Shown piece after piece: positions 1 through 37,111 of a stretch of DNA of 37,111 bases. The notes beneath the pieces were generated by a model, which was not told the origin of the DNA, searched no databases, and saw only the letters and a program-made list of their open reading frames with translations. Positions within the stretch are counted from its first letter, which is position 1. Each line of letters starts with the position of its first letter. Origin of the DNA: Lentisphaerota bacterium (GTDB lineage: Bacteria > Verrucomicrobiota > Lentisphaeria > Victivallales > Victivallaceae); NCBI GenBank assembly GCA_015061695.1, contig SUWA01000019.1, forward strand, positions 1 to 37,111, in the 5' to 3' direction. The position numbers and the translations under genes are program-made.

Positions 1-318
1 TTCGTGCGGGTTTTCGTGATGGGGGACGAGCTTGTCGATCATCATGGCGATGGCGATGCCGCCGAAAAATGCGGCGATCCCCAGCAGGGAACCGGGGCGT
101 TTGCCGAATATTTCAGAGAGTTCCAACTGCGACCCCGCCAGCAGTTCCACCAGCGATATATAGATCATAACTCCGCCGGAAAATCCCAGCGCGCAGGAAA
201 GAAAACGCGTATCGGAACGCTTGGCAAAAAAAGCTATACAGCTGCCGATACCCGTGGAAAGCCCGGCGGCGGCGGTCAGCAGAAATCCGGCAACGATTTT
301 TGATGTTGTAATTTCCAT
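1..318 (-). CDS. zupT: ZIP-family metal transporter, ZupT-like (partial, C-terminus beyond window)
   Basis: The first 106 residues of a membrane protein read from the minus strand; the rest lies left of base 1. The N-terminal hydrophobic helix (KIVAGFLLTAAAGLSTGIGS), a short FFAKRS loop and then the segment LGFSGGVMIYISLVELLAG match the first two membrane helices of bacterial ZupT proteins, where the second carries the GF-(S/A)-G-G-(V/I)-M ... S-(L/M)-(V/M)-E signature. A third helix (LLGIAAFFGGIAIAMMIDKLVPH) follows. Known ZupT proteins import Zn2+ and other divalent metals through the inner membrane; the metal-binding helices 4 and 5 are not visible here. The ATG at 316-318 is preceded by AAGGAG at good spacing. 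It starts 18 bp after the permease gene upstream and is probably cotranscribed with it. The family call is secure; the substrate is inferred. Confidence 0.85.
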   Translation of the reverse strand, partial: MEITTSKIVAGFLLTAAAGLSTGIGSCIAFFAKRSDTRFLSCALGFSGGVMIYISLVELLAGSQLELSEIFGKRPGSLLGIAAFFGGIAIAMMIDKLVPHHENPHE

Positions 319-336
319 AAAAACTCCTTGCTGCGA

Positions 337-1260
337 TTACAGGAAAAACATCAGCATCAGCGGCACGGTCACGATCGAAAGGACCGTACTTATAACGATC
401 GCCTGACTGGCCAGCTCCATATCGCCGCCGTAACGCCGAGCCACCAATACGGAACTTGAGGATACCGGCATCAACGCCGTTACCACCAATACCCGGAAAA
501 TCTCCTGCGGTATCGGAAGAAGTTTGAACAGCATAATAAAAATCAGCGGCAGAATTATCAGTCGCACCGCGCTGAGGTAAAATACATCAAAGAGATTGTG
601 CCACATGCCGCGGGCATTTTTGTAGATCGCCGCTCCGATCCCCACCAGCACCAGCGGTACTGCTGCGCCGCCCATGGTATTGCAGACGTTGGCGACCACA
701 CCGGGCAGGGGGATATTCAATACGACCAGTGTCAACGCCAGCAAGACCGCATAAAGGTTGACCGAGAAAATGTTGCGGACAGTTTCGCGCATGGAGTTGC
801 CGCCGAAAGAAGCGATCCCCAATGTCCAGAACCCGACATTGCCGCCCAAACTCATCACCAGCAGCAGACTCACATAATAATCCCCCCACAAATTATCCAG
901 CACGATCAACGGCAGAAAGAGATAGTTGTTGCTGGTGCAGTAATGTTGAAACATTGCCTGACGGGCTTTGCTTTTGTTGAGCATGAATTTGCAGAAAACT
1001 AATCCCATCAGCATCCCCGCGGCCATCATGGCGAATCCGGCGACCGGCAATATCCACAGATCCGCCAGATCGGAAGATTTGAAGTTGCGCGTGATGCTGC
1101 CGATCGTCAGCAGCGGGAACAGTACATCCAGCGTAAGGTTGGAAATTTGCGAAATACCATTTTCGTCCAGCACTTTGCGCCTGGTCAGCCAGGCCCCGAT
1201 GCCGAAAATAATAAATGTTTCCAGAATTGCCAGAAAAGTTTGGATCACTACCGCGTTCAT
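337..1260 (-). CDS. AEC (auxin efflux carrier) family transporter
   Basis: A 307-residue polytopic inner-membrane protein with about ten hydrophobic helices spread over its whole length, the usual size for the AEC family. The opening (IQTFLAILETFIIFGIGAWLTRRKVLDENG), the segment LDVLFPLLTIGSI in the first third, and the C-terminal ALMPVSSSSVLVARRYGGD followed by ASQAIVISTVLSIVTVPL are typical of the family, the last being its best conserved part. Characterised bacterial members move dicarboxylates such as malate, or other small anions; the substrate cannot be read from sequence. The gene begins 6 bp after the uvrA stop; an AAGGAG lies inside the end of uvrA about 15 bases before the ATG, rather far, so translational coupling is likely. 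A metal transporter gene follows 18 bp downstream. Confidence 0.82.
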   Translation of the reverse strand: MNAVVIQTFLAILETFIIFGIGAWLTRRKVLDENGISQISNLTLDVLFPLLTIGSITRNFKSSDLADLWILPVAGFAMMAAGMLMGLVFCKFMLNKSKARQAMFQHYCTSNNYLFLPLIVLDNLWGDYYVSLLLVMSLGGNVGFWTLGIASFGGNSMRETVRNIFSVNLYAVLLALTLVVLNIPLPGVVANVCNTMGGAAVPLVLVGIGAAIYKNARGMWHNLFDVFYLSAVRLIILPLIFIMLFKLLPIPQEIFRVLVVTALMPVSSSSVLVARRYGGDMELASQAIVISTVLSIVTVPLMLMFFL

Positions 1261-1266
1261 AATATA

Positions 1267-4113
1267 TTACAAATACTCCTTTAAATAACGCCCGGTATGG
1301 GATTTTTTACATTTGGCCACTTCCTCGGGCGTACCGCAGGCGATCACCTGTCCGCCGGCGCTGCCACCCTCCGGGCCGATATCAATAATGTGATCGGCAG
1401 TTTTGATCACATCCAGATTATGTTCGATGACCAGCACACTGTTGCCCATATCGCGGAGTTTGAACAGCACATGCAAAAGCTGATCCACATCCGCCAGATG
1501 CAGCCCGGTGGTCGGTTCGTCAAGTATATACATAGTGTGGCCGCGCGGTATACGGCAGAGTTCCGCGGCTAATTTGACCCGCTGGGCCTCGCCGCCGGAT
1601 AAAGTCGTGGCGCTTTGACCGAGTTTTATATAGCCCAGGCCGACTTCCTGCAATGTGGCAAGTTTGCGTTTCAGGGGCGGTACAGCGTCAAAGAATTCCA
1701 CCGCCTGATTGACGGTCATATCCAGTATTTCGGCAATGTTGTGTTTTTTGTAGCGCACTTTCAAGGTTTCGGCATTGAACCGCTTGCCGTTGCAGGCACT
1801 GCACTCCACATATACATCCGAAAGGAATTGCATTTCGATCTTTTTTATTCCGTCGCCCTTGCACTCTTCGCACCGGCCGCCTTTGACGTTGAAGCTGAAA
1901 CGCCCCGGACCGTAGCCGTGCAGTTTGGCATCAGGCGTTTCGCTCATCAGTTTGCGGATGATATCGAATGCGCCGATGTAAGTAGCCGCATTGCTGCGCG
2001 GCGTTCTGCCGATGGGGCTCTGGTCGATGATAATGGCTTTATCGACCAGTTCCAGATTTTCGATGCGTTGATGGCTGCCCGGCGGCAGATCCATGATTTT
2101 CTGCTGGGCATTGAGCGCGCGCACCAGAATTTCGTTGACCAGCGAACTTTTGCCGGAACCGGAAACCCCGGTTACGCAGCAAAATACGCCCAATGGAATT
2201 TCCACATTGATATTTTTGAGGTTGTTATGCGTACACCCCAGCAACTTGATACTTTTTTTCATGCCGCAGGCGCGTTCGGCCGGTACCGGAATGAGCTTGC
2301 GGCCGGCCAGATAATCACCGGTGGGGGAACCCACCACTTTGGCTACGGCTTCCGGCGTACCCTGGGCCACCAGTTTTCCGCCGCTGCGGCCGGCTCCGGG
2401 CCCCATATCCAGCACATGATCGGCCGCCCGGATCGTATCAAGGTCGTGTTCAACCACAATGACGGTATTGCCGAGGTCGCGCAGCTGTTTCAAAGTTCCG
2501 ATCAAAAGATCGTTGTCGCGCTGATGCAAGCCAATGGAGGGTTCGTCCAGAATATAAAGCACTCCGACCAGCGCTGACCCCAGCTGGGTGGCCAGACGGA
2601 TGCGTTGAGCTTCGCCGCCGGAAAGCGTGCCGCTGGCGCGGTCGAGCGAGAGATAACTCAAGCCTACATCGCAAAGAAATTTCAGGCGCGATTTGATTTC
2701 GCGCAGGACATCGCTGGCAATGGCTTCGCGCTCTTTATCCAGAACCAGTCCGTCCAGAAATTTACGCGCCTGTTCTATGCTCAAAGCATTGAATTTGTCT
2801 ATAGCAAGCCCGCCGACTGTAACGGCCAGACTGACCGGATTGAGCCGGGCTCCATGACACTGCGGGCAGGTGCGGGGCGCAAGGTAGCTTTTCAGTCGTT
2901 CGCGCACCGAATCGCTTTCGGTTTCCACCATCCGGCGGCGCAGATTTTCCAACACGCCTTCAAACGGTTTGCTCCAGCGGTATTTTTTGCCGCGGATATA
3001 GTAATCAAATTCAAGGTGTTCTTCGCCGCTGCCGTAGAGGATAAGGTGGCGGATCGCTTCCGGCAGCTCACGGAACGGGGTGGTCAGCATGGCCGGATAA
3101 TTTTTCCACTCCGCCAGCTTGCGCAGCAGCATATTGTAATACATCACCAGATGGCGCGGCCCGCGCCGCCAGCCGGGGATCGCACCGTTTTTGATACTCT
3201 TGGTATCGTCCGGGATCGCCAGTTCGGCGGCCATGACCATTTGCACGCCCAAGCCGTTGCAGCACTCGCATGCGCCGTAGGGACTGTTGAACGAAAAGTT
3301 GCGCGGCAAAAGTTCGCCGAAACTTACTTTGCAGTCAGTACAAGCCAGATGCTCACTGTATTTGACTTCCTGCCAATCGTCAAAGCCTGCTTCCTGTTTG
3401 AGCAAGGTCAACATGCCAGATCCGTGTTTGAGGGCAGTTTCCACCGAGTCGTTCACCCGCGAGCGATCCATATTGCCGGCCACCAGGCGGTCTACAACAA
3501 TGTCGATGTGGTGGCGGATGGTTTTGGCCAGTTTGATTTCTTCGGGATCATCCAGCGTAACGATCTTGCCGTCGATCCGGCAGCGCAGAAAGCCGTCGGC
3601 GTGGATCTGTTCGATAATATCCCGGTGTTCACCTTTGCGGCCGTCTACCACCGGCGAAAGGATCATAAGTTTGCACTTATCGGGCAGATTCATCAGCTGC
3701 CCGGTGATGGCTTCGGCGCTTTGGCGTTTGAGTTCCTGTCCGCAATGCGGACAGTGCGGTATCCCGGCGTGGGCATAAAGCAGACGCAAATAGTCATATA
3801 TTTCGGTAACAGTGGCTACTGTTGAGCGCGGATTGCTGCCTGCCGAACGCTGTTCGATGGCGATCGCCGGCGAAAGTCCTTCGATATGATCGACCTTGGG
3901 CTTCTGCATCTGGTCGAGGAACATGCGGGCATAAGCCGACAAACTTTCCACATAGCGCCGCTGCCCTTCGGCATAAAGCGTGTCGAATGCCAGCGAGCTT
4001 TTGCCGGAACCGGAAAGCCCGCTGATTACCACCAGTTTATCCCGTGGTATATCCACATTGATATTTTTAAGATTATGCTGGCTTGCGCCGCGGATCTCAA
4101 TATGGTCGAACAT
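1267..4113 (-). CDS. uvrA: UvrABC excinuclease subunit A
   Basis: DNA damage recognition ATPase of nucleotide excision repair, acting as a dimer that loads UvrB. The 948-residue length is normal. Visible in order: first Walker A ([14 protein letters not shown], about residues 31-44), the [16 protein letters not shown] segment, a first CPHC zinc element, CTDC...CECC, CPQC, the ABC signature [17 protein letters not shown] with Walker [14 protein letters not shown], then the second Walker A ([14 protein letters not shown]), the zinc finger CEEC...CSAC, a second [12 protein letters not shown] and [10 protein letters not shown]. Both ATPase cassettes look intact. The ATG at 4111-4113 is chosen because the family begins close to this point (FDHIEIRGA); an in-frame TTG three codons upstream is possible, and neither has a strong ribosome binding site. 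No LexA-type box was recognised in the short upstream region. It heads a run with the AEC permease and ZupT genes. Confidence 0.97.
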
Positions 4114-4202
4114 AAAAAACAACTTTTGTATTGATTTGGATTCTTACTCTTATTAATATACAGCCGCAACCTTGCTTTCGCAACCAATATACCGATATAT
4201 CT

Positions 4203-4231
4203 TTGACAAAATAGCAAGCATGGTGTATATT
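4203..4231 (+). promoter_or_regulatory. Sigma-70 type promoter for the GH172 gene
   Basis: TTGACA at 4203-4208 and TATATT at 4226-4231 are separated by exactly 17 bases, giving a consensus -35 and a one-mismatch -10. Transcription would begin near 4238, leaving a leader of about 37 bases with AGGTGA at 4265-4270 before the ATG at 4275. This is the clearest promoter in the window. Confidence 0.78.
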
Positions 4232-4244
4232 GACTGTCAATATA
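4226..4244. promoter_or_regulatory. Perfect 19-bp palindrome over -10 and start site (probable operator)
   Basis: TATATTGAC, a central T, then GTCAATATA: nine perfect base pairs with a one-base centre. It covers the -10 hexamer and the expected start of transcription, the classic position for a repressor site. The half-site GTCAATATA and the upstream copy of ATATATCTTT suggest a dimeric regulator; which family binds it cannot be told. No regulator gene lies next to it. Confidence 0.65.
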
Positions 4245-4274
4245 TCTTTTAACAAACGGTGAATAGGTGAAAAG

Positions 4275-5390
4275 ATGGCATTTTTTAATGGTCTTGGTAT
4301 GAATCAGGGGAATCTTTCCCGACTTTCCAACGCGCTTTCCCGTTCCATCTCGCCGGAAAACTTTACCGGCGCACCCGGACGTGGCGGTATGGCGACCGAA
4401 GGTACCGGCAAGGATTGCGCGGGCGAATTGGGGATCGGGTGGAAAATCTCTCCTTCGATCGAGATCGCTCCCGGCGAAACTTTTACGTTGGCCGATATTG
4501 ACGGCTCCGGAGCTATCCAGCACATGTGGATGACTTTTGCCGGTCGGCACAACCGTTTCTATATTCTCCGTATCTATTACGAAAACGAAGAGCTTCCGGC
4601 AGTGGAATGTCCGGTTGGCGACTTTTTTGCTATGGCATGGCCGCAGAAAACATTTTCGCAGCTTAACAGCCTGATGGTTACATACAATCCCGGCAACGCG
4701 TTTAATTGTTACTGGGAAATGCCCTTCCGGAAACACTGCCGGATCACGCTCACTAATCTTGATTGTAAAAGTTTTCTGCTTTACTATCAGATCGATTACA
4801 CGCTGACCGAGGTGCCGGAGGATTGTGCATATTTCTGCTGCAGTTTCCGCCGTTTCAATCCCTTGCCCTACAAAGAGGTGGTTACCATTGCCGACAATAT
4901 AAATTCAGCCGGACACTATGTAGGCACTTATCTGGCCTGGGGCGTGAACAATTGCCGCTGGTGGGGCGAGGGCGAAATAAAATTTTATATTGATGACGAT
5001 GAGGATTTTCCTACGATTTGCGGAACCGGTACTGAAGATTATTTTTGCGGTTCATATAATTTTGAAGGTGTATTGACTCCCGGCGGCAAGGCGCAGTATG
5101 TTGAATACTCCACTGCGTATGCCGGTATGCCGCAAGTTATCCGTCCGGATGGTCTTTACGTCAGCCAGCAGCGGTTCGGTATGTATCGCTGGCATGTTTG
5201 CGATCCGGTGCGTTTCCGTAAAAAACTCAAAGTTACCATTCAGGCTTTGGGTTGGCATCTGGGCGAAAACGATTACCGCAGTTATCTGCCGCTGCAGGAC
5301 GATATTGCCGCAACCGCCTTCTGGTATCAGCAGCACCCCGCACCGCAGTTGCCGGAACTGCCGGAAAAACGGATGTTGGAAATTATCTGA
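4275..5390 (+). CDS. DUF2961 / GH172 family glycoside hydrolase
   Basis: A 371-residue protein, the usual size of the DUF2961 proteins now placed in glycoside hydrolase family 172, whose characterised members act on alpha-D-fructofuranosides and alpha-D-arabinofuranosides. Recognisable parts are DIDGSGAIQHMWMTF (about residues 74-88), a double jelly-roll-like run of beta-rich segments, VEC-PVGDFFAM, and the family hallmark CGTGTEDYFCGSYNF, in which Glu254 is in the position of a conserved acidic residue. LYVSQQRFGMYRWHVCDPVRF near the C-terminus also fits. There is no signal peptide, so it probably acts in the cytoplasm on imported or released oligosaccharides. It stands alone with its own promoter and operator, and ends 5 bp from the convergent pseudopilin gene. 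Family assignment is firm; the sugar is not known. Confidence 0.9.
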   Translation: MAFFNGLGMNQGNLSRLSNALSRSISPENFTGAPGRGGMATEGTGKDCAGELGIGWKISPSIEIAPGETFTLADIDGSGAIQHMWMTFAGRHNRFYILRIYYENEELPAVECPVGDFFAMAWPQKTFSQLNSLMVTYNPGNAFNCYWEMPFRKHCRITLTNLDCKSFLLYYQIDYTLTEVPEDCAYFCCSFRRFNPLPYKEVVTIADNINSAGHYVGTYLAWGVNNCRWWGEGEIKFYIDDDEDFPTICGTGTEDYFCGSYNFEGVLTPGGKAQYVEYSTAYAGMPQVIRPDGLYVSQQRFGMYRWHVCDPVRFRKKLKVTIQALGWHLGENDYRSYLPLQDDIAATAFWYQQHPAPQLPELPEKRMLEII

Positions 5391-5395
5391 ATTGG

Positions 5396-6067
5396 TTAAT
5401 CCACTGCATCGGCCCGCTGCCACAAAAGGGTGCAGTCCGGCATAAGTTCTCCGTGGCGGGCGGCTTGGGCTGTATAGAATCGGAATGGTTCGCGGCTGTT
5501 GCGGCGGCCTTCCACATGACCGTCGCTGTAGAGTATATTGCTGAGTTGATAGCGGTGAGGTGCAAATTGTTCGCCTTGCGGTGTGATACAGGCAAAATCC
5601 ATGACTATAGCCCGGTTGATGTTGTCTTGTGCGCTCAACTGTCCGTTGAAATCACAGGCGCGTGCCCGGTAGAGGTAGCCGCTCCAGACCATGGGGATAG
5701 TGCGATAATTTTTCACCACGCAGTGCTGGTCGTATCCGGGCGAATCGGGGCAGCCGAAGATCCCCGGTTCATGCGTGTAACTGCCGATCAGACGGCCCAG
5801 CGCCACCGGCGAATAATCCGGCAGCCGCAGAATGGGTATGGAGTTATTTTCCAACCCCGGCATGATATTGGGTATTTCGCCGGAGTTGTCGCAACTGTAA
5901 AAAGTTATACATTGCGCAATGTTGCGCTGATGATTGGCACAGGCGGTCAGCCGTGCCCTGCTGTTGCTGTCGGCAAACATCGACACCAGCAAGGCGGCGA
6001 TCACGCAGATGATTGCAATAATGATCAACAGTTCAACAATGGTAAAATGCGGTCGGCGATTTTTCAC
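5396..6067 (-). CDS. Type II secretion/pseudopilin-like protein with prepilin leader
   Basis: A 223-residue protein whose N-terminus ([27 protein letters not shown]) is a class III prepilin leader followed by the hydrophobic pilin helix. The residue before the processing site is His rather than the usual Gly, while Glu at mature position 5 is kept. The C-terminal part contains [11 protein letters not shown], the DG(H) type signature seen in the DUF1559/H-X9-DG-like proteins abundant in Planctomycetes and Lentisphaerota; several Cys residues could form disulfides. The start is GTG at 6065-6067, overlapping the catalase stop by 4 bases (ATGTGA), with GGAG about 10 bases upstream, so the two are translationally coupled. 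Why a pilin-like protein should be coupled to catalase is unclear. Its role is unknown: cell-surface or secretion function is inferred from the leader alone. Confidence 0.82.
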
Positions 6068-7521
6068 ATTTCACACTCCATTTTCAAAGCCCGGGCTATG
6101 CCGCGGCCATATTCCGGATCAGCTCTGAAACAGTGTTCGATATGCCGCTTTCTGATAAAATCCGGCACCCCTTGCATGGCGCGGGCCGTGTTGGCAAAAA
6201 GCCGTTCTTTTTGAGCTTGATCCATCTTGCGGAAACGGTTGCCCGGTTGGGTGAAAAAGTCGTTGTCATCCAACCGGAAATCATAATTGTCGCCGTTGCC
6301 GTCAACCGGGGTAGGGGGGCATTTGAATTCCGGCTGTTCCTGCCAGATGCCGTAACTGTTGGGTTCGTAACTTAATTTGCTGCCGTAATTGCCGTCGGTA
6401 CGCATAAAACCATCGCGCGAATAACCGTTGACCGGGCAGCGGGCGCGGTTGACCGGAATCAGATGATGATTCACTCCCAGCCGGTAGCGCTGGGCATCGC
6501 CGTAAGCAAACAATCTGGCCTGCAGCATTTTGTCCGGCGAAAAACCGATCCCCGGAACTACGTTGGCCGGATTGAATGCGGATTGTTCGACTTCGGCAAA
6601 GTAATTTTCGTAATTGCGGTTGAGTTCCATCATGCCGACTGCGTGCAGCGGAAAATCTTCCTGCGGCCACTCTTTGGTCAGATCAAATGGGTTGTAATGC
6701 AAGTTTTGAGCTTGTTCTTCGCTCATCAACTGAACGCAAAGCTGCCAGCGCGGGTAGTCGCCGCGTTGGATGGCTTCGTAAAGATCGCGGATATTGCTGT
6801 CGCGGTCAGCGCCGCAAACCGCACTGGCTTCTTCGTCAGTCAGGAATTTTATTTCCTGCTGGCAGACCCAATGGAATTTGACCCAGGTGCGGTGGCCGTT
6901 GCGGGTATAAAAACTGAATGTATGACTGCCGAATCCGTGCATGTTGCGGTAACTTGCCGGAATGCCGTCATCGCTCATGGTAATGGTTATCTGATGCAAG
7001 GCTTCCGGCAAGCTCGTCCAGAAATCCCAGTTGGCGGCCGGATTGTGCAAGCCGGTAGCCGGATCTTTTTTTACCACATGGTTGAGGTCGGAAAAGTGAT
7101 TGGCGTCGCGCATAAAAAATACCGGTGTATTATTGCCGACCAGATCCCAGTTGCCTTGTTGAGTGTAGAATTTTACCGCAAAGCCCCGTATATCCCGCTC
7201 GGCGTCGGCCGCTCCGCGAAATCCGGCTACGGTGGAAAAGCGGACAAATACTTCGGTAACTTTGCCGATTTCACTGAAAATATCCGCACAGGTGTACCGG
7301 GTTATATCATTGGTTACAGTAAACGTGCCGTAGGCGCCCGCACCTTTGGCGTGCATCCGGCGTTCCGGGATCACTTCGCGGTTGAAGTTGGCCAGTTTTT
7401 CGATCAGATGCACATCTTCCATCAAAAGCGGGCCGCGCGCTCCGGCGGTGCGACTGTTCTGATTGTCGGCAATCGGGACCCCAAAGTTGCCGGTGAGTTT
7501 GTCGTGAGATGCTTTTTTCAT
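6064..7521 (-). CDS. katA: Monofunctional haem catalase
   Basis: Converts hydrogen peroxide to water and oxygen. At 485 residues it is a small-subunit (clade 3-like) catalase. Seen in order: the distal His57 in [12 protein letters not shown], the FSTVAG...[18 protein letters not shown] block, the distal Asn in [13 protein letters not shown] (residues 130-131), [65 protein letters not shown] with the haem-ligating Tyr340, then PVNGYSRDG. One oddity is Phe101 in [11 protein letters not shown], where both bacterial and animal enzymes normally have Glu. There is no signal peptide. The ATG at 7519-7521 follows GGAGG closely; that site lies in a hairpin. A terminator of the upstream kinase gene separates the two genes, so catalase should have its own promoter, but none was obvious in the 50 bases left. 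Confidence 0.95.
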
Positions 7522-7548
7522 AAAACCTCCATAAGTTGCGGAGGTTTT
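7522..7548 (-). promoter_or_regulatory. Hairpin sequestering the catalase ribosome binding site
   Basis: On the minus strand AAAACCTCC (7548-7540), a nine-base loop and GGAGGTTTT (7530-7522) form a perfect 9-bp stem directly before the ATG. The 3' arm contains the GGAGG Shine-Dalgarno sequence and the 5' arm is its exact complement. Folding would block ribosome access. The T-rich base of the stem argues against it being a terminator, since no T-tract follows. Confidence 0.6.
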
Positions 7549-7574
7549 GACCGGATGGGATCGGCTTTTGTTGC

Positions 7575-7609
7575 AAAAAAAATCCGGCTGTACTGCTGTA
7601 CGGCCGGAT
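7575..7609 (-). terminator. Intrinsic terminator of the triple-module kinase gene
   Basis: On the minus strand a 12-bp stem (7609-7598 with 7593-7582, one G-T pair) and a 4-base loop are followed by seven Ts at 7581-7575. It lies 14 bases after the kinase stop codon and just before the catalase leader. Confidence 0.88.
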
Positions 7610-7623
7610 GAATGGCAGTTGGC

Positions 7624-9861
7624 TCAATGCGCCGGACAGGCCTGCACTTGCACGTTGCCGGCCAGACAGCGGTTGCAGAAATATTGCGAGAGTTGTTCGA
7701 TTTTTCTGCCCGCAATGCCGGTAAGATCAAACGAATCTGTGAAATTGGCTGAAAATTCAAGCAAGGTCGAATTGCCATTTTGTAAAAAACACGCCCGGAT
7801 AGTGATCCCAAACAAATTTATCCCGAAACGCATTGTACCGGTAATGCACTCCGGGGTGGCCTGTTGGATCGAAACTTGAGCATCCGCCATGGTCTGCATT
7901 ACAATATTCACCGCCGGTTCGGTATTGCCGGTCAGTAAAAACAATCCGTTTTGGATCGTTGTTACACACAACCGGTCAGGCGTGGAGGGCGCAACAGGGG
8001 CATGGATCACGCAGTCAGGAGTCGAGGCGCATATTTTCAGAAAAGCGGTAACAAATCTGGCGATTTTTTCGTCCAGCAGTTTTTTTTCGCTTTTGATCCC
8101 CAAGGATCCCGGTTGGACTGCGGTAATTTCGAGCCGGAGGACGTTCCCGTGCGGCGTAAAAGCCGCATTGATAACAGGTGCGTTGAGCAAAGGGAAGGTG
8201 AACTTACCGGAAATAACCTGTTCGGTCGCATTGAATACGTTTAAATTCAGTTGATTCATAGCATTTATGACCAGGCAATGAGCCGTATTGCTATTGCCTT
8301 CCAGCACAAAATGAGCCTGACTGCAAGGCGTAACATGCAGTTTGCCGGCAGTATCGAATTGCCGGTTTGAACTTGCTGCCGGTTGGATCGGCGGGGGGAT
8401 AGTTTGAGTCGGTTTATCAGCGCCACTCTGCTGCTCAAAACGGCAGTCGGGGGTGACTTGGCACATATTCACAAACAGTGAGATCACTTCCTGCAGCTTT
8501 TTTTCGCAGGCGTGGTGAACGTCAAAACCGCTTAACAGACTCGAGTTGAATGTCAGCGTGGTATTTTCTCCGGAACCATTGAACAGGGCTGTTACCCGGA
8601 TGCCGTTGGTCAGGTAATAACTTGCCGTGGCACAGATGCGGTTGCTGTCAGAAAAATTGACGATCATTTGCAACTGGGTCATCGCTCCGGAAATAAGCTG
8701 CCGGGCAATAGCAATATTGCCGCTTAATTTAAAACTGCTGCCGGATAACGGGGTTATGTAAAGTATATTCCCCCCGGCTTGCAGATGCGGGTTATCACAG
8801 TTTGTAAGTTTGATTTCAGCTGCTGTCTGCTCCGGTTCGGGCTGAATTGGCTGCACTGGCGGTGGGGCGGCAGCTGGTGAAACCGCAGGCGGCGACTGGT
8901 CGATAACAGGCGTTTTTACTGCTTGATTTGCCGGCGCATCCTGTCCGGCAGGTTTTTGCAGGGCTGCGGCAAAGTCGCTGCAGCTGGCAAATCGGTCGGA
9001 CGGGTTTTTGCTCAAAGCCCGCTTGAGTGCATTCCACACATATTCCGGAACGTTTTTCAGCGGTTGCGGCTGTTCGTTGAGCGCGCAATTGCGCATTATA
9101 TCTTTATCGGGGGTATCAAATGGCGGGTAACCGGCAAAAATTTCATAAACCATTACAGCCAGAGCATACTGATCGGAGGCCGGGGCAGGCTGTAAGCCGC
9201 GCCACTGTTCCGGCGCCATATAAGGCAAAGTACCGCTGGTATCGGCCTGATGCATAGATATGCGGCTCAATGAGTTGTGTATTTTTGCCGCCAGCCCGAA
9301 GTCAAGGATCTTGGCATTACCCTGCCGGTCGATCATAATATTGCCGGGTTTTATGTCGCGGTGCAGGATTGATTGCTTATGTGCATAATCCAGCGCATCG
9401 GCGATCTGGCGGATAAAGTGCCGGAGCTGTCCGGCAGCAATCCCGCCATCCGATTGGGCATTGTTCCGCAAATACCAACGCAGTTCCTGACCGTCCACAT
9501 ACTCCATTATCAGGTAGTATACACCGGTTCTTTTATCCTGCTCCAAGGTGTTGTAACTGGCAATGTTGGGGTGATTAAGATTATAAACCAGCCTGAAATT
9601 TTCTTTAACCTCCGCCATTGCCGGGGCGGAGCCGGAGAGTTCCGGGGCCAGTGTTTTCAGCGCCACTTTTACCCCGGCTACTTCATCAAAACACTCGTAG
9701 ACCACTCCCATGCCGCCTTTACCCAGTTCGGCAATGACCTTGTAGCGGTCCAGCAGCAGGGTTCCGACCCGGAGTTCGGGTGTGCGTTGCGCATAACGCA
9801 TAACATCCGGTATAGTTATGCCGGTATCGGGTTTTTCTTTCCCGGAAAAGTTGTTGTTCAT
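7624..9861 (-). CDS. Ser/Thr protein kinase with three repeated C-terminal modules
   Basis: A 745-residue eukaryote-type kinase. The catalytic domain spans about residues 38-305 and is complete: glycine loop GKGGMG (47-52), Lys69 in VALK, HRD with Asp169 and KPGN, DFG at 187-189, and APE at 216-218. A Pro/Ala/Gln-rich linker (about 306-350) leads to three related modules of about 110 residues (roughly 365-475, 506-617 and 629-744). Each runs through a L-x-(V/I)-T-P-like strand, an F-x-L-(S/E/T)-GN turn, an amphipathic helix with (M/I)xxMxQL, an (I/C)-x-(S/A/T)-G/A-x-(F/Y) strand pair, a hydrophobic strand, a long helix beginning EKKL/RKIE and a Cys pair near its end (CQVTPDC, CASTPDC, CNRCLAGN). 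I do not recognise this domain. No membrane helix is evident, so it is probably cytoplasmic. Start: ATG with AGGGGG upstream. It is divergent from a second kinase gene. Confidence 0.9.
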   Translation of the reverse strand: MNNNFSGKEKPDTGITIPDVMRYAQRTPELRVGTLLLDRYKVIAELGKGGMGVVYECFDEVAGVKVALKTLAPELSGSAPAMAEVKENFRLVYNLNHPNIASYNTLEQDKRTGVYYLIMEYVDGQELRWYLRNNAQSDGGIAAGQLRHFIRQIADALDYAHKQSILHRDIKPGNIMIDRQGNAKILDFGLAAKIHNSLSRISMHQADTSGTLPYMAPEQWRGLQPAPASDQYALAVMVYEIFAGYPPFDTPDKDIMRNCALNEQPQPLKNVPEYVWNALKRALSKNPSDRFASCSDFAAALQKPAGQDAPANQAVKTPVIDQSPPAVSPAAAPPPVQPIQPEPEQTAAEIKLTNCDNPHLQAGGNILYITPLSGSSFKLSGNIAIARQLISGAMTQLQMIVNFSDSNRICATASYYLTNGIRVTALFNGSGENTTLTFNSSLLSGFDVHHACEKKLQEVISLFVNMCQVTPDCRFEQQSGADKPTQTIPPPIQPAASSNRQFDTAGKLHVTPCSQAHFVLEGNSNTAHCLVINAMNQLNLNVFNATEQVISGKFTFPLLNAPVINAAFTPHGNVLRLEITAVQPGSLGIKSEKKLLDEKIARFVTAFLKICASTPDCVIHAPVAPSTPDRLCVTTIQNGLFLLTGNTEPAVNIVMQTMADAQVSIQQATPECITGTMRFGINLFGITIRACFLQNGNSTLLEFSANFTDSFDLTGIAGRKIEQLSQYFCNRCLAGNVQVQACPAH

Positions 9862-10155
9862 AGTGTGGAATTCCCCCTGAATTTATTTTTGTAAAATATA
9901 ATCCGCAAAAAATATTTTTGCAAATTCTGTTGTTATCTATTTCCCGGATTATTTTTCTGCTTTTACCGAATCATATTGTTTGAAAAAAGTGTATTGAAAA
10001 CCGGATTTTTTATTACATGAATGGTATTGTACCCGAAAAGCAGTTGTTTTAGTAAAAAAATACTCCGGAAAATGGCAAAATATTAGCCAGAAAGAGTTTT
10101 TCGTGCTATATTACACAATGTATGTATTTAAATAAAAAACAGTGGGAGTGTTTTT
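9862..10155. other. Divergent intergenic region between two kinase genes
   Basis: A 294-bp, strongly AT-rich stretch with no ORF. On the minus strand it holds a plausible promoter for the three-module kinase; on the plus side GGGAG at 10144-10148 is the ribosome binding site of the second kinase. No clear plus-strand promoter was found. No RNA gene was recognised. Confidence 0.6.
9895..9923 (-). promoter_or_regulatory. Candidate promoter of the three-module kinase gene
   Basis: Minus strand TTGCAA (9923-9918), 17 bases, TATATT (9900-9895). An inverted repeat GCAAAAA/TTTTTGC (9905-9921, three-base centre) overlaps the -35 box. AT-richness makes chance matches likely, hence moderate confidence. 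Confidence 0.45.
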
Positions 10156-13053
10156 ATGATACGTTTTCAGTGCAAGCATTGTCAAAAAATCATCGCCAGC
10201 GATGTGTGGGAACCTGGCGCAATAACCAGTTGTGCTTATTGCGGTAAAGAAGTTGCAATGCCGGCCGAACGGTTGTCTCCGGGGGCAGTATTGGGGGATT
10301 TTATGCTGGTACGCAGACTGGGTGCCGGCGGTATGGGGATTGTGTATCTGGCGCACCAGCTGTCGCTGGACAGACCGGCGGCGATCAAGATCCTCAACTC
10401 GGAATTTTCCAAAGAAGCTGAATCTGTACAGGCGTTTATCCGCGAAGCCCGTTCGGCCGCCAAGATCAACCACCCCAGTATCGTGCAGGCTTATGCGGTG
10501 GGGGAAGAAGACGGTATTTTCTTTTTTGCCATGGAGTTTCTGGACGGACAGACTATGAAAGAAGTTTTGGCCGAAGAAAAGAAACTGGATGCCAACCGGG
10601 CTGCCCGAATCATTATTCAGATCGCAGAGGCGCTGGATTGTGCATGGCGCGAGCAGAAACTTATCCACCGCGACATCAAGCCCGACAATATTATGCAGTG
10701 CGCTCACGACCGGGTGAAACTGGCCGACTTGGGGTTGGCCGGTACGTTTGGTGATGATGCCGACGATGAAAGCAACGAAGTCATTGGCACTCCGCAATAT
10801 ATCAGCCCCGAACAGCTGACCGGTCAGGTTACTGATACCCGGAGCGATATTTACAGTTTGGGTGCTACATTCTATCATTTTGTAACCGGTCAATACCCGT
10901 ATAACGATGAAAATACCGAAGAAATCTTTAAAAAACACCTCAGCGAAGAACTGGTCCCTCCGATCAAAGTGAATCCGGCACTGCCGGCTGTGATCAACGG
11001 TATTATTGTCAAGATGATGGCCAAAAATCCGGCTGAACGTTATCAGAATTGTGCTGAACTGGTTGACGAACTCAAGCGTTTTCTGGCGTCGGAAGGTAAT
11101 TCTCCGGCAGTAAATCCATCTGCCGGCGGAATCAAGCTGGGGATCAAAAAACAGTCTGAAGCAGGCGCCGCTCCGGCACTTGCGCCGGCACCTGCGACGA
11201 CGGTAAAACCGGCTGCCGGTGGAATTAAGTTGAATATTAAAAAACAGCCGGAATCCGCTGCACCAGTTCCGGCTCCAGCTCCTGCTCCGGCACCAGCTCC
11301 TGCTCCGGCACCTGCTCCGGCTCCGGCTCCTGCACCGGCTGTAAAACCGGTTGCGGCCCCGACTCCGGCCCCGACTGCGGCGGCCAAACCGGTTGCGGCG
11401 CCTCAAGCTGCTCCGGCTGCCGGCGGCGCTGCTCCGAAAATCAATCTGATGCGCAAACCCGGCGGGGCTGCGGCCAAACCGGTTGCTGCACCTCAAGCCG
11501 CTCCGGCTCCGGTTGCGGCTGAACCGGTTGCAGAAACTTCTGCCGGAGCTGCCGCAACGGCTCCGGACAAAGCCAAGGCAACTGCAGAAAACGAAAAAGC
11601 TCCGGAAGATAAAAAAGCCGGGGAAGTCGATGAAGTTGCCGCCGCTGCTGCCGCCAAAGCGGAAAAAATCGAGTTGGAAAATAAAAAACGCAAAAAAAAC
11701 AAATTGATAGCTAAATTGGTTTGGTTCTGTGTATTTTTACTCTGCCTCGGCGTAGCCGGTGGGGCGTGGCTTTACCACGAAAAGAGCAAAAAGGCAGCTG
11801 ATGCCTCGCTGCAGGAAGAAATGAAACGGATCGAAGAGGAACGTTTGGCCCGGGAAAAGAAAGCCGAAGAACTTAAAAAAGCCGTAGAAGCTGATCAGGC
11901 AAAAGCCGAGGAAGAACGTCGGCAGGCACAAGCCCGGGCAGAGGAAGAATTCCGTAAGCAGCAGGCTGAAGAGCGCCGCCGCGCCGAAGAGATCAGAAAA
12001 CAGGCAGCGGTCAAAGAGAGTGCTTTCATGCGTGAGGGAAACCGGCTGCTGGAGCTCTCCAACCGCGATGCCAGAGGTTTTATGCGCGAATGGCCGGGCA
12101 AAAGTGCAAGAATGAAACCGGCTAATAGTGATGAAAAGAATTTGTTTGACCGTCTGGCTGCCCGCTTTGTGGAAGAAGATGAAAAAATAGTCAACAGCAA
12201 CCGCTCCGGCTTGATTTCGGATTATGAAAAGCGTTCAGCCCAGGCCGTTGCCGCCGCGGCAAAAAAACAACAGTACACCGGCGGAGGGAGCAGTCGGCCG
12301 GCTGCAGTCCGCCGCGATGATGCATCTTTGAATAAGAGTGCCGATAAGTCTGCAATTGAGTATAGTGGTGATTTGGATCGCAAACTGGGTTCTCTGGAGC
12401 ATGCCATGATAACGTTTGCCAAAAGCGGCAACCGGAAAATGTTCGACAGCAAGCTCAAATGGGCCCGGCAGGAAACGGAACGCGTGAAGTCGCTGGAGGC
12501 GTATAAGAGCAATCCGGACGTTTTTGACAGTGCTGCCCGGCAGTTGGCTGAATATGCAGATAAACTTGAGATCGTTGCGTCGGAAGGGTTCCACTTTAAT
12601 CAGGTTTTGAGCGGCAAAGTCAGACTTCCGGGCAACCGGAACTTGAAAAATGCTGAATTTGAATACCAGGGCAGCAGATTTGTTATTCTGTCGCACAGCA
12701 GAACCCAGCTGGTGCTGCAAAACAAGGAAACCCGTAAAAAGATCACTTTGGATCTGGTCAATGGCAAAATAAACGAGAACCGGGCGTGGATCGCGGCGAT
12801 CGAAAGCAATTTGCTGGGGCGCGCCGACCAATATTTCTATTTTATGCTTTTTAACGGACATTTGAACAATGCGGCTGCTTTGAGTGCGATCGCACCGGCT
12901 GATTACTGGCAAAAAGAGGTGCGGAACGTGCTTTACCGTTATTGTCTTTATACACTTGTGAATGACCCGCACCAGAAGAGTGCGCTGGAAAAAAATTACG
13001 GTAAAAGCAATGCTTTCAAGCGGGCGTTGGAAGAATCAGGGGCAGCGCAGTAA
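10156..13053 (+). CDS. Zinc-ribbon Ser/Thr protein kinase with TM helix and coiled coil
   Basis: A 965-residue kinase. Residues 1-35 form a small zinc ribbon (C6-x2-C9 ... C26-x2-C29). The kinase domain, about 47-312, has GAGGMG (56-61), Lys78 in AAIK, HRD with Asp173, DLG instead of DFG at 191-193, and SPE at 217-219; all catalytic residues are kept. The linker from 313 to about 510 is Ala/Pro rich, with an uninterrupted run of Ala-Pro dipeptides near 372-397, and carries three copies of a basic motif (GGIKLGIKKQ, GGIKLNIKKQ, PKINLMRKPGG). A single membrane helix lies at about 518-542, so the kinase is cytoplasmic. Outside follow a charged coiled coil (about 550-635) and an uncharacterised C-terminal domain. 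Start: ATG with GGGAG. The metallophosphoesterase gene begins 5 bp after the stop. The ligand and targets are unknown; an envelope sensor role is inferred from topology. Confidence 0.9.
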   Translation: MIRFQCKHCQKIIASDVWEPGAITSCAYCGKEVAMPAERLSPGAVLGDFMLVRRLGAGGMGIVYLAHQLSLDRPAAIKILNSEFSKEAESVQAFIREARSAAKINHPSIVQAYAVGEEDGIFFFAMEFLDGQTMKEVLAEEKKLDANRAARIIIQIAEALDCAWREQKLIHRDIKPDNIMQCAHDRVKLADLGLAGTFGDDADDESNEVIGTPQYISPEQLTGQVTDTRSDIYSLGATFYHFVTGQYPYNDENTEEIFKKHLSEELVPPIKVNPALPAVINGIIVKMMAKNPAERYQNCAELVDELKRFLASEGNSPAVNPSAGGIKLGIKKQSEAGAAPALAPAPATTVKPAAGGIKLNIKKQPESAAPVPAPAPAPAPAPAPAPAPAPAPAPAVKPVAAPTPAPTAAAKPVAAPQAAPAAGGAAPKINLMRKPGGAAAKPVAAPQAAPAPVAAEPVAETSAGAAATAPDKAKATAENEKAPEDKKAGEVDEVAAAAAAKAEKIELENKKRKKNKLIAKLVWFCVFLLCLGVAGGAWLYHEKSKKAADASLQEEMKRIEEERLAREKKAEELKKAVEADQAKAEEERRQAQARAEEEFRKQQAEERRRAEEIRKQAAVKESAFMREGNRLLELSNRDARGFMREWPGKSARMKPANSDEKNLFDRLAARFVEEDEKIVNSNRSGLISDYEKRSAQAVAAAAKKQQYTGGGSSRPAAVRRDDASLNKSADKSAIEYSGDLDRKLGSLEHAMITFAKSGNRKMFDSKLKWARQETERVKSLEAYKSNPDVFDSAARQLAEYADKLEIVASEGFHFNQVLSGKVRLPGNRNLKNAEFEYQGSRFVILSHSRTQLVLQNKETRKKITLDLVNGKINENRAWIAAIESNLLGRADQYFYFMLFNGHLNNAAALSAIAPADYWQKEVRNVLYRYCLYTLVNDPHQKSALEKNYGKSNAFKRALEESGAAQ

Positions 13054-13058
13054 ACAGT

Positions 13059-13877
13059 ATGAAGATCGTGCATTTTTCAGATCCTCATGCCGGTGGGGCG
13101 GCAGAAGATTGGATGGCTTATTTTGATAAGCGATGGGTCGGGGTTTTCAACTACCGCTTCCGCCGCCGTTTCCGCCACGACCTGAAGCTGTTGGAAAAAG
13201 CGGTGGATTATATTCTGACCGTTAAACCGGATGCGGCTGTCTGCACCGGGGATTTGACCAGTACCGGTCAGCCCGGCGAGTTCGAACGCACATTGGATAT
13301 ACTGGAGCCGTTGCGCAAGTCGGGTATTCCGCTGATTTATATGCCGGGCAATCACGACTGCTATGTAAAACGCCCCAAGTGCGTACAGGCAATGAAAGAT
13401 GCGGTGCGGCGTCTGAATGGTGATGAGTTCAATTTTGATTCGCTGCCGCGAGTCAGGACAGTTGCCGGAGTGGATTTTTTGATGATGAACACCAGCAGAC
13501 CTTCCAACTTGCTCTGTTCGTGGGGATTTGTCAGTCGCCAGGATGAGCGCTGGGTACAGTCTGTCTGCAGTCAGCCCAAAAAACGGCCGCGGATCATGGT
13601 TACTCATTACCCGATGTTTGAGGATCACCCCATACTGCGGATGCGCCACCGGTTGTTCGGACAGAAAAATATCTTGCGTTTGATCAATGCTCACACAATA
13701 GATTTGGCTTTGTGCGGTCATGTGCATAAACCGTATTGCCGGGTCGATGCCACCGGTCGGGGCGAGAATTGTGCCGGCAGCGTTACCCGCAACGGAGTGA
13801 TAAGTTCTATAGAGTATCGGCCGGAAAGCGACAGTTTCAGCTTTGAATCCATTGATTTGGCCGGTTGGAAAAAGTAA
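13059..13877 (+). CDS. Calcineurin-like metallophosphoesterase
   Basis: A 272-residue two-metal phosphoesterase. All family motifs are present: D8-P-H10 in FSDPHAGG, GD in VCTGDLTS, the GNHD box in MPGNHDCYV, the late His in VTHYPMF and GHVH in LCGHVHKPY. The layout resembles class III cyclic nucleotide phosphodiesterases (CpdA-like) and related small phosphoesterases, but the substrate cannot be read from sequence. There is no signal peptide or membrane helix. It begins 5 bp after the kinase gene and must be cotranscribed, so an opposing or signalling role with that kinase is possible but is inference only. The family does hydrolyse phosphodiesters and phosphomonoesters, and some relatives are protein phosphatases. 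No terminator was seen after it. Confidence 0.9.
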   Translation: MKIVHFSDPHAGGAAEDWMAYFDKRWVGVFNYRFRRRFRHDLKLLEKAVDYILTVKPDAAVCTGDLTSTGQPGEFERTLDILEPLRKSGIPLIYMPGNHDCYVKRPKCVQAMKDAVRRLNGDEFNFDSLPRVRTVAGVDFLMMNTSRPSNLLCSWGFVSRQDERWVQSVCSQPKKRPRIMVTHYPMFEDHPILRMRHRLFGQKNILRLINAHTIDLALCGHVHKPYCRVDATGRGENCAGSVTRNGVISSIEYRPESDSFSFESIDLAGWKK

Positions 13878-13945
13878 AAAATATGTTACAGTAAGAATGG
13901 AGCTTTTTTTCGGATATTCACGAGCGGCTTAAAACCGGTCAAATG

Positions 13946-13985
13946 GCAAATTCAATTTGCAAAATGAGCAAACAGGCATTAAATT
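13946..13985 (+). promoter_or_regulatory. Candidate purM promoter with overlapping palindrome
   Basis: TTGCAA (13957-13962), 17 bases, TAAATT (13980-13985), about 50 bases before the chosen purM start. A perfect palindrome GCAAATTcAATTTGC (13946-13960) overlaps the -35 box and could be an operator. The rest of the 161-base gap after the phosphoesterase gene shows no gene or terminator. Confidence 0.5.
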
Positions 13986-14038
13986 AAGACAAAACATTAT
14001 TTGGAAGATTTTTAACACTAAACCCAGAGGTGATCAAA

Positions 14039-15088
14039 GTGAGCGGAAATATCAAAAGCGATCTCTACAAGTCTGCCGGTGTCGATATTGACCTGGCCCA
14101 AAATTTGCTGTCCCAAGTCAAAGGCCGTATTTCGGCCACCCGGCGGCCGGAAATGCTTTCTCCGATCGGTGGTTTCGGCGGTCTGTTTCAGATCGATTTG
14201 AGCCGTTACCGCAATCCGGTGATGGTATCGAGTATCGACGGTGTTGGTACCAAGCTGATGATCGCGGCGATGATGCAGAAGTACGATACGGTAGGTTTTG
14301 ATATTGTAAACCATTGTATCAACGATATTTCGGTGCAGGGCGCTGAACCGGTTTATTTTATGGATTACATCGGTATCGGCAAACTGCGTTCTCCGCTGTA
14401 CGAAGAAGTTCTCGGGGGGATTGCCGATGCCTGTAAAGCCGCCAACTGCGCGGTACTCGGCGGCGAAACGGCCGAAATGCCCGGCATGTACGGCGATGAC
14501 TTTGACCTGGTGGGCGTGATCACCGGTATCGTTGAAAAAGATGAAATCATTACCGGCGAAAAGATCGCTCCCGGCCACATTGCCATTGGTTTGGGTTCCA
14601 ACGGTCTGCACACCAACGGCTTCAGCCTGGCACGCAAGATCGTGTTCGATATTTGCAAATACTCGGTCGATACTGTGTTGCCGGAGCTGGGCGAAAGTGT
14701 CGGTTCTGCGTTGCTCAAGCCGCACATCTGCTACTATCCGGCCATCCGCGAAGTCCAGCAGAACAAGCTGGCGCTGGATGGTATTGCCCATATTACCGGC
14801 GGCGGGCTTTATGACAATGTGCCGCGTATTCTGCCCGAAGGTGTGGGTGTGGTTTTTGATGATGTCAAAAAACTGCCTGTGCCGCCGATCTTCAAACTGT
14901 TGGTGGAAAAAGGCGAAGTCAGCCATCAGGAAGCCTACCGTGTCTTCAATATGGGCGTGGGTATGGTCTGGTTTGTCCCCGAATCCGATGCGGCCAAGGC
15001 GTTGGAAATCGCCTGCAAGAACGGCTATGCCGCCGAAGTTATCGGCCATGTGGAAAAGAGCAGTGTGCCGGTAACCGTGCTGGAGTAA
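14039..15088 (+). CDS. purM: Phosphoribosylformylglycinamidine cyclo-ligase (AIR synthetase)
   Basis: Fifth step of de novo purine synthesis: ATP-dependent closure of formylglycinamidine ribonucleotide to aminoimidazole ribonucleotide, in the cytoplasm. Length 349 residues, typical. Diagnostic segments are YKSAGVDIDLAQNLL near the start, SSIDGVGTKLMIA, the VGFDIVNHCINDISVQGAEPVYFMDYIG block, GGETAEMPGMY, GLGSNGLHTNGFSLARKI, HITGGGLYDNVPRILPEGVG and FNMGVGMV. The start is taken as GTG at 14039 because AGAGGTGAT at 14026-14034, almost a full match to the 16S tail, lies right before it; a GTG three codons earlier would leave no room for this site. It leads a group with the AI-2E-family permease (22 bp on) and a small lipoprotein. 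Confidence 0.96.
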   Translation: MSGNIKSDLYKSAGVDIDLAQNLLSQVKGRISATRRPEMLSPIGGFGGLFQIDLSRYRNPVMVSSIDGVGTKLMIAAMMQKYDTVGFDIVNHCINDISVQGAEPVYFMDYIGIGKLRSPLYEEVLGGIADACKAANCAVLGGETAEMPGMYGDDFDLVGVITGIVEKDEIITGEKIAPGHIAIGLGSNGLHTNGFSLARKIVFDICKYSVDTVLPELGESVGSALLKPHICYYPAIREVQQNKLALDGIAHITGGGLYDNVPRILPEGVGVVFDDVKKLPVPPIFKLLVEKGEVSHQEAYRVFNMGVGMVWFVPESDAAKALEIACKNGYAAEVIGHVEKSSVPVTVLE

Positions 15089-15110
15089 TTTTCCTGAAGG
15101 GTAAAATTTT

Positions 15111-17060
15111 ATGTTCAAAGCGGTAACAGAACGGTTGCGGAAAGTTTTCGAAAAACCGGTCAACAAGGCTATTGATACGGTCGCAGGTCTGTTTTCGGGG
15201 CACGATCAGCTCAATGATGACGAAAAGCAGATCATTGCGCTGTTCAAGGCCATGCTTCCGGAAGACCGTTCTGCCCGCGAAAAGGCAGTTGTACGTTTCC
15301 GGCATGGATTGGAAAAACAGGATATAAATGATCGCAAGATCAGCAATCTGATCAGCTTTCTGCTCCGGGTCGCTCCGGGAACACCCGGGAAAGCTCTGCC
15401 GGTATTGAAAAAATACGACGTACTTCAACAGCAGAATGTGATCAGCAATCTGCTGCTGGTGGCTATGGATCACGATGATTACCGGTCCGATGCGTTGGAA
15501 ATCATCCGGCAGCTGACTGTTGGATTGGAGTGGAGCGAAGAAGAGTTCGACGAAGTTGCCAACCGGATCAGACAAGCTCATTGCGGCCGCGGCCGGATTA
15601 TCCGTTCAGGAACCGGGATCGTGCTGGCGCTGGTGGTGATAGCTGTCTTTGTAATGGTGGCCGCCTGGTTGAGTTCGCTGCTGTTCGGATTGGTGCTGGC
15701 GTACATCTTTTTGCCGCTGGAACAGTTTTTTGAACGCAAATTGCGCAGAGAACCCGGCTGGTTGGCCAAGCTGTTTTGCCGGTTGAACTTTTTGCGGCTT
15801 ATAAGTAATAAGCTCAAGCGCAAAAGTAACTTTGAGCTTTCTGCTGAAGAACTGGAACGGCGCAAACAGCAGGCGATCACGAACAAAGCCACAACATTGA
15901 CCGTGTCGACTGTGGTTGTTGGCGGCGCTCTGCTGCTGGTGGCTCTGGTATTTTTATTAAGCGCATATATCGGTTCTTTGCGGAAAGATTTTGCGGAAAT
16001 AAAAGAAAAGAATATAGCAGCCCAGCTTGAAGTTGAAGCGCAAAAACAAGCAGCTGAAGCCGAAAAAGCTGAACCAGCTGGAAAAACACCGGCTGCACCA
16101 CAAATTGAAGCCGGTTTGTGGAGCGATGAAAATATCCAGCCCCCGGAAGTTGCCGAAGGCGAAGTCAGTGAAGTGCCGGCAGATAAAAAGGCAAACCGGA
16201 ATGATTTCCTGCTGACGATCAGCAATAATCTGGCCGGGATGCTTGACCGTTTGCGACATCAGTTTGAGTCGCTGCCGATGGTACAGAATATCCTCAAAAA
16301 ACTTTCCGATTATCTGGTTGAGGGCGAAGCCGAAGAACAAATTACTGCCATGTTGCTCAAGCGGTCAGGCGGCACATTTGCTTTTATCAGCAATTTTATC
16401 GGCATGTTTGCATCGTTTTTGCTGAATTTGTTGCTGACATTTTTCTTTTTCTCACTTTTTTTGAGCAAACTGGCATCGTTTGTCAACTCCAGTAATGACC
16501 GGAATTTGCGCCCCTCCAGTTACCTGATCCGAACCGTATTCAACGGCAAATGGCTGCCGCAGATGGCAGAAGAAAATCTGCGCGAAGGCGACCGGATTGT
16601 GGGCGAAGTGGTCAATAAACTGCGGATCTGGCTGCGCGGGTATATGACCATGATCGCGATCGACTACTGTGTTTACACAACAGTTTTTGTGCTGCTCAAG
16701 CTGCCCTATGCACCATTGTTGGGCGCGGTGGCAGCGGTAGGAATTCTGCTGCCCTATATCGGGCCGGTATCCAGTGCCTTGCTGACCGTGCTGGTCACGC
16801 TGGCGGTGGGCGGAGCGGACGTAACGGTTTGGCAGATAACCGGGGCTATTGGGGTGTATCTGATCCACAACGGGATCATTGAACAATTCTTCATCTATCC
16901 GTGGATCATTGGCGAGTCGCTGGGGTTGTCAACGCTGGAAACGATCATTGTGGTTTTGCTGGGCGGTATTCTGGCCGGTATTCCGGGGATGATTTTTGCG
17001 TTGCCGGTGGCGTCGGTCGTAAAATATCTGGTACCGCAGATTTACCGGTGCTGGCGATAA
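15111..17060 (+). CDS. AI-2E family permease with extra N-terminal helical domain
   Basis: A 649-residue membrane protein. The C-terminal part is a clear AI-2E/PerM-family core: LPYAPLLGAVAAVGILLPYIGPVSSALLTVL, then HNGIIEQFFIYPWIIGESLGLSTLETIIVVLLGGILAGIPGMIFALPVASVVKYL. Ordinary members are about 350 residues. Two additions explain the excess: an acidic, all-helical N-terminal domain of about 150 residues that resembles TerB-like domains (tentative), and a hydrophilic stretch with an Ala/Glu/Lys coiled coil and Pro-rich tail (about 290-420) between membrane helices at about 261-285 and 422-454. Helices also lie near 166-205. The family exports small molecules or, in some members, acts as an ion exchanger; the substrate is unknown. 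It has GAAGGG before the ATG and lies between purM and a BamE-like lipoprotein gene. Confidence 0.85.
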   Translation: MFKAVTERLRKVFEKPVNKAIDTVAGLFSGHDQLNDDEKQIIALFKAMLPEDRSAREKAVVRFRHGLEKQDINDRKISNLISFLLRVAPGTPGKALPVLKKYDVLQQQNVISNLLLVAMDHDDYRSDALEIIRQLTVGLEWSEEEFDEVANRIRQAHCGRGRIIRSGTGIVLALVVIAVFVMVAAWLSSLLFGLVLAYIFLPLEQFFERKLRREPGWLAKLFCRLNFLRLISNKLKRKSNFELSAEELERRKQQAITNKATTLTVSTVVVGGALLLVALVFLLSAYIGSLRKDFAEIKEKNIAAQLEVEAQKQAAEAEKAEPAGKTPAAPQIEAGLWSDENIQPPEVAEGEVSEVPADKKANRNDFLLTISNNLAGMLDRLRHQFESLPMVQNILKKLSDYLVEGEAEEQITAMLLKRSGGTFAFISNFIGMFASFLLNLLLTFFFFSLFLSKLASFVNSSNDRNLRPSSYLIRTVFNGKWLPQMAEENLREGDRIVGEVVNKLRIWLRGYMTMIAIDYCVYTTVFVLLKLPYAPLLGAVAAVGILLPYIGPVSSALLTVLVTLAVGGADVTVWQITGAIGVYLIHNGIIEQFFIYPWIIGESLGLSTLETIIVVLLGGILAGIPGMIFALPVASVVKYLVPQIYRCWR

Positions 17061-17082
17061 ATAAGAAAGGTTATATGGAACA

Positions 17083-17436
17083 ATGAAAAAGTTTTGGGTA
17101 ATGTTGATGGCTGTCGCGGCTGGGGTGCTGCTTAACGGTTGCGGGTATTTTTCGCAGTACGATAATTTTGATAACTCTGCCCGGCTGCGTACCGGTATGA
17201 GTATGGACGAGGTTCGCTCGATCATGGGTGAACCTCTGGATGCGACTTTTTCCAAACCCGATGTCTGGTTCTATTACATAGAAACCCGCTGGCACGACGG
17301 TCAGAGTACCATCGACGAATGTATGCCGCTGGTTTTTGAAAACGGTAAACTGGCCGGCTGGGGCAAAAATTACTACACTGACCGCGAGCTGAACAAGAGA
17401 ACCTATGAACGACCGCAAATCGACGGTTTGAAGTAA
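17083..17436 (+). CDS. Small lipoprotein with SmpA/OmlA (BamE)-like domain
   Basis: A 117-residue protein with a lipoprotein signal: MKKFWVMLMAVAAGVLLNGC, lipobox LNGC with lipidated Cys20. The mature part opens with RLRTGMSMDEVRSIMGEP, the helix-turn hallmark of BamE-like folds, followed by a strand pair around DVWFYYIETRWHD and LVFENGKLAGWGKNYY. BamE itself belongs to the outer-membrane protein assembly complex, but the fold is shared by many small lipoproteins, so a Bam role is only possible. It begins 22 bp after the permease gene with a weak AGAAAGG upstream and is the last gene before a terminator. Confidence 0.8.
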   Translation: MKKFWVMLMAVAAGVLLNGCGYFSQYDNFDNSARLRTGMSMDEVRSIMGEPLDATFSKPDVWFYYIETRWHDGQSTIDECMPLVFENGKLAGWGKNYYTDRELNKRTYERPQIDGLK

Positions 17437-17478
17437 ACATAAGTCAGCTTGCCTGACAATAATTAAGATTGCAGTAAA

Positions 17479-17521
17479 AGCCGTTGCAAGATCTACAGAT
17501 TTTGCAGCGGTTGTTTTTTTG
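17479..17521 (+). terminator. Intrinsic terminator after the purM operon
   Basis: A 14-base arm (17481-17494) pairs with 17497-17510 around a two-base centre, allowing one G-T pair and one mismatch; the apical pairs may open to a larger loop. TTGTTTTTTT follows. It lies 45 bases after the lipoprotein gene. Confidence 0.85.
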
Positions 17522-17542
17522 ATGCACTTGCATTTGAGATGT

Positions 17543-17656
17543 GAATATCTGAATTATATTCTTGAAAAAAATATTCATCCAGAATATAATTTGGTATTCA
17601 GGTGTTGATATTAAATTTTATGAGAAAAAACAGTGTAAGAGCCTTGAAAAATATTC
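17543..17656. promoter_or_regulatory. ATATTC-rich inverted-repeat cluster before the Lrp-type gene
   Basis: Within 114 bases the hexamer ATATTC occurs five times, counting both strands (17543-17548, 17556-17561, 17571-17576, 17582-17587, 17651-17656), plus a near copy GTATTC at 17594. Two of them form a perfect 11-bp inverted repeat, AATTATATTCT (17552-17562) and AGAATATAATT (17581-17591). Lrp/AsnC proteins bind such AT-rich repeated sites and commonly regulate their own gene. The remaining bases between the terminator and 17713 show no gene. Confidence 0.5.
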
Positions 17657-17712
17657 AGAATGTTTTATCTTTTATATGGAGTTGAATTTGCGTTCAGGAA
17701 GGAGAGAGCAGA

Positions 17713-18162
17713 TTGGATAATACAGATTTGAGGATTCTGAATTTGCTGCGTAATGATGCACGAATGCCCAATGTGGCGTTGGCGAGGGAGTTGAATATGG
17801 CTCCGTCGGCAGTGTTGGAGCGGGTGCGCAAACTGGAGGAGTCGGGCGTTATTCAAGGGTACGATACGCGCATTGATTTTCGCAAATTGGGCAAAAATAT
17901 GCTGGTGTTGATCGATTTGGATACTGATGAGAATATCGGGGAAAGTACAGTCGGTCATGAATTATCCAAATTTCCGGAGATAGTAGAAATTCTCGAAACC
18001 TGTGGCGAACGCTATTACCGACTGAAAGTTGTGGTACGCGATACCGATGAGCTGGCTGATTTAATGTACCGCATCGGCAAGATACCGCTGGTTCGGAAAT
18101 CATATTCGCACTTGATATTGAATACTATAAAAAATGAATTATCGCCTGAAATAACTTTATAA
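17713..18162 (+). CDS. Lrp/AsnC family transcriptional regulator
   Basis: A 149-residue regulator of the feast/famine type. Residues 1-55 are a winged helix-turn-helix (LRILNLLRNDARMPNVALARELNMAPSAVLERVRKLEESGVIQGY) and the rest is the ligand-binding RAM domain. The segment LVLIDLDT...HELSKFPEIVEILETCGERYYRLKVVVRDTDELADLMYRIGKIPLVRKSYSHLIL matches it well. Family members bind amino acids and control amino acid uptake, export and catabolism. The start is TTG at 17713, supported by AAGGAG at 17699-17704 and by the exact family N-terminus; no ATG fits. An EamA-type exporter and a D-aminopeptidase lie downstream, which are plausible targets. It is followed after 62 bases by a pseudopilin gene; AATATT-AA-AATATT at 18170-18183 lies in that gap. 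Confidence 0.93.
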   Translation: MDNTDLRILNLLRNDARMPNVALARELNMAPSAVLERVRKLEESGVIQGYDTRIDFRKLGKNMLVLIDLDTDENIGESTVGHELSKFPEIVEILETCGERYYRLKVVVRDTDELADLMYRIGKIPLVRKSYSHLILNTIKNELSPEITL

Positions 18163-18224
18163 TAAAAACAATATTAAAATATTTTAACAAGTTTCCGGAT
18201 TAAACGTAAAAAAAGGATTTTATT

Positions 18225-18944
18225 ATGAAGATGTACCGCAAATTTACCTTGATAGAACTTTTGGTTGTAATTGCCATCATTGCAATATTGGCTGCTATGC
18301 TGCTGCCGGCGCTGTCGGCAGCCAGAGAACGCGCGCGGAGTGCCAACTGCGTGTCAAAACTCAAGCAGATCGGTCTGGCCATGACCATGTATGCCGGAGA
18401 TAACAACAGCCGGCTGCCCGCTAATGATATACGCTTTGCCGACCCGGATATAACGTGGGGAAACAACTTTAAAAGCTCGGCTGAATATACCGGAATGTCA
18501 GTGCTGATCCTGCAAGGATATTTCAGCGATAATATTACAGGATTCGGCAGCAACGACAATGCCAAAAAGGTGCTTGCCCGTTATTATCAGTGCCCTTCAG
18601 ACAGCAACAATTACTGGAAATCAACCAATCTGGTCAGCTACGGTCGTTACTTTATGACTCCGACCGGTGCTGTTTCCGGTGCGGGATATACTGCTGCTGA
18701 ATCTGCCGGTGCGGAACGCAACAGTTTGACCGGCTCTGCCAATCCCGGCAACAAGATCGTAACGGACTTTGGTTTGCCCAACTGCAAACCGCATACTGCT
18801 GACGGCTATGATGCCAATCATCCGTCGACTATGAATATGCTGGCGCTGGGCGGACAAGTTACCTCTGCCAGTCAGCCCAATAAAACTACAGCCGGCAGCT
18901 CCTGGGCCAATCGCTGGTATAAGTGGATGGATGAACAGCCGTAA
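18225..18944 (+). CDS. Pseudopilin-like protein with prepilin N-terminal methylation motif
   Basis: A 239-residue protein beginning [24 protein letters not shown], a class III prepilin leader with Lys instead of Gly before the cleavage site, then [36 protein letters not shown], the conserved N-terminal helix of the very large pseudopilin-like family of Lentisphaerota. The C-terminal region (SVNM-like [12 protein letters not shown]) occupies the place of the DG(H) motif but lacks it. It would be anchored in the inner membrane with its body outside, and processed by a prepilin peptidase not in this window. AGGAT precedes the ATG. The secreted GH42-like gene begins 20 bp downstream, and such pairing with large secreted hydrolases is a recurrent style in this phylum. 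Function unknown. Confidence 0.85.
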
Positions 18945-18964
18945 TCAAAAAACGGAGGTACAGA

Positions 18965-21900
18965 ATGAAAAGTGTGTTGATATTTTTATTGACAGCAGCT
19001 TGTTGGAACCCGATCTGGGCAGGGGATTTTTCTGTAAAAAACACCGGAGACGATTTTCAGGTGCTTTATAAAGGCAATGTGTTGGTCGACTCCATAGTCC
19101 ACAAATTTTCCGGATTGGAGAAGCCATACGACCTTAAACGTTCGCATACTGTATTGCCCGATGGACGGGAGGTTTGGAATATCTGGAGCGAGCATAAAGA
19201 GTCACGCTTCCGGCAGGAGATCGTTCTGACTCCCGCCAAAGACGAAGTGGAGATCACTATGCTGACCGAATCCACCGCATGGCCGCGCCACCCGGTGCGG
19301 ATTGGCAATATCACTGTGCCGTGGGATGCTGTGAAAAATATGAGCTATGACGGCAAAACCGGCCGGACAGTCAAAGTCAGAGATATTACCGGGGTACTGG
19401 ATGACTCGATCAAAGATGATTCGTCGATAAAACGCGGAATCAGTTTCCGGCAGTTTGCAGTTTCCGACGGCAAAGATTTCAATATTGTTTTTGATATGAA
19501 TCCGCTGGGCGTGGGCGATTTTGTCAGCGATTATGTGTGGAATTGTATCCGCGGCCAGTGGGGCGTTTATCGGCGCAACGGAAAACTGGTGTTTGAATAT
19601 GGCGATAACTTTGGCGATCGCGGAGCGCATATTGGCGGCAAGATGCGTATTTATGTTGGCAAGCGCGAAGATTACAAGCGTTATCATCATCAGACATTTT
19701 CCGGTTCCGGCGATCCGCTGCCGCCGGTGCGCCTTTACAGTTTTGGCGCTGAAAAGCATGGCGAAAATTATAAACCTCTGGATCTGACCGCTGCAGCCGA
19801 CAAGCAGGATGGTTGGCTGGATAGCGGCAACGCTCAAGTGGTCGGCAATCAATATCCCGGAGTTTACTATTCGGCTTTGGCGGGAAAAAACGGCAGTTTC
19901 AAGTTAAGTGATCTGGAACCGGGGTTGTATATAATCACATTGGGGGCAGGTAATTACAGCAAGCAGGAAAACCGGTTCCGCATCAGGATCAACGGTGAAT
20001 TGCAGACGGATTTTTTCAGCGTTGCGCCGCAGCGCGCAGTGAATGTAACTATCCCGATCTGGCTGGAAAAAAGTGATCGCAGCGCAATTATTGAGTTGGA
20101 AGGCGATTACCTGTTGAGCGTTATCGGGGTGCAGGCGCTGCTGCACAGCAAAGAAGATTACAGTTTCCGGCGCGGCATCTGGGCGGTCGATGGCTTTGAA
20201 CCGTCGGTGATGTACCGTAACGAACATTACCGGCCGGCGGCAGAACTTAAAGCGGCGTCAAGCTCATTCTTTTTGCCCGAACCGGGGAAGGAAACTGCCG
20301 GAAAATTCAAAGAACTTGATTACCCCGTCGCAGTGGAGTCTGTACAGCGTCCCGGCATGGCATGGCGTTACAGCGCCCGGTTCAGCGCCTTGGGCAGCGG
20401 CAATGATTCGTCGCTGAACGAGTATACTTATCAGGAAGACCTCGACCGCCGGATGGACTTTTTGCAGAGCAAAAATATCAATACGGTCATGGTCAACGGA
20501 ATGCTTTCGCGCCACACTTATAAAAAACACATCGACCGGGCTGCAACGGAATTGAAAAAGATCTCGGCGGCGGCTCACAAGCGCGGTATGAAAGTTATCG
20601 ACCATCAGGATTTGACCTTGCTCTGGAACATCGACCAGGGATTCCGGGTTATGTGTGAACGTATCGGCGAAACCGACCGCCGGATGGACGATATGCTGCC
20701 GACACCGCACTTTTGCCCGACCAATCCGGTGCATCGGGAAAAAGCATATCAATATTTTACTGATTTTATCCTCAAAACCGATATTGATGCGTTGATGATC
20801 GACGAAGTGGCGTTCTGGACCCACAACTGCCGGTGTGCTGCCTGTCTGGAAAAGTTTCACGCCGATACCAACTGGTACTATCCGGTCAACGAGCTTGATC
20901 CGCGGTTGAAGGATAAAAATGATCCGCTCTGGAAAGCCTACCGCGAATGGCGCAAGCGCGAGATCGGCTCGTGGTGGGTCGGTTTGCGGAAACGGGTCAA
21001 GGCGCACAAACCGGATTTTTCCTTTGTTGCTTACAATACGCACTACGGTTTCAGCGCCAACTGGGCATCGTTGTCGTTGGGGTTGGATTTGCTGCAGGTG
21101 GGGCGTGGTGTGGATTTTCTGGGTACAGAAATCATGAGCCGCAACGTTCTGGAATCTCACCGCGGGGTCATGACTTACCGCAAGATGAAAAATGTTTTGC
21201 GTTATGCTTATAATGCGCCGGTATTCGGTTTGGTCTATCCCGAGAAACATTGGGATCTGGCCTATTTCGGCTGGGCGCTGAACAATATGAACGGCCAGTT
21301 GACGTGGGAAACGGTCATAGCGCGCCCCGAAGGCAAGAGTGATTACCACGCTTTTGCCCCCGAAAATATGGACATAGCGCGCGCCAAACCGATGACAGAA
21401 GCTCTGTTGCTTTTTTCGGGGCAGAGCCGCGACTGGAATCGTGGTTTCGGTTATCGGCCGGAACTGATGGGGACCGCGCAAACGCTGGAAGAATTGCATA
21501 TACCCTACGATATGATTTCGGAATTCAATCTGAATCGTGAATTTCTGCAGAATTACAAACTTTTGTATGTCGGAGCTTCCGGCTGCTTGTCGGACTCACA
21601 ACTGGCAGCGATCAAAGAATTTGCCGCTGACGGCGGCACGGTGATCGTAGCTCCGCTGGCGGGGATTTTTGATGAACTGGGGAATGTTCGTCCCCGGTGG
21701 GGCTTTGCCGATGTATTCGGATTTGATTATAATTTCAACAAATTGCGCACTCTGTGGGTGAGCAGCATTTATGACCGCAGCGGCAAAGCTACGGGGCTTA
21801 AACAAAAACTGCTCTATTACCGGCCCGATAATTATACAACACATCAGGACAGTCCTTACTTTATCAATTACGGCGGCGCCATGATGCCGATAACTACCGG

Positions 21901-22390
21901 TAAATCCTACGGCAAGGGCAAGTTTATCATGCACCACTGCCTGATGGGGATGAATCTGGCCGAGCCGGAATATACCCCCGGCGACAAGTACACCTTTGAT
22001 TACGATGCAGCTTATGCCGGTATCTTCCGGGACGTGCTTAAACAGGAATTTGCCGACGCGGATTGCGGTTTTTATGCCGATGTGCCGGCGCAAGTGTATA
22101 CGGCAATTTTTCAGGAAGGCGACCGGGTGGTGGTGCATCTGCTCAACGCTTCCGGCAAAACAGTCAAATTCAATGAAGTTATGAAACGCGGCGCTCCGCA
22201 AGTGCCGTTCCCGGAAATCAAACAGGATATGACGATCGCATTTCCGCGCAAAAGTGTAAAAAGCGTTTATGCGGTCAGTCCGGATTACGAAGGGCGGCGT
22301 CCGCTTGAGTTTGAACTGAAAGATGGCCGTGTGACGATCAAGCTGCCCGGAGAATTACTCGAAGCATATACGCTTATTTTTACAGAATAA
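18965..22390 (+). CDS. Large secreted GH42-like glycoside hydrolase (putative)
   Basis: A 1141-residue exported protein. The signal peptide covers about residues 1-20 (VLIFLLTAACWNPIWAG). Residues 20-260 form a beta-rich N-terminal domain; 300-395 look like a carbohydrate-binding jelly roll (FKLSDLEPGLYIITLGAGNYS...FRIRINGELQTDFF). A TIM-barrel region follows (about 450-820), with AHKRGMKVIDHQDLTLLWN, CPTNPVHREKAYQYFTDFI and ALMIDEVAFW, where Asp613-Glu614 is a candidate acid/base, and a CRCAAC pair. Then comes a Rossmann-like region resembling the beta-galactosidase trimerisation domain (about 850-1000; LSDSQLAAIKEFAADGGTVIVAPLAG) and a short C-terminal beta domain. This order is that of GH42-like or hypothetical glycosyl hydrolase families; the substrate is unknown. 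GGAGG lies before the ATG. Confidence 0.72.
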   Translation: MKSVLIFLLTAACWNPIWAGDFSVKNTGDDFQVLYKGNVLVDSIVHKFSGLEKPYDLKRSHTVLPDGREVWNIWSEHKESRFRQEIVLTPAKDEVEITMLTESTAWPRHPVRIGNITVPWDAVKNMSYDGKTGRTVKVRDITGVLDDSIKDDSSIKRGISFRQFAVSDGKDFNIVFDMNPLGVGDFVSDYVWNCIRGQWGVYRRNGKLVFEYGDNFGDRGAHIGGKMRIYVGKREDYKRYHHQTFSGSGDPLPPVRLYSFGAEKHGENYKPLDLTAAADKQDGWLDSGNAQVVGNQYPGVYYSALAGKNGSFKLSDLEPGLYIITLGAGNYSKQENRFRIRINGELQTDFFSVAPQRAVNVTIPIWLEKSDRSAIIELEGDYLLSVIGVQALLHSKEDYSFRRGIWAVDGFEPSVMYRNEHYRPAAELKAASSSFFLPEPGKETAGKFKELDYPVAVESVQRPGMAWRYSARFSALGSGNDSSLNEYTYQEDLDRRMDFLQSKNINTVMVNGMLSRHTYKKHIDRAATELKKISAAAHKRGMKVIDHQDLTLLWNIDQGFRVMCERIGETDRRMDDMLPTPHFCPTNPVHREKAYQYFTDFILKTDIDALMIDEVAFWTHNCRCAACLEKFHADTNWYYPVNELDPRLKDKNDPLWKAYREWRKREIGSWWVGLRKRVKAHKPDFSFVAYNTHYGFSANWASLSLGLDLLQVGRGVDFLGTEIMSRNVLESHRGVMTYRKMKNVLRYAYNAPVFGLVYPEKHWDLAYFGWALNNMNGQLTWETVIARPEGKSDYHAFAPENMDIARAKPMTEALLLFSGQSRDWNRGFGYRPELMGTAQTLEELHIPYDMISEFNLNREFLQNYKLLYVGASGCLSDSQLAAIKEFAADGGTVIVAPLAGIFDELGNVRPRWGFADVFGFDYNFNKLRTLWVSSIYDRSGKATGLKQKLLYYRPDNYTTHQDSPYFINYGGAMMPITTGKSYGKGKFIMHHCLMGMNLAEPEYTPGDKYTFDYDAAYAGIFRDVLKQEFADADCGFYADVPAQVYTAIFQEGDRVVVHLLNASGKTVKFNEVMKRGAPQVPFPEIKQDMTIAFPRKSVKSVYAVSPDYEGRRPLEFELKDGRVTIKLPGELLEAYTLIFTE

Positions 22391-22408
22391 ATTTATAAGG
22401 AGGATGTT

Positions 22409-23263
22409 ATGAAAATTCACATTGTTACCGATATGGAAGGCGTAACCGGAGTTTACGATTTCGATAATCATTGCACCGAAAGCGGCCGTTACTGGGAAAA
22501 AGCCCGCCGCTTGCTGACGTTGGAAGTCAATGCCGCCTGCGAAGGTTTTTTTGAAGGCGGCGCCGATGAAGTTCAAGTGTTGATCGGCCACCATTTTGAA
22601 AGTGTTGACCGCGAATTGCTCGACCGTCGAGCGGTGCTGCTCAACGGCCGCGGCGATCAGCTTTATCCCAACGGGTTGGATGATGATTGCGATGCGCTGG
22701 CCTTTGTAGGGCAGCATGCCAAGGCGGGAACCAGTTTTGCCCATCTGGCGCATACCGGCAATATTTACACCACCGACCAGCGGATCAACGGTCTTTCCAT
22801 CGGCGAATACGGGGCAGGTGCGCTGTGCGCCATGGAATTGGGTATCCCCACGATCTTTGCCTCCGGCGACCGGGCGCTGGCCGCGGAAGCCGAAGCTCTG
22901 ACTCCCGGTGTGGTAACGGTTTACGGCAAATGGGGGCGTCGTTCAGACAATGGTATTTCGCAGAGTATGGATGTAAATACTTATGAAAATTTCAACCTTG
23001 CTTCGGTACAGCTTTCGCCCGAAGTCGTGCGCGAAAAGATCCGTGCCGGCGCTAAAGCTGCCGTGGAAAAACTCTTACGCGAACCTGAAAGTTTCCATTA
23101 CCCCGATATCAAGCCGCCTTATTATCTGGTGCGCGAACACCGGGCCAACAAGGAACAACTGCCGTTTGCGCTGGTTGGAGAAAGCAACAGCATAAGCGAT
23201 GCTTTTAACAGGATGTACAGCCCGGATAATAAGCGTATTCCGCTGGATCAGGTGAAAATGTAA
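22409..23263 (+). CDS. M55 family metallopeptidase (DppA-like D-aminopeptidase)
   Basis: A 284-residue zinc aminopeptidase-like protein. The DppA metal and catalytic residues can be lined up: Asp8 and Glu10 in TDMEGVTGV, His61 in VLIGHHFES, His103 in GQHAKAG, His115 in LAHTG and Glu133 in SIGEYG. The known enzyme from Bacillus is a decameric D-aminopeptidase that releases D-Ala from D-Ala-containing peptides, as in cell wall recycling. There is no signal peptide, so it should work in the cytoplasm. Strong AAGGAGG before the ATG; it starts 18 bp after the GH42-like gene and ends 3 bp before the EamA transporter gene, so one transcript is likely. The C-terminal part is less like DppA. Confidence 0.88.
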   Translation: MKIHIVTDMEGVTGVYDFDNHCTESGRYWEKARRLLTLEVNAACEGFFEGGADEVQVLIGHHFESVDRELLDRRAVLLNGRGDQLYPNGLDDDCDALAFVGQHAKAGTSFAHLAHTGNIYTTDQRINGLSIGEYGAGALCAMELGIPTIFASGDRALAAEAEALTPGVVTVYGKWGRRSDNGISQSMDVNTYENFNLASVQLSPEVVREKIRAGAKAAVEKLLREPESFHYPDIKPPYYLVREHRANKEQLPFALVGESNSISDAFNRMYSPDNKRIPLDQVKM

Positions 23264-23266
23264 GTT

Positions 23267-24214
23267 ATGAAGTTTCCGGTTAAAGGTTTTTTATTCGGAT
23301 TGTCTTCCACGTTGTTGTGGGCCAGCGTTTATCCGATAAGCCGATTGTTGATGTTAAGCGGCAGCGAGGAGCTGCCGCCGCTGCCGCTGACCTGGGTACG
23401 GCTGGCGATTTCGTCAATGGTTGTGATTCCACTGATGTGTCTGAACGGTTCGGGCAAACAGATGACCACCGCGCTGAAGTGCGATTGGAAAATGTTGATC
23501 GTGCTGGCGCTGCTGGGGAATGTTCTGGAAGGATATTTGCTGTTGTCGGGTTTGAGTATGACTACGGCGGCACGGGCCTCACTGATGGCTAATGCTTCTC
23601 CTATTTTTACGGTGATAATCGCTTTTCTGCTGCTGCACGAAAAAGTACGTTGGAGCCGTTGGATCGGCATGGTGATCGGTTTTGCCGGGATCGCCTGGAC
23701 GATTTGGGGGGGAGGCGGCAGCGATTGTTTCGGCAGTGTCGGACTGCGTGGGATCGTCGGCGATCTGCTGGCGCTGGGTTCCGGTATTTGCTGGGCTGCT
23801 TTTACTGTTTGCGGCACCGGAGTCAGCAATCGTCACGGCGGTGGAGTTGCTGCTATATTGGCGATCGCTTTTGCTTCGGTGATTTTGCTGCCGTTTATGT
23901 TTATTGTGCCGGGCAGTTGGATGGCTTTGTACACCTTGAACTGGCAGGGGTGGCTGGTGGTGCTTTACTTGAGTCTGATGGCTAATGCCGTGGCCAATAT
24001 CTTTTGGTATAAGGCACTTAAAGAACTTTCGCCGGGAGCGTTAGGGGCGTTCGGATACATTTCCGCAACAATCTCTGCGCTTATGTCGGTAATTATTTTG
24101 CAGGAAAAAATAACCGTACAGTTTGTTATTTCCCTGCTGCTGGTGGTCGGTGCTGTCGCTTTGATGATGCATCAGGGCCAGAACAGCAGTGATCCGGATA
24201 AATCTGTATTGTAA
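23267..24214 (+). CDS. EamA/DMT superfamily transporter
   Basis: A 315-residue inner-membrane protein with about ten hydrophobic helices made of two repeated EamA halves. The first half has STLLWASVYPISRLLM, and WVRLAISSMVVIPLMC; its end shows TTAARASLMANASPIFTVIIAFLLLHEKVRWSRWIGMVIGFAGI, the strongest family segment. The second half repeats this as ANAVANIFWYKALKELSPGALGAFGYISATISALMSVIILQEKIT. Members export amino acids, metabolites or drugs. Placement 3 bp after a D-aminopeptidase gene, in a run headed by an Lrp regulator, makes an amino acid exporter likely, but that is inference. It converges with the BatA gene with 7 bp between the stop codons and no terminator. Confidence 0.88.
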   Translation: MKFPVKGFLFGLSSTLLWASVYPISRLLMLSGSEELPPLPLTWVRLAISSMVVIPLMCLNGSGKQMTTALKCDWKMLIVLALLGNVLEGYLLLSGLSMTTAARASLMANASPIFTVIIAFLLLHEKVRWSRWIGMVIGFAGIAWTIWGGGGSDCFGSVGLRGIVGDLLALGSGICWAAFTVCGTGVSNRHGGGVAAILAIAFASVILLPFMFIVPGSWMALYTLNWQGWLVVLYLSLMANAVANIFWYKALKELSPGALGAFGYISATISALMSVIILQEKITVQFVISLLLVVGAVALMMHQGQNSSDPDKSVL

Positions 24215-24221
24215 ATAGAGT

Positions 24222-25262
24222 TTACGGTACGGTGCGCTCCAGTGTATTTTCCAGCCACACCGCTACAAGCACCAGCAGCATGGCGATCATGCCCAACAGG
24301 GGTGCGTATTCATAATATTCTATGTGGCGCGGCTGTTCAAAGTTGGTTTTTTCCAGCTGATTGATTTCGTTCATAACGCTGTTCATAGCGTTGGCATCGG
24401 CGGCCCGGAAATATTTGCCGTTGGTGGCTTCGGCAATATCTTTCAGCAGCTGTTCATCAAAAGAGCTTTGGATCGGTTCAAAGCGGCGGCCGAGGATGGA
24501 ATCCTGCAAGGCAAAAGAGTTGCCGCCGCCAATGCCGACCGTGTAGATGACGATGTTTTTTTCTTTCGCCAGTTTGGCTGTTTCCAGCGGGGTAAGCCGG
24601 TGAGCAATATTGTTGACTCCATCGGTAAAAAGCACCATTACCCGACGGGGCGCTTGAGAATTATCCAGCCGCCGGATAGCCGAAGCCATGGGGCTGGCAA
24701 TGCCGGTACCGTCGCCGATAATACCGGGTTCGAGCATATCAAGAGAATTTTTCAGCATTTCATGATCCAGCGTCGGCGGCGCAAAATTATAACCGTATTC
24801 GGCAAAACCGATCAAGCCGATGCGGTCATTGGGGCGTTGGTCAATAAACTTGTTCAGCTCGTTTTTAGCTATATCGAGCCGGTTTTTCAGGCGCCCGGAC
24901 TGGTAGAGATCGACCAGTTCCCGGTAGGTTCTGACTTCTTGCGGCACATCAAAAGTCTGCATACTGCCGGAGAGGTCAAGCACCATGACTATATCTATGC
25001 CCTGCTGACGGAATAAGAATTTTTCGTTGCCGCTGCGCGGGCGGGCCAGCGCTACGATCAATAACAGCATGGCCAGACTGATAAGCAGGTGGGAAATTCC
25101 CGGGCGGGTACGCCGGAAAAAGCGCCGTTGGGATGTGGTTTGACTGTCCGGCCAGAAGGGCAAGACTACGCCGGGGTGTTTTTTGAAAAAAAGAAAATAT
25201 ATGATTCCCGCCACCGCCGGAATTAAAGCTGCCAGCATCCATGGATAAGCAAAATAACTCAT
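24222..25262 (-). CDS. batA: BatA-like membrane VWA-domain protein
   Basis: A 346-residue protein of the Bacteroides aerotolerance (Bat) type. Two N-terminal hydrophobic helices (about 5-26 and 58-76) are followed by a von Willebrand A domain with a complete metal site: DLSGSM (DxSxS), the Thr in IIGDGTGIASPMASAI and Asp in LFTDGVNN. A final helix lies at about 318-336, so the VWA domain sits in the periplasm or cytoplasm between membrane anchors as in known BatA. The segment FDVPQEVRTYRELVDLYQ differs from the usual EDF-(S/T)P-(N/D)R linker. It is the last gene of the minus-strand group moxR-DUF58-BatD-like-batA and begins 3 bp after the preceding gene, with GGAG upstream. Role: unknown in detail; these proteins act in envelope stress tolerance. 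Confidence 0.87.
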   Translation of the reverse strand: MSYFAYPWMLAALIPAVAGIIYFLFFKKHPGVVLPFWPDSQTTSQRRFFRRTRPGISHLLISLAMLLLIVALARPRSGNEKFLFRQQGIDIVMVLDLSGSMQTFDVPQEVRTYRELVDLYQSGRLKNRLDIAKNELNKFIDQRPNDRIGLIGFAEYGYNFAPPTLDHEMLKNSLDMLEPGIIGDGTGIASPMASAIRRLDNSQAPRRVMVLFTDGVNNIAHRLTPLETAKLAKEKNIVIYTVGIGGGNSFALQDSILGRRFEPIQSSFDEQLLKDIAEATNGKYFRAADANAMNSVMNEINQLEKTNFEQPRHIEYYEYAPLLGMIAMLLVLVAVWLENTLERTVP

Positions 25263-25265
25263 ACT

Positions 25266-26255
25266 TTAACGCTCCGTTGAATTTTTTGTATCTGTTTGCG
25301 GGGTGGTATCTTGTACCAACTGTATGATTTGGCTGATCGCCGCGGCAATGAATTGGCTGTCCGGTTTGATGTTGGCAAATTTTATCAGGTCGAGCTTCTG
25401 CATGAATATTTCCAAAAACTCAATTTGTCTGACCTGAAAATAACCGCTGTTTTGCTGCAGCAGTAAACTCAATTCTCCGGAGGTGGAGGCCGCAAGATCC
25501 CATTGATAACGCTTACTCAAATAATCCAGCAGTATTTCGCCTGATTTGATGGCGATATTGCGCAGATCCTGCGGATGATTCTGCAGCTGCTGACGGAGTT
25601 TTTCCAACTGTAATTGCGCTGTTACCCATGGCGGGTACTGCTTGTGTTTACGTCGGATCAGAAAATAAAATCCGGCCGCCAGAATGATCGCCGCCGGCAG
25701 CACAACAGCAGCCGGCAGCAGCCAGGAGCGGTAATTTTTCCGGTGCGGTTCCGGCGGTGGTTCGATGGCGCCGGCAACCGGCAGTTCTGCATCTTTTGCT
25801 ATGACTTTAGGCTCAATCGAAATCCGGGGCAGAGCAAGTTGCAAAGCGGTTTTTTTCGGCGCATTTTTGAACCATGGCCGTTCGATTTGCAGTTCGGCTT
25901 TGACTGGTTTCAGAACGCCTGTCCGGTACGCTTTTACCGGGCAGATTATGCGCACCGTGCGCCCGTTGATTTGCCGGGAAACTTTTTGGATCTGCGGGGG
26001 GGCGGTTTGCAGCAAGCCTTCCGGCAACACAAAATCCACATCGGTGATTTGCTGGGACCATGGCAGAGTGCAGGTCAATTCAAGCGCAAAGTCTTGCCCC
26101 AGAGTCGGATTTTCCGGTTCAAGCACTTGTGCGTCAAGTTCCACCGCCCCATACATGGCCGCCCGGAAGTAGATGACTCCGCCGGCGGCAGCCGCTGTGA
26201 GCAGTAAAGCGGCCAGCAGCGAAAAAACAGTTATAAAAACAGTTTTGCGTTTCAT
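25266..26255 (-). CDS. BatD-like/DUF4381-type membrane protein of the MoxR-Bat operon
   Basis: A 329-residue protein with an N-terminal signal anchor (KTVFITVFSLLAALLLTAAAAGGVIYF), a beta-rich extracytoplasmic domain (about 35-165; EPENPTLGQDFALELTCTLPWSQQITDVDF), a second membrane helix at about 190-212 followed by a basic RRKHK stop-transfer, and a helical cytoplasmic tail. The tail (YLSKRYQWDLAASTSGELS...EFLEIFMQKLDLIKFAN) resembles the C-terminal part of DUF4381 proteins found in MoxR operons of other phyla. The ATG at 26255 is preferred; a TTG at 26267 would also be in frame. It overlaps or abuts DUF58 and precedes batA by 4 bp. It is probably a partner of the VWA proteins; function is not known. 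Confidence 0.72.
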   Translation of the reverse strand: MKRKTVFITVFSLLAALLLTAAAAGGVIYFRAAMYGAVELDAQVLEPENPTLGQDFALELTCTLPWSQQITDVDFVLPEGLLQTAPPQIQKVSRQINGRTVRIICPVKAYRTGVLKPVKAELQIERPWFKNAPKKTALQLALPRISIEPKVIAKDAELPVAGAIEPPPEPHRKNYRSWLLPAAVVLPAAIILAAGFYFLIRRKHKQYPPWVTAQLQLEKLRQQLQNHPQDLRNIAIKSGEILLDYLSKRYQWDLAASTSGELSLLLQQNSGYFQVRQIEFLEIFMQKLDLIKFANIKPDSQFIAAAISQIIQLVQDTTPQTDTKNSTER

Positions 26256-26263
26256 CCTTTTTT

Positions 26264-27166
26264 TCAACTTCCGTTAAAAGAGTTGTTGCGTTGTTTTTTG
26301 CGGCGGAGAAAATATTTCATAAGTTCAGTTGCCACATCCTGTCCGCCGGCGAGTTCCAGCAAATCAGCTCCGGAGCGTCTGCACATGCTTCGGTTTATAT
26401 CCATCTGTTGCCGGGCTGCGTCGACCACTTTCCGGATGGAGCGGCGCGAGCTGATTCGATGAAAAATTCCGCTTTCGGCATCATAAATATTTTTTACTTC
26501 CCGCGGCAGCACAAACATGGCCGGTTCAAATACATGCAGCACGATCACTTCGTGCCGTCGGCTGGCGATCCGGAGTGCTTTTTCCAACTCTGCGCCGCCG
26601 GCAGTCAAATCGCTGATAAGAAAGATCACACTGCGCTTTTTAAGTATGCTGCACCCGTGGCGCAGGGCCGAAGCAATATCGGTGGTGCGCGGTTGGCCGG
26701 TTCCGGCCGCGGCAATCAGTTCGCGAATCAGCCGCAGCCGGTTATGGCGTCCGCTGCGCGGCATCAGGAGTTTTTCCACCCGGTCGCTGAAAAGCATCAA
26801 GCCGACCCGGTCATTATTTTTCATGGCACTCAAACCCAGCATAGCCGCAGCTTCCACGGCCCGTTCGCAGACTTTGCTGCCGGCGGGGCCGAAGTACATG
26901 GAACTGGATGTATCGACCATCAGCAGTACAGTAAGTTCGCGTTCTTCAACATATTTTTTGACAAAAGGTGCGTTGAGCCGGGCGCTGACGTTCCAGTCGA
27001 TATCGCGTACGTCATCTTCAAACGTATACTCGCGCACTTCATCAAATTCGATTCCGCGGCCTTTGAAAACGCTGTGGTAAGCTCCCGAGATGGCATCCGT
27101 TACCTTCCTGCGGGTAACGATTTCCAGCTTGCGGACTTTTTTCAGCAGTTCGGCAGTTTGCAGCAT
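26264..27166 (-). CDS. DUF58 domain protein (MoxR-associated, VWA-like)
   Basis: A 300-residue soluble protein. It shows the DUF58 core GAYHSVFKGRGIEFDEVREYTFEDDVRDIDWNVSARLNAPFVKKYVEERE, one of the best conserved segments of this family, then a VWA-like fold with MVDTSSSMYFG, NDRVGLMLFS, TTDIASALRHGCSIL and FLISDLTAGG. The ATG at 27166 gives the family N-terminus (LQTAELLKKVRKLEI); the reading frame is open to a TTG at 27181 that would overlap the moxR stop. DUF58 proteins are constant partners of MoxR AAA+ ATPases, and the pair is thought to act as a chaperone or metal-cofactor insertion system. The gene lies 11 bp after moxR. Nothing is missing from the fold. Confidence 0.92.
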   Translation of the reverse strand: MLQTAELLKKVRKLEIVTRRKVTDAISGAYHSVFKGRGIEFDEVREYTFEDDVRDIDWNVSARLNAPFVKKYVEERELTVLLMVDTSSSMYFGPAGSKVCERAVEAAAMLGLSAMKNNDRVGLMLFSDRVEKLLMPRSGRHNRLRLIRELIAAAGTGQPRTTDIASALRHGCSILKKRSVIFLISDLTAGGAELEKALRIASRRHEVIVLHVFEPAMFVLPREVKNIYDAESGIFHRISSRRSIRKVVDAARQQMDINRSMCRRSGADLLELAGGQDVATELMKYFLRRKKQRNNSFNGS

Positions 27167-27177
27167 GATGTCTGTTC

Positions 27178-28203
27178 TCAAGGGGTTCGGAGATTTTCGA
27201 GCAGATACTCTATGAGGTTGTCGCTGGAAATATTTTCAGCTTCAGCTTCGTAACTTATCGTTATGCGGTGGCGCAATATATCCAAGGCCACATCTTTTAC
27301 ATCCTGCGGTATGACGTAAGGTCGGCCGGAAAGCATGGCCTGGGCTTTGGCACCCAGAGTCAGCGCGATCGCGGCCCGGGGGCTGGCGCCGAAGTCAATG
27401 TTGCCTTCAAGCATCGCAAGATTCACATTGCTCTGACGCGCCGACAGTTCGTTGATATGCCCGGGGCGGGTGGCGATCACCAGATCGAGGATATATTCAA
27501 CGATTTTTTCATCCATATAAACCCGATCAAGGGCTTTGCGCGCATTCATTATATCGCCGAGGGTGGTTACTGGTGAAGCCTGTTCGCTCCAATCCGGATG
27601 CGCCGAGCGCTCTATAACCAGCCGTTCTTCGTCGCGCCGGGGATAGGTTACCGAAAGTTTGAACATAAAGCGGTCGACCTGGGCTTCGGGCAGGGGGTAG
27701 GTGCCTTCCTGTTCAATCGGATTCTGGGTGGCCATGACCATAAAAAATTCGGGCAGAGGGAAGCGCTCGCCGCCGATGGTGATCTGTTTTTCCTGCATGG
27801 CTTCCAGAAGTGCGCTCTGCACTTTGGCCGGAGCGCGGTTGATTTCGTCGGCCAGTACGATGTTGGCGGAAATCGGACCGGTGCGGGTGGTGAATTTATG
27901 GGTTTCAGCATTATATATGCGCGTGCCGATCAGGTCGGCCGGCAGCAGATCCGGAGTAAACTGTATGCGCGAAAAACTCACGTTAAGCGCCTGACTCAAA
28001 GTTTTTACTGCCAGCGTTTTAGCCAGACCCGGCACGCCTTCGATCAAAACGTGGCCGCCGGTTATCAAGGCAATCAAAAGCCGGTCGATGAGTTTTTCCT
28101 GCCCGGCGATGATCCGGTTGATTTCATTACGCAGCGGAGTTATAAATGCAGACGCTTCGCGCAGTTCGGCCTGCAGTTCGGCCAGATTGGATTGATTGAG
28201 CAT
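27178..28203 (-). CDS. moxR: MoxR family AAA+ ATPase
   Basis: A 341-residue AAA+ ATPase. Walker A is GVPGLAKT, Walker B VLADEINRAPAKVQSALLEAMQEKQITIGG, sensor-1 ATQNPIEQEGTYPLPEAQVDRFMF, and the C-terminal lid has SPRAAIALTLGAKAQAMLSGR. All nucleotide-binding residues look intact. MoxR proteins are thought to act as chaperones for the VWA proteins encoded beside them. The start is ATG at 28203 (LNQSNLAELQ), with AAGGA at about 28217-28213; a longer frame to 28353 is open, but the likely promoter lies just upstream of that point, and the extra residues have no family match. It is the first gene of the minus-strand half of the Bat locus. Confidence 0.94.
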   Translation of the reverse strand: MLNQSNLAELQAELREASAFITPLRNEINRIIAGQEKLIDRLLIALITGGHVLIEGVPGLAKTLAVKTLSQALNVSFSRIQFTPDLLPADLIGTRIYNAETHKFTTRTGPISANIVLADEINRAPAKVQSALLEAMQEKQITIGGERFPLPEFFMVMATQNPIEQEGTYPLPEAQVDRFMFKLSVTYPRRDEERLVIERSAHPDWSEQASPVTTLGDIMNARKALDRVYMDEKIVEYILDLVIATRPGHINELSARQSNVNLAMLEGNIDFGASPRAAIALTLGAKAQAMLSGRPYVIPQDVKDVALDILRHRITISYEAEAENISSDNLIEYLLENLRTP

Positions 28204-28356
28204 AAGTATATATCCTTCCATCGTTGATCCGCCGGTTTTACCGGCAATATCGGTCGGCAGTAAAGACATCAAAGCGGATCGGATTGTTCGATAAATTACT
28301 GTTTTTAATGATTTAACGTCTGCGGTGAACAGACCATATAAAATCAATAACAAAGA

Positions 28357-28384
28357 AAAATAGCGAACAAATCTTTTTTGTCAA
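28357..28384 (-). promoter_or_regulatory. Promoter of the moxR-DUF58-BatD-like-batA operon
   Basis: Minus strand TTGACA (28384-28379), 16 bases, TATTTT (28362-28357). The leader to the moxR ATG at 28203 would be about 147 bases, long enough to hold regulatory structure. Confidence 0.6.
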
Positions 28385-28436
28385 GAGTCGAAACCCAGGA
28401 AAAATGAAAAAAACTCTTTTTTTAATGCAAAAAGGG

Positions 28437-28465
28437 TTGGCCTTTCAGGGAAAATATGCTATTTT
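28437..28465 (+). promoter_or_regulatory. Candidate promoter of the BatB-BatC gene
   Basis: TTGGCC (28437-28442), 17 bases, TATTTT (28460-28465), about 23 bases before the expected start of the leader and 30 bases before the ATG. Weaker than the minus-strand promoter. Confidence 0.35.
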
Positions 28466-28494
28466 TCTGAACGTTTATGGAGTATGTGTAAAAC

Positions 28495-30765
28495 ATGAAG
28501 TTTATTTATCACAATTTGTTATGGCTGCTGCCGGTGGTGTTGATCCTGATTTTGGCCGCGTGGATATATGGCGATTGGTGCCGCCGGAAATGTTTGAATG
28601 AATATTTAAATGGCGGGTGTAATCTGATAATATCTTATCCGGCGCGTTGGCTGCGGCGTCTGTTGCTGTTGGGCGCTTTACTGCTGCTGGCGGTTGCAGC
28701 GGCCCGCCCGTACTGGGGCGAACGGCCATTGGAGCAGAATCGCTGGGAAAGTGATACTTTGATCATTTTTGACGTGTCCAAAAGTATGTTGGCCGAAGAT
28801 GTGGCACCTTCGCGGCTGGAACACGGTAAATATCTGGCCAGAGAACTGGTCAAACGCAATCCGGGAATGAATTTTGCTCTGATCGCTTTTGCCGGTCGGG
28901 CGTTTCCGGCCTGTCCGCTGACTGCCGATAAATTCAGTTTATTGCAAAGTATTGATGAGCTTGACTGCAATCTGATTCCGCGCGGGGGAACTGATTTGGC
29001 TTCCGCACTGCGTCTGGCGGTCAGAATGTTCAAAAAAGACAACAGCGCGGTCAAGCAGATCGTTTTGATAACCGATGGCGAAGAACTCTCCGGCAGCGCT
29101 CAATCTGAACTCGACAGTTTGAGCAAATCCGGCATAAAACTGTTGATCGTCGGGGTCGGTGAGTCTGGGCAGCCGGCATTGATCCCGCTGGGCCAGGGCG
29201 GTAATAGCCGCAGCTTTATGCGCGATGCCAACGGCGAATTGGTCAAAACCACTTTGAACGGCAAGTTGCTGCGTCAGCTGGCTGATTCATCCGGCGGCGT
29301 GTATATAAACAGCAATACTGCCGACAGCGGGTTGGAAATGATCGGGCGTGAGTTGCAGCGGCAGGAGCTTTCGCGCCGTAAATCGTTGAAGCAATCGCTG
29401 CCGATCGAGCGTTTTATGATTTTTCTGGCGATCGCAACAGCGGGATTGTTCGGGTACATGTTGTGCGGCGAGGCCGGCAAATTCAAACTGCGGCTGTGGC
29501 TGCTGGGGTTCATCTGTTTGTGTATGGGTACAGACAATGCAACCGCGGCAGAGAGTTTGCCGGAATCCTCAACAAGTCAAGCAACTCAAATTGAAATGCC
29601 GCCGGCGAGTGATCCATATTATATTTACGAAACCGCCCGCAAATTACAGTTGGAAAAACGTTATGATGAAGCCGCTGAATTGTATACAAAACTTTTGAGC
29701 CGCAAAATGCAAGTAACCGGCGAACTGCGCAAGGCTGCCGCTCATAATCTGGGCATATTGAATCACCTTAATGCTCAATCTGACTACAGGAATTCAGTTC
29801 AATTTCTTCAGCAGGGCAAGATGGATGAAGCATTGAAACTGCTGGATGAATGTTTAAACAACTTGAAAAAGGCGGAAGCTCAATATATCAATGCTATGAG
29901 TCAGGGACGGAGTGCCGGCAATACCGATGAGCTTTCTGCCCAGGCCCAGCAACAGATGCTGTTGGATCAAGCCGCAGCCGGAGAGTTGGAAAAAAAGATC
30001 CGGGAGTATCAAAAACAACAGCAGGAAGCCGAACAGAAAATTCAGCAGGCCCGACAGGAAAATCAAGCCAATAAAGATCAGCAAGCCAATAAAGATCAAC
30101 AAGCCAATAAAGATCAACAAGCCAATAAAGATCAACAAGCCAATAAAGATCAACAACCCGGTAAAGATCAACAAGCCAATAAAGATCAACAACCCGGTAA
30201 AGATCAGCAACCCGGTAAAGATCAACAACCCGGTAAAGATCAGCACCCCGGTCAAAACAAGGATTCCGGTGAAAATAACGATTCCGGTGCCGGCAGCGAG
30301 GCCTTGCAGCAGGCCCGTCAGGCGGTGGAGAACCTTGCTCAACAATCCGGCTCGCTTTCAGAAGGGTTGAAAAAACGATCCGAAGCTGCGGCCGAAGCGT
30401 TGAAAAAAGCTGAACAAGCCCAAAAACAGCAGGATTTCAAAGCCGCAGATGAGCATTTGCTACAAGCATTGGATAAAATTTCGGCCGGGCAAACCGGTGA
30501 ATCCGGAGAGGGGGCAAACAAAGATCAACCAACCGGCGGTGATGAAGCCCAATCGGGTAACTCCGACAAAAAATCGGATGATCCCACCGGCGAAAATCCC
30601 CAAAACAGTAATGAACAAGCTGTGAAAGAGCAGCGGAGCAATCAGATGGATCGCTCCCAGACCGATGCACTGCTGGAAACGATGAGTCAGGATGAAAAAG
30701 CCTTGCGCGATGCAATCAACAAGAACCGCGGCTTCCGTATAGCGCCGGTGGAAAAGGATTGGTAA
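28495..30765 (+). CDS. Fused BatB-BatC-like protein: membrane VWA, TPR and repeat tail
   Basis: A 756-residue protein. Two membrane helices (about 8-25 and 52-70) lead to a VWA domain (about 85-275) with metal-site residues DVSKSM, GGTDLASAL and ITDGEE. Helices at about 303-322 and 331-346 follow, the second ending in a Cys-containing stretch. Then come TPR-like helices (about 374-460; YETARKLQLEKRYDEAAELYTKLLSR ... KMDEALKLLDECLNNLKKAEAQYINAM) and a polar Gln/Lys/Asp tail with ten six-residue repeats (523-582), and a charged C-terminus. BatB and BatC are normally separate proteins; the gene order and domains show a fusion. GGAGT lies before the ATG. It converges in role with the neighbouring minus-strand Bat operon. 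The tail is presumably unstructured and its function unknown. Confidence 0.85.
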   Translation: MKFIYHNLLWLLPVVLILILAAWIYGDWCRRKCLNEYLNGGCNLIISYPARWLRRLLLLGALLLLAVAAARPYWGERPLEQNRWESDTLIIFDVSKSMLAEDVAPSRLEHGKYLARELVKRNPGMNFALIAFAGRAFPACPLTADKFSLLQSIDELDCNLIPRGGTDLASALRLAVRMFKKDNSAVKQIVLITDGEELSGSAQSELDSLSKSGIKLLIVGVGESGQPALIPLGQGGNSRSFMRDANGELVKTTLNGKLLRQLADSSGGVYINSNTADSGLEMIGRELQRQELSRRKSLKQSLPIERFMIFLAIATAGLFGYMLCGEAGKFKLRLWLLGFICLCMGTDNATAAESLPESSTSQATQIEMPPASDPYYIYETARKLQLEKRYDEAAELYTKLLSRKMQVTGELRKAAAHNLGILNHLNAQSDYRNSVQFLQQGKMDEALKLLDECLNNLKKAEAQYINAMSQGRSAGNTDELSAQAQQQMLLDQAAAGELEKKIREYQKQQQEAEQKIQQARQENQANKDQQANKDQQANKDQQANKDQQANKDQQPGKDQQANKDQQPGKDQQPGKDQQPGKDQHPGQNKDSGENNDSGAGSEALQQARQAVENLAQQSGSLSEGLKKRSEAAAEALKKAEQAQKQQDFKAADEHLLQALDKISAGQTGESGEGANKDQPTGGDEAQSGNSDKKSDDPTGENPQNSNEQAVKEQRSNQMDRSQTDALLETMSQDEKALRDAINKNRGFRIAPVEKDW
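30064..30243 (+). repeat. Ten tandem 18-bp repeats coding QANKDQ/QPGKDQ
   Basis: Ten perfect or near-perfect 18-base units inside the BatB-BatC gene, two sequence types (QANKDQ in units 1-5 and 7; QPGKDQ in units 6 and 8-10). The mosaic order suggests recent expansion and gene conversion. Copy number would be expected to vary among strains without breaking the reading frame. Confidence 0.95.
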
Positions 30766-30767
30766 AA

Positions 30768-33236
30768 ATGAAAAAAAATCCGTTGGTAATATATTTGGCC
30801 GGCATTTTTATGCTGTTGGGTTCTCTGTTTGCCGCCGATACGATCGACGCACAATTGGAGCCGGAGATCGTTGTGCCGGGTGAGCCGTTTTATCTGATAT
30901 TGAACAGTGCGGGCAATGATATACCGGAACTGCAGGAAGTTCCGGAGGGTTTTCAGGTCAGCGGCCGCAGTCAGAGTGTGCAGATCAACAACAATCAGCG
31001 CCATAATCAGGTGAGTTTGCTGATGCTGCCGCCGGATACTCCGGGCAAGTACACGATCGGGCCGCTGAAGGTAAAACTGGGCCGCCGGACGCTTTTGACC
31101 AAATCTATGACGCTGACGGTGCAAAAAGATACCGCTTCGGAGGAAATCGGCGAGCAATGTTTTTTACGCAGCAGATTCAGCAAGATGCGCGGCAATTTTT
31201 ATGTCGGCGAAAATATTCCGCTGGAAATTTCGCTCTTTTACCGGCCCGGGTTGAATATTGCGCCCGGTTATCCGGCGCTCGAGATCGGTAAATCGGTCTT
31301 TGCTGATTACCGGCAGCAAAATCCGCGGAACAAAGACTTTGCCGTGCCGCGGCAGAATCGCGCAGTGGTGGATAATGTAGTTTATGGTAAAATAATTTTC
31401 AATACCGCCGTGCGACCGCTGGCTCCCGGAAAATTGCAAATCAGTGGCATTGTGCCGTGCCAGATAAGAGTTCCGGTTAAGTCACGGAGCAACAGTTTTT
31501 TCGGCAGCACTCATTACCGCGAAATCCAGCGCAAACTTAAAGTTGAACTGCCTGAAATATCGGTTTTGCCGTTGCCGGAACTCCCCGGAAATGAGCCTTT
31601 TACCAAATTGATCGGCCAATATCAGATGATTTGCACGTTGGATAAAGAAAGGATCAATGCGCTGGAACCTTTGAGTTTGCAAATAGTTATCAGCGGGCAG
31701 GGCGGTTTTGAAAGTTTTTCTGCTCCTGTTTTGCAGTTGAACTCCTGCCGGGTATATCCGGGGCAGGTGAACCGGCAGAATGACAGTTTAACTTTGGAAT
31801 ATATAATAATTCCGCTTAAAAGCGGAGTGCTGCCGATCGACTTGAAGTGGCTTTATTTTGATCCGGAAGCCGGTCGGTACCAGAGTTTGACTTTTGCGGA
31901 CAAGGTAACGGTCGATCCGCCGCTGAACGGTGCCGCGCTGCCGCCGTCAGAGCCCGGCGGCCAATCCGGGCACGGGCTTGACGACGAGTCCGAACCCGCT
32001 CCGGACGCATCCACGGTCAAGCCATCGGCTTTGCTTTATTGCAAAAAAGCTCCGGAAAGCGCATGGAGTCAGTTTTATCGCCGCAACCGGCTGATTCTGG
32101 CCGGAGTTCTGGTTCTGGCCGGAGCAATACTGCTTTTGAGCGTTGAGTTGATCCGGTATTACCGGCAGCTGCGCCGGAAAGATCCCGATTGGCAGCGCCG
32201 CCGGCAAGCCAATGCCAGGCGCAGCTTATTGGCCGAAAAGCTCCGCACTGTTCAGGATGAAGAATTGCCGCGGCTGGTTACCGGCGAAATTGCCGATTGT
32301 TTATGTGATTTATGGGGATTGCCGGCCGGTTCCACGCCCGAAGAAGTTGCCGCACATACCTGTAACTTTGAAGTTGCCGAAGTCATACAGGAATGTGCCA
32401 ATATAAGTTACCTGCCATCGAAATTGTCCGGCAAGGCACTCAATGATGCCGCCCGCACCCGACGGGTGCTTTTGAATGTACTCAAGTGTGTTGTCATCGG
32501 TGTGGCGGTTCTGATGGGTACTCCTTTGACTGCCGCTGAAAAAACAGACCACCATATTCCGCAGGATTGGACTCGTGCGCTCCAAGCCTTTGACCACGGT
32601 GATTATCCATCTGCCGGAAAATATTTTGAGCAGTATGACCGCGAGAATCCGACTGATTGTCATGTACTCTATAATCTCGGTTGTATTGCGGAGGCGGAAA
32701 ACAAACCGGAACTGGCGCTGTTTTTCTTTGAAGCTGCCGGCCGGTTGAATCCATCCGACCGGGCCACGATCGAAAACCGCAACCTCATGCGTCGCAAATT
32801 ACTGCTGGATAATCATACTTCGGATAATACTCCGGTTGGCTGGCTGAAATCATGCCGCGACTGGTATCGCTGGGAGGATTACTGCTTTGCCGCGGCGTTG
32901 GGATTTTTTATCTTCTGCGTGATAATGGCCTTGCGCAAGCGCATGAGTCAGGCGTGGCGTTGGGCTTTGACTGCCGTGATCGCGGCATGGATGGTGATCG
33001 TTCTGGCGGCGCTGTTGAGCCTGACAGCATCTGCCCGGAGCAATGACGCCATGGTAGTGGTCAAACAGGCCGATCTTTACAATTTTCCCAACCCGGATAA
33101 TACGGAGCCGTCCGGGAGTTTGAGCGGCGGCAGCGAGGTGCGGATTCTGGAAAAGCGTTCCAATACATCGCTGGTGCGCTCCGGAAACACCGAAGGCTGG
33201 ATCCTGAATGAAAATATCCGGAAATATCCGCGTTGA
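30768..33236 (+). CDS. Fused BatD-BatE-like protein: BatD, TPR and SH3b domains
   Basis: An 822-residue protein. A signal peptide (about 1-23) is followed by BatD-type beta-sandwich domains (about 25-400; ACDxxxx-like segments FYVGENIPLEISLFYRPG and ALEPLSLQIVISGQGGF), a variable linker, a membrane helix at about 438-460, a cytoplasmic helical stretch, a second hydrophobic segment near 570-590 (VVIGVAVLMGTPLTAAEK), TPR repeats (about 593-660; ALQAFDHGDYPSAGKYFEQYDRENPTDCHVLYNLGCIAEAENKPELALFFFEAAGRLNP), two more helices (about 705-722, 731-753) and a bacterial SH3 domain (about 757-822; VVVKQADLYNFP...GSEVRILEKRSNTSLVRSGNTEGWI). BatD and BatE are separate in the classic operon. ATG 30768 with AAAAGGA upstream; a TTG three codons earlier is not preferred. 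It starts 2 bp after the BatB-BatC stop. Confidence 0.85.
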   Translation: MKKNPLVIYLAGIFMLLGSLFAADTIDAQLEPEIVVPGEPFYLILNSAGNDIPELQEVPEGFQVSGRSQSVQINNNQRHNQVSLLMLPPDTPGKYTIGPLKVKLGRRTLLTKSMTLTVQKDTASEEIGEQCFLRSRFSKMRGNFYVGENIPLEISLFYRPGLNIAPGYPALEIGKSVFADYRQQNPRNKDFAVPRQNRAVVDNVVYGKIIFNTAVRPLAPGKLQISGIVPCQIRVPVKSRSNSFFGSTHYREIQRKLKVELPEISVLPLPELPGNEPFTKLIGQYQMICTLDKERINALEPLSLQIVISGQGGFESFSAPVLQLNSCRVYPGQVNRQNDSLTLEYIIIPLKSGVLPIDLKWLYFDPEAGRYQSLTFADKVTVDPPLNGAALPPSEPGGQSGHGLDDESEPAPDASTVKPSALLYCKKAPESAWSQFYRRNRLILAGVLVLAGAILLLSVELIRYYRQLRRKDPDWQRRRQANARRSLLAEKLRTVQDEELPRLVTGEIADCLCDLWGLPAGSTPEEVAAHTCNFEVAEVIQECANISYLPSKLSGKALNDAARTRRVLLNVLKCVVIGVAVLMGTPLTAAEKTDHHIPQDWTRALQAFDHGDYPSAGKYFEQYDRENPTDCHVLYNLGCIAEAENKPELALFFFEAAGRLNPSDRATIENRNLMRRKLLLDNHTSDNTPVGWLKSCRDWYRWEDYCFAAALGFFIFCVIMALRKRMSQAWRWALTAVIAAWMVIVLAALLSLTASARSNDAMVVVKQADLYNFPNPDNTEPSGSLSGGSEVRILEKRSNTSLVRSGNTEGWILNENIRKYPR

Positions 33237-33244
33237 AAGTGCTT

Positions 33245-35500
33245 TTACAGTTCCGGAGTCAGTATGTAGACTTTTCCGGCTGCGGTCGGCAGGGTGATGA
33301 TCCGGTCGCTTCCCGAATAGATAATGCTGTCGTTGCTGTCAACAATGTTCCAGTACAAGTTGGAGTTGTTGGCAAAGCGCAGCACCGCACCAGCTTCGGA
33401 ACAGATGGTGATTTGCCTGATTTTATAATCTTTGAGTTTGCCCGAAACGAGGAATGCCCCCGGCGCACGCAAGTTTTTGAACTCTGCACTTTGCAGTACG
33501 GTCATCCCGGGGAAAAACTTTAATATGCCACGGCTTTCGCTCAAGACGCTTTCCTGTAAAAGTTCCTGTCCGGCAAAGATGCTTTCCAGTGTAAACGGAC
33601 GGTATTTGTAGGCGCTGCAGCCGGTGTTTTTGAAGTCGCCGTTATAGTAAAAACCGTTGATGCCCAAAAAGCATTTCCGGTAAATATCGAACCAGTAAAA
33701 TGCTTTCCGTGCATTGCCGATACGCATTGCCATGATTGCCGCCCAGTTCAGCGAAAAGCCGACCCACAAACCGGTGCCGAGAAAATCCAGCTGGTCGATG
33801 CTATCGGTCACCAATTGGCGTATTTCTGCATCATTTTCAGTATCCAGTACATCATAGGGGTAAAATGACATCAAATGCGAGTGATGCCGGTGCGATATAT
33901 CCAGCGGTTTGCCCGGTTGAACGCCCAGCACATGTTTGTGATGCAAATAATAATCAAAATCGGCAGCAAACTCCTGCGGTTCGCGGCAATGAGTCAAACA
34001 CTCCTGCCAATATTGCTGTTCACCGGGCAGCTGCAGCTTATCTGCCATATCGCTCAACGCGGTCAGCACGGCGTGGAGATTGCTGTTGACGTATGCGGTC
34101 ATAGTTTTGAAGTATGATTCGGGCTGCTCATCACCCAGTTCCGGAAAGGCGTGCCACGGGTAGATGTATTTGTTATTTGCATCCAGCGCTGCCAGTTCAA
34201 TGGCGCCGCGGGCAACGTCGCTTACATAGGGGTACGCAATGTCTTTCAGAAAAGCATCATCCAGCGTATATCGCCAATGGCGGTAAAACATCCATGCCAC
34301 CCACAAGCCGTTATCCGGGTGATAAGTGTAATTGACGATGCCCGGAACTGCTCCGCCGGCTTGAGTCATGGCACCGGGAATGACGATCCCGTTTTTTATA
34401 CCGTAAAAACTTTGCGCCCACGCTTTATGTACATTCCGCAAGGAGAACATAAAATCCAGAAACTCCCTGCCGCCTGCCAGATCGTTGGCTGCCGGATACC
34501 CCAGATAAGTAAATTGGGTATTCAGATTATGGTGGTAATCACCCCGGCAGATGGGAAAGGTTTGATCATCAATTGCCCAGACTCCCGGCAAACCTGCCGC
34601 CGGGCGGCCTTTCCGGGCGTTGCAGTTAAAGAAATAACGGGCTTGGCGCCACAACGCAGTAAGAGATCTATCTTTGAATTTGATATTGCAGTTTTTATGA
34701 AATTGGTGCCACGCTTTTTTATGTTGTGCGCAACTGACTTCAAATCTGACCTTTAACGCATTATCCAGCATTTTTCCGGCTTCGGCTGCCGCAGTTTCTG
34801 CCGTTGAACCCACGGCGACAACGGTTGCCCCCTCGGTGGTATTGCCGATGATTTTACAGTCCGATGCCAGCGCAAAAGCAAAGTTGCCGCCGGGTAATTC
34901 CATGCACAGGATTTGCCGGTTGCCGGATTGGCTGCCGGAGCGCTTATACCCCAGCAGCGGAGCCTGGATATTGGCATTTTCTTCAAAGAGCGGCATTCGC
35001 AATATGCAGTCGATTTGTGTGGAATCAAGCCGCCAGCGGCAGACGGCATCTTCCCCGGACGGTACAAAAATTTCCAGAGTTTTTTCCGGTGTGGTTATTT
35101 GAGCCGTGGCGGTGGTTTCGTTGAGCGAAAATTTACAAGCCTTTGTCTGCCATGCTATTTCCAAACGGCCACCGGGCAGCAGTGTAGGGTAGGGCTCGGT
35201 GGGCGCTTTGCGGAAGAGTTCCGTAAGTTTATCCCACTTGTTTGCTGCGATCAGACGGCACATATCCTGCCAGTTGTAAAGCGGATCTTTTTCTGCCGCC
35301 GGTCGGCGTTCGTCCCACAAATCACTGCGGTTGAGCGAAATACAGAGCTGATCGTTTGCCAACCACACCAGCGCACCCAGCAAGCCGTTGCCCAATGGCA
35401 GCGCTTCATCGCACCGTATCCGCGGCATGGTTGGATCAGTTGGGAAAACGGTCGATTCATCAAGTTGTGCCAAATTCGGGGATGAGGATTTTGGGCTCAT
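33245..35500 (-). CDS. GH95-like (alpha-L-fucosidase type) glycoside hydrolase
   Basis: A 751-residue protein of the GH95 type. The N-terminal domain begins with EALPLGNGLLGALVWLANDQLCISLNRSDLWDERRP, the usual opening of the family's beta-sandwich. The catalytic (alpha/alpha)6 barrel has NLNTQFTYLGYPA, whose Asn325 and Asn327 are equivalent to the paired Asn of characterised fucosidases, and ISHRHHSHLMSFYPYDVL (about residue 530-548). C-terminal FYYNGDFKNTGCSAYKYRPFTLE is followed by a beta domain. Known members cut alpha-1,2-L-fucosides, and relatives act on galactosides; the sugar here is not predicted. There is no signal peptide. Start ATG 35500 with AGGAA; it converges with the BatD-BatE gene, 8 bp between stops. 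It has its own promoter, because a terminator lies upstream. Confidence 0.85.
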   Translation of the reverse strand: MSPKSSSPNLAQLDESTVFPTDPTMPRIRCDEALPLGNGLLGALVWLANDQLCISLNRSDLWDERRPAAEKDPLYNWQDMCRLIAANKWDKLTELFRKAPTEPYPTLLPGGRLEIAWQTKACKFSLNETTATAQITTPEKTLEIFVPSGEDAVCRWRLDSTQIDCILRMPLFEENANIQAPLLGYKRSGSQSGNRQILCMELPGGNFAFALASDCKIIGNTTEGATVVAVGSTAETAAAEAGKMLDNALKVRFEVSCAQHKKAWHQFHKNCNIKFKDRSLTALWRQARYFFNCNARKGRPAAGLPGVWAIDDQTFPICRGDYHHNLNTQFTYLGYPAANDLAGGREFLDFMFSLRNVHKAWAQSFYGIKNGIVIPGAMTQAGGAVPGIVNYTYHPDNGLWVAWMFYRHWRYTLDDAFLKDIAYPYVSDVARGAIELAALDANNKYIYPWHAFPELGDEQPESYFKTMTAYVNSNLHAVLTALSDMADKLQLPGEQQYWQECLTHCREPQEFAADFDYYLHHKHVLGVQPGKPLDISHRHHSHLMSFYPYDVLDTENDAEIRQLVTDSIDQLDFLGTGLWVGFSLNWAAIMAMRIGNARKAFYWFDIYRKCFLGINGFYYNGDFKNTGCSAYKYRPFTLESIFAGQELLQESVLSESRGILKFFPGMTVLQSAEFKNLRAPGAFLVSGKLKDYKIRQITICSEAGAVLRFANNSNLYWNIVDSNDSIIYSGSDRIITLPTAAGKVYILTPEL

Positions 35501-35543
35501 AACGTATTCCTGAAAATATTTTTATGTGATTGTTATTCCTTTT

Positions 35544-35571
35544 AAGATACACCGGGATGAAATTTTTGCAA
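35544..35571 (-). promoter_or_regulatory. Candidate promoter of the GH95-like gene
   Basis: Minus strand TTGCAA (35571-35566), 16 bases, TATCTT (35549-35544), about 44 bases before the ATG at 35500 and just after the E2 terminator. Confidence 0.45.
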
Positions 35572-35580
35572 TCACTATAT

Positions 35581-35618
35581 AAAAAAAATCCCTGCAGAAG
35601 CTCAACTTCTGCAGGGAT
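35581..35618 (-). terminator. Intrinsic terminator of the pyruvate dehydrogenase operon
   Basis: Minus strand: a perfect 13-bp stem (35618-35606 with 35600-35588) and a five-base loop, followed by eight Ts counting the last stem base. It lies 22 bases after the E2 stop codon and is the strongest hairpin in the window. Confidence 0.93.
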
Positions 35619-35640
35619 CCATAAGCAGAATGCGTTACTG

Positions 35641-37017
35641 TCAGAGCATGCTCTTCCAGAGTTCAGCATCTTCCAGTTTGGCTTTGACCACGTTGACAAA
35701 CGCCGCGGCCATGGAGCCGTCGATGACGCGGTGGTCGGCGCTCAAGGTGATCTTCATCATATTGCGCACAACGATTTCGCCATCGCGCACCACCGGAGTC
35801 GGAACGCCGCTGGCAACCGCCAGAATGGCACTTTCGCCGGGGTTGATGATCGCACCAAAGCTTTCCACATTCATCATACCCATGTTGGATACGGTGAACG
35901 TACCACCCTGCATATCGGCGGGCGAGAGTTTGCCGGCGCGGGCTTTTTCGGCCAGAATACCGGATTCTTCCTGGATCTCATCCAGACCCATCTTGTCGGT
36001 GTCGCGCAGAACCGGAACCACCAGACCATTGTCGATGGAAACTGCCATACCCACATTGATATGCGGTTTTTTGGTAACAAAGCTGCCGTCGCAAACGCTG
36101 TTCACCAGCGGGAATTCCTTCAGCGCCAGCGCCACGGCTTTAAGCACAAACACGTTGACGCTCAAGTTGATGCCGTCGGCTTTAAGCTGTTTGCGGAACG
36201 CCATGATATTGTCCATTTCCACCGCTACAGTAACGTAGAAGTGCGGAATGGTCTGCTTGCTCTGGCTCAAACGCTGGGCGATGACTTTGCGCATGGTCGT
36301 CATGGCCTGCGGACGGGAGTCGATCGCAACTTTGACGTCCGAAAGCGTAATACGGCCATTGTCGCCGGTGCCTTCGATTTCGATGAGTTCCAAACCTTCG
36401 GCCTTGGCCAGATTGAACGCCACGGGCGTGATCTTGCGATCGTTGTAGCCGGTAGCTTCCAGATAGTTTTTGACATCTTTTTCGGTTACACGGCCGTTGC
36501 CGCCGGTACCCTGGACCTTTTTAAGGTCGATCAGGTAATCCTGCGCAAATTTCTTGGCGCGGGGCGAAGCCTTGAGCTTGCCGGCAGCCGGAGCCGGAGC
36601 GGGAGCCGCCGCTTTGACCGGGGCCGGAGCTGCCGCCGGAGCGGGAGCTGCCGCAGCTGCCGGAGCTGCTTTGGGCGCCGCCGGAGCGGGAGCCGCCGCA
36701 GGCGCGGGGGCAGGGGCTGCGGCCGGAGCCGGAGCTGCCGCCGGGGCGGCTTCGAGCATATCCGCAGGAACCGCTTCGCCGGCTTCGCCGATGATGGCAC
36801 CGGTGGTCATGACCGGAACTTCTTTACCGGCCGGAACCAGGATCTTGAGGATCGTGCCTTCAAACTGGGATTCGACTTCCAGCACGGCTTTATCGGTTTC
36901 AACTTCAAAGATGACATCGCCTTTTTTGACGGTATCGCCTTCCTTGACCTTCCAGTTATCGATCACAACAGTCTCTTCGGACTGTCCCAATTTCGGAATC
37001 GGAATTTTAGTTGCCAT
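35641..37017 (-). CDS. pdhC: Dihydrolipoyllysine acetyltransferase (pyruvate dehydrogenase E2)
   Basis: A 458-residue E2 core of a 2-oxo acid dehydrogenase complex; transfers the acetyl group from lipoyl-lysine to CoA. One lipoyl domain (1-78) carries Lys43 in EVETDKAVLEVES. An Ala/Pro linker (about 90-148) leads to two peripheral subunit-binding domains in tandem: about 149-185 (KASPRAKKFAQDYLIDLKKVQGTGGNGRVTEKDVKNYL) and 195-232 (ITPVAFNLAKAEGLELIEIEGTGDNGRITLSDVKVAI); most E2 proteins have one. The catalytic domain ends with SADHRVIDG, His429 and Asp433 being the catalytic residues. AGGAG lies before the ATG. It follows the E1-beta gene, so pyruvate is the likely substrate (MMKITLS-type C-terminus fits PdhC), and the terminator at 35581-35618 ends the operon. 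Confidence 0.94.
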   Translation of the reverse strand: MATKIPIPKLGQSEETVVIDNWKVKEGDTVKKGDVIFEVETDKAVLEVESQFEGTILKILVPAGKEVPVMTTGAIIGEAGEAVPADMLEAAPAAAPAPAAAPAPAPAAAPAPAAPKAAPAAAAAPAPAAAPAPVKAAAPAPAPAAGKLKASPRAKKFAQDYLIDLKKVQGTGGNGRVTEKDVKNYLEATGYNDRKITPVAFNLAKAEGLELIEIEGTGDNGRITLSDVKVAIDSRPQAMTTMRKVIAQRLSQSKQTIPHFYVTVAVEMDNIMAFRKQLKADGINLSVNVFVLKAVALALKEFPLVNSVCDGSFVTKKPHINVGMAVSIDNGLVVPVLRDTDKMGLDEIQEESGILAEKARAGKLSPADMQGGTFTVSNMGMMNVESFGAIINPGESAILAVASGVPTPVVRDGEIVVRNMMKITLSADHRVIDGSMAAAFVNVVKAKLEDAELWKSML

Positions 37018-37046
37018 ATTGAGTATCTCCTGATAACTTGCTCAAA

Positions 37047-37111
37047 TTACAGCGTGGCCTTGACGGCTGCGGCAATATCATCGGCGGTGGGCAGGAAGAC
37101 CTTTTCCAGCG
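37047..37111 (-). CDS. pdhB: Pyruvate dehydrogenase E1 component beta subunit (C-terminal fragment)
   Basis: Only the last 20 or so codons are in the window, reading LEKVFLPTADDIAAAVKATL and then the TAA at 37047-37049. The FLPTADDIAAAVKATL end is typical of the E1-beta subunit, which with E1-alpha decarboxylates pyruvate using thiamine diphosphate. The gap to the E2 start is 29 bases. Position next to E2 supports the call; the main body of the gene lies beyond the window. Confidence 0.8.
   Translation of the reverse strand, partial: LEKVFLPTADDIAAAVKATL

Follow-up and report, generated by a model that had tools for sequence, protein, structure and literature searches.

A tandem domain of predicted KA1/BamC-like fold behind a Ser/Thr kinase domain in Lentisphaeria

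Here we describe a bacterial multidomain Ser/Thr kinase with a new accessory domain, for which structure prediction indicates a KA1/BamC-like fold. The gene lies in a 37,111-nucleotide stretch of DNA (the window) from a gut-type Lentisphaerota bacterium. Its C-terminal half carries three copies of a module that lacks a named sequence family, and we propose that these copies control the kinase by docking, autoinhibition or both.

The gene and its kinase domain

The features of the gene, all on the reverse strand, are as follows.
7624..9861 (-): whole gene, 745 amino acids plus stop (open reading frame translation)
8953..9750 (-): Ser/Thr (Hanks-type) kinase domain, residues 38-303 (Pfam Pkinase 8.3e-49 and motif positions)
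8773..8952 (-): Pro/Gln/Ala-rich linker, residues 304-363 (translation, composition)
8446..8772 (-): module 1, residues 364-472 (alignment above shuffles; relatives-only profile 26.7 bits)
8347..8445 (-): linker between modules 1 and 2, residues 473-505
8014..8346 (-): module 2, residues 506-616, predicted KA1/BamC-like (alignment; AlphaFold2 pLDDT 86.8, pTM 0.80)
7978..8013 (-): short linker between modules 2 and 3, residues 617-628
7654..7977 (-): module 3, residues 629-736, predicted KA1/BamC-like (AlphaFold2 pLDDT 83.6, pTM 0.77; relatives-only profile)

A Pfam scan assigned residues 40-292 of the 745-residue protein to Pkinase (8e-49), and the Hanks-type motifs are all present (GKGGMG at residue 47, VALK at 66, HRDIKPGN at 167 and DFG at 187); from these motifs the kinase domain is apparently catalytically complete. 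The protein falls outside the PASTA/PknB kinases (NF033483): its score of 213 bits is below the cut-off of 450, and the match stops at residue 333, before the modules. PADLOC matches to the defence kinases PD-T4-6 and MAD6 span the kinase domain, run into the linker only partway if at all, and never extend to the modules. The original prediction held that the protein has no membrane helix, and we agree: no 19-residue stretch exceeds a mean Kyte-Doolittle hydropathy of 1.2, so the kinase is most likely a cytosolic protein.

Three copies of one module

Three related segments of about 110 residues had been noted after the kinase domain, and alignment of the segments with one another bears this out. 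Smith-Waterman scores (BLOSUM62) are 94 for modules 1 and 2, 100 for modules 1 and 3 and 83 for modules 2 and 3, far above the mean of 26-28 and the top score of 50-54 obtained from 1,000 shuffles, none of which equalled the real scores. As judged from these alignments, the three modules are homologous and the repeat is real. The F-x-L-x-GN turn and M-bearing helix reported earlier were also recovered: F, L, G and N in the turn and an M in the first helix, which follows the turn, are invariant across the three copies, as are I, A, F, G, L, K, F and C at further positions of the three-way alignment.

Relatives in other genomes

We searched overlapping sets of 100 near-relative, 78 family, 137 order, 198 class and 388 phylum genomes. 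In the source genome the module occurs three times, all within the 7624-9861 gene. Genuine relatives were found in four other genomes of these sets, all of the same class (G052, G400, G443 and, marginally, G304). The G052 relative (Lentisphaeria bacterium RGIG3449, goat rumen, contig JAFSTC010000032.1) is a protein of 204 amino acids with two CxxC pairs followed by one module. In G443 (266 amino acids), two CxxC pairs, a Pro-rich linker and one module follow in order; in G304 (310 amino acids), two CxxC pairs and a Pro/Gln-rich linker precede a module-like segment (16.7 bits, compared with a top score of 12.9 among 5,000 shuffles) and then hydrophobic, membrane-like segments. The zinc-ribbon-like segments of these three proteins were read from the Cys pattern, and their Pfam matches are weak. 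The G400 relative (419 amino acids) has a Peptidase_C14 caspase domain (1e-15) and a module broken by an in-frame TGA. Four congeners, with draft assemblies of 80-94% completeness, lack the module, and among the genomes searched its fusion to a kinase was seen only in the window gene. In contig scans the tandem query found no relative, and the G052 module query found just the contig of G052 itself.

Several weak matches were set aside. Those in G039, G033 and G105 lie in MurD-type proteins and that in G021 in a pilin-like open reading frame, and all were treated as chance; a match in G019 (0.0046) contained three internal stops, disappeared with the next profile and was dropped. At the G400 locus, two adjoining caspase-like genes (L034:335-4220) were observed, one with long Sel1/TPR-type repeats and the other ending in the TGA-interrupted module. 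Next to and overlapping the G052 module gene is a gene of 535 amino acids (L029:1200-2807, (-)) with a metallo-beta-lactamase-like look (AHHGSRGG, HPHEDH) and no convincing Pfam match.

We built a profile from the relatives alone, without any row from the window. It gave 58.7 bits for module 3, 26.7 bits for module 1 and -0.3 bits for module 2 (not significant alone), compared with a top score of 8.5 among 2,000 shuffled tails. Module 2 is the most divergent of the three copies, and module 3 is the copy nearest to relatives in other genomes. Recent triplication in place was rejected because the modules of G052 (36% identity) and G443 (30%) resemble module 3 more than modules 1 and 2 do (23-26%).

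A sequence family without a name on a known fold

Searches of the whole protein and of single modules against Pfam (E up to 10), NCBIfam and PHROGs returned, beyond the kinase, only chance-level matches, and module profiles of five or seven rows gave only chance matches to PDB sequences (E of about 0.6 and above). The KA1 profile PF02149 matched neither the modules at E up to 10 nor any part of the source genome at E up to 1, and there was no Pfam match to a BamC sequence profile in the protein or the modules. No relative of the module was found in the plasmids, phages and viral contigs searched, and no RNA families were found in the window. Open papers that pair 'KA1 domain' with 'bacterial', retrieved by full-text search, have titles that are all on eukaryotic subjects. 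The modules appear to be a sequence family undescribed in the libraries searched, with a predicted fold that is already known. The 'uncharacterised' module of the original prediction thus stands as a sequence family, with no named match in the profile libraries, but not as a fold.

AlphaFold2 was given four rows, the three window modules and the G052 relative. The models of modules 2 and 3 (scores listed above) show the same order of elements, in which a helix lies between an initial pair of strands and four further strands and a long helix comes last, in line with the earlier suggestion of a repeated alpha/beta module; the two predictions draw on essentially the same four sequences and are hence not fully independent. 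In Foldseek searches of the PDB, module 3 matched Chk1 KA1 first (E = 1.4e-4), followed by BamC, the AMPK-alpha C-terminal domain, MARK KA1 and METTL16 VCR; its alignment to a second Chk1 KA1 chain has a TM score of 0.61 by query and 0.75 by target (rmsd 2.7 over 92 columns). Module 2 matched BamC first (4.7e-5), then Chk1 KA1, AMPK and SOS2. Aligned identity to the PDB fold matches is about 7-17%, and a search of a viral structure library returned nothing at E 0.001. KA1 and Bet v1, with related proteins, belong to a single TBP-like class of folds. In the KA1 fold, two helices pack against a sheet of five strands (PMC4686854, PMC4454167), an arrangement also found in the predicted structures of modules 2 and 3. 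On these models, the modules are a new domain family on a known helix-grip fold (KA1/BamC-like) and not a new fold.

The resemblance to KA1 (PF02149) and to the AMPK-alpha C-terminal domain extends from the prediction of two helices on an antiparallel sheet over about 100 residues to the position C-terminal to a Ser/Thr kinase domain, past a linker. That position is true of the window protein but not of its four relatives, which are not kinases; the modules further differ from KA1 in lacking a sequence match, in standing three in tandem and in having no excess of basic residues. With BamC (NlpB) they share the predicted helix-grip fold and a tandem layout past a flexible linker. However, BamC belongs to the BAM complex as an outer-membrane lipoprotein, whereas the window protein starts with a probably cytosolic kinase and has neither a membrane segment nor a match to the BamC profile. 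The KA1-like fold is no evidence of descent, given the low identity, the lack of a KA1 profile match and the equally good matches to BamC. Common ancestry with KA1 is possible but unsupported by sequence, and a bacterial kinase-regulatory lineage with a genuine evolutionary link to the eukaryotic KA1 domains is highly improbable; if such descent were true, the kinase-plus-KA1 architecture of the AMPK/Chk1 type would have a bacterial counterpart in Lentisphaeria.

Sister kinases and gene surroundings

Other kinases of the same genome are 53-60% identical to the module kinase in the kinase domain. Three could be read to their ends and have FGE-sulfatase-like C-termini in place of the modules (Pfam-tested for one), and two more run off contig ends. 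The sister kinases share a similar kinase domain and differ in their C-termini, and therefore the C-terminus is the swapped part. Among the same-genome kinases with FGE-sulfatase-like C-termini (L019, L020 and L023), some also have long charged, coiled-coil-like stretches. Kinases of the PVC superphylum carry sulfatase-modifying-factor, TPR and WD40 C-termini, and typically 70-80% have a transmembrane helix (PMC11032199). The window protein resembles these multidomain kinases in joining a kinase domain to a swappable C-terminal array, with FGE-sulfatase-fused sisters in the same genome, but its accessory domain lies outside Pfam and it has no transmembrane helix.

Upstream of the module kinase and divergent from it is a second Ser/Thr kinase of 965 amino acids (10156-13053, (+)). 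This protein begins with a zinc-ribbon-like CxxC...CxxC segment and also has Pro/Ala repeats, a single probable membrane helix and a stretch that is charged and coiled-coil-like. It is kept in all four congeners (46-50% identity). The zinc-ribbon-like segment, the kinase and the module are joined pairwise across different proteins, as seen from the fusions in the relatives and from the CxxC...CxxC segment of this second kinase. In the stretch searched upstream of the congeners' copies we found none of the window's other genes, and tblastn gave no catalase match there; a clean insertion beside the 10156 kinase could not be demonstrated. A catalase gene (6064-7521, (-); Pfam 6e-181) shares the strand of the module kinase and lies about 100 bp downstream of it; an operon of the two is neither strongly supported nor strongly opposed. 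Elsewhere in the window, 24222-33236 reads like a Bat/MoxR-type operon, with MoxR-like ATPase, DUF58-like, VWA and BatD-like genes as judged from their translations.

Proposed role of the array

From the predicted fold, the position and the domain partners, we propose that the three modules are a non-catalytic docking and/or autoinhibitory array that controls the kinase, a reading to which we give an even chance. The protein would be a soluble kinase with a C-terminal half consisting of a flexible linker and three tandem KA1/BamC-like helix-grip domains. A protein, either a substrate or a regulator, would bind to the modules, and/or the modules would fold back on the kinase domain and restrain it until a partner binds, a mechanism already proposed for C-terminal domains of the KA1 type in eukaryotic kinases. 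Mutation of KA1 makes Chk1 constitutively active (PMC4454167). In the relatives the module is fused to zinc-ribbon-like segments or a caspase-like peptidase, a pattern expected not of an enzyme but of a portable domain for interaction or regulation. Against this proposal, the module never adjoins a kinase in the relatives, and inhibition in SAD kinases comes from the sequence just before KA1, not from the KA1 domain (PMC4686854). Docking or autoinhibition nevertheless fits the predicted fold better than the 'sensor' label that the modules originally received.

One form that a sensor could take is a START/Bet v1-like receptor, in which a hydrophobic small molecule held between sheet and helix switches the kinase. 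The modules are poor in charged residues (11-14%), and their weaker Foldseek matches include the START/Bet v1-like proteins CalU16, DynU16 and Rv2186c. These matches have low TM scores (0.20-0.47) and poor rmsd, however, and KA1 and BamC, neither of which is known as a small-molecule receptor, match better; we consider ligand sensing unlikely. Association with acidic phospholipids of the membrane would follow the precedent of MARK KA1, which binds membranes (PMC4686854) and whose fold the predicted one resembles, and the G304 relative has its hydrophobic segments past the module. Lipid binding by MARK and SAD KA1 relies on basic clusters (PMC4686854), whereas the net charges of the modules are 0, +2 and -2. 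A lipid-binding KA1 would be expected to carry net positive charge. The near-neutral modules do not, which counts against a KA1-type reading and makes lipid binding less likely; we judge it quite improbable.

The Cys residues had suggested a metal or redox site, and a sensor of this kind might be tied to the adjoining, same-strand catalase gene. Residues 355-745 do contain 15 Cys. Instead of the C-x4-C spacing first reported, the pairs are C-x5-C in module 1 (467/473), C-x5-C in module 2 (611/617) and C-x2-C in module 3 (729/732). A single Cys column is common to the three modules and G052, the second Cys is variable, so that the pair as such is missing from the relatives, and the G443 module has no Cys in the corresponding helix. 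The varying spacing and poor conservation in relatives argue against a metal or redox site, as do the lack of a conserved His/Cys cluster and the absence of a recognisable catalase among the listed genes around the four relatives, as read from gene listings. A metal or redox sensor is, in our view, very unlikely.

Significance

Accessory domains decide the signals and substrates of bacterial Ser/Thr kinases, and the kinases of the PVC superphylum have been catalogued via Pfam domains (PMC11032199). The module described here is a rare domain, invisible to Pfam, whose fusion partners are a kinase, zinc-ribbon-like segments and a caspase-like peptidase, and the alignment of the modules and their relatives provides a seed for a new family. 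Its predicted fold serves kinase regulation in eukaryotic AMPK-family kinases, and the Lentisphaeria protein offers a case in which the parallel use of one fold to control kinases can be tested.
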